From assembly GCF_913055835.1 (NCBI RefSeq), contig NZ_CAJXKQ010000005.1:102902-166901 (forward strand): 64,000 nucleotides of DNA, read 5' to 3'. This DNA comes from an uncultured Marinobacter sp. GTDB taxonomy: Bacteria > Pseudomonadota > Gammaproteobacteria > Pseudomonadales > Oleiphilaceae. Both the position numbers and the translations under genes were made by a program. Positions within the stretch are counted from its first letter, which is position 1. Every line of letters begins with the position of its first letter. Shown piece by piece: positions 1 to 64,000 of the stretch. The notes beneath the pieces are model-generated. The model was not told where the DNA came from. It saw only the letters and a list, made by a program, of their open reading frames with translations, and did not search any database.

Positions 1-252
1 CACACCGTCGTGCATGCTGGTCTCGTGGATCGACACCCTGCCTGCCCTGGGGGTTTCGACCCCAACCAGCGTTATATCGCTGCTGCCGGTGTTGGAGATA
101 CTCATGTAGCCCACCCCCATCGGCGTGCCAGGAGGTGTCGGCCGGCTCCAGGGATGATCGACCTTGACCTGGCCATGGCTGTAATCATGGGCAAGGGCCA
201 TGGGAGCAACCAGAGCCAGTGCCAGCACGAATGCACTCAGGCAGTACCTCAT
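1..252 (-). CDS. PCu(A)C-type periplasmic copper chaperone, partial (3' end outside window)
   Basis: This is read directly from the minus strand; the ORF track shows only a plus-strand shadow. The 84 visible codons start with a signal peptide (MRYCLSAFVLALALVAPMALA), then HPWSRPTPPGTPMGVGYM and a HETSMHDGV stretch. These fit the PCu(A)C (DUF461) family, which binds Cu(I) through His and Met in the periplasm and delivers it to cytochrome oxidase; the HxxxM cluster at the end is the usual metal site. The start is supported by an AAGGAA about 10 nt upstream. The C-terminal half is cut off by the window edge. Family assignment is by motif and is fairly secure; partner genes cannot be seen. Confidence 0.8.
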   Translation of the reverse strand, partial: MRYCLSAFVLALALVAPMALAHDYSHGQVKVDHPWSRPTPPGTPMGVGYMSISNTGSSDITLVGVETPRAGRVSIHETSMHDGV

Positions 253-347
253 GTCCAGTATTCCTTGTTGATGAGTGAGAGAGACAGGATAAAAAGAAGG
301 CCCCACGTAGCCAAGTTTTCCAGTGCGACGAATGGTCGCAGACCAAC

Positions 348-2684
348 TCAGCCGCTGTTAGCCAGAGCCAGATCGGCTTTAAGGCTGTCCACGGCTTGCG
401 GTCGACTGAAATAGTAACCCTGAAAACGTCGACAACCCATTTCAGTCAGGGCCCTTACCTGAGCTTCTTGTTCCACACCCTCTGCTACCAGTTCCATGCT
501 ATGGCTCTGCGCGATAGCGATGATACTGCGAATCATGTTCGCAGCTTTCTCGTCTTCCAGAATGGTGTCAACAAAGCTCTTGTCGATTTTCAGTTCATCA
601 AGGGGCAGCTTGCGTAAAAGACTTAACGATGAGTAGCCGGTCCCGAAATCATCCATGGAGATCCGGATACCGTAGTCCCGCAACCGCTCGATCGTTTTCA
701 ACACCTTATCGAAGTCACTCATGAACAAGCTCTCGGTTATTTCGAGGACCAGCTCACCGGGTGACACATCATGAACCTCCAAAGCCTTAAGCACTGTGTC
801 GACAAAATCCGGTTGGCGAAACTGGATAACGGAGATATTAATCGCCAGGTCTATAGACCGACCGATGACGTCGCGAAGCAGACTGTATTCCCGAATGCTG
901 GTTTCGACAACGAACCGCCCTAGCGGAACCATCAGACCACTTTTCTCGGCAACCTCAACAAACTCCGCCGGCGAAACAAATCCGAGTTCTTCATCCTGCC
1001 AGCGAACAAGTGCTTCCAGACCAACTGTTTTTTGGGCCTCATTTACCTGGGGCTGATACACCATGTAAAGAGAGCCGGAGGCAAGGCCGTACCTGAGGCG
1101 CTGTTCAACCGACAGTCTTCGAAGGTAGGCCATTTCCATCTCGGTCCGGTACGTGCAGACGTCGTTACGGCTTTGTTTTGCCTCATAAAGCGCAAGGTGA
1201 GCACTCCGTATGACTTTGCTGAGGGAGTCTCCATGGTCCGGGAAGCATGCAACGCCAATGCTCGCCGTTACATGTAACTTCAGTCGGCCTACCTCAAAAG
1301 TCCGGGACAGCTCGCTCGCCAAAGATACGCAGGCTTCTTCCACGGCTTCAAGGTCGATGTTGGGCGTCACAATGGCAAATTCATCGCCACTAAGCCTGGC
1401 AAGATCATCCCGGCTTTCCACAAGTTCGCCCAGTCGCCGACTGAACGCCAGAAGAGTTTCATCACCAGTTTCCAGCCCGAATCGATCATTGATGCCTTTG
1501 AAATTGTCGATATTCACGACAACCAGACAAAATGGCTTTTTCTCTGGTAAAAGGTCCGCCAGACGATCGAGCAATCCAGTGCGATTCAACAACCCTGTAA
1601 GATCATCGTGCCTGGACAGATAGGAAAGCTCCTGACGGCGCTTTTTCTCTGCACTATCAATGATCCTGAATCCTTTGTAGAAAGCTGCCCCGACCACCAG
1701 GAACGCAAGGACATACTGCAGGAGTGATTCAAAAAATTCCCGATACAACGGTGCAAACCGGGTCTCCGAAATCGTCCACAGCTCGTAACGCTTGTTGTAA
1801 ATAGCAGCAGTTAGATAGTCGTCACCTCGCTGCCTGGTTCGAACAACCACAGACTCGCCAGCGCGCATAACCTCTTCGACGCTAATCCCCAGCTCCTGCT
1901 CGAACCCAGCCCGGTTTTTCTCTCTTTCATCACGGGGCACACGAATCTGCGAGTATTGTTGCGGAGCAACCCCCTCAGCAGACATGAACTGAACGTAGCC
2001 GTCTGTCTCGCGCAACAACATTACGTTGTCAGATGCACCATCATGCAGAGTCTTGCTAAAAACAGAGTTAGCGCCATCAAGCCGCATGCCCGCTGTCATG
2101 ACGGCAATCACTTCCCCCGCCTCAGACCTTATAGCCTTGCGGATTGGTATAACCCAGGCACCCATGGCATCAACGAAATAGGTTCGCCCCAGCACCATCG
2201 ACTCTGACGACAGAGCCTGCATAAAACTCTCACGGGTTGCGGGATCGCTTCTGAGATTGGGAAGGCTCACGAGATCAAGGTTGGTACTGACGCGTACCAG
2301 CGTGCCATCGGGTCTCGCCAGCCCGAAACCCACAAGCACCGGGTTAACGGCGAGAATACTGTCCAGAAACGGAATCTGGCGAGTGCCGGACAACATGTCG
2401 TTCTGATTCAGCAATTCGCGACCGATTACATCAAGAACAAGCTCCTGGGTCCGCAGGATACTACCAACGGATTGTGCAACGAGCTCAACACGGGCGGTTT
2501 GGTATTGTTCTTCGTCCGAGACAATCCCCTGCCACCGGAAAAAGAGAACGGTACCGAGAAGCACCAGACCAAAGAGGAGAATTACACCGAACAGAGTCCA
2601 CAGGTTGCGCTTGAGAATCGCCAAAAACAGTTCCGCAAATACAGGGGTTGAAACGTTAGATCCTACAAGTATACGAAAGAACAC
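348..2684 (-). CDS. Membrane-bound GGDEF-EAL cyclic-di-GMP signalling protein with extracytoplasmic sensor
   Basis: 778 aa. A short cytoplasmic N-terminus is followed by a TM helix (about residues 28-50, LWTLFGVILLFGLVLLGTVLFF), a periplasmic region of about 250 residues resembling Cache/CHASE-type sensors, and a second TM near residue 325. The GGDEF domain (about 350-510) has the signature RLSGDEF, i.e. SGDEF rather than GGDEF. The EAL domain (about 520-770) has EALVRW, EITESLF, DDFGTGYSS and LKIDKSFV, so the phosphodiesterase residues look intact. The start is a GTG and is not strongly supported; a start a few codons inside is possible. It probably hydrolyses or senses c-di-GMP at the inner membrane. 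Diguanylate cyclase activity is uncertain because of the degenerate first glycine. Confidence 0.9.
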   Translation of the reverse strand: MFFRILVGSNVSTPVFAELFLAILKRNLWTLFGVILLFGLVLLGTVLFFRWQGIVSDEEQYQTARVELVAQSVGSILRTQELVLDVIGRELLNQNDMLSGTRQIPFLDSILAVNPVLVGFGLARPDGTLVRVSTNLDLVSLPNLRSDPATRESFMQALSSESMVLGRTYFVDAMGAWVIPIRKAIRSEAGEVIAVMTAGMRLDGANSVFSKTLHDGASDNVMLLRETDGYVQFMSAEGVAPQQYSQIRVPRDEREKNRAGFEQELGISVEEVMRAGESVVVRTRQRGDDYLTAAIYNKRYELWTISETRFAPLYREFFESLLQYVLAFLVVGAAFYKGFRIIDSAEKKRRQELSYLSRHDDLTGLLNRTGLLDRLADLLPEKKPFCLVVVNIDNFKGINDRFGLETGDETLLAFSRRLGELVESRDDLARLSGDEFAIVTPNIDLEAVEEACVSLASELSRTFEVGRLKLHVTASIGVACFPDHGDSLSKVIRSAHLALYEAKQSRNDVCTYRTEMEMAYLRRLSVEQRLRYGLASGSLYMVYQPQVNEAQKTVGLEALVRWQDEELGFVSPAEFVEVAEKSGLMVPLGRFVVETSIREYSLLRDVIGRSIDLAINISVIQFRQPDFVDTVLKALEVHDVSPGELVLEITESLFMSDFDKVLKTIERLRDYGIRISMDDFGTGYSSLSLLRKLPLDELKIDKSFVDTILEDEKAANMIRSIIAIAQSHSMELVAEGVEQEAQVRALTEMGCRRFQGYYFSRPQAVDSLKADLALANSG

Positions 2685-2850
2685 CGAAACCGCATTACTA
2701 TTTTACCCTCAAATTGCGCGTCGTCAGTTTCCATGGAACTTAATGCCGGAATTTATGACAACAGAGTAATTCCGGGCCCATGAATACGGGAAACAACCGG
2801 TGAGATACTTGGGGTAAATATCCGGTAATTCGAATGGCAGGAGTTGCTCT

Positions 2851-3570
2851 ATGAACGTGATGTCTGTACTGAACCAGGTAATGAAACAGGCCCAGGGTAC
2901 TCAGTCTCAGGGCGGTGGCATGGACGTCAACAAAATGATGAACAGCCTTGGCAGCCAGTTCAAAGGCGGCCAGGGATCCGGTTCAGGCATCGACGTAAAA
3001 AGCCTGCTGGGAGGCGGAGCCCTGGGTATGATGCTGGGATCGAAACGGGGCCGGAAGATGGGCGGCAAAGCCCTGAAATACGGCGCCCTTGCCGGGGTTG
3101 GCGTGTTGGCGTGGAAGGCCTATCAGAACTACCAGACCAGCAGTCAGAGCGCCTCACAACCTGCACTGGCACAACAGGGCCAACCACTGGAGCAGCTGCA
3201 AGGCCAGGCGCAGGAACAACGGGGCCTGGAAATACTCCAGGCCATGATCATGGCCGCCCGTGCCGATGGCCACATTGACGCCAACGAACGCGCCCTTCTC
3301 ACCCAGGAAATCGAGAAACTGGGCCCGGACGACGAGCTCCACGCCTGGATCCAACAGCAGTTTGACGCCCCGCTGGATGCCACCGCCCTGGCCAGGAACG
3401 CGGATTCTCCCCAAGCCAGCCGGGAAATCTACATCGTCAGCGCCGTGATGATTGACGAGCAGAACCCCATGGAACGCGCCTGGCTGGACCAACTGGCCAG
3501 CGCCCTGCAGCTCGACCCGGGTCTTGCCAGGGAGCTCGAGCAACAGATCCAGAGCGCAACAAGGGGGTAA
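2851..3570 (+). CDS. yebE: DUF533 / YebE-like inner membrane protein with TerB-like domain
   Basis: 239 aa. The first 50 residues are rich in Gln, Gly and Ser. A Gly/Met-rich hydrophobic stretch (LLGGGALGMMLGSKRGRKMG, then GVGVLAWKAYQ) at about 51-92 matches the DUF533 hallmark. The C-terminal part (about 120-239) is an alpha-helical acidic domain related to TerB folds (AMIMAARADGHIDANERALL). The family is widespread in proteobacteria and its function is not established. The start is preceded by AGGAG in 'ggcaggagttgctct'. It ends 3 nt from the convergent yjdM-like gene. The YebE name is by family resemblance. Confidence 0.82.
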   Translation: MNVMSVLNQVMKQAQGTQSQGGGMDVNKMMNSLGSQFKGGQGSGSGIDVKSLLGGGALGMMLGSKRGRKMGGKALKYGALAGVGVLAWKAYQNYQTSSQSASQPALAQQGQPLEQLQGQAQEQRGLEILQAMIMAARADGHIDANERALLTQEIEKLGPDDELHAWIQQQFDAPLDATALARNADSPQASREIYIVSAVMIDEQNPMERAWLDQLASALQLDPGLARELEQQIQSATRG

Positions 3571-3573
3571 AAG

Positions 3574-3912
3574 TCAGGCCTTCTTGACGAACTCGGACTT
3601 CAGTTTCATGGCACCAATACCGTCGATCTTGCAGTCGATGTCGTGATCACCGTCCACCAGGCGGATATTTTTAACCTTGGTGCCAACTTTAACCACGGAA
3701 CTGGAGCCCTTGACCTTCAGATCCTTGATAACCGTAACCGTATCACCATCCTGAAGTTCATTGCCGTTGGCGTCGCGAACCATCTTCGCGGCGTCAGCCG
3801 CAGCAGCCTCCGCCTCAGACCACTCATGCCCGCACTCGGGACAAACCAGTTGAACGCCGTCCTCATAGGTATACTCGGAACTGCACTGCGGGCATGGCGG
3901 AAGCTGCGACAT
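3574..3912 (-). CDS. yjdM: YjdM/PhnA-family zinc-ribbon protein
   Basis: 112 aa. An N-terminal zinc ribbon ([22 protein letters not shown], two CxxC pairs) is followed by the PhnA domain, with [25 protein letters not shown] and the typical C-terminus [10 protein letters not shown]. The family was first named alkylphosphonate utilisation protein PhnA, but it is not part of C-P lyase and its role is unclear. The ORF track begins two codons earlier (ATGATAATG); I use the second ATG because AGGAA then has a 6-nt spacing, whereas it abuts the first ATG. Confidence 0.9.
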
Positions 3913-3952
3913 TATCATTTCCTGTTAATTACATGGGCGCGGGATTATAACA

Positions 3953-4525
3953 TCAACGCCCGGGCGAGACTCGTGCCAGAACCGTGGGATCTTCCGACAG
4001 CGGCAAGGCGATAATGGCCCCCTCGTTCGACGACGGGAAAATGCCGGTCAAACCCGTGATGTTCACCTGATGCGACACCAGAATAACTGGCGCCCCATCC
4101 TCCAACTGATTCACCAGAGTAATCGTCTGCCGCGTCTGAGTCGGCCCGTCACCACGATTCCGGAAAAACGAATTCAGCGACGGCCACTCGGTCACCTCGC
4201 CCATGTTCATTCCGGTAGCGGTATCCATACAGCGACACCACTGACTGCTGAACACCCGAGCCTCCGTAATACCATGGTCCGCCAGAAACGGCTTCCAAGC
4301 CCGGGCCTGCTCCCGACCGACGTCGTTCAGATTCCGCTGGGTGCTGCAGTCGTTAATATCAAAGTTGCCCGGGTCGCCTGTACCCGGCGCCAATGCATGG
4401 CGGAGCATAAGAACAGCCCGCCCGTCTCGCAAGGCGTCCCAGGCTTCTTCATTGTTATCGGCAGCAAAGGCCGGTAACGAAAACAGGAGCGCTAACAAAC
4501 CTGAAAATAGAATTCGGTTAATCAT
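3953..4525 (-). CDS. Secreted histidine phosphatase superfamily protein
   Basis: 190 aa. The 423-aa ORF in the track is mostly read-through; the real start is the ATG giving MINRILFSGLLALLFSLPAFA, a clear Sec signal peptide, with GAGAGG about 8 nt upstream. The catalytic motif is LMLRHALAPG (RHA instead of the usual RHG). VFSSQWCRCMDTA and VILVSHQVNITGLTG carry the other conserved Arg and His residues. The protein probably acts on a phosphate ester in the periplasm; the substrate is unknown. Neighbours are unrelated. Repeat copy 1 lies just upstream of its start. Confidence 0.82.
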   Translation of the reverse strand: MINRILFSGLLALLFSLPAFAADNNEEAWDALRDGRAVLMLRHALAPGTGDPGNFDINDCSTQRNLNDVGREQARAWKPFLADHGITEARVFSSQWCRCMDTATGMNMGEVTEWPSLNSFFRNRGDGPTQTRQTITLVNQLEDGAPVILVSHQVNITGLTGIFPSSNEGAIIALPLSEDPTVLARVSPGR

Positions 4526-4594
4526 CTCCGATACCTCTCTCAGAAATGTGGTCGCATGTCTTTGCTTTCGCGGATCGACCTCTGGAGACCGACA

Positions 4595-4702
4595 GAGGCA
4601 TTGGGGGTGCCCTTCCAAAAATGTTGAAGGCCAGGGATGGCCTGAAACAAGCGCACATGGACGTGCTCGTAGCGGTTTTTGGAAGGGCGCCCCCAATGCC
4701 TC
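4595..4702 (+). repeat. Structured intergenic repeat, copy 1 (long variable stem, two inner hairpins)
   Basis: The arms gaggcattgggggtgccctt and onwards (27 nt, 4595-4621) and 4676-4702 pair over 27 bp with one T-G wobble. The 54-nt core contains GGCCAGGGATGGCC and GCACATGGACGTGC, matching the cores at 17526, 27249 and 36788. It lies in the divergent gap between the histidine phosphatase and yaiI, ending 106 nt before the yaiI start. Orientation is set by the shared core. Confidence 0.85.
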
Positions 4703-4808
4703 AGCCACCATAGCCGAGAACCACGAAAAGATACGCGGATCCAGCCTACCAAGCTCACAACAACAAAAGGTAAACTTGCAGCATAGCCAAGCAAAAAAAG
4801 GAACCACC

Positions 4809-5261
4809 ATGCCAATCTGGGTCGACGCCGACGCCTGCCCCGTCCCAATCCGGGAAATCCTCTGCCGCGCCGCCACCCGCTGGCAAATCAACACCACCTT
4901 CATTGCCAACCACGCCATCAACCTGCCCCCGAGCCCATACATCAAACGCCGCCAGGTCCCCCATGGCTTTGATGTCGCCGACAACGAAATCATGGACCAG
5001 ATGCACGAGGGCGATCTCGTGATCACGCAGGACATTCCCCTGGCCGCCGAAGCCATAGAAAAAGGCGCCGACGTATTCAATCCTCGCGGCCAGGCCTTCA
5101 CCAAAGAAAATATTCGCCAGCGCCTTGCCATGCGCAACTTTATGGAAGAAATGCGGAGTGCCGGACAGGTGACCGGAGGGCCAGCCCCCTTCAGCCAGAC
5201 CGACCGAAAGGAATTTGCCGACAAGCTCGACCGCTGGCTGCAAAGGAACCAGAAACGCTAA
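4809..5261 (+). CDS. yaiI: YaiI/YqxD family protein (UPF0178, DUF188)
   Basis: 150 aa, the usual family length. It begins MPIWVDADACPVPIREIL, the family signature with paired Asp residues of a PIN-like nuclease fold, and contains DLVITQDIPLAAEAIEKGA and NPRGQAFTKENI. The longer track ORF is read-through; the chosen ATG has AAAGGA 7-8 nt upstream. Function is unproven; a nuclease role is inferred only from the fold. Repeat copy 1 could lie in its 5' leader. Confidence 0.9.
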   Translation: MPIWVDADACPVPIREILCRAATRWQINTTFIANHAINLPPSPYIKRRQVPHGFDVADNEIMDQMHEGDLVITQDIPLAAEAIEKGADVFNPRGQAFTKENIRQRLAMRNFMEEMRSAGQVTGGPAPFSQTDRKEFADKLDRWLQRNQKR

Positions 5262-5337
5262 CCGCTAAGGCTGGCAATACCCTGCATAGTTGTCCAAGGT
5301 AGAGGAGTACCACGCAACGCCAAACGGGAGTATAGCC

Positions 5338-6300
5338 ATGAGCCAGAAACCCGCAGATATTGCGCGCCTCGAACGTTACGGGCCGGAGACCAGCGAATAC
5401 ACTTTGGCAATCATCACGGATGAAGACCATGCCTCCCAGGTCGAACTCGAGGATGGGCAGATCGCATGGAAGTCCACCCTCCGTTACGACAAACTCTACC
5501 GCGAACATAACCCTTCCACCGGCAAGGTTCGTTACCGTATGGAAGAAATCCCCGAACAGGACGGCGGCGAACACCAGCTGATAAGTCTTATCGCGGAAGG
5601 CGGTCGCGGCGCCGAATTCTCGGAACTGGTCATGTTTGGTGAACGGCTGCTCACTTTTGATGATCGCACCGGCCTGGTCTGCGAAATCCGCAATGAAAAC
5701 CAGCTGGTTCCTCGACATATTCTCATGACCGGCAGTGGGGATGAGAAATTCAAAGGTTTCAAAAGCGAGTGGGCAACCCTGAAGGGCGAACACATGATTG
5801 TCGGCAGCCACGGCAAGAACAGTCAGGAAGAGTGGATCAAGGTCCTGGACCGGAATTACGGCCTGACAAGCATCGACTGGCATCAATACTACCATTCCAT
5901 GCGCCAAGCCCTGGGCATAGGCCATCAGGGCTACGTGACTCACGAAGCGGCGGAATGGCACCCCTACCGGAATCAATGGCTTTTCTTTCCCCGTAAGATT
6001 TCCGCCACTCCCTTTGATGAAACCGTGGACGAGCGGGAGCGCGGCGGCAATACACTGATTATCGCCAACACCGACTTCTCCGATATCAGAACACTGGATA
6101 TCGGTCCGCGCACTCCGGAAAGGGGCGTGTCCTCATTCAAGCTTATCCCCGGCCGGCCTGATGAATGCATAGGTTTGAAGAGTGTCGAAATCGGCGAGCG
6201 TACGGAAACCTATCTGTTCTGCTTTGATCTGGAAGGTAACCTGTTGCAGGAGGATACATTAATTGGGCGTTACAAATGTGAGGGTATCGAAATACTCTGA
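5338..6300 (+). CDS. Apyrase-family nucleotidase (CANT1/SCAN-1-like), bacterial
   Basis: 320 aa. The C-terminal half tracks the animal soluble calcium-activated nucleotidase family: GYVTHEAAEWHPYRNQWLFF, DERERGGNTLIIANTDFSDI, SSFKLIPG and a terminal YKCEGIEIL. In the middle are DDRTGLVCEI and EWATLKGEHMIVGSHGK, corresponding to the Ca-binding propeller motifs. Known members hydrolyse UDP, GDP or ADP in a Ca2+-dependent way in the secretory pathway. This copy has no signal peptide from the chosen ATG (MSQKPADI, with GGGAG 7-8 nt upstream) or from the upstream TTG the track uses, so it is probably cytoplasmic. Substrate is not predictable. It is a monocistronic gene followed by a long gap. Confidence 0.8.
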   Translation: MSQKPADIARLERYGPETSEYTLAIITDEDHASQVELEDGQIAWKSTLRYDKLYREHNPSTGKVRYRMEEIPEQDGGEHQLISLIAEGGRGAEFSELVMFGERLLTFDDRTGLVCEIRNENQLVPRHILMTGSGDEKFKGFKSEWATLKGEHMIVGSHGKNSQEEWIKVLDRNYGLTSIDWHQYYHSMRQALGIGHQGYVTHEAAEWHPYRNQWLFFPRKISATPFDETVDERERGGNTLIIANTDFSDIRTLDIGPRTPERGVSSFKLIPGRPDECIGLKSVEIGERTETYLFCFDLEGNLLQEDTLIGRYKCEGIEIL

Positions 6301-6501
6301 AGCGCTGCATCAAGCATCCCGGCGGAGGATTTCGGCCTTATCGTGCAGGTTTCCAGCGAATTAAGAGTCATTTAAAAACTTTATTTTGCGAAACTTTTTA
6401 TTAGCTTGATGGACAGAGGCGTCGGGTGTGGTGATTAGAGCAATACACCACATTCGATCATTCGCAGATCAAGTACCGACATACAGTGAAGAGATCGCGT
6501 T
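6301..6501. other. Intergenic stretch without a recognised gene
   Basis: Together with the next entries this fills the 483-bp gap between the apyrase and the iron island. The part around 6370-6410 is AT-rich (taaaaactttattttgcgaaac) and could hold a promoter. No open reading frame with a convincing ribosome site, RNA or repeat was found here. Confidence 0.5.
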
Positions 6502-6705
6502 ATTAAACGCACAACGCTTTCCATCGCAGTGGCTCCGACTCTGATTGCAGCACCAGCCATCGCCATGGCTGCGGACAGGGACTGGATAGCAGAGACTCAG
6601 TATCTTGCACCAGACGGCTCCGAGTTCACTATTGACTCGGGAGTCCAGGAGATGACCGTCGATACCGCCTTGATGCCTTACGACCCGATGGATCAGCCCC
6701 TTTGA
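6502..6705 (+). pseudogene. Possible small secreted protein or gene remnant lacking a normal start codon
   Basis: A 67-codon open frame reads IKRTTLSIAVAPTLIAAPAI then AMAADRDWIAETQYLAPDG and ends ...YDPMDQPL before TGA. It has the composition of a signal peptide plus a short mature part. The only in-frame starts are ATT at 6502 or internal ATG codons; an in-frame stop lies just upstream. It may use a rare start, or be the frameshifted remnant of a gene whose 5' end is lost. No family recognised. It ends at the Fur-like box. Confidence 0.3.
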
Positions 6706-6722
6706 TAATGATTCTCTTTTAA
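6704..6722 (+). promoter_or_regulatory. Fur-like box upstream of the ABC exporter gene
   Basis: GATAATGATTCTCTTTTAA matches the 19-bp Fur consensus GATAATGATAATCATTATC at 13 positions, including all nine of the left half. It lies about 60 nt before the ABC gene. Iron repression is inferred and fits the downstream fhu genes. Confidence 0.6.
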
Positions 6723-6747
6723 TTTCTACCCGAAGCAGCTAACCTTT

Positions 6748-6780
6748 GCGCTCTTTATCTTTCAAGTCTGTAAAGAGCGC
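6748..6780 (+). promoter_or_regulatory. Hairpin covering the ribosome-binding region of the ABC exporter gene
   Basis: GCGCTCTTTA and TAAAGAGCGC form a perfect 10-bp inverted repeat with a 13-nt loop, ending 3 nt before the ATG at 6784. The only Shine-Dalgarno-like bases (AAAGAG) lie in the right arm. The structure could limit translation or act as an attenuator; no T-run follows. Confidence 0.5.
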
Positions 6781-6783
6781 CCC

Positions 6784-8586
6784 ATGTCCAGCCAAGATCA
6801 CAAAACCACCAGCAGTTTTGCTGCCCTCGCCCGCCTGCTCAGATACGCCCGGGGATATCGCCGGCAGATCATCGCTGCCACCACCTGTTCGATCATCAAC
6901 AAGCTGTTCGATATTGCTCCGGAAATTCTGATCGGCGTTGCCATCGATGTGGTCGTCAACCAGGAAGAGAGCTTTGTGGCGGGTCTGGGTTTTGAGACGG
7001 CTCAGGAACAAATCACCATTCTGGCCGTGCTCACCTTCTTTATCTGGGCTGGCGAATCCCTGTTCGAATACCTGTTCCAGATCCTGTGGCGTAACCTCGC
7101 CCAGCGACTGCAGTCGGATCTGCGGCAGGATGCCTACGAGCATGCCCAGCGCCTCGACATGAGCTTCTTCGAGGCACGCAGTTCCGGCCAACTGGTGGCC
7201 ACCATGAATGACGACGTGAACCAGCTCGAACGATTCCTGGATGGCGGCGCCAACGCCATGATCCAGGTATTGGTGACCGTGGTTGCCGTGGGCGCGGTAT
7301 TCTTCGTGCTCTCGCCGCTCATTGCCCTGCTCGCATTCACCCCCATTCCCCTCATTATCTGGGGTGCGTTCTATTTCCAGCGAAAAGCCGGACCACTCTA
7401 CGCCGATGTGCGGGAAAAGGTGGGCGACCTGTCCAGCCGGCTCGCTAACAACCTCGGCGGTATCGCCACCATCAAGAGCTTTACCGCTGAGCAGCGAGAG
7501 GCCAGACGCCTGAAAGAAAGTAGCGAAGCCTACGTGGAGGCCAACCGCCGGGCCATCCGGATCAGCTCCGCCTTTATCCCGGTGATCCGGATGGCCATCC
7601 TCGCCGGCTTTCTGGCCACTTTCACGGTCGGCGGCATGATGGCCCTGGAGGGCAGCCTGAACGTGGGTGCCTACGGTGTGCTGGTATTCCTGACCCAGCG
7701 GCTGCTCTGGCCCCTGACCGGGCTTGCGGAAGTCATTGACCTGTTTGAGCGCTCCATGGCCAGCACCCGCCGGATTCTGGACCTACTCGCCGAACCCGTG
7801 CATGTGCGTGATGAAGGAGGCAAGGCTCTTCAGGAGCCGGTAAAAGGCGACGTTGAGCTGGATAAAGTAAGCTTTCACTATCCCTCCAGCGGCGCCGGCA
7901 TCCGGGATATCAGCCTGGCCGTGCCAGCCGGCAATACCCTTGCGCTGGTGGGCGCTACCGGTTCCGGCAAATCGACTCTGATCAAGTTGCTGCTCCGGTT
8001 CTACGACCCGAGCAACGGCGAAATCCGGATCGATGGCCAACCCATCCGCGACCTCAGCCTCAGATCCCTGCGCGGAGCAATCGGCCTGGTGACCCAGGAT
8101 GTCTATCTGTTCGAGGGCACCATTCGGGAAAACCTGGCCTATGGGAATCCGGCGGCCAGCGACGCCGAGATCACCGATGCTGCGAAAACCGCAGAAGCCT
8201 GGTCCTTCATTGAAGCCCTCCCTGAAGGCCTCGATACACCGGTTGGTGAACGGGGCGTTCGGCTGTCGGGCGGACAGCGCCAGCGACTGTCCCTCGCCCG
8301 TGCCCTTCTGAAAAATCCGCCGATACTGGTACTCGATGAAGCCACCAGTGCCGTGGACAACGAAACAGAAGCCGCTATCCAACGGTCACTGAAACGCATT
8401 GGCCACAACCGGACCGTGATCATGATTGCCCATCGGCTCTCCACAATTGTTGATGCGGACTCCATTGCGGTGATTGAAGGCGGCAGGGTGCTGGAACAGG
8501 GAACCCATCGGGAGCTCCTCGAACAGGATGGCGCCTACGCCAACCAGTGGCGGGTACAGACCGGCCAGATCCAGGCCGCCGTTTAA
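6784..8586 (+). CDS. ABC exporter-type protein, fused permease and ATPase
   Basis: 600 aa. An N-terminal type-1 exporter membrane domain (six predicted TM, about 20-330) is followed by an ATPase domain: Walker A GATGSGKST, Q-loop TQDVYLFEGTIREN, signature LSGGQRQRLSLARALL, Walker B ILVLDEATSA and H-loop IAHRLST. It is a half-transporter that should dimerise. It heads the iron island, downstream of a Fur-like box, and is followed by fhuCDBF. It might export a siderophore or move one inward like mycobacterial IrtAB; neither is shown by the sequence. The start lies just after a strong hairpin. Confidence 0.88.
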   Translation: MSSQDHKTTSSFAALARLLRYARGYRRQIIAATTCSIINKLFDIAPEILIGVAIDVVVNQEESFVAGLGFETAQEQITILAVLTFFIWAGESLFEYLFQILWRNLAQRLQSDLRQDAYEHAQRLDMSFFEARSSGQLVATMNDDVNQLERFLDGGANAMIQVLVTVVAVGAVFFVLSPLIALLAFTPIPLIIWGAFYFQRKAGPLYADVREKVGDLSSRLANNLGGIATIKSFTAEQREARRLKESSEAYVEANRRAIRISSAFIPVIRMAILAGFLATFTVGGMMALEGSLNVGAYGVLVFLTQRLLWPLTGLAEVIDLFERSMASTRRILDLLAEPVHVRDEGGKALQEPVKGDVELDKVSFHYPSSGAGIRDISLAVPAGNTLALVGATGSGKSTLIKLLLRFYDPSNGEIRIDGQPIRDLSLRSLRGAIGLVTQDVYLFEGTIRENLAYGNPAASDAEITDAAKTAEAWSFIEALPEGLDTPVGERGVRLSGGQRQRLSLARALLKNPPILVLDEATSAVDNETEAAIQRSLKRIGHNRTVIMIAHRLSTIVDADSIAVIEGGRVLEQGTHRELLEQDGAYANQWRVQTGQIQAAV

Positions 8587-8599
8587 CGCAATATATATT

Positions 8600-8618
8600 G
8601 ATAGTGATTCGCATTTAA
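8600..8618 (+). promoter_or_regulatory. Fur-like box upstream of fhuC
   Basis: GATAGTGATTCGCATTTAA agrees with the Fur consensus at 12 of 19 positions and sits in an AT-rich 68-bp gap between the ABC gene and fhuC. It suggests fhuCDBF can be transcribed from its own iron-regulated promoter. Confidence 0.55.
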
Positions 8619-8654
8619 ATTATCCTGCAGGCCCTCAGCAATCCGGGAGCCTGC

Positions 8655-9428
8655 ATGCCTGTTTTTTTTGACGTTTCCAATCTTGGTGTCCGCATTGGCG
8701 ACACCGCCATTCTTCAAAACGTGAACCTCGGATTCGTTGAGGGTGAAGTGACTGCCCTGCTCGGACATAACGGCTCCGGCAAGTCCACGTTGCTCAAGGT
8801 GCTTGCCCGGCAGCTTGCACCGTCTTCCGGCGAAGTACAGCTTCTGGGTAACCCATTCCGGAGCACAGGTGCGAGGGAGTTTGCCCGCAATGTCGGCTAT
8901 CTGCCCCAGCACCCCCCTGGGACCGATGGCTTGACGGTTCGCGAGCTGGTCGCCCTGGGCCGCTATCCCTGGCGCGGCCCGCTGGGCCGTTACAACGAGG
9001 AAGACCACCGGCTGATCACCCGGGCCATCGAAGACACGGGACTCGAGCAATTCGAGCATCGCTCCGTGGACACCCTCTCTGGTGGTGAACGTCAGCGGGC
9101 CTGGATTGCCATGCTGCTGGCCCAGCAGACCCGATGTCTGCTGCTCGATGAGCCTATTTCGGCCCTCGATGTGAAACACCAGGTTGAAACCCTGCGCCTG
9201 GTCCATCGTCTCGCAGAGCAGCGGGACCTCACGGTTGTCGTGGTACTGCACGATGTGGATCTTGCAGCGCGGTTCTGCGACCGACTCGTCGCTCTTAAAT
9301 CCGGCCAGCTGGTGGCCGATGGCAGCCCACGGGACATCATGGACTCCGGCATACTGGAATCCATTTATGGCGTCCCCATGGGCGTGATGGAACGGGCGCC
9401 AGGGCAGTGGGTGTCCTATGTTCACTAA
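8655..9428 (+). CDS. fhuC: Ferric siderophore ABC transporter, ATP-binding protein FhuC
   Basis: 257 aa, the normal size for FhuC/FepC-type ATPases. Walker A is GHNGSGKST, signature LSGGERQRAWIAMLLAQ, Walker B CLLLDEPISALD, and H-loop VLHDVD. It couples ATP hydrolysis to import by FhuB of ferric hydroxamate or a related chelate. The ATG has GGGAG 6 nt upstream. Its last 11 bases overlap fhuD, and the four genes through fhuF form one tightly packed operon. Substrate class is inferred from the FhuB and FhuF partners rather than from this protein. Confidence 0.92.
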   Translation: MPVFFDVSNLGVRIGDTAILQNVNLGFVEGEVTALLGHNGSGKSTLLKVLARQLAPSSGEVQLLGNPFRSTGAREFARNVGYLPQHPPGTDGLTVRELVALGRYPWRGPLGRYNEEDHRLITRAIEDTGLEQFEHRSVDTLSGGERQRAWIAMLLAQQTRCLLLDEPISALDVKHQVETLRLVHRLAEQRDLTVVVVLHDVDLAARFCDRLVALKSGQLVADGSPRDIMDSGILESIYGVPMGVMERAPGQWVSYVH

Positions 9429-10353
9429 TTCTGAACACTTCTGGCGGTACGCCGCGGCACTGCTGTTGAGCCTGCTGCCGGTCTTTGCCAGCGCCGCAAG
9501 CTGGCAACACGAACAGGGAACCCTGACCCTCGATCAAACGCCGGAACGGGTGATTGCTCTGAACTGGGCAGCCACCGAGGCACTGCTGCTACTGGGCGTC
9601 ACGCCCATCGGCGTTGCCGATCGCGATGGCTATAACGTGTGGGTCAAGGAACCGGAGCTTCCCGAGGGTGTGGCCAATATCGGCACACGGGTGGCGCCGA
9701 GCCTCGAAGCCATTGCCGAGCTCAAACCGGATCTGATCGTCACCAGTTCCGAGATGGCACCCGCAGCCAACATGCTGGAGCGCATTGCGCCCACCTACGT
9801 TGTCAGCGTTTACAAGCAGGGCTCCCGCCCTTTCGAAAAGGCCAGCAGCATGCTGAAAACTCTCGGCGAGATGCTGAGCCGGGAAGAGCGTGCAGAGGCT
9901 GTCCTCAACGACATCGAACAGACCCTGCAGACCCAGCGCCGTCGGCTGGAGAATGCCGGCCTGACGGACCGACCGGTGGCACTGGTGAACTTCCTGGATG
10001 ACCGCCACGTTCGCGTCTACGCACCCAACGGCCTTTTCCAGAGCGCCCTGAACGCCCTGGGCCTTGAGAACGCCTGGCCGCACCCCGGGAACTACTGGGG
10101 ATTCTCGGTCGTCGGGCTTGAAGCCCTTGCGCCCTATCAGGACAGCCGAATCGTTGTCATTTCTCCGACCCTGCCCGGGTTGTCTGACACCCTGGCCAGC
10201 AGCCCTTTCTGGACCTACCTGCCGCCGGTTCAGCGTGATCAGGTGTACCAGATTGATCCGGTCTGGCCGTTTGGCGGGGTTTTCCCAGTCAAGCGACTGG
10301 CAACGTTACTCGCTGAGGGTCTGCTGGCCGGAGGTTCAGACAATGTACGCTGA
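9418..10353 (+). CDS. fhuD: Siderophore-binding periplasmic protein FhuD-like
   Basis: 311 aa. A Sec signal peptide (AAALLLSLLPVFASA) precedes a class III substrate-binding fold: PERVIALNWAATEALLLLG at the start of the N-lobe, LKPDLIVTS at the end of its second strand, and VWPFGGVFPVKRLATLL at the C-lobe end. It should carry the ferric siderophore from the outer membrane receptor to FhuB. No TonB-dependent receptor is present in the window. The gene overlaps fhuC by 11 nt and fhuB by 11 nt, implying coupled translation. Confidence 0.88.
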   Translation: MFTNSEHFWRYAAALLLSLLPVFASAASWQHEQGTLTLDQTPERVIALNWAATEALLLLGVTPIGVADRDGYNVWVKEPELPEGVANIGTRVAPSLEAIAELKPDLIVTSSEMAPAANMLERIAPTYVVSVYKQGSRPFEKASSMLKTLGEMLSREERAEAVLNDIEQTLQTQRRRLENAGLTDRPVALVNFLDDRHVRVYAPNGLFQSALNALGLENAWPHPGNYWGFSVVGLEALAPYQDSRIVVISPTLPGLSDTLASSPFWTYLPPVQRDQVYQIDPVWPFGGVFPVKRLATLLAEGLLAGGSDNVR

Positions 10354-12373
10354 AGCGGCAAATAGCCGGATCGGTCGGCCAACCCGGCCAGCAAGGTTGC
10401 CGGTGGCGGCCGCCCTGATCTGGTGTGGTGCATTTCTCGCGAGCGCGGCGCCCTGGTTTGGTCAGCTGGACCCGGGCGCACTCATCGCCGCCTTCTGGAC
10501 GTTCGAAGGCACCGACTACGCCTCGGTACTGGCCCACCACAGCTGGGCACCCCGTGTTGCCATGGCGGTTCTGATTGGCTTTGGTCTTGGCCTTGCCGGC
10601 GCGGTAACCCAACAGATTCTGGGCAACCCCCTTGCCTCACCAACAACCCTGGGCGTGGAGGCCGGCGGCCAGTTCGGGATAACGGTCGCGACCCTGTTCT
10701 TTCCAGGGCTGCGCGCGTTCAGTCCGGACCTGGTGGCGGTTGCCGGCGGCCTGCTGGCGATCGGTCTGGTGATCGCGCTCACCTGGCGCCTGGGTTTTTC
10801 ACCGGTCACCGTGATATTGGCCGGCCTGGTGGTCACGTTTTTCCTGGGCGCCGTGAACATGGCGTTCCTGTTACTCAAGGGCGAGTGGCTGGGGAACCTG
10901 TTTATCTGGGGCGCGGGCTCCCTGGTCCAGAATAACTGGCAGCCGTTTATGGAACTCTGGCCCCGGGTATTATTGCTGGCCATATTCATGATCCTGCTTA
11001 TGCGCCCGCTCCAGGTCATGCAACTGGGACAGACCTCTGCCCGATCCCTGGGCGCCCAGGTCGGTCTGATCCGGGTACTGGCCCTGTTCCTGGTGGTTCT
11101 GATGAGTGCCACGGTCGTCAGCCGGGTTGGTGTCGTGGCTTTTATCGGCCTTGCCGCGCCGGTGCTGGCACGATTGCTGGGTGCCCGTACACTGTCGGAG
11201 CGGCTGATCTGGAGCAGCCTACTGGGTGCGGGTCTGCTGTTACTGGCCGATACCCTCGCCCATTGGGCCTCCACCTGGGGCGACGGATCTCTGGTGCCAA
11301 CCGGCACGACCACCGCCCTGATTGGCGGGCCGATTATCCTTCTGGCCCTGCAGGGCTTGAAGAATACCCATCATATGCCCGGGCAGGATGACAACCCAGC
11401 CGGTTTCCTGCCCAAAAGACGTTCCACCTTTGTGATTGGCGGAGTCATAGCCGCCCTACTTCTGGGCACCATCGCTATCTCCATGGGTTGGTCCCCGGGG
11501 CTGGACGAATGGAGCTGGACTCCGATCGCCCAGTGGCACGAGGCGTGGGTCTGGCGCGGCCCCAGATTGCTAGCGGCCATTCTTGCGGGCGTGGCCCTCG
11601 GCCTGGCAGGAACACTGATCCAGCGCATGACAGGCAACCCCATGGCCAGCCCGGAGATGCTCGGCATCAGCGGCGGCGCGGCGGTGGTTATGGTCCTGAT
11701 AGTGCTGTTCGGTGCCGAAATTGGCCGGGCAGGACAGCTGGGAGCGGCTACCCTGGGTGCTGCAGCCGCTTTGGGATTGCTGATTTTGCTGGCCCGCAAG
11801 CACCGGTTTGCCGGCAACCAGCTCCTGCTTGGCGGGCTCGCCTTGTATGTCTTTATGGACGCGGGGCTTCGTCTGGTCATGGCGTCCGGTGGTACCGTCG
11901 CCTCGCAGCTTCTTAACTGGATGTACGGCTCCACCTGGCTGGTCTCGGAGGCCGAAGCTCTCGGGCTGTTGGCGCTCATCGTGCTGATTTCAGCTGGCCT
12001 GTTGGTGATTATCCGCCCACTGAGTATTCTTCCCCTGGGAGACACATCGGCCAGCTCACTGGGCTTACCGGTTACGAAAGTGCGTCTGCTTTTGCTTCTT
12101 TGGGCGGCACTGCTGACCGCTTCGGCGACGGTCGTGATCGGTCCGCTGAGTTTTGTGGGTCTGATCGCTCCTCACCTCGCCCGCGTTCTTGGCCAGCAGA
12201 CCGTTGGCCGGCAGCTCCTTGTGGCTGCCCTTTCCGGGGGCCTGTTATTGGGGGTGGCCGACTACCTGTCCAGAATTGTTGTATACCCCAACCAGCTTCC
12301 GGCGGGGCTTCTGGCCGCCCTGGTCGGTGGCCTGTATTTCCTTTGGGGGCTGAGTCGCCATGGCAGAGCCTGA
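10343..12373 (+). CDS. fhuB: Ferric siderophore permease FhuB, two fused halves
   Basis: 676 aa, comparable with the 660-aa E. coli FhuB. Two homologous FecCD-type permease halves (about 20-340 and 350-676) each contain the cytoplasmic coupling region: GAVTQQILGNPLASPTTLG in the first and GTLIQRMTGNPMASPEMLG in the second. About twenty TM helices are expected. Fusion of both halves in one chain is typical of the hydroxamate (Fhu) systems. The track ORF starts far upstream by read-through; the chosen ATG follows GGAGG and overlaps the end of fhuD. The 3' end overlaps fhuF by 14 nt. Confidence 0.92.
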   Translation: MYAEAANSRIGRPTRPARLPVAAALIWCGAFLASAAPWFGQLDPGALIAAFWTFEGTDYASVLAHHSWAPRVAMAVLIGFGLGLAGAVTQQILGNPLASPTTLGVEAGGQFGITVATLFFPGLRAFSPDLVAVAGGLLAIGLVIALTWRLGFSPVTVILAGLVVTFFLGAVNMAFLLLKGEWLGNLFIWGAGSLVQNNWQPFMELWPRVLLLAIFMILLMRPLQVMQLGQTSARSLGAQVGLIRVLALFLVVLMSATVVSRVGVVAFIGLAAPVLARLLGARTLSERLIWSSLLGAGLLLLADTLAHWASTWGDGSLVPTGTTTALIGGPIILLALQGLKNTHHMPGQDDNPAGFLPKRRSTFVIGGVIAALLLGTIAISMGWSPGLDEWSWTPIAQWHEAWVWRGPRLLAAILAGVALGLAGTLIQRMTGNPMASPEMLGISGGAAVVMVLIVLFGAEIGRAGQLGAATLGAAAALGLLILLARKHRFAGNQLLLGGLALYVFMDAGLRLVMASGGTVASQLLNWMYGSTWLVSEAEALGLLALIVLISAGLLVIIRPLSILPLGDTSASSLGLPVTKVRLLLLLWAALLTASATVVIGPLSFVGLIAPHLARVLGQQTVGRQLLVAALSGGLLLGVADYLSRIVVYPNQLPAGLLAALVGGLYFLWGLSRHGRA

Positions 12374-13181
12374 TCGCAACCCTGTGATCGGCCGTTGGGC
12401 CAGGGAATACAGCCATCTCCTGGACCAGTCCGGGCTGGAGAGGGAATCGGTTTTGAACGAGGCGCTGCAAGCTTCTGGCGGCGTACGAACTGGTCTCTTC
12501 TCCCTGGCCCAATGCCTGGAGCAACCGTCCCTGCTACTGAATCAGATTGGTGTCGACTACCCGAATAACACCGGTCCAAGGACCGTGCGCGCGCTTGCTT
12601 CTGTGCTGCAGCAGGATCTGGCGCTCAGCGTCATTGCGCCTCTGACCCTCAGGCTCTTTCGCGACGGCCAGGCGCCTGCACCGGATGCCCACCGTATATT
12701 TCTGGGCCCGGCGGACCAGCAGACACAGGCAGCATCCCGCTGGTTTCAGGTGCCCGGTGGGGAGCAGGTTGGCGAGGAAATGTTTGTGCGGTCGACAGGG
12801 GCTCTGACAGCAAAATGGTACCCGGTTTTCCGTCGCCAGCTGGGGGTCAGTCCCGGCGCTTACTGGAGCAGTATCGGGCTGGGACTGGGAGCTCCGTTTT
12901 CAGCCGTGTGGAACCGGGTCGAACCGCAAGCGCTTTGCCAGTTGGCGCAAGGCTGGCTGGAGCAATTTCAGAACGATGCAAACCAGTTCATCGACTGGAT
13001 TCCGGCGGTGTTCGGTGAGCAAACCACGGCAATCCCACAACGCAGGGGGTGTTGCCTGAAATACCTGCTGCCGGAGGGCGGCTACTGCGGCACCTGTGGC
13101 GTGCATCGCAAGGAACGACTCGCTGCACTCACGCCCCAAGAGCCGCCGACAACGCCAGGCCAATGGCAGCCAGGCCAATAA
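12360..13181 (+). CDS. fhuF: Siderophore-iron reductase FhuF
   Basis: 273 aa. The C-terminus has the FhuF [2Fe-2S] ligand pattern, a Cys-Cys pair then CxxC: RGCCLKYLLPEGGYCGTCG. The protein reduces the ferric siderophore in the cytoplasm after uptake so that iron is released. The N-terminal 200 residues show the expected alpha-helical character without further motifs. It is the last gene of the fhuCDBF operon. Its final 53 bases overlap a small reading frame on the other strand. Confidence 0.88.
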   Translation: MAEPDRNPVIGRWAREYSHLLDQSGLERESVLNEALQASGGVRTGLFSLAQCLEQPSLLLNQIGVDYPNNTGPRTVRALASVLQQDLALSVIAPLTLRLFRDGQAPAPDAHRIFLGPADQQTQAASRWFQVPGGEQVGEEMFVRSTGALTAKWYPVFRRQLGVSPGAYWSSIGLGLGAPFSAVWNRVEPQALCQLAQGWLEQFQNDANQFIDWIPAVFGEQTTAIPQRRGCCLKYLLPEGGYCGTCGVHRKERLAALTPQEPPTTPGQWQPGQ

Positions 13182-13239
13182 GCACACCGGCGCCTGCTGC
13201 AATTTTCAAACCTTCGATCATTTCCTGTTCGGGTGCCAT
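13129..13239 (-). CDS. Putative 36-aa membrane peptide beside the iron operon
   Basis: This is too short for the ORF track. The frame reads MAPEQEMIEGLKIAAGAGVL then IGLAAIGLALSAALGA and stops. A charged N-terminus of about 12 residues precedes one hydrophobic helix rich in Gly and Ala, as in a single-span membrane peptide. A strong ribosome site (GAGGAAAGGGA) lies directly upstream. A Fur-like palindrome sits about 45 nt before the start. The 3' end overlaps fhuF on the opposite strand. Function unknown; a small regulator of a membrane complex is only a guess. Confidence 0.5.
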   Translation of the reverse strand: MAPEQEMIEGLKIAAGAGVLIGLAAIGLALSAALGA

Positions 13240-13283
13240 TCCCTTTCCTCCCGTTTGACTAACCCACCAGGCCTCACTTTAAT

Positions 13284-13302
13284 GCGAATAATTATTATTT
13301 GC
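13284..13302 (-). promoter_or_regulatory. Fur-like palindrome between the small peptide gene and the sugar dehydrogenase
   Basis: GCGAATAATTATTATTTGC is a 9-1-9 palindrome with one mismatch between its arms and has the ATAAT/ATTAT core of Fur sites. It is positioned to control the minus-strand peptide gene (45 nt away); the plus-strand dehydrogenase starts 130 nt away. Confidence 0.6.
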
Positions 13303-13431
13303 AACGCTCGGTCACTGATCCGTAATACGGAAGGAGCCCTATACTCCTTGAAGCGGTATCGGCGCTCGGCGGAGCCCGCTTCAACTGCTACTCTGAATAT
13401 TCTGATGGCACCGGTAAGAACGGAGGATCCA

Positions 13432-14553
13432 ATGGGTATCTTCAAACAACTCGCCCTGACTTGCAGCTTATTACTGGTTGCGGTTCCCATCATGGCAAGC
13501 CAGACCTATTCCTCCGATAAAGCGGATTTCCGACTGGAAACCGTGGCGCAGGGTCTGGAACACCCCTGGAGCCTGGCGTTTCTGCCGGACGGATCCATGC
13601 TGGTGACAGAACGGGAAGGACGGCTGCGAATGATTCGGAACGGGGCCTTACTGAATGACCCCATCAGCGGAGTTCCCGAGCTTGTTGTATCCGGCCAGGG
13701 CGGGCTGCTGGATGTTCTTCTGCACCCGGACTTTCAGCAGAATCAGGTACTGTTTCTGAGCTACGCCCACCGAAACCGGGAGGGCATGACAACCCGTGTT
13801 GCTCGCGCTCGGCTGGAGAATGATCGCCTTACCGATGTTGAAGTCATCTTTGAAGCCCTGCCCCGCTCCAACACAAGTCGGCACTTTGCAGGTCGTATGG
13901 AATTCGACCAGGGCGGCAATCTCTACATCGCGGTGGGGGACCGTGGAGAAATGGACCGCGCCCAGGACAATGCTGACGATGCGGGAGGCGTTCACCGAAT
14001 CACAACCGACGGTGCCCCCGCACCGGGCAACCCGTTCCTGGACACCAGCGGTGTCAACGATACCTTTTACACAACCGGCAATCGCAATATCCAGGGCATG
14101 ACCATCCATCCGGAAACGGGCGAGATCTGGAGTCACGAACACGGCCCGCGGGGTGGCGACGAAATCAACATCATCCGGGCCGGAACCGATTACGGATGGC
14201 CGACAATAACCTACGGCATCGACTATTCTGGCCTGCCCATTACTGACAAAACCAAGAAGGAAGGCATGGCCCAGCCACTGCACTACTGGGACCCGTCCAT
14301 TGCTCCCTCGGGCATGGCGTTTTATACCGGCGATCTGTTTCCGGAATGGCGGGGGGATCTGTTTGTCGGTGCGCTCAAGATGCGCAAACTGGTTCGCCTG
14401 CGCATCCAGGACGGGGAAGTGACGGAAGAGGAAGATCTGCTGACTGATCTCGGCGAACGGATCCGCGACGTGCGGATGGGTCCCGACGGCGCCCTTTGGT
14501 TGCTGACGGATTCGCCGAGGGGCAAGGTTTACCGGATGGTGCCGGTTCAGTGA
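13432..14553 (+). CDS. yliI: Soluble PQQ-dependent aldose sugar dehydrogenase (YliI/Asd-like)
   Basis: 373 aa. A signal peptide (LALTCSLLLVAVPIMAS) is followed by a six-bladed propeller of the glucose/sorbosone dehydrogenase family: LEHPWSLAFLPDGSMLVTER, RHFAGRMEF, LYIAVGDRG, SHEHGPRGGDEINII and YGWPTITYG. These carry the PQQ and Ca ligands. The enzyme oxidises sugar aldehyde groups in the periplasm. The ATG follows GGAGG; the track start is upstream read-through. The 3' end overlaps the convergent GFA gene by 7 nt. Gene symbol by family resemblance. Confidence 0.9.
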   Translation: MGIFKQLALTCSLLLVAVPIMASQTYSSDKADFRLETVAQGLEHPWSLAFLPDGSMLVTEREGRLRMIRNGALLNDPISGVPELVVSGQGGLLDVLLHPDFQQNQVLFLSYAHRNREGMTTRVARARLENDRLTDVEVIFEALPRSNTSRHFAGRMEFDQGGNLYIAVGDRGEMDRAQDNADDAGGVHRITTDGAPAPGNPFLDTSGVNDTFYTTGNRNIQGMTIHPETGEIWSHEHGPRGGDEINIIRAGTDYGWPTITYGIDYSGLPITDKTKKEGMAQPLHYWDPSIAPSGMAFYTGDLFPEWRGDLFVGALKMRKLVRLRIQDGEVTEEEDLLTDLGERIRDVRMGPDGALWLLTDSPRGKVYRMVPVQ

Positions 14554-14960
14554 GGATCGTTGGTTCTTTCGGTCTTTTCGAACTGTGGCAGTTCATCGGT
14601 AATGTCGAACCAGTCGGACTTTGAACCGACGAAAACATGTTGAGCCGGCCCCTTGCCCAGGGGTTCGTTGATGCAACCGACTCTGAGACGGAGAATCCCG
14701 GGAATCGCATCGACACGGCTGTAGAGCTGGCTGCCGCAACGGCTGCAGAAACCCCGGTACTTGCCGGGGCGTGATTCGAACTCGGCAATCCTGTCTTCGC
14801 CGGATACGAAACGGAACCGAACCTTTTGCACCGGCGCGCTGGCCGAAAACGCGCTGCCGTGGGCTCGCCGGCACTGGCTACAATGGCACAGGGCCACCGG
14901 GCCCAGCGGGCCATCGTATTCGAAACTGATATCGCCACACAGGCAACGACCGGTGTACAT
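14547..14960 (-). CDS. GFA-family zinc protein (glutathione-dependent formaldehyde-activating-like)
   Basis: 137 aa. Cys pairs of the GFA/CENP-V fold are visible: CLCGDISFEY, ALCHCSQCRRAHG and CSRCGSQLY. Family members bind two zinc ions; some act on the glutathione-formaldehyde adduct, but most are uncharacterised. The track uses a GTG nine codons upstream; I prefer the ATG giving MYTGRCLCG because GTGAGG lies at a good distance. It converges with the sugar dehydrogenase. Confidence 0.85.
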   Translation of the reverse strand: MYTGRCLCGDISFEYDGPLGPVALCHCSQCRRAHGSAFSASAPVQKVRFRFVSGEDRIAEFESRPGKYRGFCSRCGSQLYSRVDAIPGILRLRVGCINEPLGKGPAQHVFVGSKSDWFDITDELPQFEKTERTNDPH

Positions 14961-15081
14961 GATCCGGGCCTCACTGCTTCGGTTCACTGGTTAATTCACG
15001 CCGGATGATACCCGTGGGCTACTTGAAGAACCAGTGTGCCGGCACCACTTTAAGAACACACGATTCGCTAAGGAGGACACT

Positions 15082-15891
15082 ATGTCATTCAGCGCACTTC
15101 CGAAAATCGGCATGGGAACGTTCCGGCTTAAGGGCAATGATGCCCGCGACGCCGTCAAGAGCGCCCTATCCCTGGGCTACCGCCATATTGATACCGCCCA
15201 GATGTACGAGAATGAAGCGGAAGTTGGCGATGGCATTACCTCCAGCGGTATTCCGCGCCGTGAGATTTTTCTGACCACCAAGATCTGGTTTGACCAGCTG
15301 CACGCCAGTGACCTGATCAACAGCCTGCACGACAGCCTCGCACGCCTGAAAACCGACCATGTGGATCTGGCGCTGATTCACTGGCCATCGCCCGGCGATG
15401 AAGTGCCCATGAAAGAATATCTTGGCGCCCTCAGAGATGCCCAACGTGAAGGCCTGGCCGAACACATAGGCATTTCCAACTTCACCTGCGCCCAGATGGA
15501 TGAGGCCAAAGAGATACTGGGTGACACCCCCATTTTCACCAACCAGGTAGAAGTGCATCCGTTCCTGGCCAACCGAAAGGTTGTGGAACATGCCCAGAAA
15601 CTTGGCATCACCGTGACCGGCTACATGCCCCTGGCGGTCGGCAAGGTGATGGAGAACGAGACACTGCAACGCATTGCAGGTGAGCGAAACCTGACCCCGG
15701 CCCAGGTAGCCATTGCCTGGGTTGCCTCGAGAGGCGTGGTACCTATTCCCTCCTCGACACGTCCGGCACACCAGAAGGCCAACCTGGAGGCGCTGAAAGT
15801 TCAATTGAGCGAGGAAGAAATTCGCGCCATTGATGAGCTGGACCGAAACGAGCGCATAGCTAATCCGGACTTCGCGCCGGCCTGGGACTGA
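15082..15891 (+). CDS. dkgB: Aldo/keto reductase, DkgB-like
   Basis: 269 aa (E. coli DkgB is 267). The AKR catalytic tetrad is visible: D in GYRHIDTAQMY, Y in the same segment, K in FLTTKIW, and H in LALIHWP. The cofactor loop PIPSSTRPAHQKANLEAL indicates NADPH use. Likely substrates are small aldehydes, methylglyoxal or 2,5-diketo-gluconate. AAGGAGG lies 6 nt before the ATG; the track start is too long. The last 32 bases overlap the opposite-strand DUF6064 gene. Confidence 0.88.
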   Translation: MSFSALPKIGMGTFRLKGNDARDAVKSALSLGYRHIDTAQMYENEAEVGDGITSSGIPRREIFLTTKIWFDQLHASDLINSLHDSLARLKTDHVDLALIHWPSPGDEVPMKEYLGALRDAQREGLAEHIGISNFTCAQMDEAKEILGDTPIFTNQVEVHPFLANRKVVEHAQKLGITVTGYMPLAVGKVMENETLQRIAGERNLTPAQVAIAWVASRGVVPIPSSTRPAHQKANLEALKVQLSEEEIRAIDELDRNERIANPDFAPAWD

Positions 15892-16537
15892 GCCAGAGGC
15901 CGGCACCAGCCAGCAATAGCGTAGCTATAGGGGTGACCAGCAACCACCAGGTTTGCAGCACCCACGATATGGCTGCGCAGAACAGACTCCACAACACCAG
16001 CAGCGGCAGGTAAAACCAACGCCAGGGCCCGGGTATCAGCGCAACCACCAGCGCACCCGCCGCTGCGGTGGTGCCTGGCGCGATGCCAAACAGCGCGACT
16101 GCCTCCCACTGGCCGGAATCAGCCATTGCCAGCCAGGGCAATCCAGACACGGCAAGCAGCCAGAGAACGGCAAACTTACCAACCGGCAGCCTGCTTCCGG
16201 GAACGCGTCCTGAAAGTGCGGCGACTGCAAGCAACGCGCCCTGGGCGACAAAGGCCCAACCAAACCATGTCGCCGGCCAGTTAATAGGACCGAAATAGCC
16301 CACCAGAAACCCGTAACCACTGGTTGCCCAGGCAAGCGCCATCAGTCCGACCGCCAAACGACGGGCCCTCTCTCCCTGACTGAGAAACAGCGCAGGAATA
16401 CCGAAGGCAGCAACTACCGCCAGCAACTGCCACGGCCAGAGATCCTGATTAATCCGGACAAACAGCCGCAGAAAAACCTGCGGCCCGAACATCACGAAAT
16501 CCTGTAGCGAGTAGCTTAGCCAGTCTGCGCCACTCAC
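15860..16537 (-). CDS. DUF6064-type integral membrane protein
   Basis: 225 aa with about seven predicted TM helices (for example WQLLAVVAAFGIPALFL, FAVLWLLAVSGLPWLAM, LLVLWSLFCAAISWVL). The opening SYSLQDFVMFGPQVFLRLF resembles DUF6064 proteins. Function unknown. Its ATG overlaps the stop of the Tat-exported aldo/keto reductase by 4 nt, so the two are co-translated. The 3' end overlaps dkgB on the other strand. Confidence 0.75.
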   Translation of the reverse strand: MSGADWLSYSLQDFVMFGPQVFLRLFVRINQDLWPWQLLAVVAAFGIPALFLSQGERARRLAVGLMALAWATSGYGFLVGYFGPINWPATWFGWAFVAQGALLAVAALSGRVPGSRLPVGKFAVLWLLAVSGLPWLAMADSGQWEAVALFGIAPGTTAAAGALVVALIPGPWRWFYLPLLVLWSLFCAAISWVLQTWWLLVTPIATLLLAGAGLWLSPRPARSPD

Positions 16538-17469
16538 AGAGACCTCACGTAATCGGCCATCTGCTTTCGCTGAGCTGCATCCGGGAGCCGTCCATAGAGC
16601 GCGCCCATATTCTCCTTCATGTGCTCGACCTTGCTCGTTGCCGGAATGGCACAGGTCACCGCCGGATGGGAAATGATGTACTTGAGGAAAAACTCCGCCC
16701 AGTTACTGACGCCGACATCCCCGGCCCAATCCGGCAGCGGCTCCGACTGGAAGCGGCGAAACAGCGAACCACCCTGGAACGGCCGGTTAACGATTACCCC
16801 GATGCCCCGCTCCCGGGCCAGTGGCAGCAACCGATCCTCAACCTCGCGATCCAGAACGTTATAGGTCAGTTGCACAAAATCCAGCGGCTCCCGCTCCATG
16901 ATCTGTGCGAATTCCCGATGCCGGCGGCCGTGGGACGTGGTAATGCCGATATACCGAACCTCACCGTTGGCCTTCATTTCCTTCAGGGTTTCAAGATGCC
17001 CCTGCCAGCCCAGCAGATTGTGCACTTGCAACAGATCGAGCCGCTCAACACCCCAGCGCCTGCTCGAACGCGCCGCCTCCTGCCGGGTTTCTGATTCATC
17101 GCCGGTCCAGATCTTGGTGGCGGCAAAAATCCGATCGTGGGCGTTCAGAGAATTCAGCGCCTCACCCATCACGTCCGCCGCACTTCCGTACATCGGCGAA
17201 CCATCCACAACCGTTCCGCCCAGATCAAAGAAGGTTTTCAAAACCCTGGTGCGCTGTTGAACCAGCTGCGTGTCGCCACCCACGTTAAAGGTGATCCATG
17301 TGCCCATACCGATTGCTGGGATGGATTCGTCCGTGCCGGGAATCCGGCGCATGATGGGTGATGAAGAGGATGCTCCCGGCGTGCTTGCAAAAAGCACCGG
17401 GGATTTAAGAGCAATCCCAGCCAGGCCGGAACTGATGAGAAACTTCCTTCGCGTGATCCGATTCGCCAT
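16534..17469 (-). CDS. Tat-exported aldo/keto reductase
   Basis: 311 aa. The N-terminus carries a twin-arginine signal (ITRRKFLISSGLAGIAL), so a folded cofactor-loaded protein is probably exported to the periplasm. The AKR domain has VVDGSPMYGSAADVMGEAL, FAATKIW, DLLQVHN and IGVIVNRPFQGG. The usual catalytic Tyr (in PMYG) and Lys are present, and the position normally His reads Asn in QVHN. It is translationally coupled to the membrane protein downstream, which may be its electron or membrane partner. Substrate unknown. Confidence 0.83.
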   Translation of the reverse strand: MANRITRRKFLISSGLAGIALKSPVLFASTPGASSSSPIMRRIPGTDESIPAIGMGTWITFNVGGDTQLVQQRTRVLKTFFDLGGTVVDGSPMYGSAADVMGEALNSLNAHDRIFAATKIWTGDESETRQEAARSSRRWGVERLDLLQVHNLLGWQGHLETLKEMKANGEVRYIGITTSHGRRHREFAQIMEREPLDFVQLTYNVLDREVEDRLLPLARERGIGVIVNRPFQGGSLFRRFQSEPLPDWAGDVGVSNWAEFFLKYIISHPAVTCAIPATSKVEHMKENMGALYGRLPDAAQRKQMADYVRSL

Positions 17470-17525
17470 ATGGGCTCCCCCACTGACATAAATTTCAGTG
17501 CGAATAGCACAATGCCTAAACAGCG

Positions 17526-17628
17526 CGGGTGGGTCATCCCTTCGCCAGACCGTGGAGGGCCATGGATGGCCCGACCGAGCCTACATGGAAGTATTTACGG
17601 CGTGTCTGGCGAAGGGATGACCCACCCG
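17526..17628 (+). repeat. Structured intergenic repeat, copy 2
   Basis: The 25-nt arms (17526-17550 and 17604-17628) are perfectly complementary. The 53-nt core has GGGCCATGGATGGCCC and CTACATGGAAGTAT. It lies between two minus-strand genes, 36 nt after the stop of the thioredoxin-fold gene and before the Tat reductase start. Confidence 0.88.
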
Positions 17629-17664
17629 GGCGGCAGCTACATGGCTGACAGTCTTACCAACACA

Positions 17665-18435
17665 TCAGTTCCCGTAATGAGCATCGAGATATTTCAGAAT
17701 ACGGGCAGACTCGAACAGCCCTTCCCCGGTATTGGGGTCTTCAAGATAGGGCACCTGAACCCGCTTGTGCACCTGGAAAAACGCATCCCGCTTGCCACCG
17801 GGAATCGGCGTATAGGGCCCCGGCTTGATGCGCTGCTTCGCCGGCCCGATCTCACTCCAGTGCTCCTTGCCCAGGTTGTGCAAGGTATAGGGAATCTCCA
17901 GCTCACACAGCCGCTCACGCACCAAACGTGAAAACGGACTGCCCTCGAAACTCCACAGGTGCAATGGCTGCTCCGGACGCTTGCCAGGGCTCACCCGCAG
18001 CCCCCGCATGGCACTGGTTACAGAAGCCACCGAACCCAAGACCGGCTGCCAGACCCGGCCGCGATAGTAGGATGGCACCGACCGGCCGGCATACTGCCGG
18101 AACAGATACTCGATGATTTCCTCGGATTCGTACATCACCGTGCCCGTGTTCTGGTCCGCCAGCAACGGGAACTGTTGCCGACCTCCCAGTGCCTCCGCCT
18201 GGGCCCGGAAAACCGAACCACCTTTCGGGCAGGGCCGGATTTCCACATCCAGATTCAGGGCCGTCAGGGCTTCACGAACACGGCGGCAGTACGGACAGCC
18301 TTCCATATCGTAGAGCACAATGGGCTTTTCCGGCTGGGGTACGTTATTGACGACCAGGCAACCGCGCCAGGCCGTGAGCGACGACGTAGCGACCGAACCC
18401 AGCACGTGAACATTGTGAGACAGCATATTCGACAT
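17665..18435 (-). CDS. Tandem thioredoxin-fold (glutaredoxin/GST N-domain) protein
   Basis: 256 aa. Two GST-N-like folds are in tandem. The first (about 40-115) has VLYDMEGCPYCRRVREAL with a CPYC redox pair; the second (about 160-250) has LWSFEGSPFSRLVRERLCEL, where the cysteines are replaced by SPFS. Both end in an ES-rich acidic helix (YESEEIIEYL, FESARILKYL). The first domain could be redox active, the second glutathione-binding only. The chosen ATG has AGAAGG 7 nt upstream; the track start is 12 codons earlier. Function unknown. Confidence 0.8.
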   Translation of the reverse strand: MSNMLSHNVHVLGSVATSSLTAWRGCLVVNNVPQPEKPIVLYDMEGCPYCRRVREALTALNLDVEIRPCPKGGSVFRAQAEALGGRQQFPLLADQNTGTVMYESEEIIEYLFRQYAGRSVPSYYRGRVWQPVLGSVASVTSAMRGLRVSPGKRPEQPLHLWSFEGSPFSRLVRERLCELEIPYTLHNLGKEHWSEIGPAKQRIKPGPYTPIPGGKRDAFFQVHKRVQVPYLEDPNTGEGLFESARILKYLDAHYGN

Positions 18436-18467
18436 AAACAAACCTTCTGTTGGAGACCGCTCCATTA

Positions 18468-18941
18468 TCACGCAATCTGGCGATTTTCCATTGGCTCCCG
18501 GGTGCCCATGATGTGATCAAACCAGGGCCTGGTTACGCACCAGTTGGCATTAGGGTTCGGTCCCATGTGGTGATCATAGTGCCAGGGCAGGTTTTCCCTT
18601 GCCCAATCCGGATCCAGATGTGAGCGCTTATGTACCCGGTAGTAATTCCAGGCACTGTAATAGAGCGTGCCAACAAAGAATGGTGCCACAGGCAGCAACG
18701 GAGTGACTGCTGCTGCCCCCGCAACCAGGGCAGCCACTTCCTTGGTCTGGGCGTTCCAGGTCAGGGGCGGATGACGATAATCGTGATCAAGGAAGCCATT
18801 TCGGCGCACATTGCGGTGATGATCGTGCCAGTGAAACGACCAGAAACTCGCCCGGTTTCGGCCCAGCTCATGAAGAACGTGTTTATGGAATACCCATTCC
18901 ACGGCATTGGCGGTCAAAAGACCCAATGGAATACCGATCAT
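18468..18941 (-). CDS. Fatty acid hydroxylase/sterol desaturase family protein, short
   Basis: 157 aa. The di-iron His clusters of the family are present: HKHVLHE, HWHDHHRNVRR, and HKRSHLDPDWARENLPWHYDHH. Two or three hydrophobic segments suggest membrane association. Such enzymes hydroxylate or desaturate lipids using O2. It is shorter than typical 250-300 aa members and may be a minimal form. It is 32 nt upstream of the tandem thioredoxin-fold gene on the same strand. Confidence 0.82.
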   Translation of the reverse strand: MIGIPLGLLTANAVEWVFHKHVLHELGRNRASFWSFHWHDHHRNVRRNGFLDHDYRHPPLTWNAQTKEVAALVAGAAAVTPLLPVAPFFVGTLYYSAWNYYRVHKRSHLDPDWARENLPWHYDHHMGPNPNANWCVTRPWFDHIMGTREPMENRQIA

Positions 18942-19303
18942 GGTGCCCTCCTTTTGTTATTTTCGGAACACTTGGTTACACGTTATCTAGGAAACGCTCT
19001 TTTCGGTCCCGATTCCATGACCCTGATGCCGAAAAAAGCGCCCGAAAATCTGATCACAGGGTCATTGACAACCAGAAGGTTAATTTTTGCCCACCTAACT
19101 CCATGATTCACAAGGGCACTTACATCGCGTCACAAAAATTCAATACAAACAACGACACTACTGCCATTTTTTAACGTCATGTAGAGCTTTTCTGCATAGT
19201 ACAAATGGCCAGGATGGGCTATTGTGGAAGTATAAGAATCCACTGGATGGTGACCATGTTAATCCCGGGTATGCGACGCTCAGGCTCTGTAAGAGCCGAA
19301 ACA
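18942..19303. other. Divergent intergenic region, no gene seen
   Basis: 362 bp between the hydroxylase (minus) and dacB (plus), AT-rich between 19100 and 19200. It must hold promoters for both, but no clear operator, RNA or repeat was recognised. Part may be dacB coding if an upstream start (19247, 19256 or 19271) is used. Confidence 0.5.
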
Positions 19304-20833
19304 ATGTATCCTCGACTCAGGCGGTCGGTACTGGCATCGCTTGTGGCCCTGTCTTTCACGGCTGGCCCATCCGTTGTCGCCGCAGACGACAAAGACTCGG
19401 GATTCTCCGGCACTCGCCTCTGGTCCAACCAGTTGAAGGATTACGCGCTTCAGTCTCTCCATAATGAGGATGCCATGAGCATGGCGGCCATTCCGTTGAA
19501 TGGCCCCGGCATCAACCAGTACATCAATGCCGATGCCCTGATGAGCCCCGGTTCCATCATGAAACTGGTGACAACCTTTGCAGCACTGGAGGTGCTCGGC
19601 CCCAATCACCACTGGGACACCGACTTCCTGACCGACGGTGTTATGGCTGGCGACACCCTCAAAGGTAATCTCTACGTCCGCTTTGGCGGCGACCCGAAGC
19701 TCACCATCGAACGACTCTGGACAACGCTGAGTGAGCTTCGCAGCATGGGGATTACCAGAATCGAGGGCGACCTGATCCTTGATGGTTCCTACTTTCAGGT
19801 GGACGGTGGTTTTCCTGCGTTTGAAGACAACGGCGACAATCCCCACGCGCCCTTTCTGGTGGAGCCTTCCGCGTATCTGACCAACCTGAACCTGATGCAC
19901 TTCCAGGTGCGCGCCGATGAGCGCGGCACCCAGGCCTGGAGCACACCCTCCCTGGGCGAAGTTGTTATCGACAATCGCGTGGTTGCCACTGCCGAAGGCC
20001 CTTGCCCTTCGCGCAGAAACTTTGAATGGGAACCTATAATTCATGAGGACCATCGGGTGACCGTTCGGGTAACCGGTGAACTTCCTCAGGGCTGCAGAAG
20101 CACCACCTACCTCTCGCTATTGCCCCATGAGCAGTACAGCGCTTCTTTGATCCGTTCATTGCTGGCTGACCTCGGAGTGGTTGTTTCCGGCGGAGACCTC
20201 AACGGCGTGACACCGGAAGATGCACGGCTGGTAATGAAAACCACCTCACCGGATCTGGTTACCATGGTGAGGGATATCAACAAGTGGAGCAGCAACGTGA
20301 TGGCTCGCCAACTGCTGCTCACCATCGGTGCCGAGAACCGCCTGGATGATGAGAACGATGACCGGGTTGCCGGCATTCGGGTGATCTATGAATGGCTCGA
20401 AGACAAGGGTATTAACACCGCCGGCATGGTAATCGACAACGGTGCCGGCCTTACGAGGCACGGCCGTATTACTGCCCGCCAAGGCGCACAGATTCTTCAA
20501 CACGCCTGGAACAGCGCTTACTCGGCCGATCTCATGGCTTCCATGCCCATCATCGCCATGGATGGAACCATGGCCCGCCGTCTGCGCAACACCGGGATGG
20601 ATGGCGAGGGTCGCATCAAGACGGGTTATCTGGAAAATGTGAGGTCGATCGCCGGGTTCACCCGGGATTCCAATAACACCACCTGGGCCGTCGTAGGTAT
20701 GGTCAATAACGATCCGGCCTGGAATGGCCAGGCTGTCTTGGACCGGATACTTTATTCGCTGCATTTCCGGCCGCCGACAGGTACGGCTATTTCGCATGCC
20801 GCTTCCGGGACTTCTGAGACCAGTATTCAATAA
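19304..20833 (+). CDS. dacB: D-alanyl-D-alanine carboxypeptidase/endopeptidase PBP4
   Basis: 509 aa. The penicillin-binding motifs of the S13 family are visible: SxxK in MSPGSIMKLVTTFAAL, SxN in KWSSNVMARQLLL, and KTG in RIKTGYLENV. A signal peptide follows the chosen ATG (RRSVLASLVALSFTAGPSVVA). The enzyme trims peptidoglycan crosslinks or terminal D-Ala in the periplasm. Start is uncertain: three further in-frame ATGs lie within 60 nt upstream and none has a strong ribosome site. I chose the one that places the signal peptide at the N-terminus. Confidence 0.9.
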   Translation: MYPRLRRSVLASLVALSFTAGPSVVAADDKDSGFSGTRLWSNQLKDYALQSLHNEDAMSMAAIPLNGPGINQYINADALMSPGSIMKLVTTFAALEVLGPNHHWDTDFLTDGVMAGDTLKGNLYVRFGGDPKLTIERLWTTLSELRSMGITRIEGDLILDGSYFQVDGGFPAFEDNGDNPHAPFLVEPSAYLTNLNLMHFQVRADERGTQAWSTPSLGEVVIDNRVVATAEGPCPSRRNFEWEPIIHEDHRVTVRVTGELPQGCRSTTYLSLLPHEQYSASLIRSLLADLGVVVSGGDLNGVTPEDARLVMKTTSPDLVTMVRDINKWSSNVMARQLLLTIGAENRLDDENDDRVAGIRVIYEWLEDKGINTAGMVIDNGAGLTRHGRITARQGAQILQHAWNSAYSADLMASMPIIAMDGTMARRLRNTGMDGEGRIKTGYLENVRSIAGFTRDSNNTTWAVVGMVNNDPAWNGQAVLDRILYSLHFRPPTGTAISHAASGTSETSIQ

Positions 20834-20835
20834 AA

Positions 20836-20857
20836 AGCCCCGGCCTTGGCCGGGGCT
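20836..20857 (-). terminator. Rho-independent terminator between dacB and the DUF4397 gene
   Basis: AGCCCCGGCC-tt-GGCCGGGGCT forms a 10-bp stem with a 2-nt centre. On the minus strand it is followed by TTTTATTG, so it best serves the DUF4397 lipoprotein gene; the plus side lacks a T-run. Confidence 0.8.
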
Positions 20858-20881
20858 CATTCAAAGCTGTAACAACATGCT

Positions 20882-22297
20882 TTACTGAGGCTGCCCTACG
20901 AAGTCATCGAACAGAATAAGCCCCAACGCTTGTAACGCCGGATCTGCATTATCAGGATCCGCATCCCTCGCAACCACTGTGTACACGCCACCTGCATTCA
21001 GCTCAACACCTTCGGCGGTGATCGCCGGTGTGCCTGTACCTGTTGGCGCAATGTAGACGTTATAGGTGCCATCCGCGATCGGCAGATAATCTGTTACGGC
21101 TTTGAAGGGCACGTCTGCCAGAGCAGGATCAGCGTTACCGATACCGTCCTGAGTGCCCGGCACCAGATAGATATCGACATTGCCGGCCGCAGTAGACGCG
21201 TGAACGATTCTCAAAGAGGCCTGTGTCGCGATGCTGCGAACAGTATCCTCTGCAACCAGCGCTTCGATGTTCTCCAACTGACCAACCGCAAGAACGCTAT
21301 AGCCTTGGCCGTTGACGAGTGGCAGTGTCTCGTCAATGACAACCTGCCCACCACTGAGAGTGGTTCCAGCGGCAGCGACCCGAACTCGGGTATCGCCGGC
21401 CGGAAGAGCAGCATAGCCGTCAAGGAAGGCGAACGGAGAAACACTGCCGAACGGGATGTCAGAGAGTGCCGCCGGACCTGTTTCGCCAACAAAGACATCC
21501 ACGTTGGGTGCATTGGAAGAGGCATGCACAACGCGCACGCCAGCGTCCTGGCCCACGTCGAAGATTTCGGCAACATCGCTACCGTTCAGCACGACTAAGC
21601 TGATCGGGCTTGCATCGCCATTGGCGCCAGTATTGTCAACGGCGCCGACCAGAAGATCAGAACCTGCTGGCAAGCCGATTTGGCCACTGTCATAGACAAC
21701 AGTATCGGAGCCTGCCGGGGTAACTCGAATCTGATAATCATCTGAGGCAGGAAGCTCCAAGGGCCCTACACTTTCCTTGAAGGAAAAACTAAAGGTAGCT
21801 TCGGCAGGAAGCGGATCACCAGAGGCGGTAACGTACACATCCACTGGACCAGCGGCAGCTGTCTGGGCCTCAGGCGACAAATGAACAACCCTCAGGCGCG
21901 CGCTGTTGGCATCATCACGGGCGCCATCATCAGTCAGAATCAGAGGTTCAATGGTCTCATCACCAACTTTGCCGACTGCAATCACGTCGTAGCTGGTATC
22001 GGAACGCAGCGAAACCCCATCGGCAGAAATCACTGTCACCGTCTCACCGCCCGGCAGCAAGCCATCGACAGCAATATCAGCAAGACCGGCACTGGGTGCC
22101 AGAACTGCTGCCTGTTTGTAATCCGCTCCCGGAACGACGACATTACCATTAACCCGTACATTCACCGCAGGTGCATCCGAAGAGGCATGCAGGACTCGGA
22201 CACTGGTGGTTGCTGGATCATCATCGTCATCCAGCCAACACCCGGACAGCATGACACTGCCCGCCAAAACCATCGGTAAAGCGTATTTTGTATTCAT
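20882..22297 (-). CDS. DUF4397 repeat lipoprotein
   Basis: 471 aa. The lipobox is VMLSGC, followed by an acidic run DDDDDP. Four DUF4397 units follow, each opening with a variant of RVLHASSDAPAVNV: near residues 33, 135, 252 and 365 (RVVHLSPEA, RVVHASSNAPNVDVFVG, RIVHASTAAGNVDIYL). The repeats are beta-rich and thought to be surface or periplasmic modules of unknown function. The lipid anchor should place it on the outer membrane. Monocistronic, with its own terminator. Confidence 0.85.
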   Translation of the reverse strand: MNTKYALPMVLAGSVMLSGCWLDDDDDPATTSVRVLHASSDAPAVNVRVNGNVVVPGADYKQAAVLAPSAGLADIAVDGLLPGGETVTVISADGVSLRSDTSYDVIAVGKVGDETIEPLILTDDGARDDANSARLRVVHLSPEAQTAAAGPVDVYVTASGDPLPAEATFSFSFKESVGPLELPASDDYQIRVTPAGSDTVVYDSGQIGLPAGSDLLVGAVDNTGANGDASPISLVVLNGSDVAEIFDVGQDAGVRVVHASSNAPNVDVFVGETGPAALSDIPFGSVSPFAFLDGYAALPAGDTRVRVAAAGTTLSGGQVVIDETLPLVNGQGYSVLAVGQLENIEALVAEDTVRSIATQASLRIVHASTAAGNVDIYLVPGTQDGIGNADPALADVPFKAVTDYLPIADGTYNVYIAPTGTGTPAITAEGVELNAGGVYTVVARDADPDNADPALQALGLILFDDFVGQPQ

Positions 22298-22451
22298 TGT
22301 TACAAGTCCCCACTAATGAAGGTTGTTTACCAGGATTTAAGTGGTTCGAACCTGCACAAATTCAGTCCCTGAATCATGCGTGAAATCATTTACGGGGAGG
22401 TGGAAAGAACGGATTTGCAGTTTTTTGCATTTAAGCTTACAGGCGTACGCT

Positions 22452-22691
22452 TTATTCAAATCGACGCATGGTAAACGCCGTCATCCTGCCGGCGAGGGGC
22501 GCGATGAAGGTTACCAGAGGGAAGGCAACGGCCCAGGCAACCAGGAAAGCTGGCCCCCAGCGGAAATGAAATTCGCCGTCGATGCCCGTGTTGATAAAGG
22601 TGATTACCCCTGACATCAATAAAGACATAATCCCGGACATGTAAAAGCCGAAAATAAGCTGTCGTAGACGTGAAAGTCTCATTTTGCTCAT
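22452..22691 (-). CDS. DUF2798 small membrane protein
   Basis: 79 aa. Two TM helices (about 11-33 and 46-70) with the family pattern FYMSGIMSLLMSGVITFINTG and RWGPAFLVAWAVAFPLVTF. Function unknown. The track ORF begins 56 codons upstream by read-through; the ATG used here follows AGGAG at 5-6 nt. Confidence 0.82.
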   Translation of the reverse strand: MSKMRLSRLRQLIFGFYMSGIMSLLMSGVITFINTGIDGEFHFRWGPAFLVAWAVAFPLVTFIAPLAGRMTAFTMRRFE

Positions 22692-22834
22692 GACTTCTCC
22701 TGAAAATGCTCCAGCGCTCCTCGGAGCAGCATCTGAAAGGCGCGATATGTCGTACACTGGTTTTACGTGAAGTTTAAATAGTAATGAGCTTGCAACCTTT
22801 TTTCGATAGGGCTTTTTACCAAGACAGGTGAGCC

Positions 22835-23713
22835 ATGGATACTGCCCGATACAGGACACCCGGCTTTCTCAAACCCCTTGTTCTTATTCTGGTCCTGGCG
22901 TCTACTCTGGCGGGCTGCAGTTCGACCAAGCTGGCTTATCGATACGCAGATTGGGGCATTGTCTGGTGGGTAGAGGATTACGTGACACTCACGGCCGACC
23001 AGAAACAACAGCTCAACCAAGATATCGAGCAACTGCGGCAATGGCATTGCAGCGCCGAGCTGCCCCGCTATCAGGTCTGGCTGGATGAACTCGAGTCTGA
23101 CGTATCCGACAACCCGCCCGATCAGGCTACCGTCGAATACCATCAGCAGCAGCTTTTCAGCTTCTTCCCCAGTCTTCTGGAACGGGCAACTCCGGTCGCA
23201 ACAAACCTTCTCTCCAGCCTGAGCGACGAGCAGGTCCGGGAGTTGGCGGACAACATGGCCCAAAGCCAGCGGGAAATGGAGGAAGAGTTTTCGGCCGATT
23301 CCCCGGAAGCGACAGCCGAAGCTCGCGCCGAAAGAACCGCAGAGCGGGTCGAGCGTTGGCTGGGGGAGCTGAACAGCAAGCAACGTGACATCGTGCAGCA
23401 ATGGTCAGCCAATCGTGGCGCCCAGACTGAAATCTGGCTCCAGGGACGCAGGAACTGGCAGCTCGCATTGCTGGAGGTATTGGAAAGAAGAAACGAACCG
23501 ACATTTGAGTCGGAGCTTGAATACCTGATCATGAATTCAGATCAGGTGCGCGGCGAGGCCTATGAAGCCATGATGGCGGAGAGTCGCGTTGCCATGTCCT
23601 CCCTGATGCACGATTTGATCCTGGCGGGTGATGATACAACACTGGCCCATCTCCGGAATCGGGCCGTGGAGCTCAACAGTGACTTTGAAGCACTGACCTG
23701 TTCGCCGGCCTGA
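22835..23713 (+). CDS. DUF6279 family lipoprotein
   Basis: 292 aa. A signal peptide ends in the lipobox LAGC at residue 28. The mature start LAYRYADWGIVWWVEDYVTL is the family signature. The rest is helical and charged, with a Glu/Ala/Arg-rich coiled-coil-like stretch around 140-185. It is probably anchored in the outer membrane facing the periplasm. Function is not known. It converges with the SDR gene through a shared hairpin. Confidence 0.8.
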   Translation: MDTARYRTPGFLKPLVLILVLASTLAGCSSTKLAYRYADWGIVWWVEDYVTLTADQKQQLNQDIEQLRQWHCSAELPRYQVWLDELESDVSDNPPDQATVEYHQQQLFSFFPSLLERATPVATNLLSSLSDEQVRELADNMAQSQREMEEEFSADSPEATAEARAERTAERVERWLGELNSKQRDIVQQWSANRGAQTEIWLQGRRNWQLALLEVLERRNEPTFESELEYLIMNSDQVRGEAYEAMMAESRVAMSSLMHDLILAGDDTTLAHLRNRAVELNSDFEALTCSPA

Positions 23714-23733
23714 AAGCCGGAATTCATCAAAAA

Positions 23734-23765
23734 AGGGGTCAGATGAAGGCTTTCATCTGACCCCT
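23734..23765 (-). terminator. Long hairpin terminator between convergent genes
   Basis: AGGGGTCAGATGAA-ggct-TTCATCTGACCCCT is a perfect 14-bp stem. On the minus strand it is followed by TTTTTTGATG, so it should terminate the 23785-28580 transcripts; it may also work for the lipoprotein gene. Similar GGGGTCAGA-type palindromes are common REP-like elements, from memory. Confidence 0.78.
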
Positions 23766-23784
23766 GCCTACCCTCAGATTACCC

Positions 23785-24555
23785 TCAGACCGTCAGGTAA
23801 CCACCATCGGCGTTGATGCAAGCACCAGTGGTATAACTGGAAGCATCGGACACCAGGTACAGCACGGTACCCGCCATTTCGCTCGGATCCGCCACCCGCT
23901 TCATGGGAATATGGGCCATGGCCTGCTTCTTGATGGCCTCGTTGGTGGTCAGGGCGCTGGCAAATTTGGTATCGGTCAGCCCTGGCAACAGCGCGTTCAC
24001 GCGAATTTTCTGCTGGCCCAGTTCCATGGCAAAGGATTTGGTCATGGAAATCACGGCGGCCTTGGTGACCGAGTAGATACCCTGGTAGTGGCCCGGGTTC
24101 ACGCCGTTCACCGACGCCACGTTCACAATGGAACCGCCGCCGCTCTTCTTCATCATTTTCGCGCCTTCGGCACACATGAAGAAATAGCCCCGGATATTCA
24201 CATCTACGGTTTTGTTGAAGGCGCCCAGGTCCGTCTCTTCAACCGGGCCGAAGTAGGGATTGGCGGCAGCATTATTTACCAGGATGTCCAGCTTGCCGTG
24301 GGTCTGCTCAATGTGAGCCCAGATGCTTTCAATCTGATCCATTTCACCGATGTGGCAGGCATAGGCTTCGGCACTGCCGCCGGCATCCCGGATGCTGCTG
24401 GCCACAGCCTCGCAGCCGTCAATCTTGCGGCTGCTCACAATCACGTGGGCGCCGTACTCGGCCAGGGTCCGGGCGATGCTCTCGCCGATGCCACGGCTGG
24501 CGCCGGTAATCAGGGCAACCTTGCCAGTCAGATCAAACAGGTTGTTGCTGCTCAT
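23785..24555 (-). CDS. SDR family oxidoreductase
   Basis: 256 aa. Classical short-chain dehydrogenase: TGASRGIG cofactor motif, NNAA, catalytic Ser in NVASVNGVN, Tyr/Lys in YSVTK, and the C-terminal INADGGYLTV. VIVSSRK after the second strand suggests NADP(H). It is the last gene of the cluster with a phosphatase, an APH-type kinase, another SDR and an acyl-CoA dehydrogenase, so a role as hydroxyacyl- or ketoacyl-CoA/alcohol dehydrogenase in that pathway is likely. Confidence 0.88.
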   Translation of the reverse strand: MSSNNLFDLTGKVALITGASRGIGESIARTLAEYGAHVIVSSRKIDGCEAVASSIRDAGGSAEAYACHIGEMDQIESIWAHIEQTHGKLDILVNNAAANPYFGPVEETDLGAFNKTVDVNIRGYFFMCAEGAKMMKKSGGGSIVNVASVNGVNPGHYQGIYSVTKAAVISMTKSFAMELGQQKIRVNALLPGLTDTKFASALTTNEAIKKQAMAHIPMKRVADPSEMAGTVLYLVSDASSYTTGACINADGGYLTV

Positions 24556-24572
24556 TCTTTCACCTCAACTCA

Positions 24573-25262
24573 CTATCGGAATGTCACCAGGGCGGGGTCA
24601 TCCGCTTCCAGGTGGCTGTAGTTATTAAAAACGGCCAGGCTGCGCCGCGGGCCGGAATACAGGACCCGCGAGACGCTGGTGTTGGCAATCACTTCATTCA
24701 GGCCTAATGCCCGTGCGTCATCCAGGCCAAGCAGATGCTGGGCAATCACGGAAATCGGTCCGCCGGAGGTCGCCACCAGCACGTCGCCACCATCGGCGTA
24801 CTCGATCATCTCCTCGAAAGCCGCGAGAACACGAGCTTTGAAGTCGGGCCAGCTTTCCTCGTACTCATGGTCGTACTCGCCCGAAGCCCAGCGATGTACG
24901 GCATGCACAAAGGCCTCCTGAAACGCCTTGGCTGGCTTGGGGAATGCTTTAAGATCCCGCGCCATCACGGCGCGGTCACTCCACTCCGGACGATACCGGG
25001 CCACCACGGTTGTGTGGTCAAACTCGTTGAAGCCGGGAACCACCTGCATATCGGGCAGCTTGGATCCGTAGCCGGTAGCGATGGCTTCAACGGTTTCGCG
25101 GTGGCGCTCGAGATCGCCCCCGAAAATAGCCGCCGGCTCAACCTTGCCGGCCAGCCAGCGGCCAAGCACCCGACCCTGCTCCCAGCCGGTGGCGGAGAGT
25201 TGATCATAGTTCTCCTTGCCGAAACTGGCCTGGCCGTGACGAACCAGATAAACCGTCGCCAT
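24573..25262 (-). CDS. Histidine phosphatase family protein
   Basis: 229 aa. Starts with VYLVRHGQASFG, the RHG phosphohistidine motif; the second catalytic region is VLVATSGGPISVIAQHL (Ser-Gly in place of the usual second His-Gly, which is unusual). The acid residue region FNEFDHT is present. It sits between an SDR and the APH-type kinase and its stop/start shares a base with the kinase gene, so a linked phosphate chemistry is probable. Substrate unknown. Confidence 0.85.
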   Translation of the reverse strand: MATVYLVRHGQASFGKENYDQLSATGWEQGRVLGRWLAGKVEPAAIFGGDLERHRETVEAIATGYGSKLPDMQVVPGFNEFDHTTVVARYRPEWSDRAVMARDLKAFPKPAKAFQEAFVHAVHRWASGEYDHEYEESWPDFKARVLAAFEEMIEYADGGDVLVATSGGPISVIAQHLLGLDDARALGLNEVIANTSVSRVLYSGPRRSLAVFNNYSHLEADDPALVTFR

Positions 25263-26326
25263 TACAGGGAGCTCTCCGCAATCAGTCGCTGGCAGCGCTT
25301 CTCAAGGTAATTGGCGGCGTGACCAAAGGCGGCGAAACGCTTGTCTTTGGTCTGGCCGTGGTAGTAGCGGTAATAGATCTGCTGAATAATCACCGCCAGC
25401 CGGAACAGACCGTAGATCTCGTAAAAGTCGAAGTTGTCGACCTTGAAGCCGGACTGCTCCATATAATATTCGACCACCTCCTTGCGGGTGAGCATGCCCG
25501 GCCGATGTGTAGGCTGTCGGCGCAGCATCTGGAACGGGCCTTCATCGTCGGCTTGTATCCAGTAAGCCAGACTGTTACCCAGATCCATCAACGGGTCACC
25601 GATGGTGGCCATCTCCCAGTCCAGCACGCCGATGACCTCAAACGGGTTGTCCGGGTTCAGCACCACGTTGTCGAAGCGGAAATCGTTGTGGATCACCACC
25701 TGGGCAATGTCGTCCGGCATCTTGTCGTTGAGCCAGCTCATGACTTGCTCAAAGTCACCCACATCGTCGGTGCGGGCCTTGCGGAAACGATCACTCCAGC
25801 CACCAATCTGGCGCTGAACGTAGCCCTCGCCCTTGCCCAGCTTATCCAGGCCCGCGGCTTTGGCATCCACACGGTGAAGATCGACCAGCTTGTCGATCAC
25901 GTTCAGGCAAAGCTTGCGGGTATCCGCTTCACTGAGTTCAAAGTCCTTCGGAAAATCCTGGCGCAGGATGATGCCCTTTAGCCGTTCCATCACATAGAAA
26001 TCACAGCCCAGAACGTCGTGGTCATCGCAGATGGCAATGATGTTGGGCACATAGGGATAGACCGGCTTGAGCGCCCGCATAACCTTCGCCTCGCGCAGCA
26101 TGTCGTGGGCTGACTTGGCGATCTTGCCGAACGGCGGCCGGCGCAGAACATAAGAGCGATCACCGTAATCCACCTGGTAGGTCAGGTTGGAGGCGCCACC
26201 CGGATATTGACGAATCTCCGGCTCGCCTTGCAGATCCGGGATTGCCTGTTTCATGAACCGGTCAACGGCACCGGTGTCCAGCTCTTCACCTTCCCGGATG
26301 TCCACGGCCTGGTCTATCTGGGTCAT
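25262..26326 (-). CDS. APH-type phosphotransferase (ACAD10/11 kinase domain, LvaA-like)
   Basis: 354 aa. Kinase motifs of the aminoglycoside phosphotransferase fold: GGASNLTYQV (ATP loop), YVLRRPP (Lys region), VVIHNDFRFDNVVLN (catalytic loop HxDxxxxN) and GVLDWEMATIGDPLMDLG (metal loop). Proteins of this subgroup, known as LvaA in Pseudomonas levulinate catabolism and as the N-terminal part of ACAD11, phosphorylate 4-hydroxyacyl-CoAs. The neighbouring acyl-CoA dehydrogenase fits this role. Physiological substrate is inferred, not shown. Confidence 0.86.
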   Translation of the reverse strand: MTQIDQAVDIREGEELDTGAVDRFMKQAIPDLQGEPEIRQYPGGASNLTYQVDYGDRSYVLRRPPFGKIAKSAHDMLREAKVMRALKPVYPYVPNIIAICDDHDVLGCDFYVMERLKGIILRQDFPKDFELSEADTRKLCLNVIDKLVDLHRVDAKAAGLDKLGKGEGYVQRQIGGWSDRFRKARTDDVGDFEQVMSWLNDKMPDDIAQVVIHNDFRFDNVVLNPDNPFEVIGVLDWEMATIGDPLMDLGNSLAYWIQADDEGPFQMLRRQPTHRPGMLTRKEVVEYYMEQSGFKVDNFDFYEIYGLFRLAVIIQQIYYRYYHGQTKDKRFAAFGHAANYLEKRCQRLIAESSL

Positions 26327-26377
26327 TCAGGACTCTCCTTTTGAATCTTCAGTTTCAGACAGTTCGAGACAACGCCG

Positions 26378-27196
26378 TCAGGCTTTACTGCCACCCATCT
26401 TGCTCATCCAGCGCTTGCTTTCCTGATGCATCAGCCAGTCAAAGGCCTTGGGCGCATGGCGTTTGAGCATCCACATGCGGCGTTCCTTGGCGTGCGGCAG
26501 TACCCAGAAGCTCTTGTTGTTCACCGACCGGAAAATATCCTCGGCCACATCCTCGGCGGTTACCGTGGAGCGCTTCATCAGCTTGTTCACGTTCTGCTGA
26601 ATGCCGGGAATGTCTGAACGCATGCTGCTGGTCAGATTGGTCTGGAAAAACGCCGGGCACACGCAGCTCACATGAATACCGGCATCCCGAAGCTCCTGGC
26701 TCAGGGTCTCGGACAGGGCGATCACGCCAGCCTTGGTAACATTGTAGCTATCCATCAACGGCGCCAGCATCAACCCGGCCATGGAAGCCACGTTTACAAA
26801 CGCCCCGGAGCCCTGCTGCTTGAACTGTGGCGTGAACGCCTTGCAGCCGCGAACCACACCCAGCACGTTTATATCGAGAATCCACTCCCAATCCGCCATG
26901 GTGGTATCTTCAATGGAACCGGCAGAGGCAACGCCGGCGTTGTTCACCACCACATCAACGCCACCCCATTTCTTCACCAGATCATCGCGGACCTTTTCGA
27001 AATCGGTCAGGCGTCGAACATCGCACTCGACGTAATAGCCTTCGCCTCCGGCCGCATTAATCTCTTTCTCAACACCAACGCCCTGCTCCGGATTGATGTC
27101 GCCGATGCAGACCTTGGCGCCTTCTTTGGCGTACCGTAATGCAATCGCCCGGCCGAGACCGCTAGCTCCGCCGGTTATGAATACTCTCTGTGTCAT
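26378..27196 (-). CDS. SDR family oxidoreductase
   Basis: 272 aa. Cofactor motif TGGASGLGRA, acidic CIGDINPEQ after the second strand (points to NAD), NNAGVAS, catalytic Ser in NVASMAGLM and YNVTK. A C-terminal extension of about 40 residues (LPHAKERRMWMLKRHAPKAF) is basic and may touch the membrane or a CoA ester. The track start is 14 codons upstream; the chosen ATG gives the compact SDR start with GGGA before it. Co-oriented with the kinase and the dehydrogenase. Confidence 0.86.
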   Translation of the reverse strand: MTQRVFITGGASGLGRAIALRYAKEGAKVCIGDINPEQGVGVEKEINAAGGEGYYVECDVRRLTDFEKVRDDLVKKWGGVDVVVNNAGVASAGSIEDTTMADWEWILDINVLGVVRGCKAFTPQFKQQGSGAFVNVASMAGLMLAPLMDSYNVTKAGVIALSETLSQELRDAGIHVSCVCPAFFQTNLTSSMRSDIPGIQQNVNKLMKRSTVTAEDVAEDIFRSVNNKSFWVLPHAKERRMWMLKRHAPKAFDWLMHQESKRWMSKMGGSKA

Positions 27197-27248
27197 GGTG
27201 ATTCCCGTTCTGTCGTATTTTTTATCAGCGTAACTCACACGTATACGT

Positions 27249-27355
27249 GAGTGGGCGGGGCTGGCCTTCTGAAACTGTGCGGAGCCATGGATGGCGTAGC
27301 CAAGCGTACATGGACGTATTCACAGCGTGTTTCAGAAGGGCAGCCCCGCCCGCTC
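27249..27355 (+). repeat. Structured intergenic repeat, copy 3
   Basis: Arms of 27 nt (27249-27275, 27329-27355) pair with one T-G wobble and one G-G mismatch. The 53-nt core contains GAGCCATGGATGGC and GTACATGGACGTAT. It separates the acyl-CoA dehydrogenase (stop 14 nt away) from the downstream SDR, so it lies inside the catabolic gene cluster. Confidence 0.88.
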
Positions 27356-27368
27356 CGCCACCGAGCTA

Positions 27369-28580
27369 TCAGTTCTTGTACTTTCGCAATTCAAGACGAG
27401 CCACCATAGCCCGATGCACCTCATCAGGCCCATCGGCCAGACGCAAGACACGAGCATAGGCGAACAATTGCGTCAGCGGGAAGTCGTCATCACTGACCCC
27501 GGCACCACCGTGAATCTGAATGGCCTGATCCACAATTGTCTGCAGCATGGACGGAATCACCGCCTTGATCATCGAGACCTCCTGAAGCGCCCCCATGATG
27601 CCCTTGGTATCCAGCGCCCAGGCGCATTTCAGAGTCAACAGCCGCGCCTGCTCAATGGCCATCCGTGCGTTGGCAATGATGTCCGGATTGCCGCCAAGCT
27701 TGGCGATCGGCTTGCCGAAGGCCTCACGGGTGGTGGCACGCTTGATCAGAATCTCCAGGGTGCGCTCCGCTGCGCCAATCGCCCGCATGCAGTGGTGCAC
27801 GCGCCCCGGCCCCAGTCGGCCCTGGGCAATTTCGAACCCGCGGCCCGGGCCGGCGATGAATGCGCTATTGGGCAGCCGGACGTTGTCGAACAGCACTTCG
27901 CCATGGCCATAAGGCTCATCGTATTCGCCGAATACCGGCAGCATGCGCTCGATCTTGACGCCCGGGGTGTCCAGCGGGACCAGCACCATGGAATGACGGC
28001 GATGCTTGTGGGCGTCCGGGTCGGTCAGCCCCATGAAGATGGCAACCCTGCAATCGGGGTGCCCGATACCCGTGCTCCACCACTTGCGGCCGTTCAGAAC
28101 CACTTCGTCGCCTTCGACTACGGCGGTGGCTTCCATGTTGGTGGCATCGGAAGAGGCAACCGCCGGCTCGGTCATGCAGAACGCCGAGCGGATCTCACCA
28201 CTGAGCAGCCGAGGTAGCCACTCGGCTTTCTGCTCTTCCGAACCGTAGTGGATCAGCACCTCCATGTTGCCCGTATCTGGAGCGTTGCAGTTGAAGATCT
28301 CCGGCGCGATAAAGCTGCGGCCGGTTTCCTCGGCAATCAGGGCGTAATCGGAGTTGAGCAGGCCACAGCCGTATTTGTCGTCCGGAAAGAACATGTTCCA
28401 GAGGCCCTGGGCTTTCGCTTTTTCCTTCAACTCACGGATGATCGGCAGCACAACCCATCGGTTGTCCAGGGAGGCAAGCTCCTTGTGGTACTGCTCTTCA
28501 ATGGGAAAAATCTCATCCTTCATGAACTGCTTCACGCGGTTGAGATAATCCTGCCCTTTCTCGGAAATATTGAAATCCAT
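27369..28580 (-). CDS. Acyl-CoA dehydrogenase, ACAD11/LvaC-like
   Basis: 403 aa, full length. FAD and substrate motifs: FCMTEPAVASSDATNM, KWWSTGIGHPDCRVAIFMG, GPGRVHHCMRAIG, QIHGGAGVSDDFPL-like segment near residue 365 and RLADGPDEVHR at the C-terminus. The last motif, including the Asp-Glu, is typical of the ACAD10/11 subgroup, which removes phosphate from a 4-phosphoacyl-CoA rather than only oxidising it. The nearby APH-type kinase would make that substrate. Divergent from the LysR regulator. Confidence 0.88.
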   Translation of the reverse strand: MDFNISEKGQDYLNRVKQFMKDEIFPIEEQYHKELASLDNRWVVLPIIRELKEKAKAQGLWNMFFPDDKYGCGLLNSDYALIAEETGRSFIAPEIFNCNAPDTGNMEVLIHYGSEEQKAEWLPRLLSGEIRSAFCMTEPAVASSDATNMEATAVVEGDEVVLNGRKWWSTGIGHPDCRVAIFMGLTDPDAHKHRRHSMVLVPLDTPGVKIERMLPVFGEYDEPYGHGEVLFDNVRLPNSAFIAGPGRGFEIAQGRLGPGRVHHCMRAIGAAERTLEILIKRATTREAFGKPIAKLGGNPDIIANARMAIEQARLLTLKCAWALDTKGIMGALQEVSMIKAVIPSMLQTIVDQAIQIHGGAGVSDDDFPLTQLFAYARVLRLADGPDEVHRAMVARLELRKYKN

Positions 28581-28734
28581 CGCCGTATCCTCGCAGACGG
28601 GTGCACGATCGCATGCACGGAATAATCACGTTGGAACCAGTTTAGGGATCACTTAACTATTACGCGACTGAATTATTCTTATCGTTTATTATTAGCCAAA
28701 CTTATTCCAAACTCCTGAAGAATGGATCCCGCTC

Positions 28735-29628
28735 ATGGCCCTCAATCGACTGGACTTGAACCTGCTGCACGTCTTCGACACCATCTACCGGGAGGGGAGC
28801 CTGACCCGTGCAGCCAGGGCACTGCACCTGACCCAGCCGGCCGTCAGTCATTCACTGTCCAGGCTGAGGGATCATTTTGATGACCCGCTGTTTACCCGCC
28901 AGGGCAATCAGATGGTGCCAACCCCCCTGGCACGGCGGTTCCTGGAATCCATGCGGCCAGGCCTTACACAGATCCAGGGGGCCGTAAACCAGTTCCATGC
29001 CTTTGATCCAGCGACTCAGCGCAAAACCTATTCGCTCGGATTACGCGACATCCTGGAATCCACTTTCCTGCCCCGCCTGATGAAACGCCTGGATGCCTAT
29101 CCGGAACTGGAGATTGTCAGCCAGCGGATCGCACGGCGGGACATGGAGACGCAACTGGCAGCAGGCAAACTGGATTTTGCAGTGGATGTGCTGTTGCCGG
29201 TCAGCAACCAGACCTCCCATGAACTACTGCGGCGTGACCGCCTGGTGGTGTTGGCCCGAAAGGATCACCGGCTGACAGAGGCGGCTCTGGACATGGAAGG
29301 ATACCTGTCCGCAAAGCACGTACTGGTGTCGTCACGGAGCGAAGGTCCCGGAATCGAGGATTTTGAGCTATCAAGGCTGGGAGTACAGCGCAACATCCGG
29401 CTAAGGTGCCAGCATTACTACGCCGCTTGCCGAGTGGTGGAGGAAACCGATCTTCTACTGACCATGCCGGAGGCCTATGCCCGCATTATTGCCGAGCGGG
29501 CCAACATCCGGATCATGGACCCGCCGGCGGACCTGCCTTCCATAGACGTGCACCTTTATTGGCACAAGGCCTATGAGAGAGAGCCGGCACTGATCTGGTT
29601 CCGTCAGCAATTGAAGGCGATCAGTTGA
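28735..29628 (+). CDS. LysR-type transcriptional regulator
   Basis: 297 aa. N-terminal winged helix (residues 5-65) with LTRAARALHLTQPAVSHSLSRLRDHFDDPLF; the rest is the effector-binding domain, with LRDILESTFLPRLMKRL resembling the NodD/PcpR-like group. It is transcribed away from the acyl-CoA dehydrogenase gene with a 154-bp AT-rich gap between them, the usual arrangement for control of the divergent operon. The coinducer would be a pathway intermediate; unknown. Confidence 0.9.
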   Translation: MALNRLDLNLLHVFDTIYREGSLTRAARALHLTQPAVSHSLSRLRDHFDDPLFTRQGNQMVPTPLARRFLESMRPGLTQIQGAVNQFHAFDPATQRKTYSLGLRDILESTFLPRLMKRLDAYPELEIVSQRIARRDMETQLAAGKLDFAVDVLLPVSNQTSHELLRRDRLVVLARKDHRLTEAALDMEGYLSAKHVLVSSRSEGPGIEDFELSRLGVQRNIRLRCQHYYAACRVVEETDLLLTMPEAYARIIAERANIRIMDPPADLPSIDVHLYWHKAYEREPALIWFRQQLKAIS

Positions 29629-29631
29629 GGG

Positions 29632-29988
29632 TCAGTAAGCCCCAACAAGCATCAGAAAACCGAAAAACCCGATAGCCGTAAGGCCCAGGGAGGCCAAAAC
29701 AATGCCGAGCCCCCACCAGACGGCGGCGCCATCGGATATGTCCACACCATGGCCCCGGAGGGTTCGGTAGAAGGCCCAGGGGCCCAGGACAAACGCACCG
29801 ACTACCGCGAAAACCAGCCCGACGCTGATACCGGCGAAGGTCCAGGTAGCCAGAACCATGGCGCGGTCTTTGACCTGATCGGTCACGCCATGGTGCTCGA
29901 GAAATTTCTTACAGAAAAACCAGATCAGGGCGAACAGGATGATGACAAAAACCAGCCCGCCCACAATGGTAATCATTCGGTATAGCAA
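29632..29988 (-). CDS. Small integral membrane protein, unknown
   Basis: 118 aa with three TM helices (about 6-28, 45-72, 90-115; e.g. GGLVFVIILFALIWFFC and GIVLASLGLTAIGFFGFLML). A Lys/His-rich loop (CKKFLEHHGVTDQVKDR) follows the first helix. No family recognised. It is a stand-alone gene convergent with the LysR regulator; only 3 nt separate the stops. Confidence 0.7.
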   Translation of the reverse strand: MLYRMITIVGGLVFVIILFALIWFFCKKFLEHHGVTDQVKDRAMVLATWTFAGISVGLVFAVVGAFVLGPWAFYRTLRGHGVDISDGAAVWWGLGIVLASLGLTAIGFFGFLMLVGAY

Positions 29989-30017
29989 GATGTCGTTCCT
30001 GTCAGTTCAAAGGCGGT

Positions 30018-30806
30018 TTATGCCGGGAACTCTGGCTCCGGAAGGCATTCAAAGCCCGGTTTGGCAAACAGGTAGCCCTGGTAAAAATTGATTCCCTGGG
30101 AGCGCAACCAGAAGTACTCCTCTTTGGTTTCAACGCCCTCCGCGATGATGTCGCCGCCAAGTTGCTTCATCATGGTGATGATCCCCGCCACCACTGCCTG
30201 CTTGTTTGGTTCTTCATGTACATTACGAACCAGCGCCATATCCAGTTTAAGCAGATTTGGCGGACTCGCCATCATGATGTTATAGCGCGAAAAGCCAGCG
30301 CCAAAGTCATCAATGGCGGTGCTGAACCCCATCTCCTTGTACGCCTCGATAATGGACACAAGATGATCGACAGAGGTGGAATTCAGCGCCTCATCTTCGG
30401 TCAGCTCGAAGATGATCTTGCGGGTATCGAATTCGTAGGTCTTGGCCGCCGCAAGGGTGGTACGAATACAGTACTCCGCCCGGTAAACAGCATTGGGCAT
30501 GAAGTTGATGCTAAGCATGGACTCCATTTTCAGTCGAGCGGCAAGCTTGACAGCCTTGACCCTGCAAACCTGATCGAATGCATAGCGATTCCGCTCATTC
30601 ACCTTAGAGAGAACACTCATTGCTCCCTCGCCCCCGGTGCCCCTTACCAGCGCTTCGTAGGCGAAAACGGATTTGTTAAGAACGTCGACAATGGGCTGGA
30701 ATGCAAAGGTAAAGGAGAAATCCAACCCTTCGCCACAAGCACACTGCTCACAATGGGACTCATCAAACAATACTGCGGGTTGGCTCACTTCAACTCCTGA
30801 CTGCAC
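30018..30806 (-). CDS. Stand-alone EAL-domain protein with N-terminal Cys cluster
   Basis: 262 aa. An N-terminal HCEQCACGEG is followed by a complete EAL domain (30-250): QPIVDV, YEALVRG, SINFMPNA, ELTEDEA, AIDDFGAGFS, LKLDMALV and AEGVETKEE. The main metal and catalytic residues are present, so c-di-GMP phosphodiesterase activity is plausible. There is no TM or sensor domain; the three clustered cysteines could sense redox or metal. Similar stand-alone EAL proteins are seen beside BLUF or regulator proteins, but no partner is adjacent here. Confidence 0.85.
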   Translation of the reverse strand: MQSGVEVSQPAVLFDESHCEQCACGEGLDFSFTFAFQPIVDVLNKSVFAYEALVRGTGGEGAMSVLSKVNERNRYAFDQVCRVKAVKLAARLKMESMLSINFMPNAVYRAEYCIRTTLAAAKTYEFDTRKIIFELTEDEALNSTSVDHLVSIIEAYKEMGFSTAIDDFGAGFSRYNIMMASPPNLLKLDMALVRNVHEEPNKQAVVAGIITMMKQLGGDIIAEGVETKEEYFWLRSQGINFYQGYLFAKPGFECLPEPEFPA

Positions 30807-30981
30807 TACTGGCGGTGTTGCTTTGTTTATAAGACATATTTTTTATCCAATATAGCTGCGAACCCCTCCCTGGTAAAACCACTTTATAGTTAAAGCATGT
30901 CAAACGGTGGCATCCCCGGTTTACATGACTAAACTGGAGTTTGTCGTTTATACGTGTCTGTCCACAAAAGGAGTTTTCCTG

Positions 30982-32136
30982 ATGGCCCAATCTACCCGTA
31001 TCGCTGTAACCCCGGGCGACGGCATAGGCCCCGAAGTGGTGGCCGAAGCTGTGCGCTGCCTGGAAACCCTGCGCGCCAAACACGGCCTGGACCTTGAGTG
31101 GACACGATTCCCCTGGCCCTCCCACGCCTGGCATGAGGAGCATGGAGAATCCATGCCGGCGGATGCCCTGGCGCAATTACAGAAATACGATGCCATTCTG
31201 TTGGGCGCCCTGGGCGACCCGGGCCCCATGGACGATCCGGACCGCTATCTGCTGCCAGACAGCATTTCGTTGGCGCCACTGTTGGACATGCGCAAGGGGT
31301 TCGACCAGTGGGTCTGCGAGCGTCCGGCCCGGCTACTCCCTGGTGCCCGCCAGTACCTGGCCGATGAGCGCGCGAAAGACATCGACATGCTGGTGATTCG
31401 GGAAAATTCCGAGGGTGAGTACGTCAGCCAGGGCGGTCGGTTGCGCAAGGGCACGCCGGACGAAGTCGCCACCCAGATGGAGGTGTTCACTCGCAAGGCC
31501 ACCGACCGGATCATCCGTTACGGGTTTGAGCAAGCCAGACACCGCGCGGCAGACCGGGTAAAGGAAGGCCGGACGCGGACATTCCGGACACTGGATGGCC
31601 GGACCTGCGAAAGCCAGGTTTGCCTGGTCACCAAGCGCAATGCCTTGCGCTACTGGGGCGACATGTACACCGAGGCTTTTGAAGAGATCAGCAAGGAGTA
31701 CCCGGATGTGGCCACGCACCATGAGTTGGTGGACGCGGCCTGCATGAAGTTCGTGCAGAGCCCCTGGGCCTTTGATGTGGTGGTAGCCAGCAACCTGCAA
31801 GGCGACATTCTGACGGACCTGGCCGCCGTGCTGTCAGGGGGCATGGGGGTTGCGCCTTCCTGCAACCTGAACCCCACCGACCCGGACATGCCGTCCATGT
31901 TCGAACCCACCCACGGCAGCGCTCCGGATATTGCCGGACAGGGCCTGGCGGACCCCACAGCCATGCTCTTCACCGCGGCCCGCATGCTCGAATGGCTGGG
32001 GCGCAAAGACCCTGCGATTGCTGCCGCCGGCAAGGAACTGTTTGATGCAGTGGCTGCAGATCTTGCCGAAAATTCCGGTAGCCGGCGAGGCACCCACGAA
32101 ATCGGCTCTGCGATCTGCAGGAGGCTGTCTCAATAA
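30982..32136 (+). CDS. Isocitrate/isopropylmalate dehydrogenase family, tartrate/D-malate dehydrogenase-like
   Basis: 384 aa. Starts RIAVTPGDGIGPEVV; substrate motif RENSEGEYV, metal motif NLQGDILTDLAAVLSGGMG and NAD-binding FEPTHGSAPDIAGQGLADPT. The REN-SEGEY element is typical of the tartrate/D-malate dehydrogenase branch. Between residues about 215 and 235 there is an insertion (GRTRTFRTLDGRTCESQ) that DmlA-type proteins lack, from memory. AAGGAG precedes the ATG; the track start is upstream. Probable substrates: D-malate, tartrate or 3-isopropylmalate-like acids. Confidence 0.85.
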   Translation: MAQSTRIAVTPGDGIGPEVVAEAVRCLETLRAKHGLDLEWTRFPWPSHAWHEEHGESMPADALAQLQKYDAILLGALGDPGPMDDPDRYLLPDSISLAPLLDMRKGFDQWVCERPARLLPGARQYLADERAKDIDMLVIRENSEGEYVSQGGRLRKGTPDEVATQMEVFTRKATDRIIRYGFEQARHRAADRVKEGRTRTFRTLDGRTCESQVCLVTKRNALRYWGDMYTEAFEEISKEYPDVATHHELVDAACMKFVQSPWAFDVVVASNLQGDILTDLAAVLSGGMGVAPSCNLNPTDPDMPSMFEPTHGSAPDIAGQGLADPTAMLFTAARMLEWLGRKDPAIAAAGKELFDAVAADLAENSGSRRGTHEIGSAICRRLSQ

Positions 32137-32143
32137 ATCCGGG

Positions 32144-32716
32144 TTACTGGTCGGCCATGACGAACTCAAGCCGGCCAGGCGCCACCCTCACATCCACGGG
32201 CATCATGCCGAACATACGCTGGGCGAAGTCGGTTTCGTCCAGCCGGTAAACCGGCATGGTCTCCAGCATCTGGGCCACAAGCCGCATCACCGTATCGGTT
32301 ACCGGCTTGAGATCCCCTTTCAAGAAGGGGGAATCAATACTGCTTTCCAGAAGCTGCAACCGTCTTATAAAAATGGCCTTCTCTGAGCTGTCGTATACCG
32401 GAGCTCCCTCGACCTTCAATGCGATATCCACGGGCAGCTTAGCCATTAATGCATTCAGGGCCACCTGGCCCCGCACGTCAATCACTGCCACGTCCCGGCC
32501 ATCAGGCCCCAGGGTAATGTCAGCGTCGTCGAGACTCAGGCTCAGCGGTGAACCGCTATTCAACTGGTTACGATCAAATTCACTCACTACATCCTGAAGG
32601 TGCCTCTCCAGCTCACCTTCGGAAATCGAATAGGGTGACAGGCTGGCACAGCCGCTGGCGAGCACCAGCATCAGGACCATGAGCACCCGGAAGATGTACA
32701 GCGGCGCTTTATTCAT
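32144..32716 (-). CDS. DUF1439 (YceB-like) lipoprotein
   Basis: 190 aa. Lipobox LASGC at residues 20-24, followed by SPYSISEGELERHLQDVV, the DUF1439 start. The remainder is alternating beta strands as in small lipid-binding folds (DVRGQVALNALMAKLPVDI). Function unknown; outer membrane location likely. It overlaps the upstream CPXCG gene by 8 nt, so the two form a small operon. Confidence 0.82.
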   Translation of the reverse strand: MNKAPLYIFRVLMVLMLVLASGCASLSPYSISEGELERHLQDVVSEFDRNQLNSGSPLSLSLDDADITLGPDGRDVAVIDVRGQVALNALMAKLPVDIALKVEGAPVYDSSEKAIFIRRLQLLESSIDSPFLKGDLKPVTDTVMRLVAQMLETMPVYRLDETDFAQRMFGMMPVDVRVAPGRLEFVMADQ

Positions 32717-32900
32717 TTTCAGCCCGGGCCTCTACTTGAGGCGTCAGATTGTCGTCAAAAACCACATGTAACAGGATGGGCCTGCAGCAAACCTGGCAAT
32801 CCTCGACATACTCCTGTTCCCGCACTGACGGGTCGACGCTGATATCCAGCGTCTCCCAGCAGTACGGGCACTGAATCAATACCGAGTCCAGGGCTGACAT
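32709..32900 (-). CDS. CPXCG-motif cysteine-rich small protein
   Basis: 63 aa. Two Cys pairs, QCPYCWETL and DCQVCCRPI, with the acidic stretch EQEYVED between, match the CPXCG zinc-binding family. Likely a small zinc ribbon of unknown role. It overlaps the DUF1439 gene and lies 9 nt after the aminotransferase stop on the same strand. Confidence 0.82.
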   Translation of the reverse strand: MSALDSVLIQCPYCWETLDISVDPSVREQEYVEDCQVCCRPILLHVVFDDNLTPQVEARAENE

Positions 32901-32909
32901 GGCATCACC

Positions 32910-34136
32910 TCAGAACTGTTGTTTGGCCATCCACGGGATAACGCGATCAAACGCCTCTTCGAGCTTCTCGCAGGTGGTGGAAAAACTGATCCTGACGGCA
33001 TTGGTACAGCCTTCGCCGAAGGCATCACCGGGCACCATGCAGACGCCCGTTTCTTTCAGCATCCGCAGGGCCAGATCCGAGCCATCCACATGAGGCGGAA
33101 GGTCTGGAAACGCAAAAAACGCACCGCCCGGCTTATAGCCGGTCATGTAGGGGGTCTGGTCAACCAGCTCGACCACCTTGTCGCGACGTTCGCGATATAT
33201 ATCAACCATATCGCGAACGCATTGCTGATCGCCCGTGAGCGCGGCCACACCGGCAAACTGGGACGGCGTGTTGGCCACCGACGTGGTGAACATGTGGTAG
33301 CGCCGCAGCGATTTGATAGCCGCCTGACTGGAGATCACCCAGCCTACCCGCAGCCCTGCCATGCTGTAGGTTTTGGAAAAGCTGCTGATGCACATGATGT
33401 TGTCCAGGTCCATCGAGCAGTTCAGTACGCTGGCAAAGTCGTCATCATCGAAGATCAGGTGATCGTAGACTTCGTCCGCATACACCTGGATGCCCCGGTA
33501 GGCGCACTCCTCAAGGATGGTTTCAACGGTGCTGCGCGGGTAAACCGCCCCGGTCGGGTTGTTGGGGTTGTTCAGGATCAGCGCAAAGGTGCGAGGCCCC
33601 ATGGCCCGGATCACTTCATCCGGATCCAGCTGGTGATTGTTTTCCGCCCGGGTCTGGACGAATTTCACCTCACCGCCATTCATTCGGATCAGGGGCGCAT
33701 AGAGCAGGAACGACGGATCCGTCACGATAAACTGCCGACCCGGTGCAGAGGTGGCGGAAATCGCCAGGTACATAGCCTCTGTGGCGCCACTGGTAATCAA
33801 GATGTTGTCGCGGGTCAGTTTCCGGTTGTACCGCTTGCCGTAGTAATCGCGCAGGGCCACCAGCAATTCCGGCAGCCCGGCATCCATGGTGTAGCCGGTC
33901 TGCCCGGCGTTGAGCGCATCAATGTAGGCATCAATCACGTGCTTGGGAGTCGGCAGATCCGGCTGACCGATGGAAAGATGAATAACATCCTTCATGGTGG
34001 CCGCCATATTCACCATGCGCCGGATGCCAGGCACCGGGATGGCCTGCATGGCAGGGTTCCAACTGGCCTTGGTCTTGCGGTACTTCACACGACGCGGTTT
34101 GGTCTGGCCAGTCTCTTTGTTGGCGGCTTCTGCCAT
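32910..34136 (-). CDS. Class I/II PLP aminotransferase
   Basis: 408 aa. Fold-type I motifs: HLSIGQPDLPTP, SGATEAMYLAI, LNNPNNPTGAVY, ADEVYDHLIF and the PLP lysine in SSFSKTYSMAGLRVGW; the carboxylate Arg is in AVRISFST. It is closest in style to AspC/Aro8-like broad amino acid transaminases. The substrate cannot be told. The chosen ATG has AGGAGG 5-6 nt upstream, eight codons inside the track ORF. It opens the operon with the CPXCG and DUF1439 genes. Confidence 0.9.
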   Translation of the reverse strand: MAEAANKETGQTKPRRVKYRKTKASWNPAMQAIPVPGIRRMVNMAATMKDVIHLSIGQPDLPTPKHVIDAYIDALNAGQTGYTMDAGLPELLVALRDYYGKRYNRKLTRDNILITSGATEAMYLAISATSAPGRQFIVTDPSFLLYAPLIRMNGGEVKFVQTRAENNHQLDPDEVIRAMGPRTFALILNNPNNPTGAVYPRSTVETILEECAYRGIQVYADEVYDHLIFDDDDFASVLNCSMDLDNIMCISSFSKTYSMAGLRVGWVISSQAAIKSLRRYHMFTTSVANTPSQFAGVAALTGDQQCVRDMVDIYRERRDKVVELVDQTPYMTGYKPGGAFFAFPDLPPHVDGSDLALRMLKETGVCMVPGDAFGEGCTNAVRISFSTTCEKLEEAFDRVIPWMAKQQF

Positions 34137-34374
34137 AAACACCTCCTGCAAACGGGGCAAATAGAATCCACTCCTGCAGGTTAGTCAGTATGTAAGGCCT
34201 CTACAAGACAAAACGTGATAAAGATGATGTAGGTGAAAGTACCGCCATCACCGCCGTCAGAGCAAAATCTCTTGCCCGGCAAGTTGACCCGACAGTACCT
34301 GCCTACCAGACTGTAAATACCCGCATGGGCGATCATCAGTTACACACTCATTCATCAAAGAAGGCGGAGGCTCA

Positions 34375-35358
34375 ATGACTCAGCACAGCAAACCTGTTGT
34401 TACCGTTCTCACCGCACCGGGCGAGCAGGAACCGCCGGGAATGGACGCAGTCAGGGCCCGCGCCGACGTGCGCTTCGCCTGTGACGAGCCGACCCTTCGC
34501 GACACCCTGCCCGGCACCGACATCATGATGGTGACGGACTTTCGCACGGAGGCCCTGGCGGCCGCCTGGCACACGGCAGACAAGCTGAAATGGATCCACG
34601 CCACCAGTGCCGGCGTGGATGCGCTGATGTTCCCCGATCTGATCAAGGACGATGTCACCGTCACCAATGCCCGCGGCATTTTCGACCGCACCATTGCCGA
34701 GTACGTGCTCTGCACCATCCTGATGTTCGCCAAGGATTTCCCGAACTCCATCCGGTTGCAGATGAGGCACCAGTGGAAACATCGGGATACCGAGCGGGCT
34801 GAGGGCAAGCAGGTGCTGGTTGTCGGAGCCGGCTCCATCGGCCGCCAGATTGGTCGCCTGGTGGGCGCTGCGGGATTGAAGGCACATGGCATTGCCCGCA
34901 AACCGAGAAAAGAGGATCCGGATTTCGTCGCCGTGCACGGCAATGACGACCTTTACGAGCAGCTGGGGCATGCCGACTTCGTGGTAATTGCAGCACCCCT
35001 GACACCCCAGACCGAGGGCCTGTTTGACGAGAAAGCCTTCAAGGCCATGAAAAAGTCCGCCCGACTGATCAACATTGGCCGCGGCCCGATCGTCAAAACC
35101 GATGATCTGATAACAGCCCTGAAAAGTGGCGAAATCGCCGGCGCCGGCCTCGATGTCTTCGAAGAGGAACCCCTGGCAGAAGATCATCCGCTGTGGGACA
35201 TGGAGAACGTCACCATGACCGCCCATATGGCCGGCGACTTCATCGGCTGGAAACGGGCCCTGACCGACCAGTTCCTGGAGAACTTCGACCGCTGGCACAA
35301 AGGCGAGGAACTGTTCAACCTGGTGGACAAGGAACTGGGGTACGCCGGGAGCAAGTAA
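34375..35358 (+). CDS. D-2-hydroxyacid dehydrogenase (GhrA/SerA-like fold)
   Basis: 327 aa. NAD-binding loop VVGAGSIGRQIG; catalytic Arg in INIGRGPIV, Glu in DVFEEEPLAEDH and His in TAHMAGDFIGW. The substrate domain (1-105, 285-327) fits this family. It reduces 2-oxo acids or glyoxylate, or works in the reverse direction. Repeat copy 5 lies just after its stop. Confidence 0.88.
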   Translation: MTQHSKPVVTVLTAPGEQEPPGMDAVRARADVRFACDEPTLRDTLPGTDIMMVTDFRTEALAAAWHTADKLKWIHATSAGVDALMFPDLIKDDVTVTNARGIFDRTIAEYVLCTILMFAKDFPNSIRLQMRHQWKHRDTERAEGKQVLVVGAGSIGRQIGRLVGAAGLKAHGIARKPRKEDPDFVAVHGNDDLYEQLGHADFVVIAAPLTPQTEGLFDEKAFKAMKKSARLINIGRGPIVKTDDLITALKSGEIAGAGLDVFEEEPLAEDHPLWDMENVTMTAHMAGDFIGWKRALTDQFLENFDRWHKGEELFNLVDKELGYAGSK

Positions 35359-35389
35359 GAGCGCTCATTCGAGCTCCGGAGCGAGCGTC

Positions 35390-35441
35390 GGGACGGGTTT
35401 CCAAAACGCGCTGTGAATACCTCCCTGTACGCTCGGCTCCG
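35390..35441 (-). repeat. Truncated structured repeat, copy 5
   Basis: Read on the minus strand, CGGAGCCGAGCGTACAGGGA then GGTATTCACAGCGC and a right arm GTTTTGGAAACCCGTCCC match the second hairpin and right arm of the other copies. The left arm and the GCCATGGATGGC hairpin are missing, so the long stem cannot form. It lies between the hydroxyacid dehydrogenase and the desaturase, in the sense direction of the desaturase transcript. Confidence 0.75.
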
Positions 35442-35474
35442 CCCCTGCCTCCTCCGGGATAACGTCAACCGTAG

Positions 35475-35502
35475 GTCGGATTAGCCAAAGGCGTAATCCG
35501 AC
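35475..35502. repeat. Short GTCGGATTA hairpin repeat
   Basis: GTCGGATTA-GCC-aaa-GGC-g-TAATCCGAC, a 9-bp outer and 3-bp inner stem. From memory, GTAGGTCGGATTA..TAATCCGAC palindromes recur in many proteobacterial genomes. It may also act as a terminator for the desaturase on the minus strand, which ends 10 nt away. Confidence 0.6.
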
Positions 35503-35511
35503 AACGCTTCT

Positions 35512-36600
35512 CTAAACACGACCACTGGCAGAAAACCGCCTCTGCAAAGGCAACAAATCGAACACCCTTTCCGGGTTATTCGGGTCCACCAGCTCCGTCG
35601 GTGACTTGTAAACCCGAGGCGTACTGTACAGCAACTTCAGAGCAGTACCATGCGGCATGGCCACATACCGCTCGCCATAATTTTCCTCCAGCCACTCCCG
35701 CACCCGCGGCGCCATGTTGTGCCCCATTTTAGGAAAGAAATGGTGCTCCACGTGATGACTGAACCGGAAATGCAGTCGGTCCAGCAGCGGGTGGCTGCGC
35801 AGGCTCATGGAGTTATCCAGCGGGTTGTTGGTCGCCGTCTGCGGCCGCAGGAAATGATTGGTGAGGATATAACCCTGCCCCAGAGCGTTGGCGGCCATAA
35901 ATGGAATTAACACCGTAAACACCGCCAGCGGTCCCGACACGACTGCCAGCACCGTCCACGCCGCCACACAGGCGAAAGATTGGCGAATGGCCTTGCGTCG
36001 ATCAAACCCTTTGAACTGCTTTCGCCGCTTGGCCTGGAACCAGAGCACCAACTGGGCGTGAAAAGTGAAGGAATAAGTCAGAAACAGGTAGCTGTACCAG
36101 CTCCCTGAACCGGGCGCCAGCTTGGTGAACTTCTTCTGCTTCGGGTCCGCCTTGTAGCGACGAAGGGTTCCAAAACTGTCCGGGTCCACATCGCCAGCAT
36201 TGGTATTGCCGTGATGAACCACATTATGCCAACGGCGCCAGAACTCAGGCGGCACGATCAAAGGCCCAAACCCCAGCCAACCAAAAAAGTTCTGCCAACG
36301 CCGGCTCATCCCCAGCGCCCCATGCAACACCTCATGGGCCAACAACGCCTGGCACCCGATAGTATGCCCCACCAGCAGACCAAGCCCCAGATTGGCATAC
36401 CAGGGCAGCCCCGCCAGCAGAATGGCGGCAATGCCTCCCCAGATAATCAACTGCAACGGCAGAAACCAGACGACCCTCCAGGTTTGCGGCCTGAAAGTAT
36501 CCGCCGGCAGTTCCTTTTTCATTCTATCCCTGAGCTCCCGCTCGTCTGGCTTGCCAAAACCGGTCTGGCCCAGAGAGTCGGGGTGTACGGCAGCGTTCAT
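35512..36600 (-). CDS. Membrane fatty acid desaturase
   Basis: 362 aa. The three His boxes are HEVLHG, RRWHNVVHHGN and HHVEHHFFP, with an additional TNHF; four or more TM segments surround them (VVWFLPLQLIIWGGIAAILL). This fits front-end or delta-type acyl-lipid desaturases. AAAGGTG precedes the ATG. Repeat copies 4 and 5 flank the gene. Probably adjusts membrane or storage lipid unsaturation. Confidence 0.88.
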   Translation of the reverse strand: MNAAVHPDSLGQTGFGKPDERELRDRMKKELPADTFRPQTWRVVWFLPLQLIIWGGIAAILLAGLPWYANLGLGLLVGHTIGCQALLAHEVLHGALGMSRRWQNFFGWLGFGPLIVPPEFWRRWHNVVHHGNTNAGDVDPDSFGTLRRYKADPKQKKFTKLAPGSGSWYSYLFLTYSFTFHAQLVLWFQAKRRKQFKGFDRRKAIRQSFACVAAWTVLAVVSGPLAVFTVLIPFMAANALGQGYILTNHFLRPQTATNNPLDNSMSLRSHPLLDRLHFRFSHHVEHHFFPKMGHNMAPRVREWLEENYGERYVAMPHGTALKLLYSTPRVYKSPTELVDPNNPERVFDLLPLQRRFSASGRV

Positions 36601-36787
36601 TTTTCACCTTTGGTTAATCAATTAAATCCAGTCAGGAAAATATATCTCAGAGTACAACTGTGCGCTGAATTTAACTGACAAAAACTACTATGGCAATGCC
36701 TGCAATAGGAAACATAGAGAGAGATGACAAAAACTGGAACACTCGTACCGCGTTTATCAAGGAGGCAAGTCGTTCTGAGAATTTGGA

Positions 36788-36897
36788 GTGCCGGATGGAT
36801 AGGGCCTCCACAGGATGTCTTTGGCCATGGATGGCCAAAGCCAAGCGCACAGGGATGTGCTCGTAGCGGTCCTGTGGAGGCCCTATCCATTCGGCAC
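36788..36897 (+). repeat. Structured intergenic repeat, copy 4
   Basis: The 28-nt arms (36788-36815, 36870-36897) pair throughout with a single G-T wobble. The 54-nt core has TTTGGCCATGGATGGCCAAA and GCACAGGGATGTGC. It lies in a 399-bp gap between the response regulator and the desaturase; the remainder of the gap holds the regulator's terminator and probably the desaturase promoter (36600-36750, AT-rich). Confidence 0.9.
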
Positions 36898-36948
36898 CGC
36901 GCCCAAGGAAGAAGACTGGGAAACCAACAGAAATACCAGAAACAAAAA

Positions 36949-36968
36949 CGGGAGCCCGAAGGCTCCCG
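36949..36968 (-). terminator. Rho-independent terminator of the response regulator gene
   Basis: CGGGAGCC-cgaa-GGCTCCCG, an 8-bp stem with a 4-nt loop; on the minus strand it is followed by TTTTTGTTT. It lies about 30 nt after the regulator stop. Confidence 0.85.
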
Positions 36969-36999
36969 CTAACTATTCACTAAAACCAGTAAAACCAGA

Positions 37000-37665
37000 T
37001 CAACTACCAGACAACGACTGATCCGAAGGATCGATCTCCATCTGCTGAATCGCAATCACCGCCTGGGTCCGATTCCGAACCCCAAGCTTCCGGAACACCG
37101 CCGTAATATGCGCTTTGATGGTCGCCTCGGAAACATCCAGATCATACGCGATCTGCTTGTTCAGAAGCCCCTCGGCCAACATACCCAGCACCCGGAACTG
37201 TTGCGGAGTCAGCGACGCCAGCTTTTCAGAGAAATCGGTGGCATCTGAATGCATGCGCTCGATCTTGTCCGCCACACCCTCGGGCAACCAGACATCCCCT
37301 TCCAGGACAGCCTGAATCGCCTCGGTAATGGTCGGCAACGGCGCCGACTTCGGAATGAAGCCTGACGCGCCGTAGTCGATCGAGCGACGCATCACCTGCA
37401 ATTCCTCGGATCCTGACACAACCACCACCGGCAGCCCCGGGTACTGCCCGCGCATAAACACGAGCCCCGAGAAGCCGTGGGCACCCGGCATATTGAGATC
37501 CAGCAGAACCAGATCCGCATCCGGGTGCGACTCTACCGCCGCCTGCAGCGCCTTGATGCTGTCGACTTCCACCGTCTCGGCATCGGGCACCGCCTGACTG
37601 ACCGCCTGCTTCAATGCTGCGCGAAACAGCGGGTGATCATCAGCGACGATAATTGTTTGTGCCAT
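37000..37665 (-). CDS. NarL/LuxR-family response regulator beside acs
   Basis: 221 aa. Receiver domain (1-120) with acidic DDHP, phospho-Asp in VLLDLNMPG, and Lys in GFIPKSA. A LuxR-type helix-turn-helix follows (150-215: LTPQQFRVLGMLAEGLLNKQIAYDLDVSEATIKAHI). Its place directly downstream of acs, on the same strand, resembles the ErdR/CrbR regulators of acetyl-CoA synthetase in Pseudomonas and Vibrio; the sensor kinase is not in the window. Identity as CrbR/ErdR is inferred from context. Confidence 0.88.
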   Translation of the reverse strand: MAQTIIVADDHPLFRAALKQAVSQAVPDAETVEVDSIKALQAAVESHPDADLVLLDLNMPGAHGFSGLVFMRGQYPGLPVVVVSGSEELQVMRRSIDYGASGFIPKSAPLPTITEAIQAVLEGDVWLPEGVADKIERMHSDATDFSEKLASLTPQQFRVLGMLAEGLLNKQIAYDLDVSEATIKAHITAVFRKLGVRNRTQAVIAIQQMEIDPSDQSLSGS

Positions 37666-37709
37666 TCAACAGATTCCTTACAGGTACGTGGCCTGGTAAC
37701 ACACAGGCG

Positions 37710-39659
<1,950 letters not shown>

Positions 39660-39742
39660 TGTGCTCCCCCTTTAGTCAGAGTCTGTTGTCATTGTCGGTT
39701 TTGGAATTCAGACGTTGAGGCCTCTCCGGCCCTGTAGACGGA

Positions 39743-39770
39743 TAGTGGTAGTTCACCATGCTAGCCACTA
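39743..39770 (-). promoter_or_regulatory. Imperfect inverted repeat in the acs upstream region
   Basis: TAGTGG-TAG and CTA-g-CCACTA form a 9-bp repeat with one bulge in the 305-bp gap between the fatty acyl-CoA reductase and acs. It lies about 85-110 nt before the acs start and could be a regulator site, for example for the adjacent response regulator. No other feature was found in the gap apart from the terminator below. Confidence 0.35.
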
Positions 39771-39935
39771 CACAATGAATTAGACTAACGTCCTAATCCG
39801 CCTGAACTTTTAGCCCAAAAAGGTCGATAACCCGCAAGAAAACAACGGTAAATTGCGTCGAACGAGAAGCTTTCTAAAGGATAGTTGGATTGGAGCCGAT
39901 GGCAAACCGGGAAAGGAAACGGTCGGGCAGGAAGA

Positions 39936-39958
39936 AGCCCGGTCGTTGCGACCGGGCT
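39936..39958 (-). terminator. Terminator of the fatty acyl-CoA reductase gene
   Basis: AGCCCGGTCG-ttg-CGACCGGGCT, a 10-bp stem. On the minus strand it begins 7 nt after the stop codon and is followed by TTCTTCC. Confidence 0.75.
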
Positions 39959-39964
39959 CCGGGT

Positions 39965-41500
39965 TCATGCTGCCTTTTTGCGGGCCTTGGCTGAGCGCAA
40001 GCTGTAAACCTTACGCTCCTTGAGCGCATAACGGTTGAGCCCCGCCAGGTGGATCTTGCAAAGGTAGACGGACCAGTCAATCTGGCGTGCATCCACCGGG
40101 AACAGAACCTTGTCCAGCTCGCCCATTCTCGCCGCCAGGGCAAGCAGGTCGTCGTTCCGGAAGATGTAGTCAGGCGCGGTGTAGAAACCAAAGATGGTGG
40201 CCAACGAACGCGTAGTGTCCAGATTACGGAGCACTTTTAATTCCCGGTTTTGGCCCAGCATGCGCAGAACCTTGCCGGTGATGCTCAGGGGAATGCGCAC
40301 ACCGCCCACAACAGCATCGAACAGCCGGCGATTGACTGCAATAAAGGGTTTGGTCGGCTGCCGATAGAAAAGCTGATCATATTCAGCGAAGTTGGCTTTG
40401 GATTCCGCCATCAGGTGATCAATGAACTGACCCAGGGAAACCGGGTTTGAACTGCCGCTGCAGCACTGGTAAATCCGGTGACGGGGAGCATCGGCAACGG
40501 CTTCGGCAGCCGCCAGGATGATGGCGTTGGCCACCAGATCCACGGGGATAACGTCGATAACACCCGCGCGCTTGCCCGGGAATAGCGTGACTTTCTCACG
40601 GGCGTAGGCAAGGATGATGGCGTCTGCCACCTTTACACCCTCAATCCAACCGGGCGCCGGTTCCTCGAGTGCACTTTCAATGATCGATGGGCGCACGATT
40701 GTAAGAGCGCGTCCGGACAGAGCCTTGAGCAAAAGTTGCTCACCCAGCCACTTGGTAAAGGTGTAGGTATCACTCCAGCCGTAGTGATTGGCTTCACGGA
40801 TGCCAAGATCCACCAGCTTCTTTTCAAGTATTTTCCCGGAGTAGCGCGAGCGTACATCTGCAATCTTGTCTTCCAGCAGCCGAATCAGCTCCTCGATCTC
40901 ATAATAGCCTTCCGTGCTGCGGGGAATGGATTCGCCCGCCGGCTTGATCACGGTTTCTGTGATCTGGCCGGAATTCATGCCATTTACGTAGCAGGTGGAC
41001 ACCTGAAGAACCGCCAGGGACTTGTTCTGTCGGGCAAGCTCGGCCACGTTTTCAAGACACTGGGTATTTATTGCAAGCGCTTTATCCAGCTCTTCCCGGA
41101 AGTTCACACTGGCGGCGGAATTGATCACCACATCAATACCACCAGCCAGCTTGCGAAAACGGTCTTCGGACAGACCAAACAGTGGCTCGGTGACCTCCCC
41201 GGTCACACAATGCACACGCTCCTCGATGAAGATTTCAAACGCCTCGTTGTCTTCCTGACGCAGCCGGTCAAAGACGGATGAAGTGGCGATCTCGTCAAAA
41301 AAACGCTCCCGAGCATTGGGATGGCGTTTGTTACCGCGGATCAGCAGGTGAATGCCGCCGATATCAGGAACGGCGCGAATAAGCTTTTCCAGAACCACCT
41401 TGCCGAGAAACCCGGTGGTACCAGTAATCAGAACATGCTTGCCCCGGAGCCGTTCAAGTACTTTTGACGATGCCTCGGGATTCAACTGCTGTGTTGCCAT
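39965..41500 (-). CDS. far: NADPH-dependent fatty acyl-CoA reductase (fatty alcohol-forming), Marinobacter type
   Basis: 511 aa. Rossmann motif ITGTTGFLGKVVLEKLIRAVP, active-site YTFTK (YxxxK) in GWSDTYTFTKWLGEQ, and the C-terminal FAR domain with LDTTRSLATIFGFYTAPDYIFRND. The whole chain strongly resembles, from memory, the 512-aa Marinobacter Maqu_2507 enzyme that reduces acyl-CoA or aldehyde to alcohol for wax ester synthesis. The chosen ATG follows AAGGAG; the track start is six codons upstream. Monocistronic with its own terminator. This gene is the main basis for the genus assignment. Confidence 0.93.
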   Translation of the reverse strand: MATQQLNPEASSKVLERLRGKHVLITGTTGFLGKVVLEKLIRAVPDIGGIHLLIRGNKRHPNARERFFDEIATSSVFDRLRQEDNEAFEIFIEERVHCVTGEVTEPLFGLSEDRFRKLAGGIDVVINSAASVNFREELDKALAINTQCLENVAELARQNKSLAVLQVSTCYVNGMNSGQITETVIKPAGESIPRSTEGYYEIEELIRLLEDKIADVRSRYSGKILEKKLVDLGIREANHYGWSDTYTFTKWLGEQLLLKALSGRALTIVRPSIIESALEEPAPGWIEGVKVADAIILAYAREKVTLFPGKRAGVIDVIPVDLVANAIILAAAEAVADAPRHRIYQCCSGSSNPVSLGQFIDHLMAESKANFAEYDQLFYRQPTKPFIAVNRRLFDAVVGGVRIPLSITGKVLRMLGQNRELKVLRNLDTTRSLATIFGFYTAPDYIFRNDDLLALAARMGELDKVLFPVDARQIDWSVYLCKIHLAGLNRYALKERKVYSLRSAKARKKAA

Positions 41501-41722
41501 GGGAGAACTCCTTCTCATTTAACTTTGCTGTCGGCGCACACCTGCCAACTAACGGAGAATTTGCGAATCAGGTACAACAGATCCACTGCATATTGCGGGC
41601 CACGATTCAGATTTATGCTTAATCCTTGCACAACTTTGGTGACAGAGCGGTGACATACAGCAAAGTTACGCTACAAAAAGTGCTAATAAAATGACGGAAA
41701 AGAGGGTAGGTTTTTCTGCCTA

Positions 41723-43060
41723 TCAGGAGCGACCCTGGTCATTGCCCGAGAGAGACCGCAGAAGCTGATCCAGGGAGATATCCGCAGGCTGCTCCTTCAA
41801 CACCCGCACCAGGCGATCCTGCTCGCCAAAACTGATACGGTCGTAAAAAGGCTCGCGGAGCACTCGATGGGCCGACTCGGGAGACTCCGGTTCCTGCGCG
41901 CGAGGCGAAATCTGGTCCGCCAACTCACGAAGATGGATGGCCAGATGATTCTTTCGTTCCGGGCTGAGGTTCTCCCAGTGGAAGGCCCCCAATCCGGTCT
42001 GGATAATCTCGATGGCATCACTGTCCAGCGTGCTCCCCAGCAGTGCAAAAAGCCGGGTGAATGCCTCATAACGCAGCAGCGGATCCACCGGCGCCTGACT
42101 GAACACGGCCTCAATTTCACCGACGGCCTTCAGGCATCGTTCTTTCAGGGCCGGCGTTTCACTCTCGGCCTGGGGCTCAATCCGCGGTTCTGTTTTGCCC
42201 GCCCCTTCAGGCGGGCTCACGGATTCTCTCTTGGACACCTTGTGCCAGTAGGCTGCAATTCCTGCCTTGCGTCTGGGTAACTGGGACAGCCGCACATCCA
42301 GCATGTCGGCAAGGGTATGGAACTGCCGGCACGAAGGGTCCGACACGGGCAGCAGCGCAACGGGTTTCTGGTTGAGGACTGATTGGCGCAGGGTCTCGTC
42401 CCGCCATATTCCGCCCATGTAATGGAGCGAGATTCCCAGGTGGCGCTGGGCGGCGGCATCCAGACGCTGGAACACCGACCGTGCCTGGCTGGCACCCTGG
42501 GCCATATTCACCAGAATGCTGGGAATCCGGTTGTAGCCTCTGCGCCGAAGAACCTTGATCAGCGAAAAGGCGTCAGTCAGGGAGGCCGGATCTGGGGTCA
42601 CCACCATACAAGCCAGCTCCGTTGCCGCAATCATATGCAGCCCGGACGCCTGCAAACCGGCAGCGGTGTCCGTTATGACGTAGTCGTAACGGTTTTCCAA
42701 ATTATACAGCGCCCGCAATATACGGAGGCTTTCAGTCGGCCCCATGTCCATGCATTCCTGGACGCCGGAGGCCCCTGGCACAATGTGCAGGCCGTAATCG
42801 GTCTCAAGGAGGATATCCTCCAGGCGGCACTCTCCGGCCATGACATTGGCGAGGGTTTTTCTCGGATAAAGGCCCACCATGATGCTGACATTGGCCAGAT
42901 CGGTGTCGCCATCCAGCAATAAAACCCGGTTATCCTGTCTCGCCAGTGTTAGCGCAAGATTCAGGGCGACCGAAGTCTTACCTACCCCACCCTTGCCGCC
43001 GGTAATGGCGATGGTTCGAGGTTGGTTCGGATTGTGCTTAACAGGTTCTCTGGCGTTCAT
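41723..43060 (-). CDS. MinD/FleN-like P-loop ATPase with long C-terminal extension
   Basis: 445 aa. Deviant Walker A ITGGKGGVGKTSVALNLAL, LLLDGDTDLANVSIMVGL, and VITDTAAGLQASG place it near FleN/FlhG-type MinD ATPases (1-250). From about 270 on, an extension rich in Pro/Glu is followed by a helical domain (DPLLRYEAFTRLFALLG). Classical FleN is about 280 aa, so this is a longer variant. No flagellar genes are near; the neighbours are signalling proteins. A dual ATG/GTG start exists; no strong ribosome site was seen. Confidence 0.8.
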   Translation of the reverse strand: MNAREPVKHNPNQPRTIAITGGKGGVGKTSVALNLALTLARQDNRVLLLDGDTDLANVSIMVGLYPRKTLANVMAGECRLEDILLETDYGLHIVPGASGVQECMDMGPTESLRILRALYNLENRYDYVITDTAAGLQASGLHMIAATELACMVVTPDPASLTDAFSLIKVLRRRGYNRIPSILVNMAQGASQARSVFQRLDAAAQRHLGISLHYMGGIWRDETLRQSVLNQKPVALLPVSDPSCRQFHTLADMLDVRLSQLPRRKAGIAAYWHKVSKRESVSPPEGAGKTEPRIEPQAESETPALKERCLKAVGEIEAVFSQAPVDPLLRYEAFTRLFALLGSTLDSDAIEIIQTGLGAFHWENLSPERKNHLAIHLRELADQISPRAQEPESPESAHRVLREPFYDRISFGEQDRLVRVLKEQPADISLDQLLRSLSGNDQGRS

Positions 43061-43143
43061 CACCGGTAATCTAGGTCCCTGATTTTTCGGTTTCGGATAG
43101 TTTAACCTGTAAAAATTCTACACATATCACGAATCAGATAATA

Positions 43144-43214
43144 TATTGCTTAAAAAAAGAGCAATAAGTATTTAATAACGACGGATTATTGTCTAAGCTC
43201 TTTTCGGACAATAA
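43144..43214. promoter_or_regulatory. Two inverted repeats in the divergent promoter region
   Basis: TATTGCT-n9-AGCAATA (43144-43166) and TTATTGTC-n13-GACAATAA (43186-43214) lie in the AT-rich 206-bp gap between the MinD-like gene and the HDOD kinase gene. Both arms share a CAATA element. They are candidate operators for one or both genes. Confidence 0.45.
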
Positions 43215-43266
43215 GAATGAACGCTCCGTCAGATACTGACTTTTTCGTCGCACGGCAGGTAAGCCT

Positions 43267-45252
43267 ATGCACATTGCGCCTGATTTACAGCTACCGAGCC
43301 TCCCGGAAGTGACCTTGCGGGCGCTTGATGCATGCCATCAGGACGAGAGCTACCGAAAGATCAGCGAAATTGTTTCTGCCGATACCGCATTGGTAGCCCG
43401 CATACTGGCACTTGCCAATTCCGCCCTGTACGGGCCCTCTACCCCGATCCGATCCGTTGACCAGGCACTGCTTAGACTCGGCACCCGCCGTTTTCACACG
43501 TTGGTTCTGACCGCAGCCCTGCGACAGCTACTGTTCGAACTGGGCGGGGACGAATGGCAACAGCTCAGAGACTTCTGGCGCCACTCGCTCACGACCGCCC
43601 TGACCGCCCGGGCCCTGGCAACGCTTACCCGCTACCCGGAGCCAGACGAAGCCTTCATGCTGGGCATGCTTCACAACATCGGTGAACTGATCGCTATTAA
43701 AACGCCTGCCACCGAGGCGAAGCAACACTATCTTGATCACCAGTCGGACATTGCCGCCGAACTCGTGGCGTCCTGGGGGCTCGGGCCCATGGCGGCCGAT
43801 GCCATGCGCTATCAGCAGGCATTGCCCTCTGAACTAAGGGATGCCGGGCACCTGGTAAAGCTGATCAGCCTCGCTACCCGGCTCGCTCTGTCTGACGCCG
43901 CCGGTATTGCGGCTGCAGGCACAGTCTTCGGACTGAACGAAGAGCTGACCCGCGAAATCAACCGCCGTATCGGACATGAAGTCTCGGGCATGGCTGCGTC
44001 TATGGGAATCCCACTGGATGAGGATTACTGTGGCGAAAGCGCCTCCAGGCAGCTCAAACAGACGATTTTGCGACAGGCCATGGCGAACCAGGCTATCAAC
44101 CTTGCCGATCTGACCGGTGAAACCGAGGATATTCTCGCCGAAACAGTCAACAGTCTTACCCTGATCACGGGCCTGCCCGCGCTTTGCTTTGGTCACACAG
44201 GAGACAACCTTGTGCTCCTGTCCGGCACCATTGGCGACATCCCCGAGCTGGCAGTAACCGCCAAGCCGGGCGGCAGCGTTCTCACGGAAGCGTTCATTTC
44301 CGGGCTACCGGTCAGCCTTGGCGAACGCTCACCCACGGTGCTGGACCGCCAGCTGCTGTCGCTGCTGCACACACCATCGCTGCTGGCCGTGCCGGTCAAG
44401 GGTGGCGACAATTGCCCTGGTGTGTTTGCCCTTGGCACCGACAGTGATCATCTGCCAACAACACTTGAACTGGCGGATATCTTTACCCACCAGTTGTCCT
44501 CCGTACTGACAAACCGGACACCGGCTGCCGCGAACGCAGAGTCCGGAGCGGACGGACTGGATCAGGAAATTGCCCGCGACCGGCTTCGCAAACAGGTGCA
44601 CGAGGTCAGCAACCCGCTCACCATTATCAGACAGTACATTTACCAGCTACGCGGCAGGCTCGAAGATGTCGAAGTTCAGCAGGAGCTGGACGTGATCCGC
44701 GATGAGCTGGATCGGGCCGGCAACCTTTTGCTGCAGATGAGCCATACTGATACCCGGGAGCAAGGTAACGACGGCGTCGACCTCAATGCCGAACTGGAAA
44801 GTCTGGCGCGTATCCTCGAAGATAGCTTGTTCAGCTCCGAGAACCGCAGCCTGAAGTTATCGCTGTGCAGCGAACCAACACGGGTTATGGCTGGCACCAC
44901 CAGAATTCGCCAGGTTGTTATCAACCTGGTTCGAAATGCTGCGGAAAGCCTTCCGGATGATGGCGGCACAGTTGAAATACATACATCTTCCCCAGTGTGG
45001 CAGAATCATCGCACCTGGGTGGAGTTGGAAATAAAAGACACAGGCAGAGGAATACCCGGTGAGATCAGGGACGCCCTGTTCTCACCGGTCAAAACCACAA
45101 AAGGAGAAGGCCACAGCGGTTTGGGCCTGAGCATTGTGAAGCAGCTAGTCGATGACATGGAGGGCATCATAGCTTGTCGGACGGGGCAGGAGGGCACCAC
45201 CTTCAGGATTTTGCTCCCGGCGGCCAGCCATAAAAAGAACGAGACCGACTGA
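43267..45252 (+). CDS. HDOD-GAF-histidine kinase hybrid sensor
   Basis: 661 aa. HDOD domain (about 5-205; LPSLPEVTLRALDAC, ALANSALYG, LGMLHNIGELIAI), a GAF-like region (about 270-420), then a kinase: phospho-His motif VHEVSNPLTIIRQ, N-box RQVVINLVRNAAESL, G1 DTGRGIP and G2 GLGLSIVKQLV. All ATP-binding boxes look intact. No TM, so it is cytoplasmic. It is 24 nt upstream of a REC-PAS-GGDEF-EAL protein, which is its likely phosphorylation partner. Confidence 0.9.
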   Translation: MHIAPDLQLPSLPEVTLRALDACHQDESYRKISEIVSADTALVARILALANSALYGPSTPIRSVDQALLRLGTRRFHTLVLTAALRQLLFELGGDEWQQLRDFWRHSLTTALTARALATLTRYPEPDEAFMLGMLHNIGELIAIKTPATEAKQHYLDHQSDIAAELVASWGLGPMAADAMRYQQALPSELRDAGHLVKLISLATRLALSDAAGIAAAGTVFGLNEELTREINRRIGHEVSGMAASMGIPLDEDYCGESASRQLKQTILRQAMANQAINLADLTGETEDILAETVNSLTLITGLPALCFGHTGDNLVLLSGTIGDIPELAVTAKPGGSVLTEAFISGLPVSLGERSPTVLDRQLLSLLHTPSLLAVPVKGGDNCPGVFALGTDSDHLPTTLELADIFTHQLSSVLTNRTPAAANAESGADGLDQEIARDRLRKQVHEVSNPLTIIRQYIYQLRGRLEDVEVQQELDVIRDELDRAGNLLLQMSHTDTREQGNDGVDLNAELESLARILEDSLFSSENRSLKLSLCSEPTRVMAGTTRIRQVVINLVRNAAESLPDDGGTVEIHTSSPVWQNHRTWVELEIKDTGRGIPGEIRDALFSPVKTTKGEGHSGLGLSIVKQLVDDMEGIIACRTGQEGTTFRILLPAASHKKNETD

Positions 45253-45276
45253 CGCAGAAACGACGGACACAGACCG

Positions 45277-47451
45277 ATGGCACCTGAACAAACTGATCAG
45301 CCTTTCAGTCACGGGTTAACGGCACGGATACTGGTAGCGGACGACGAACCCCGCCTGCTGAATACGCTCGCTTCGCTGTTGCGCAGCCGGGGTTACCAGG
45401 TGGCGGAAGCCCACGGTGGTCAAAAGGCCTGTGACCTGATTGACCATGAGACGTTCGATCTGGCGCTGCTGGATCTCAGGATGCCGGAAGTCAGCGGCTT
45501 CGACGTTATGGCCCATCTTGCCAACAGCCAACCGGATTGCGGAGTGATTGTCGTCAGCGGCGAGAGCTCCTTCAGTGCCGTGAGCCGAGCCTTGCGGCGG
45601 GGTGCTCTGGACTACATCCGCAAACCCTTTGACCCTGAAGAACTGCTGGCCACGGTCGAGAGCGTTATCGGGAAGAAATCTCTTCTTGAAGCCCACGAAC
45701 ACATCCAGATGCGGCTTGAGAAATCCGAGGCCCTGCACCGATACATCGTTAACAGTTCGCCGGATATCGTGTTCATGCTCGATCACGATGGCCACTTCTG
45801 CTTCGTAAACAGCAAGGTCGAGAGCCTGCTCGGATACCAGCCCGCGGAACTCTGTGGGCAGCATTTCCGACATATCCTCGACGACCGGGACGTGACCCGC
45901 GGAACCCTGGCCCTGAAGGGCCCCAACATCACCGCGGACAACCCCAGAACCCTGGAGGTTCGCCTGAAAACGCGCGGCAGCCGCCGGGCAACCCGACATT
46001 TCGAGATCACTGCCTTTCCAATCGACCCGCAAACCTGGCCCCATTCCGGATCCACCCAGGGCGGCGGAAATGGCAATGGCGCGCGCTATTACGGCACCGC
46101 CCGGGATGTCACCGAGCGAAAGGAGGCCGAGGCGTTCATCAATTTCCAGGCCTATCACGACCTGCTGACCCGCCTTCCAAACCGGGCACTTTTCAAGGAC
46201 CGCCTTGAGCTTGCAATCACCCACGCGAAACGCGGCGGCCAGAAACTCGCAGTGATGTTCCTGGATCTGGACCGCTTCAAGGTCATCAACGACACCCTCG
46301 GCCACGCCATGGGAGATCGTCTTCTGCAGGCAGTCACCCACCGCCTTGAAAAATGTCTGCGTAAGGGCGACACACTGTCGCGGTTCGGTGGCGACGAATT
46401 TACCCTGTTGCTGCCCTCCATACACAATCACGACGATGCCAGACAGATCGCCAAGAAACTGATTGATGCGCTCAGGGCGCCTTTTCAGCTGGGTGATCAC
46501 GAGGTGTTCGTTGGTGTGAGCATTGGCATAGCCATCTTCCCGGAAGCCGGCGAAACCATGGACCAGCTCATCCAGAATGCCGACATTGCCATGTACCACG
46601 TCAAAGGCAAGGGCAAGGACGGTTACCGCTTCTACTCCGACAGCATGAGCATCGATACCGCCAACCGGCTCAACCTGGAGCGGGACCTGCGCCTCGCTCT
46701 GGAACGGGACGAGTTGAGGGTTTTCTACCAACCCCAGGTGTGCTCCACAACCAACCGGGTGGTCGGCCTTGAGGCCCTGGTAAGGTGGCAGCACCCCGAA
46801 CGCGGACTGCTCTACCCCAGGGACTTTCTGCCTCTGGCAGAAGAAACCAAACTGATCGGCCAGCTCAGCGAACGGGTTCTTAATCAGGCCTGCGAGGATG
46901 TTGGCCAATGGATCCGGGCCGGTCATGCCGACCTCCGGCTGGCAGTCAACCTGTCACCCATCCAGGTCGAGCACCCGCGGTTCGTGGAAACCCTCATGCA
47001 GCAGGTAAAGGCCCACAACTTCCCGGCCGGCAACCTGGAAATCGAAATCACTGAAAACGTGATCATGAACGATCTTGAGCAGATCTCCCAGAAACTCCGT
47101 GAACTGGCTGCTCTGGGTGTACGGATAGCAATAGACGATTTTGGCACCGGTTATTCCTCCCTGAATTACCTGCACCGCCTGCCCATCCATACCCTCAAGG
47201 TTGACCAGTCTTTCGTGAAAGCCATCCGCAGCGGCGAAGACGGCGCGTGTATCGTGAATGCCATCGTCGCCATGGCTCACGGGCTGAAGCTGGAGATTGT
47301 TGCCGAAGGCGTGGAAACCGACGAGCAACTGGAATACCTTCGAGGCCTGGGCTGCCATCAGGTTCAGGGCTTTTTCTATGGACCTGCCAGGCCTGCCGCC
47401 GAAATTTCCAGAACCCTGGGCACTACAAGAGCCAAAGCCGCATCATTCTGA
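45277..47451 (+). CDS. REC-PAS-GGDEF-EAL response regulator
   Basis: 724 aa. Receiver domain (17-135; VADDEPRLLNTL, phospho-Asp in ALLDLRMPEVSG, Lys in YIRKPFDPEEL), PAS (150-285), GGDEF (290-455; RFGGDEFTLLL, intact GGDEF) and EAL (465-720; EALVRWQ, EITENVIM, IDDFGTGYSS, LKVDQSFVK). A Gly-rich QGGGNGNGARYY lies in the PAS end. Both output domains have intact catalytic motifs, so net activity cannot be predicted. Probably phosphorylated by the HDOD kinase just upstream. Confidence 0.92.
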   Translation: MAPEQTDQPFSHGLTARILVADDEPRLLNTLASLLRSRGYQVAEAHGGQKACDLIDHETFDLALLDLRMPEVSGFDVMAHLANSQPDCGVIVVSGESSFSAVSRALRRGALDYIRKPFDPEELLATVESVIGKKSLLEAHEHIQMRLEKSEALHRYIVNSSPDIVFMLDHDGHFCFVNSKVESLLGYQPAELCGQHFRHILDDRDVTRGTLALKGPNITADNPRTLEVRLKTRGSRRATRHFEITAFPIDPQTWPHSGSTQGGGNGNGARYYGTARDVTERKEAEAFINFQAYHDLLTRLPNRALFKDRLELAITHAKRGGQKLAVMFLDLDRFKVINDTLGHAMGDRLLQAVTHRLEKCLRKGDTLSRFGGDEFTLLLPSIHNHDDARQIAKKLIDALRAPFQLGDHEVFVGVSIGIAIFPEAGETMDQLIQNADIAMYHVKGKGKDGYRFYSDSMSIDTANRLNLERDLRLALERDELRVFYQPQVCSTTNRVVGLEALVRWQHPERGLLYPRDFLPLAEETKLIGQLSERVLNQACEDVGQWIRAGHADLRLAVNLSPIQVEHPRFVETLMQQVKAHNFPAGNLEIEITENVIMNDLEQISQKLRELAALGVRIAIDDFGTGYSSLNYLHRLPIHTLKVDQSFVKAIRSGEDGACIVNAIVAMAHGLKLEIVAEGVETDEQLEYLRGLGCHQVQGFFYGPARPAAEISRTLGTTRAKAASF

Positions 47452-47609
47452 TAGACGATTATTTATTGTCTGACACTCCGATATAAAACCGCGATCTGGT
47501 TTGCAAAGTATTGCGATACGTTACTTTATGTATCCGGAAATGCGCATTACTGCACATATTTCTCCCACCCTGTTCTCTAAGCTCGAATCCATAGGCGCTG
47601 ATCACCGGA

Positions 47610-48338
47610 ATGTCCGACATTCTCGGACCAATAACGACAAAAACGGTGACGGCATCCAAGGAACAAGAACAGGCAGCAGTCATCATGCGCGACAAGTACA
47701 AGTACATTGGTCCCGTCTACGATTTTCTGAGCAACCTCTACAGCGGCAAAAACATTCACCGCTGCAAAACAGCGATGCTGGACGTTGAGACCGTCCAGCC
47801 AGGGGACAGGATACTGTTCGCCGGGGTTGGCCACGGCCGGGATGCCATTCGGGCTGCCGAACTTGGCGCCGATGTGACTGTAGTCGACCTGTCCGAAACC
47901 ATGTTGCGAAAGTTTGCCGAGGCCCAGGAAAAAGAAGCGCCACACCTGACCATCCGCCGTATCCACAGCGATATCATGAAGGTGGATGAGTTCGAGCAGT
48001 ACGATATGGTCGTAGCCAATTTCTTCCTCAATGTATTTGATGAAGACATGATGGTCCGGGTCCTTGAGCACCTGATACGTCTGGGCAAGGCCGACGCCCG
48101 GGTGGTTGTTGGTGACTTTTCCTACCCGACAGGCAACCTGCTTTCCCGAATGTTCAAGAAACTCTACTGGTACATGGCGGTCTTCATTTTCTGGCTGTTC
48201 GCCAACAACGCCTTCCACAAAATCTATAACTACCCCGAGCACATGCAGCGGCTGGGCCTTCAGGTCACCGACAAGAAGCACTTCAAGCTTCTGAACATGA
48301 ACTGCTACTGGTCCATCCTCGGACGCAAGCAGGCCTGA
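47610..48338 (+). CDS. Class I SAM-dependent methyltransferase with hydrophobic C-terminal segment
   Basis: 242 aa. SAM motif I ILFAGVGHGRDAI, motif II-like DVTVVDLSETML, then IKSD-type HSDIMKVD. After the Rossmann core comes a hydrophobic stretch (LYWYMAVFIFWLFANNAFH) suggesting attachment to the membrane, and a YNYPEHMQRLGL segment. Substrate unknown, plausibly a lipid or quinone. The start is uncertain: ATG 47610 has no clear ribosome site and ATG 47685 (MRDKYKYIG) is an alternative. It is 50 nt upstream of the DUF2156 gene, likely one operon. Confidence 0.8.
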   Translation: MSDILGPITTKTVTASKEQEQAAVIMRDKYKYIGPVYDFLSNLYSGKNIHRCKTAMLDVETVQPGDRILFAGVGHGRDAIRAAELGADVTVVDLSETMLRKFAEAQEKEAPHLTIRRIHSDIMKVDEFEQYDMVVANFFLNVFDEDMMVRVLEHLIRLGKADARVVVGDFSYPTGNLLSRMFKKLYWYMAVFIFWLFANNAFHKIYNYPEHMQRLGLQVTDKKHFKLLNMNCYWSILGRKQA

Positions 48339-48387
48339 ACACCTTCGCTAAAGAGTCACCCAACAAAAACAAACAGGGAGCAGCAGC

Positions 48388-49395
48388 ATGTCGGATCAGA
48401 TCCTCGCACTGGACAGGGTTGGCACACTGGAAAGTGGCTCGTTAACGTTTACCGAGCGGGTAGGATTCCTGAAAAAGTACGGGACCCACTCCCAGTCGTT
48501 TTCGACGCTCCAACCGGGCATGCAGTATTTCGATGTGCCAGGCATGGGCTATATCGCCTACATGCGCAAGTGGGGTGCGACCTTTGTGCTCTCTGATCCG
48601 GTCTGTGCCCCGGAAGACTTTGGCAGCCTCTTGGAGAGCTTCCACCAGAAATTTCCCAATGCCAGCTACATACAGGTATCCAAGTCTGTGGTCGACTTCC
48701 TCCACCTGCGCTTTGGCCTCTACGGCACCCAGTTTGGCAGCGAATCCCGCATCGATCTGAGCACATGGTCCCTGAGCGGAAAGAAGAAGCAGATTCTCAG
48801 AACCGCCCTGAATCAGGCAGAGAAAAGCGGCATTACCGTGAAGGAACGTTTCAGCGACGACCACACCCGCGAAATCTCGGAAGCCTGGATCCGAACCCGG
48901 AAATGCAAAAGCAATGAAATCCGCTTTCTGATCCGCCCCATGGAAATGGACTATCGCGAAAACGAACGGCACTTCTACGCCTACCAGGACGGCAAAGCCG
49001 TCGGGTTCATCTACTTCGACCCGATCTATCGCAACAACGAGATCATCAGCTATGTGCCCAACATTTCCCGGGCCAATGCCGATTTCCGCCAGGGCATTTT
49101 CTATACCCTCATGGCTCATGCGATGGAGGTATTCAAGGCCGAGGGCGTGCCCTATCTGGATCTGGGCCTGATTCCCCTGTCACTGGATTCGGCCACGGAG
49201 CATCAGGAAAGCAGGCTGCTCAAACGTCTGCTGCATGGGGTCTATGAGAAGGGTAATTTCCTGTACAACTTCAAGGGCCTGGAGTTCACCAAGTCACGTT
49301 TCCGGGGCGAGAACTTCAAGACCTATTGCTGCCACAAACGGTCGATTCCGGCGTTGGAGTTCCTGGCCATGTTCAAACTGACCCGGTTGCTGTAG
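48388..49395 (+). CDS. DUF2156 protein (phosphatidylglycerol lysyltransferase C-terminal domain type)
   Basis: 335 aa. It resembles the GNAT-like double domain found at the C-terminus of MprF/LysX: YFDVPGMGYIAYMRKWGATFVLSDPV, KQILRTALNQAEKSGITVKE, GKAVGFIYFDPIYRN and YLDLGLIPLSL. There is no flippase membrane part, so it is a stand-alone cytoplasmic or membrane-peripheral enzyme. It may transfer an acyl or amino acid group to a lipid. GGGAG precedes the start. Its last 23 bases overlap murI on the other strand. Confidence 0.82.
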   Translation: MSDQILALDRVGTLESGSLTFTERVGFLKKYGTHSQSFSTLQPGMQYFDVPGMGYIAYMRKWGATFVLSDPVCAPEDFGSLLESFHQKFPNASYIQVSKSVVDFLHLRFGLYGTQFGSESRIDLSTWSLSGKKKQILRTALNQAEKSGITVKERFSDDHTREISEAWIRTRKCKSNEIRFLIRPMEMDYRENERHFYAYQDGKAVGFIYFDPIYRNNEIISYVPNISRANADFRQGIFYTLMAHAMEVFKAEGVPYLDLGLIPLSLDSATEHQESRLLKRLLHGVYEKGNFLYNFKGLEFTKSRFRGENFKTYCCHKRSIPALEFLAMFKLTRLL

Positions 49396-50236
49396 CGCCA
49401 GAGGCGTCATCGGGCCAGCCTTCTTTGAGCAGCCTTGGCGCCAATCCGAGCCCGGTCATGAAAGTTATGATTCCCCGGGGGGCCGAACCTGAAAACAAAG
49501 CTGCGACGACGGGTTGCCCCCCTCCTCCGCAAACCTGGCCTGTTGCCAAGGCAAGTTGCTCCGACTGATCCAGGAGCCAGGCCACCCGTCGGGCAATAGC
49601 CTCCCCCGAGTCAACCCAGAAACGAACCGAAGGCAAACTCTGCATCAGGCTCTTGAGAATAAGCGGATAATGGGTGCACCCGAGCACCACCGTGTCCACA
49701 TCGGCATCTCGAAATGGCTTCATTGCCGCTTGCAGTTCTGCAAATGGAACCTCAGTCCCCGAAACCAGATCCTCGGCCCAGCGAACCAGCCCCGGGTGAC
49801 CGATTCGCTCAACCCTGCAGTCACCGGCGAATTCTTCGACCAGCCTGTCCAGATAGGGTCTGCGAACCGTTGCCGGCGTTGCCAGGAGCCCTATCCGTCG
49901 GTTCATTGTTTTCGCTGCCGCCGGCTTGATGGCGGGAACCACCCCTACAACCGGCACTCTGGTCATAGCCCTTAAATGCGGCAGAACCACGGTGCTGGCC
50001 GTATTGCAGGCTACGACGATCACGTCCGACGGGTACAGTTCAAGGGCCCTGGCAATCAGGGTGCAACAGCGATCAATCACGACTGTTTCGGATTTGTCCC
50101 CATAGGGGAAGCCCGCGTTGTCCGCGAGGTAAACGATCTCGAGCCCGGAAAGATGCTCGTGAATGCAGGCGGCGACGCTCAGCCCGCCGACGCCAGAGTC
50201 GAACACCAGAACCCTGGGAGGCGCCTGCCCACTCAA
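49373..50236 (-). CDS. murI: Glutamate racemase
   Basis: 287 aa. The two catalytic cysteines are in VACNTAST and LGCTHYPL; DSGVGGLSV and FPYGDKS are the other family motifs. It makes D-glutamate for peptidoglycan. The first codon is TTG with GGGGAGG about 8 nt upstream, overlapping the nudC stop by 4 nt. The product has a C-terminal extension rich in Ala/Gly. It converges with the DUF2156 gene. Confidence 0.92.
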   Translation of the reverse strand: MSGQAPPRVLVFDSGVGGLSVAACIHEHLSGLEIVYLADNAGFPYGDKSETVVIDRCCTLIARALELYPSDVIVVACNTASTVVLPHLRAMTRVPVVGVVPAIKPAAAKTMNRRIGLLATPATVRRPYLDRLVEEFAGDCRVERIGHPGLVRWAEDLVSGTEVPFAELQAAMKPFRDADVDTVVLGCTHYPLILKSLMQSLPSVRFWVDSGEAIARRVAWLLDQSEQLALATGQVCGGGGQPVVAALFSGSAPRGIITFMTGLGLAPRLLKEGWPDDASGATATGSV

Positions 50237-51048
50237 AGCGGAATGCCTCCCCGGGAGATCTCGTTTTCCATGGCCCGGATCAGCCGGCCCGAAATCGTGG
50301 TTTCCGGCGGCACCGGAGGCGTATCTCCGGGCAGGAACCAGTCGGCATCAGCAAGCTCGTCTTCCTGGAGAACCAGCTCGCCCCCTGCGTAATCGGCAAA
50401 GAAACCAACCATCAGCTGATGGGGGAAAGGCCAGGGTTGCGAGGCATGGTAGCGGATGTTGGTGACATCCAGCCCGGTCTCTTCCTTGACCTCCCGATGC
50501 ACAGCGCCTTCGAGGCTCTCGCCCGGCTCAACAAACCCGGCTATAAGGCTGTAGAAGTGCCGTTTGACCCGAGAGGACTTAGCGAGCAGAAGCCGATCAT
50601 CCCGGCGTATGACGACAATCACGCAGGGCGCCAACCTCGGGTACCAGGGAATACCACAGGGTTCGCACCATTTGGCCCGCTCCCGGGGGTGGAAGTCGGT
50701 CTGCCTACCACAGCGACCGCAAAAACGGTGGTCGCGCCACCACTGCCAGACCTGAAACCCGGTACTGAGCATATCCGCCGGCGCATCGTCCAGCATCAAC
50801 AGAGCATCCCGCAAGGGAACGGCCTCATGACCACCAATGTCGGCGTCCGGTAATTCGGTAACGAACAGGTCACCTCCGTCGTAACTGCCCAAAGATACTG
50901 ACTCGGGCAACCCGCTCCGGAAAAAGCTGCTGTCGAAATCATGCAGCCAGCCTTGAACGGGCTTTACCACGCTTGCTCCCGACAAGGCGAGGATCAGGTC
51001 GCCTTTTTTCGGCCGCCCGGTCTTCCAGCCAGGTATCCACTGAGTCAT
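50233..51048 (-). CDS. nudC: NADH pyrophosphatase / RNA decapping hydrolase NudC
   Basis: 271 aa. A zinc ribbon (CGRCGRQTDFHPRERAKWCEPCG) separates the N-terminal domain from the Nudix domain with GFVEPGESLEGAVHREVKEETG. The NudC-specific SQPWPFPHQLM motif follows. It cleaves NADH to NMNH and AMP and removes NAD caps from RNA. Translationally coupled to murI. Confidence 0.93.
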   Translation of the reverse strand: MTQWIPGWKTGRPKKGDLILALSGASVVKPVQGWLHDFDSSFFRSGLPESVSLGSYDGGDLFVTELPDADIGGHEAVPLRDALLMLDDAPADMLSTGFQVWQWWRDHRFCGRCGRQTDFHPRERAKWCEPCGIPWYPRLAPCVIVVIRRDDRLLLAKSSRVKRHFYSLIAGFVEPGESLEGAVHREVKEETGLDVTNIRYHASQPWPFPHQLMVGFFADYAGGELVLQEDELADADWFLPGDTPPVPPETTISGRLIRAMENEISRGGIPL

Positions 51049-51198
51049 TCGACCACCATTCGATGCGTCAAGGGGTGATTAAGAGATCAGCCTGAAATGT
51101 ACCACATTGCTGCACCGGCCAAGAATGAAAGCTCGACTTTCCGCCCTGTACTCAACCAAGTAAACTTGGCACCTGTTTCTTCAACGGAGTTGCACTTT

Positions 51199-53667
51199 AT
51201 GCGTCTTTACCAGGGCATTCGCAGCCTGATCCTGACCCTTTTCCGCAAGATACTGTTCATCTGGGTCCGGACTGATGTCAGCGGCAACAGCGTTGACGCC
51301 CTCGCCCTGGATCCTGACAAACCGGTTTGCTACGTGCTGCAATACAGCTCCCTTTCCAGCCGCCTGGTTTTAGAGCAGGAAGTTATCCGGGCAGGCCTGC
51401 CCGGCGCCACCGAAGCACTGCCAGTGAAGAATGGTCCATCCCACTCCTTCTTTTTCCTCTACCGCCGGATTGGTGGTTTTTTCCGGGGTCGCCAGGCCCC
51501 CGCGCCCACGAACGAATTCCAGGCACTGGTGCGCTATGGTCTGGAACACCCGGACCAGGATGTCCAGATTGTGCCCGTATCCTTGTTCTGGGGCCGCTCC
51601 CCCGACAAGGAAAAATCCCTGGTCAAACTGCTGCTGTCTGACACCTGGTCCATTGCCGGCCGACTGCAGAAGTTCCTGATCATCATGGTTCACGGCCGCA
51701 ATACCTACGTACAGTTCAACCAGCCGCTTTCGCTGAAGCAGGTTATCGACGAATACCGGCACAGCGAAGAGCGCGCCAACCGGAAGCTGGCAAGAATCCT
51801 GAGAACCCACTTCCGCAGGGTCCGCCAGGCGGTGTTGGGACCAGACCTTTCTCATCGTCGGACGCTGGTTGCCGGCCTTGTTCGCACCCAGGCAGTCAAG
51901 GAAGCCATTCGGGAAACCGCAGCGAAAGATGACATCCCGCCGGAGAAAGTTCGCGCCAAAGCCTATAAATACGCGGACGAAATCGCCGCGAGCATGTCCA
52001 TCGTCACCATCCGGTTCCTCGAAGTGGTGTTGTCATGGCTGTGGAACCGGATCTACAACGGTATTGCCATTAACAATATCCGGGTCGTGAAAGAGGTCGC
52101 GCAGGACAACGCAGTGGTTTATGTACCTTGCCACAGGTCACACATCGATTACCTTCTGCTGTCCTATGTACTTTACAAGAATGGGCTGATGCCGCCGCAT
52201 ATCGCGGCAGGAATTAACCTCAACATGCCCATTGTTGGCCCCATCCTGCGCCGTGGCGGGGCGTTCTTCATGCGCCGCAGCTTCAAGGACAACCCCCTCT
52301 ACGCCACGGTTTTCAATGAATACATGCACGTGATGTTCTCCCGGGGCTATTCCGTTGAGTATTTCGTTGAGGGCGGGCGGAGCCGTACGGGACGCATGCT
52401 GCAGCCCCGGCCGGGCATGCTGGCAATGACCGTTCGCAGCTTCCTGCGCGACCACCGTAAACCCATTGTGTTTGTGCCGGTCTATATCGGCTACGAAAAA
52501 GTCATGGAGGGTCGCTCCTACCTGGGCGAACTTCGTGGCAAGAAAAAGGAGAAAGAGAGCGTATTCGGCCTCGCCAAAACCGTTCGCAAACTCAGCAACT
52601 CCTTTGGCCGAGTGGCCGTGAACTTTGGTGAAGCCATTCATCTGTCCGAAGTTCTCGATGATGTTAACAGCAGCTGGCGAGACGAGGCCTACGACGCTGA
52701 ATACCGTCCCCGGTGGCTTAACAACGCGGTATCCGAACTGTCATTCAGGGTGGCATCCAACATCAATGCCTCGGTCGCCGTTAACCCGATTGGCATGACC
52801 GCAACGGTTCTGCTGGGCACCGACCGACTGGCGATGGATGAGGGCCAATTAATCCGCCTGATGGATCAATACGCCGCACTGCTCAAGGCTTTCCCCTATG
52901 CCGAAACGGTCACCCTGCCTGAGGGCTCCGGCAAGGACTGGGTTGCCTATTGCGAAGGCATGGGACTGGTGACGCGCCAGCCGCAGAAACTGGGCGACAT
53001 CATCGCTCTGGAAGGCAGCAACGCAATCCTGATGACCTACTACCGGAACAACATCCAGCACCTGTTCGCGCTGCCTTCACTGATTGCCAGCCTGTTTGAG
53101 AACAAGGATTCTCTGGGACGGGAAAAGATCGTTTTCCTGGCCAGCGTGGCCTACCCCTACCTGCAATCCGAGTTGTTCCTGAAGTATCAGCCGGACGAAG
53201 CCAAAAATGTAATCAATCAGTGGATTGATGTGCTCATTGATCAGGGCCTGCTGAAGCAGCTGGATGATGACCGGATTGGTCGGCCGGAGGAAGGCACAGA
53301 GTCGATGCTGAGGCTCAGGGTACTGTCCCGGTTTATTATCCAGACGGTAGAGCGCTACCACATTGCCCTGGGCATTCTCCGTAAGTACGGGTCAGGAAAG
53401 ATCAGCGCCGCCGAACTGGAAGAGCAGAGTGCACTGCTGGCCGAACGCATGTCCATCCTGTTCGGTCTCAACGCACCGGAGTTCTTCGACAAGAGCCTGT
53501 TCCGGAACTTCATTGCCAATATGCAGAACAATGGCGTTATCACCACCGACGATAACGGCTTGCTGTGCTACGGCGAAGGGCTGGATGAGGTGGCGGATGA
53601 TGCCCGCCTGGTGCTGAGCGTCGAGAAGCGACAGGCGATCCAGCAGGTCACGATGATGGGCGCCTGA
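51199..53667 (+). CDS. plsB: Glycerol-3-phosphate 1-O-acyltransferase PlsB
   Basis: 822 aa (E. coli 807). Acyltransferase blocks I-IV are seen: PCHRSHIDYLLLSY, GGAFFMRRSF, YFVEGGRSRTGRML and FVPVYIGYEKV. It catalyses the first acylation of glycerol-3-phosphate at the inner membrane, the entry to phospholipids. The chosen ATG (MRLYQGIRSL) follows CGGAG; the track start is 34 codons earlier and lacks support. Convergent with rsmJ, 6 nt between stops. Confidence 0.95.
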   Translation: MRLYQGIRSLILTLFRKILFIWVRTDVSGNSVDALALDPDKPVCYVLQYSSLSSRLVLEQEVIRAGLPGATEALPVKNGPSHSFFFLYRRIGGFFRGRQAPAPTNEFQALVRYGLEHPDQDVQIVPVSLFWGRSPDKEKSLVKLLLSDTWSIAGRLQKFLIIMVHGRNTYVQFNQPLSLKQVIDEYRHSEERANRKLARILRTHFRRVRQAVLGPDLSHRRTLVAGLVRTQAVKEAIRETAAKDDIPPEKVRAKAYKYADEIAASMSIVTIRFLEVVLSWLWNRIYNGIAINNIRVVKEVAQDNAVVYVPCHRSHIDYLLLSYVLYKNGLMPPHIAAGINLNMPIVGPILRRGGAFFMRRSFKDNPLYATVFNEYMHVMFSRGYSVEYFVEGGRSRTGRMLQPRPGMLAMTVRSFLRDHRKPIVFVPVYIGYEKVMEGRSYLGELRGKKKEKESVFGLAKTVRKLSNSFGRVAVNFGEAIHLSEVLDDVNSSWRDEAYDAEYRPRWLNNAVSELSFRVASNINASVAVNPIGMTATVLLGTDRLAMDEGQLIRLMDQYAALLKAFPYAETVTLPEGSGKDWVAYCEGMGLVTRQPQKLGDIIALEGSNAILMTYYRNNIQHLFALPSLIASLFENKDSLGREKIVFLASVAYPYLQSELFLKYQPDEAKNVINQWIDVLIDQGLLKQLDDDRIGRPEEGTESMLRLRVLSRFIIQTVERYHIALGILRKYGSGKISAAELEEQSALLAERMSILFGLNAPEFFDKSLFRNFIANMQNNGVITTDDNGLLCYGEGLDEVADDARLVLSVEKRQAIQQVTMMGA

Positions 53668-53673
53668 CGACGC

Positions 53674-54501
53674 TCATCGGGATGGCAGCGCCCGGATGGA
53701 ATAAACATCATAGCGGCTGCTCTTGCCTTCTACCCGAGTGGTCGGCTCCGGCCCCTCAATCGCCGGCGCTTTGCGGGGCCGCTTGACCACAACCCGATAA
53801 CGGGCACGCTCAAGTGCGCAAGCCAGAAGCGCCCCGGAATCCTCGTCGTCCCCCACGATGGTGCGAAAAACCTGCATTTCCTTTTTCACCAGGGCCGATT
53901 TGTCCCTGTGCGGAAACATCGGGTCCAGGTAGACAATATCGGCAGCCTCGGAATCGGCTTGCGCTAGCCAGTCAATACTGCTGCCTTCCAGCAATCGCAT
54001 GCGCTCGACAATGGCTGCACAATCCACGTTCAGGGCAGCCCGTGCGAGGCCGTCCGCCAGCAGGGCATGGATCACCGGATTGCGTTCAAACAGAGTGACT
54101 CGGCAGCCAAGACTGGCAAGAACAAAGGCATCCTGGCCCAGCCCTGCGGTCGCATCCACCACATGCAGCGAGGCACGGGTTTTCTGCAGGCCGACCGCTT
54201 TGGCCACCAGCTGGCCTGCACCACCGCCATGTTCTCGACGGTAACCCATCTTGCCGGTCACAAATTCCGCACGCACGGGTCCGGGTGCACCCTTGCCAGT
54301 TACCTGCAGGCCAAGGCCCTGCTCATCAAGAAATAGTAAAATCGGGAAATCCCGGACATCTCTGGGGCGAACAACACCCAGGTTGTCCAGCCCAAGCGAT
54401 TCGGTCAGGGCTTCGGCCTGGGCTCGATCACCCAGCGCGCTGCGGGCAATGGCGACGGTGCGGCAAAGGTCTGACGGTTCGGGCGAAGAGGAGTCAGGCA
54501 T
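53674..54501 (-). CDS. rsmJ: 16S rRNA m2G1516 methyltransferase RsmJ
   Basis: 275 aa. SAM motif VVDATAGLGQDAFVLASLG, then LFERNPVIHALLADGL and the catalytic-type DIVYLDPMFPHRDKSALVKKEM. The DPMFPH sequence is characteristic of this family. It modifies G1516 of 16S rRNA. The start overlaps the stop of the upstream hypothetical gene by 1 nt (TGATG). Confidence 0.94.
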   Translation of the reverse strand: MPDSSSPEPSDLCRTVAIARSALGDRAQAEALTESLGLDNLGVVRPRDVRDFPILLFLDEQGLGLQVTGKGAPGPVRAEFVTGKMGYRREHGGGAGQLVAKAVGLQKTRASLHVVDATAGLGQDAFVLASLGCRVTLFERNPVIHALLADGLARAALNVDCAAIVERMRLLEGSSIDWLAQADSEAADIVYLDPMFPHRDKSALVKKEMQVFRTIVGDDEDSGALLACALERARYRVVVKRPRKAPAIEGPEPTTRVEGKSSRYDVYSIRALPSR

Positions 54502-54863
54502 CAGACCAGAATGTCGATTCCGGCCAGACTGCCATCACCACCGGTTTCCTGACCGGCGGCGGCTACGGAGGCAAATGTGGACAGGGCCCTGGCGGCTGGC
54601 AATGACACCTCGTCTGCACGGAAACGCTCCAAGCGGACGTCTTCAGCGGCACGACGGGCCTCAACCCGCCGCTCAAGGCTTTCAGTCGCATTACGATCAC
54701 TGACGATGCCCTGACGGCCGTCGGCAAGGTCACGGCGGGCGGCGTCGGGCGTTTTTTCCGGCGTTGACGCAGGCGCACGGGCCGCATCACTGCGCTCCCG
54801 GACGGGGCTGTTGTTGCCGGTCTGGAAATTGAAATTGTTACCCGGATTAATACCGCCAATCAT
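54501..54863 (-). CDS. Hypothetical protein co-translated with rsmJ
   Basis: 120 aa. The sequence is polar and Arg/Ala/Glu-rich in the middle (RDLADGRQGIVSDRNATESL), ends in LSTFASVAAAG... GIDILV, and has no TM or signal. The short hydrophobic tail GIDILV resembles small uncharacterised proteins in Pseudomonadales. It shares one base with rsmJ. Function unknown. Confidence 0.65.
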   Translation of the reverse strand: MIGGINPGNNFNFQTGNNSPVRERSDAARAPASTPEKTPDAARRDLADGRQGIVSDRNATESLERRVEARRAAEDVRLERFRADEVSLPAARALSTFASVAAAGQETGGDGSLAGIDILV

Positions 54864-55012
54864 GTTCAGATACCGCTGGCCGGACGACAGGAAAACGTGA
54901 GTTGGAAGTATGGAAGATTATCGTCAGGAAAAAAAGACAGGTGATCACTTTTTACCCAGAAGCACTTGCATTCAGAGCTGCTTGCCCGCGTTAAAACAGG
55001 CACTTATCGCGA

Positions 55013-55708
55013 TCAGCGGCCAGGCAGCTTTTTCCAGGCAACTTCATCCCTGATATAGACCGGCTGAGCCTGCTCCGCCGGGACTGCCTTGCCCTGCTCG
55101 AAAGCGATTACCGCCAGGCGTGCAACCCAGGCAGCACGGAGTAACAGGGTCTCGTCGACGGGCTCAATACGCTCCGAAACATCCACGGGCATGGCGGAGC
55201 GATATTGCCAGCCAGGCCCTGCTCCGCACCAGCGTTCAGGGCCTGCCGGCAGTGTAACTGCGTCAGGTGGACAGACCTGTTCCGGAGCCAGCGCCACCGG
55301 CAGTCCGGCCCGGGCAGCAAAACAGCCCCAATAGACCTCGCCCATGCGGGCATCAAAGGCTACCGCGATACCGGTTTCCTCGTGAGGATCCAGAGCATCC
55401 ATGGCACCCAGGGCAACAGCCTGCAGTGAAGACACCGGCACCACCGGGATATCCAGCCCCCAGGCAAGCCCCTGCACAACACCGGTAGCGATCCTGAGAC
55501 CGGTAAAAGAGCCCGGTCCACAGGCGAATGCCAGGGCGTCCAGCTCGGCCGGTGCCAGGTTTTTCTCTGCCAGCAGCTCGCGCACCATTGGCATCAGCAG
55601 CCGGGTGTGGCCTCTGGGGGCAAGCTCGAAGCGTTCGGAGATCTCGCCATCAACAAGAAGGGCTGCCGAGCAGCCCTCTGATGACGTATCCAGTGCCAAC
55701 AGTTTCAC
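55013..55708 (-). CDS. tsaB: tRNA t6A biosynthesis protein TsaB
   Basis: 231 aa. ASKHA-fold start LLALDTSSEGCSAALL and signature ACGPGSFTGLRIATGVVQGLAW. It is the scaffold partner of TsaD/TsaE in threonylcarbamoyladenosine synthesis on ANN-decoding tRNAs. The start is GTG with GAGG upstream. It lies 34 nt downstream of adk on the same strand. Confidence 0.94.
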   Translation of the reverse strand: MKLLALDTSSEGCSAALLVDGEISERFELAPRGHTRLLMPMVRELLAEKNLAPAELDALAFACGPGSFTGLRIATGVVQGLAWGLDIPVVPVSSLQAVALGAMDALDPHEETGIAVAFDARMGEVYWGCFAARAGLPVALAPEQVCPPDAVTLPAGPERWCGAGPGWQYRSAMPVDVSERIEPVDETLLLRAAWVARLAVIAFEQGKAVPAEQAQPVYIRDEVAWKKLPGR

Positions 55709-55742
55709 CGGTGTGAAAACCTCGGGTCAGGATGCCAATGAT

Positions 55743-56417
<675 letters not shown>

Positions 56418-56597
56418 TCATTATCATTTGAAAAGCTGTGGCAAAAGCCTCTGCCTTTGCGACAGCCTCTCCTGCACGGAACAGGTGTCAGCCGGAAACG
56501 GCGAAGGCGCATTATACGAAGTCAGCCACGTCAGAGAAAGTCGACCTCCGTATCATGCACCGGAAGTGCGCATTTCCCAGCGAATAACGACAGGGTG

Positions 56598-57968
56598 TCA
56601 GGATGACAGGGAGCTTGCCAGTGCGTCCAGATCCGGAGCCACGCGATCCAGCTCTGTATTCAGTTCTTCCAGAACCTCCGGCCGCAACCCCAGGCCCTCC
56701 AGCAAAGCCGGCACGTCGTCAGGGTTGAACTCATCCCCGATACCACGATCCTTCAGCAGGGCATTGGCCAGTTGAACCATCAGGACATAATTCTCATGCT
56801 CGCCGTGGTAAGCGGACTGCTGATGAACACCCGCCGCCTTGACCACAGGATCCGGCAGTTGCCACAAACGGTGCAAGATACCACCAATGGCGCCATGGCC
56901 CACCGACAGGATCTCCTGACCATTACCCTGCCCGAACACCTGCTGTTCGAGAGAGTGCATGCTGGCTTCGGGATTGGCCTCGCGAAGCTCATTGAGTTCA
57001 TCAAATTCGGCCGGGAAAAGATGCCCGACCAGCAACAGGCCGAAGTTGTGCAAAAGCCCGCACAGGTAACCCAGCCCTTTCTCGGCGCCGCATCGGGGCG
57101 CAATGATCTGGCACAGGAAGGCACAATACAGAGAATGGCGCCAGAAATTGTCCATACCCAGCATGCCCTGGCGGGGCACTTCAAAGGCGCGAACGGAGGC
57201 GATACCCAGGGCGATGTGAGCAACGCGATCAAAGCCCAGAACACGGGTGACCGCCTCCTGGACCGAATTGATCTGACCGGGATAATTGAACAGTGCAGAC
57301 CGGGCATAGCGCATGATCTGGGCGGTCAGGCTCGGGTCAAACTCAATCAGCTCTGCCAGTTCCCGTGCGGTGGCATCGGTATTGGCGGTTAGCCGCAGTA
57401 TGCGCAGGGCAAGCGCCGGCATGGGTGGCAAACGGTAGAGTTTCTGGAGTTTGTCGGCTACTTCCTCGAGCGTTAGTGCCTCGCGATTGCCATTGCCCGG
57501 CCCCCGGATGACCAGGTGTCCCTCCCTGGCGCCTGCCAGCGCCAAGCGGAGCGCTCGACCGTCCATCCTGATCAGAGAATGATCGGTACCGCTGGAGAAC
57601 ACGGCCTGATCCGCCTGAACCACATCCTCATCCACGATCACGGGCAGTTCATAGGCCTGCCCGATAGGTGGCGTGAAACCGGGATCGCAATCCCCGAACA
57701 GACGCATGGTCTGGCGTGCGGTCAACGGCTGCAGGCGCCGACCGGTCAGTTGGTGGACGGCATCCGGATCCAGGGAACTGTCGAACTTGTGCACTGCCAT
57801 CACGACGCCGGTAATATCAATCAACAGGGTAGCCTGGATAAAGACATCCTGAGACAGGCCCGACGCCATGACTGCCGCATCCAGGCTGGTCACCTGATCT
57901 ATCGGCAACTCCTGGTAGCTGATGCCCTTGCGGGCGAGAAAACGTTCCAATCGTGCAGCCAGAGCCAC
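56598..57968 (-). CDS. YbaK/ProXp-like deacylase domain fused to an HDOD domain
   Basis: 456 aa. Residues 1-150 form a YbaK-like editing fold (ISYQELPIDQVTSLDAA, AVHKFDSSLDPDAVHQL, TARQTMRLFGDCDPGFTPPI). Residues 170-375 are an HDOD domain (LPPMPALALRILRLT, LTAQIMRYARSALF, YLCGLLHNFGLLLV). The start is GTG with GGGAG at 6 nt. The combination suggests a signalling protein using the editing fold as sensor. Function not established. Confidence 0.85.
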   Translation of the reverse strand: MALAARLERFLARKGISYQELPIDQVTSLDAAVMASGLSQDVFIQATLLIDITGVVMAVHKFDSSLDPDAVHQLTGRRLQPLTARQTMRLFGDCDPGFTPPIGQAYELPVIVDEDVVQADQAVFSSGTDHSLIRMDGRALRLALAGAREGHLVIRGPGNGNREALTLEEVADKLQKLYRLPPMPALALRILRLTANTDATARELAELIEFDPSLTAQIMRYARSALFNYPGQINSVQEAVTRVLGFDRVAHIALGIASVRAFEVPRQGMLGMDNFWRHSLYCAFLCQIIAPRCGAEKGLGYLCGLLHNFGLLLVGHLFPAEFDELNELREANPEASMHSLEQQVFGQGNGQEILSVGHGAIGGILHRLWQLPDPVVKAAGVHQQSAYHGEHENYVLMVQLANALLKDRGIGDEFNPDDVPALLEGLGLRPEVLEELNTELDRVAPDLDALASSLSS

Positions 57969-58040
57969 AGCTTACTCCCTTTTTCTTCGTCGGCGGCCAG
58001 TTCCCCGGCCTTTTCCCGTCGCTATTGTTTAGTAGCAGGA

Positions 58041-60686
58041 TCAACCGGTATTGCGCATGCCTGCTGCAATACCTGCCATGGTGACTTTCAGGGCCCGTTC
58101 TACCAGCTCCGGCACCTCGCCCTTGCCCTCACTTTGGCGATCCCGCCGAAGCAGTTCCGCCTGCAGGTAATGCAGTGGATCCGTGTAGGGGTTGCGGACT
58201 CGCATAGAGTGCGCGAACACGGGCTCCGCCTCAAGCAGTTCGGTTTGCTCCTTGAGTTCCAGAAGCCGCTCAATACATCCCTGGAGGCGGGTTCTCAGGC
58301 TCTCGCCAAGGGCTTTAAGCCGGTCATCGTCCAGTAGGGTCTGCTCATAATAGCTGGCAATGCGCAGATCCGCCTTGGCCAACACCATCTCCAGCATATC
58401 CACATAGGTGCGGAAGAACGGCCAGCCCTGCATCATTTCCCTCAAAACCGGCAGCCGGTCATCCCGGGCTGCCTCCTCAAGCGCAACATCACTGCCAAGC
58501 CAGCTCGGCAGCATCAGCCGCATCTGTGTCCAGGCGAATATCCAGGGTATGGCCCGCAGGCTTTCCACGCCACCGGTGGCCTTGCGTCGTGCCGGCCGGC
58601 TGCCCAGAGCCAGTTTACCCAGGGCCTGCTCGGGTGTGACCTGGCGGAAGTAGGGCACGAAATCCGGATTCTCACGAACCACATCACGGTAGGCTTTCAG
58701 GGACCGCTCGGTGAGCCAGTCCATGGTCTCCCGCCAGCTGTCCTCCGGTTTGGGTGGCGGCGCCAGGGTCGCTTCAATGACGGCAGTGGTGTAGAGCGTC
58801 AGGCTCTGAACCGCCAGCCTCGGCAAACCGAACTTGAACCGGATCATTTCCCCCTGCTCGGTGATCCGGAAACTGCCGTTCACCGAGCCCGGCGGCTGGG
58901 ACAGAATCGCCCGGTTGGCAGGTCCACCGCCCCGGCCAACGGTTCCGCCCCGGCCGTGGAACAGGGTCAGATGGACACCGTACTGGCGGGCAACCTGGGT
59001 GAGTTTTTCCTGGGCCTGGTACTGGGCCCAGGCTGCCATCAGCTGGCCGGCATCCTTGGAGGAATCCGAGTAGCCGATCATCACTTCCTGACGGCCCTGG
59101 CAATACTCCCGGTACCATTCAACCTCATACAGAGCCGACATGCTGTCCGGCGCGCCACGCAGGTCATCCAGGGTTTCAAAGAGGGGTACAACCCGCATCG
59201 GAAACTTCATCCCCGATTCGCGCAGCAGAAGAATCACGCTCAACACATCGGAGGGCTTGCTGGCCATGGAAATGACATAGGAACCGAGAGCTTCCGGGGT
59301 TTGCTGCGCCACTACTTCGCAGGTCGCCAGCACCTCCGCAACGGCTTCAGACGGCTCCCAATTGCGGGGGACCAGAGGGCGTCGGCCCTGAAGCTCCTGA
59401 ACCAGGAACGCCTGACGCTCCTTTTCGGACCAGGACAGATAATCCCCCAAGCCTAGATAGTCGACCATTTCGGCTACGGCCTCAGCGTGTCGGCTCGCTT
59501 CCTGGCGGATGTCCAGCCGGATCAGCGGCAGGCCGAAGGTATGTGCCCGCCGGATGGTATCCAGCAAGGGGCCATTGGCAATCTCCTCAAGACCACACTC
59601 AACCAGGGATCGATAGCAGAGCTCCAGGGGGCCGGTGAAATCCTCGTTCTCGAACAGGATCCCGCTGGCGTCCGCGGTTTCGCCATTGACACTCGCCTCG
59701 GCCCAGTCGCGGGTCTTGATCAGCCGCTCGCGGAGTTCAGCGAGAACATGGCGATAAGGCTCCCGGGAATCTCCGACGACGGCCTTGAGTTCGTCGCTGG
59801 CCTGACACATGGACAGTTCCGCCCGTAACGCCTGAATATCCCTAAGATAGAGGTCCGCTGCCATCCAGCGGCCGAGCAGGAAGACGCGGCGGGTGACCTT
59901 GTGGGTAACATTCGGATTGCCATCGCGATCACCGCCCATCCAGGACGCAATCCGGATGGGTGACACCTGCAGGGGCAGGCCTTTCCCCGTCGCATCCTCA
60001 AGGGAGGTATCCAGACTCCTCAGAAACTGTGGCAACGCCTGCCACAGACTGTTCTCGATCACCGCAAAGCCCCACTTGGCCTCATCCACTGCGGTCGGTC
60101 GCTCATGGCGAATCTCGTCCGTGTGCCAGGCCTCCGTCACCAACTGGGACAGGCGGTTAACGATCTCCTCCCGCTCTGCAGGCATCAGGTCGTCATGATC
60201 CAACCGGGCCAGGCAATCCGACATTTCGTCGTATTTCATGATCAGGGTGCGCCGGGCCACTTCGGTGGGGTGAGCGGTGAGTACGAACTCGATGCGCAGG
60301 TCTGCGACCCGCTGATGCAGTTCTTCCGGTGTAACATTGCCCTGCTTGAGTCGCTCAAACACCTCACCGAGAGATTCCACCATCAGGTCAGACTGGTGCC
60401 CTCGCTTGCGACGGATACCATGGTATTGCTCGGCCAGGTTGGCCAGGTTCAGGAATTGGTTAAACGCCCGGGTTACCGGAAGCAGTTCGTCATCGCTCAG
60501 CTTGCCCAGCAGATTGACCAGCCGCTGGCCGGAACCACTTTCCTGGCGGCGATCCGCCTTGGCCGCCGCACGGATTTCCTCGATAAGCTCATAGCAATCC
60601 TGTCCGGGATACCGCCGTATGCTCTGGCCAAGCAGTTCGCCCAGCATTCGTACGTTTTCTCGGAGTTCGGGATGTAGCTCAGTCAC
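58041..60686 (-). CDS. ppc: Phosphoenolpyruvate carboxylase
   Basis: 881 aa. Catalytic signatures are VLTAHPTEVARRTL, GYSDSSKDAGQLMA, FHGRGGTVGRGGGP and the C-terminal RNTG. It fixes bicarbonate onto PEP to give oxaloacetate, replenishing the TCA cycle. The start is a GTG with AAGGA at 8 nt. Single gene, read toward the YbaK-HDOD gene 72 nt on. Confidence 0.97.
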   Translation of the reverse strand: MTELHPELRENVRMLGELLGQSIRRYPGQDCYELIEEIRAAAKADRRQESGSGQRLVNLLGKLSDDELLPVTRAFNQFLNLANLAEQYHGIRRKRGHQSDLMVESLGEVFERLKQGNVTPEELHQRVADLRIEFVLTAHPTEVARRTLIMKYDEMSDCLARLDHDDLMPAEREEIVNRLSQLVTEAWHTDEIRHERPTAVDEAKWGFAVIENSLWQALPQFLRSLDTSLEDATGKGLPLQVSPIRIASWMGGDRDGNPNVTHKVTRRVFLLGRWMAADLYLRDIQALRAELSMCQASDELKAVVGDSREPYRHVLAELRERLIKTRDWAEASVNGETADASGILFENEDFTGPLELCYRSLVECGLEEIANGPLLDTIRRAHTFGLPLIRLDIRQEASRHAEAVAEMVDYLGLGDYLSWSEKERQAFLVQELQGRRPLVPRNWEPSEAVAEVLATCEVVAQQTPEALGSYVISMASKPSDVLSVILLLRESGMKFPMRVVPLFETLDDLRGAPDSMSALYEVEWYREYCQGRQEVMIGYSDSSKDAGQLMAAWAQYQAQEKLTQVARQYGVHLTLFHGRGGTVGRGGGPANRAILSQPPGSVNGSFRITEQGEMIRFKFGLPRLAVQSLTLYTTAVIEATLAPPPKPEDSWRETMDWLTERSLKAYRDVVRENPDFVPYFRQVTPEQALGKLALGSRPARRKATGGVESLRAIPWIFAWTQMRLMLPSWLGSDVALEEAARDDRLPVLREMMQGWPFFRTYVDMLEMVLAKADLRIASYYEQTLLDDDRLKALGESLRTRLQGCIERLLELKEQTELLEAEPVFAHSMRVRNPYTDPLHYLQAELLRRDRQSEGKGEVPELVERALKVTMAGIAAGMRNTG

Positions 60687-60790
60687 ATTGACGTCCTTTT
60701 GAATTGACGGAGGCGAAGTAAACTTACGATACTAAGGAACAGTCGAGAAAGTCTATTGGCGATTCAAGCCTGTAGCTGCAAGGAGTTATC

Positions 60791-61024
60791 ATGAAGGTCA
60801 CTGATTTGCCCAAACACTGGGAACAGCAAAAAGAGCCCGTGGAGCGCACGCACGATTACAATCTGCGCCTGCCGCTGGAAGATGCAGCACGCGTGGCAGC
60901 ACTGGCGGAGCTTTACCCGGATCGCAGCGAGAGCGACATTCTGAACGATATGATTGGCGCAGCGCTGGACGATCTCGTCCGCCAGAGCCCGCTAAAGGAC
61001 AAGCTGGAAGGGAAAGACAAGTAA
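60791..61024 (+). CDS. Small conserved protein, short paralogue of the facing gene
   Basis: 77 aa. The sequence MKVTDLPKHWEQQ ... LPLEDAARVAALAELYPDRS ... ILNDMIGAALDDLV aligns with the first two thirds of the gene at 61056-61400. An amphipathic helix-turn-helix shape suggests a ribbon-helix-helix or adaptor fold. Similar proteins are sometimes annotated pilin assembly in Pseudomonas, from memory. AAGGAG precedes the start. It ends at a terminator. Confidence 0.75.
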   Translation: MKVTDLPKHWEQQKEPVERTHDYNLRLPLEDAARVAALAELYPDRSESDILNDMIGAALDDLVRQSPLKDKLEGKDK

Positions 61025-61032
61025 GAAACGAG

Positions 61033-61050
61033 GGGCAGCGTTTGCTGCCC
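61033..61050. terminator. Shared terminator between the two paralogous small genes
   Basis: GGGCAGC-gttt-GCTGCCC, a 7-bp stem between the convergent stops; on the plus strand it is followed by TTTCG. Bidirectional use is likely. Confidence 0.65.
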
Positions 61051-61055
61051 TTTCG

Positions 61056-61400
61056 TCAGGCCACAGATTCCAGCTGGCGAGCCTTGAGACGCTGGATGTG
61101 CTTCTGGCTCAGACTGACGAATTTCGGGGTGAGACCCTGGTCCTCATAGATCTCGAAGCCGTCCTCGTCATACGCCACCACCTTGGTGCCCTGGACATAC
61201 GGAAAGCTGGTCTCCATTTCATCCAGTGCTGCAGAAATCAGATCCCGCATCAGATCCTGAGGTGACTTCATAGGATAAAGCGCTGCAAGCTTTTCGAGGC
61301 GCTTGTGATGCTGGTCAGACAACGCCATGAAATAGGCGTCTCGGGTAAGCCGACCACGTGCATGCTTGTCCCAGTAGTTGACCAGATCTTTGATTTTCAT
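61056..61400 (-). CDS. Small conserved protein, long paralogue
   Basis: 114 aa. It begins MKIKDLVNYWDKHARGRLTR and contains LEKLAALYPMKSPQDLMRDLISAALDEM, aligning with the 77-aa neighbour, plus a tail ETSFPYVQGTKVVAYDEDG and LTPKFVSLSQKHIQRL absent from it. GAAGG precedes the chosen ATG, 14 codons inside the track ORF. Resembles Pseudomonas proteins labelled pilin assembly; function unknown. Confidence 0.78.
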   Translation of the reverse strand: MKIKDLVNYWDKHARGRLTRDAYFMALSDQHHKRLEKLAALYPMKSPQDLMRDLISAALDEMETSFPYVQGTKVVAYDEDGFEIYEDQGLTPKFVSLSQKHIQRLKARQLESVA

Positions 61401-61536
61401 GGTGCCTTCACTCCTGCATCTTATTGATGGCGCACGGCGCACGAAAACTGTGCGTCCGTTTCCGGAAGTGTAGACGAAGCCGTCGGTCCGGGGGCGAGAA
61501 AATTGGTAACGGATTGTACTTACCGATCCGCCCTGC

Positions 61537-62394
61537 TCAGTTCTCTATTCCTCCCCGCTCCACGCCTTTGACCGCCTGCCAGACGGCATCCAGCGCCTCC
61601 AGTGATTCTTCGTCCATGTCGCGGCCCTCACGCTCAAGCACTTTTTCAATGGCCCGGAAGCGGGCATCAAACTTGTGGTTGGTCCGATTGAGGGCCTGCT
61701 CGGGATTAACCTTCATGAACCGTGCCAGGTTCACACAGACGAACAGGAGATCGCCCAGCTCATCTTCAACGGCATCGGGATCGCCGGCGCCCGTCTGTGC
61801 TGCTTCCCAGGCCTCCTTGAGCTCGTCAATTTCCTCATGGAGCTTGTCGAACACGGGGGCGATATCCGGCCAGTCAAAGCCATAGCGCGCCGCCCGCTTC
61901 TGGAGCTTTTCGGCCCGTGCCATGGCCGGCAGGGTACGGGCGATACCATCAAGCCGGCTTTCCGGTGCGCCGGCATCCGGTGCCGGCTTCAGTGCCCGCT
62001 CCTCGGCCTTGATGCGCTCCCAGCTTTCCTTTATCCAGGCCTCATCCGGCCGGTTATCCGGATCGATTCGACTGTCCAGGGTCCCTTCCGGAAAAACGTG
62101 GGGGTGCCTGCGCACCAGTTTTCGCACCAGATGATCGACCACGCCATCAAAGTCGAAGTGGCCGTCTTCCCGTCCGATCTGGGCATAGAAGATCACCTGG
62201 AACAGCAGATCTCCAAGTTCATCTTTCAGGTGCGGGTAATCCTCACGTTCGATGGCATCGGCAACTTCGTAGGCTTCCTCCAGGGTGTGCGGCACGATGG
62301 TCTTGTAAGACTGCTTGGTATCCCAGGGGCAGCCCGTCTCCGGATCCCGGAGCCTGGCCATCAGGGTTTTCAGATCCTCGATGGTATAGCTCAT
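61537..62394 (-). CDS. mazG: Nucleoside triphosphate pyrophosphohydrolase MazG
   Basis: 285 aa, the two-domain length. The N-terminal MazG repeat has CPWDTKQSYKTIVPHTLEEAYEVADAI and LKDELGDLLFQVIFYAQIG; the C-terminal repeat has DELKEAWEA and VEDELGDLLFVCVNLAR. The E-x2-E and E-x2-D metal sites are present in both. It hydrolyses (d)NTPs and is linked with ppGpp control in E. coli. It overlaps relA by 4 nt. Confidence 0.95.
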   Translation of the reverse strand: MSYTIEDLKTLMARLRDPETGCPWDTKQSYKTIVPHTLEEAYEVADAIEREDYPHLKDELGDLLFQVIFYAQIGREDGHFDFDGVVDHLVRKLVRRHPHVFPEGTLDSRIDPDNRPDEAWIKESWERIKAEERALKPAPDAGAPESRLDGIARTLPAMARAEKLQKRAARYGFDWPDIAPVFDKLHEEIDELKEAWEAAQTGAGDPDAVEDELGDLLFVCVNLARFMKVNPEQALNRTNHKFDARFRAIEKVLEREGRDMDEESLEALDAVWQAVKGVERGGIEN

Positions 62395-64000
62395 CCGCGT
62401 TTTCGCCTTACGTCAATGATATTGGGCAGGTTGCGAATCTGCGCCAGCAACCGCGCCAGCTGCTCCAGGCTGGAAATCTCCACCGTCACCGTCATGGTGG
62501 CCGTGTTCTCGTCCTTGTTGCTGAGAGTATTGAGGGACAGCACGTCACTCTTGGAAGCCGACAGCACCTGGGTGATATCCCTCAGTAGTCCGGACCGGTC
62601 ATAGGCCTCGATCTCGATATCAACCGGATAGACCGCCGCCGGCCGGCCACCCCAGCTCACCTCAATGATCCGGTTGGGCTCGAACTCACGCAGGTTCAGG
62701 AACGTCAGGCAGTCCTGACGATGCACAGTAACGCCCCGGCCAACGGTGATGTAGCCACCAATCGCGTCACCCGGTAGCGGCTTGCAACATTTCGCCACCT
62801 GGGTCTTGAGCTTGCCAACGCCCAGGATCTGGATATCCGATTCGGTATCGTAGGGCTTGCGGCGCTGAGTGCTGAGCTTCAGATCCAGCTGTTCAGACTT
62901 GGGCTCCAGCATCTGCTGGGCCACGTTGGCGACATGCGTGGGGCGAAGGTCGCCGGCACCCGTGGCGGCGAACATGTCCTCCGCACTGTGATAATTGACC
63001 TTTTTGGCCAGCTCACCAAGATCCACGTCGTAAAGGGACAGGCGTTTGAACTCGTCCTCGAGGATGGCACGGCCATCCACGATATTGCGGTCTCGGTCCT
63101 GTTGCTTGAACCAGTGTGTCACCTTGGCCCTTGCCCGGGAGGTCTGTATGTAACCCAGACTCGGGTTCAGCCAGTCGCGGCTGGGGGCCGGATTGTTGGA
63201 GGTCAGAATGAACACCTGGTCGCCGGTTTTCAGCGGATAGGTCAGCGGCACGATGCGGCTGTTCACCCTGGCGCCGCGGCAGGCATGACCGATCTCGGTA
63301 TGCACGCGATAGGCAAAATCCACCGGCGTGGCGCCCTGGGGCAGATCCACAACATGGCCCTCGGGTGTGAAAACATACACGCGGTCTGAGGCCACATCGG
63401 ATTTCAGGTGGTCGGCCAGCCCGGACAGATCGCCCAGTTCTTCCTGCCACTCCAGCACCTGGCGCAGCCAGTTGATCTTGGCATCGTAACCCGTGGACTT
63501 GTTGCCCTTGTCCATCCCCTTGTACAGCCAGTGGGCACAGACGCCCAGCTCTGCCTCTTCATGCATCTTGTGGGTACGGATCTGCACTTCCATGACCTTG
63601 CCCTCAGGCCCGATCACCGCTGTGTGCAACGACTGGTAACCGTTTTCCTTGGGGTTGGCTATGTAGTCGTCGAACTCGTTGGGTATATGGCGCCATAACG
63701 TGTGGACGATGCCCAGGGCGGCGTAACAGTCGCGCACTTCCGGGACCAGAATGCGCACAGCGCGGACATCATAGACCTGGGAGAAATCGATACCCTTGCG
63801 CCGCATTTTCCGCCAGATGCTGTAGATGTGTTTGGCCCGGCCGGACAGTTCACCCTCAATGCCATAAGCTTTCAGCTCGGTCTGCAGGGTTTCAATGACC
63901 CGCTTGATGTAGCTGTCGCGGTCCAGGCGTTTTTCGTCCAGAAGTTTGGCAATCTTTTTGTAGGCGGACTCATGCAGGTAGCGGAAGGACAGGTCCTCCA
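62391..64000 (-). CDS. relA: (p)ppGpp synthetase RelA, 5' end outside window
   Basis: The frame runs to the window edge; the track start (Met at 63806) is internal. Visible: the end of the pseudo-hydrolase, RAKHIYSIWRKM of the synthetase, then EFDDYIANPKENGYQSLHT. The EFDD (ExDD) motif marks RelA rather than SpoT. TGS domain VYVFTPEGHVVDLPQGATP, zinc-finger-like CCKPLPGD, and a C-terminal ACT domain follow. It makes (p)ppGpp when uncharged tRNA sits on the ribosome. Its stop overlaps the mazG start by 4 nt. Confidence 0.95.
   Translation of the reverse strand, partial: EDLSFRYLHESAYKKIAKLLDEKRLDRDSYIKRVIETLQTELKAYGIEGELSGRAKHIYSIWRKMRRKGIDFSQVYDVRAVRILVPEVRDCYAALGIVHTLWRHIPNEFDDYIANPKENGYQSLHTAVIGPEGKVMEVQIRTHKMHEEAELGVCAHWLYKGMDKGNKSTGYDAKINWLRQVLEWQEELGDLSGLADHLKSDVASDRVYVFTPEGHVVDLPQGATPVDFAYRVHTEIGHACRGARVNSRIVPLTYPLKTGDQVFILTSNNPAPSRDWLNPSLGYIQTSRARAKVTHWFKQQDRDRNIVDGRAILEDEFKRLSLYDVDLGELAKKVNYHSAEDMFAATGAGDLRPTHVANVAQQMLEPKSEQLDLKLSTQRRKPYDTESDIQILGVGKLKTQVAKCCKPLPGDAIGGYITVGRGVTVHRQDCLTFLNLREFEPNRIIEVSWGGRPAAVYPVDIEIEAYDRSGLLRDITQVLSASKSDVLSLNTLSNKDENTATMTVTVEISSLEQLARLLAQIRNLPNIIDVRRKRG

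Follow-up and report, generated by a model that had tools for sequence, protein, structure and literature searches.

In the 64,000-nucleotide stretch of Marinobacter DNA analysed here (hereafter the window), a dispersed two-hairpin element occupies positions 36788..36897 of the plus strand and presents a GGA motif in the loop of each hairpin, which raises the question of what this element is and whether its loops serve the binding of CsrA. The original prediction held that the second hairpin resembles a CsrA/RsmA binding site and that two GGA loops per element would suit dual-site docking by a CsrA dimer.

The element, copy 4 of the window, is built of an outer stem, P1, and of two hairpins, P2 and P3. 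The 29-nt 5' arm of P1 (36788..36816, plus strand), unique in sequence, pairs with the 3' arm (36869..36897) with zero mismatches if G-T pairs are allowed, and RNA folding agrees, returning P1 and both hairpins at -81.5 kcal/mol (z = -10); the extent first assigned to the element, 36788 to 36897, coincides exactly with this 29-bp outer stem. Hairpin P2 (36819..36840) reads CTTTGGCC-[ATGGAT]-GGCCAAAG, with its GGA at 36829-36831, and C-ANGGAN-G is invariant there in an alignment of 62 copies. Hairpin P3 (36845..36867), the feature under study, has its GGA at 36853-36855 and GC pairs at its base, with TCGTA bulged out on the 3' side, and ACANGGANGT is invariant across the same 62 copies. It had been described as a GGGA loop on a 5-bp stem; the hairpin stands and is better drawn as an ANGGAN hexaloop on 4 bp (GCAC-[AGGGAT]-GTGC). 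The GGA starts of P2 and P3 lie 24 nt apart.

The window contains the element four times in full and once truncated. The three other full copies are on the plus strand at 4595..4702 (P2 loop AGGGAT, P3 loop ATGGAC), 17526..17628 (P3 ACATGGAAGT) and 27249..27355 (P3 ACATGGACGT), and the truncated fifth copy, at 35385..35450 on the minus strand, retains P3 and the 3' side (GTACAGGGAGGT) and lacks P2 and the 5' arm. Compared with RUACARGGAUGU, the CsrA SELEX consensus (PMC7652899), the matches had been counted correctly at 11 of 12 for GCACAGGGATGT, 10 of 12 for GTACATGGACGT and 11 of 12 for the truncated copy. Under a Markov model, the window would be expected to hold 2.7 C-G-closed ANGGAN hairpins and 0.125 double ANGGAN hairpins spaced by 15-32 nt; it holds 11 and 4, respectively. 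A separate palindrome-like block, AGNGTACANNTGTNCGCYGAATTT (window 36648-36674), lies upstream of a desaturase-like gene, is kept in all aligned relatives and resembles a repressor operator.

Loop conservation and the fit to CsrA

In the own genome, a pattern search recovered 65 copies, and a covariance model trained on 62 of them recovered 114. Genome-wide, the architecture is that of a variable but paired P1 of about 28 bp with two hairpins, each of which carries an ANGGAN loop. The original prediction was to fall if the GGA bases proved unconserved in a larger alignment: among 104 full-length copies gathered without requiring GGA, 103 retain both ANGGAN loops, against 3 of 104 shuffled cores, and the proposed suitability for dual-site docking is likewise borne out at this larger scale. 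Aligning the 62 copies shows no variation in CANGGANG of P2 and ACANGGANGU of P3, except at both N positions, which vary. P3 retains exactly ACA-N-GGA-N-GU while its adjacent pairs change by compensation, closing pairs flip to G-C in some copies with the loop unchanged, and from the first GGA to the second the distance is, with few exceptions, 23-25 nt. In other gammaproteobacterial genera, for which the fetching pattern fixed P3 only, the P2 loop contains GGA in 82 of 82 copies, a count that includes six rows delimited by hand; 72 of these loops are ANGGAN hexaloops and the remaining ten hold GGA without a full ANGGAN match, some of them as an AGGAN pentaloop, a form that occurs in RsmZ too (PMC4005645).

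Two variants depart from this layout. At L140, L143, L149, L154-L157 and similar copies, the 3' bulge of P3 gives way to a mini-hairpin, CCGCAAGG, whose loop is of the GNRA type. In a seven-copy subfamily (L170:1509-1675 and L172:1541-1706, with partial matches at L158, L173, L175, L176 and L142), about 80 nt replace the P3 loop, its GGA is lost and further hairpins are gained.

The invariant columns of P2 and P3 correspond to what SELEX conserved in CsrA ligands, where ACA and GGA were present in 100% of the sequences and GU in all but one, mostly in six-base loops on short stems (PMC7652899). Moreover, RsmE binds with high affinity to an ANGGAX hexaloop that sits immediately on a stem closed by C-G (PMC4005645). 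C-G-closed ANGGAN hairpins of this kind, which unite the RsmE optimum with the ACA, GGA and GU of SELEX, are found in 103 of the 104 own copies, and the predicted resemblance to a CsrA/RsmA site thus holds. The host CsrA (L337:914-1108) is canonical and shares 54 of its first 55 residues with P. aeruginosa RsmA, which is its best match in the PDB, an entry titled CsrA homolog. A csrA gene is present in 38 of 38 relatives. Judged from sequence, the CsrA reading of the element is supported, and from the architecture of the CsrA dimer we infer that a spacing of 23-25 nt would be suitable for one dimer to bridge both loops. Against this reading count the P2 hairpin, which is often a long, stable stem of the type that may make a poor CsrA ligand (PMC7652899), and the seven-copy subfamily, whose replaced P3 loop no longer offers a GGA.

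Constraint on the RNA strand and at individual loci

The sequence of P1 is free to vary, with a median arm identity of 0.5 between copies, and its pairing is retained. Covariation is extensive both among own copies (474 double-changed cells against 148 when shuffled) and across genera (975 against 302 when shuffled), and in both sets it also lies far above slid controls. The non-Watson-Crick pairs of P1, read on the GGA strand, are strongly biased: 56 G-U against 2 A-C in the 62 copies under symmetric scoring (binomial p ~1e-14), and 87 against 8 in the 104 copies (binomial p ~7e-18). This bias is seen in four of four gene-orientation contexts and is equally strong at copies outside the reach of sense transcription from a neighbour. 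As a G-T pair on one strand is an A-C pair on the other, a DNA palindrome gives no reason for such an asymmetry. Because P1 deviates by G-U rather than by A-C, these substitution patterns indicate that the structure is constrained as RNA of the GGA strand, which indirectly answers the caution about transcription in this orientation that came with the original prediction; a strand-specific function of the element as single-stranded DNA may be a further reading.

Signals for transcription were sought around the copies. The sigma70 scores of the 5' flanks are no higher than those of other flanks, and cross-species footprinting between the own genome and a relative revealed no conserved block in the 5' flank. 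Orientation relative to the flanking genes is random among own-genome units, on which ground a role as a sense 3' UTR was rejected; a role as terminator was rejected as well, no T-run being found 3' of the P1 3' arm.

At individual loci, the window site is occupied by the element in four related genomes and empty in another five. In one relative (G021), 21 of 30 copies sit at the site of an own-genome copy with both flanks syntenic, and 20 of the 21 compared pairs (one anchored by a single flank) keep the same orientation. Between these two species, the P1 changes at pairs formed in both amount to 198 two-sided against 17 one-sided, 50 of 588 P1 positions lack pairing in one or both species (two copy pairs involving the expanded-P3 variant account for 22 of the 50) and the intergenic flanks are nearly unalignable. 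From this syntenic retention, the turnover of the stem by pairs and the decayed flanks, each copy therefore appears, in these comparisons, to be under selection for its structure and loops.

A preponderance of double changes is also what a DNA palindrome kept by mutation alone might leave, template switching copying changes from arm to arm and generating covariation without any RNA function, and the ratio of 198 to 17 is above what slow two-step compensation might give. Template switching predicts, however, equal numbers of G-T and A-C intermediates, at odds with the 87 to 8 observed, and it leaves the invariant ANGGAN loops and the P2 and P3 helices unexplained. We regard it as very improbable as the full explanation, which the strand asymmetry already disfavours, although template-switch correction may contribute to P1 turnover.

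Dispersal and candidate functions

Almost all copies are intergenic, only 2 of 100 units overlapping a predicted gene, and convergent gene ends look over-represented among them (28 of 92 units, against 2 of 26 intergenic gaps in the window). Neighbouring copies less than 250 bp apart in the own genome are divergent in 13 of 13 pairs, their 5' ends facing and their GGA strands pointing apart, as at C18:68450-68677 and C3:136594-136826; close pairs are likewise divergent in other genera according to match coordinates, and examples occur in G027, G029 and G034. Within several of the longer pair spacers (own-genome contigs C21, C19, C57, C8 and C2) lies an inverted pair, GTAGGTCGGATTAGC...GTAATCCGAC, that is a separate, REPIN-like repeat of the GTAG type.

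Within the genus, 24 of 24 sampled relatives carry the element, with capped counts of 3 to >117 copies each, and it is also present in three genera from other families of the order. In a class-wide survey with strict filters and at most 30 candidates scored per genome, so that counts are lower bounds, at least 29 of 149 sampled gammaproteobacterial genomes match. A pattern scan of named genomes returned Marinobacter, Microbulbifer, Stenotrophomonas, Xanthomonas, Shewanella, Idiomarina, Rheinheimera, Alteromonas, Methylococcaceae, one Yersinia and others. The spread across Gammaproteobacteria is thus wide but patchy. In one genome (G112), near-identical copies are found within a larger amplified repeat with inverted ends, CAGCAGCCTGTCGGACTT...AAGTCCGACAGGCTGCTG, and copies can hence also spread by riding other repeats.

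High and variable copy number, patchy spread, the uniformly divergent close pairs, the amplified copies of G112 and sites that are occupied or empty among related species are all features of a selfish, REP- or MITE-like miniature element, whose hairpins would be read as single-stranded DNA by a transposase and whose GGA loops would serve this enzyme and not CsrA. Such an element would not be expected to have an outer stem devoid of conserved terminal sequence, to show G-U pairs far above A-C or to remain structurally intact at orthologous sites while the neighbouring sequence decays. Its loops, moreover, follow the CsrA rule, and searches for a plasmid or phage origin gave zero matches; we consider this explanation improbable. 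An integron attC site was also rejected, the conservation of the element being, in our reading, central and not terminal.

The function that we favour, and judge probable, is that of a dispersed TwoAYGGAY-type RNA of which each copy would capture one CsrA dimer, the copies together buffering or titrating CsrA and possibly tethering it locally. For the window copy, the RNA of the plus strand is predicted to fold into a stem of about 29 bp with two hairpins carrying C-G-closed ANGGAN loops; this strand would be transcribed from a weak promoter of its own, by read-through or by antisense transcription. Once transcribed, the element would capture one CsrA dimer across its loops, 24 nt apart, and about 110 copies could jointly buffer or titrate CsrA, while a single copy could also tether CsrA to its host RNA. 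A point against the sponge model is that, with the same csrA, the number of copies in close relatives ranges from 3 to >117, so that CsrA control can do without a large set of them. The 5' flanks without a promoter signal and the random orientation to genes also count against the favoured function, of which transcription is the weak link. We are more tentative about the fuller proposal that more than 100 separately maintained docking elements, each for one dimer, form a distributed buffer of >200 sites, which would combine a repeat-like spread with locus-by-locus selection and often a divergent pairing.

The main rival to CsrA buffering is a local role in cis, in which the element would act only within its own transcript or locus, through CsrA or RNase III-type enzymes, in 3' UTR stability or in antisense control at gene ends, its total copy number being irrelevant. 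The retention of the same intergenic site and orientation across species fits this view, as do the nearly exclusive intergenic location and the apparent excess of convergent gene ends (28/92 against 2/26). The random orientation relative to neighbours argues against it, and so does a G-U bias that is undiminished where no sense transcription from a neighbour crosses the element. On balance, an exclusively local action seems to us unlikely, if less so than a selfish origin.

Relation to known RNAs and repeats

A covariance-model search of the own genome with Rfam RF01731 (TwoAYGGAY) gives matches at 39 places at E<=10, among them the window copy (36783..36902, plus strand; genome coordinates C5:139684-139803), which scores 38.7 bits against a gathering score of 43; scanned against Rfam at gathering score, the window gave zero matches. 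Above this threshold are one further own-genome copy (C13:18028, 44.3 bits) and copies in G027 (47.6) and G029 (43.5), which represent two other genera, and cmscan agrees on them. In E-value mode, cmscan gave no TwoAYGGAY near the window copy, as opposed to the 38.7 bits of the genome search, a discrepancy attributed to cmscan filters because both tools agree on the copies above the cut-off. By sequence and predicted fold, the element is filed as TwoAYGGAY-type, in an already known family, and as a variant of it because of its different second hairpin and the sub-threshold scores of most copies.

Weinberg et al. (2010, PMC2864571) classed TwoAYGGAY as a probable RNA without a cis-regulatory role and gave human gut, gammaproteobacteria and Clostridiales as its sources. 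Gardner and colleagues (2014) proposed it as a CsrA binder and noted that its external stem is poorly conserved and that it has tandem G-A (PMC4333381), and the CsrA idea was thus anticipated for this family. In the literature naming the family, within the limited reach of our search, we found no experimental test of it as a CsrA binder. What appears to be new is the dispersal at more than 100 copies (about 200 sites) with constraint at each locus, together with the strand evidence; further new points are that close pairs are always divergent and that the element is spread widely but patchily among Gammaproteobacteria. The 2014 prediction hence gains a far stronger comparative basis, and natural relatives with 3 to >117 copies offer a convenient host system for testing it. 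CsrA control is usually pictured as relying on few sponge RNAs with many sites each. If our reading is true, a dispersed, high-copy family would partition CsrA over the transcripts of the genome, a situation absent from current models, and this master regulator may have, in the genome, a scattered sponge or a local tether.

With TwoAYGGAY, the element shares an external stem little conserved in sequence and two adjacent hairpins whose loops read (A)NGGA(N); tandem G-A is present in the first hairpin of 30 of 104 own copies, the window copy having a continuous stem instead. It differs in its second hairpin, where a short stem with an AGC/GC base and a conserved bulge on the 3' side replaces the long stem of TwoAYGGAY, as well as in its copies, mostly below the cut-off and more than 100 per genome. 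In a weak match to ivy-DE (RF02999; window 36807-36886, 23.2 bits against a gathering score of 41.4), the sequence ACAGGGA of P3 and the CGUA on the 3' side line up with the model, which suggests that the element and ivy-DE may be relatives of the same fold.

CsrB, CsrC, RsmX, RsmY and RsmZ likewise display multiple ANGGA loops on short stems, and Rfam clan CL00106 holds both CsrC and TwoAYGGAY. These sponges are, however, single sRNA genes with a promoter, a terminator and many sites per RNA, whereas the element has two sites, about 110 loci and no promoter or terminator that we could see. A canonical sponge gene was rejected as its true identity, the genome having no CsrB match and only sub-threshold RsmZ matches, elsewhere, and the window none at gathering score; the CsrA sRNAs published for Alcanivorax and Alteromonas were set aside as different, single-locus RNAs. 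Finally, the element resembles REP, BIME and REPIN sequences in being short, palindromic, intergenic, of high copy number and arranged in inverted pairs, and a GTAG-type REP coexists with it as a separate repeat between some element pairs. In contrast to these repeats, it conserves an RNA core and its pairing, and not its terminal sequence.
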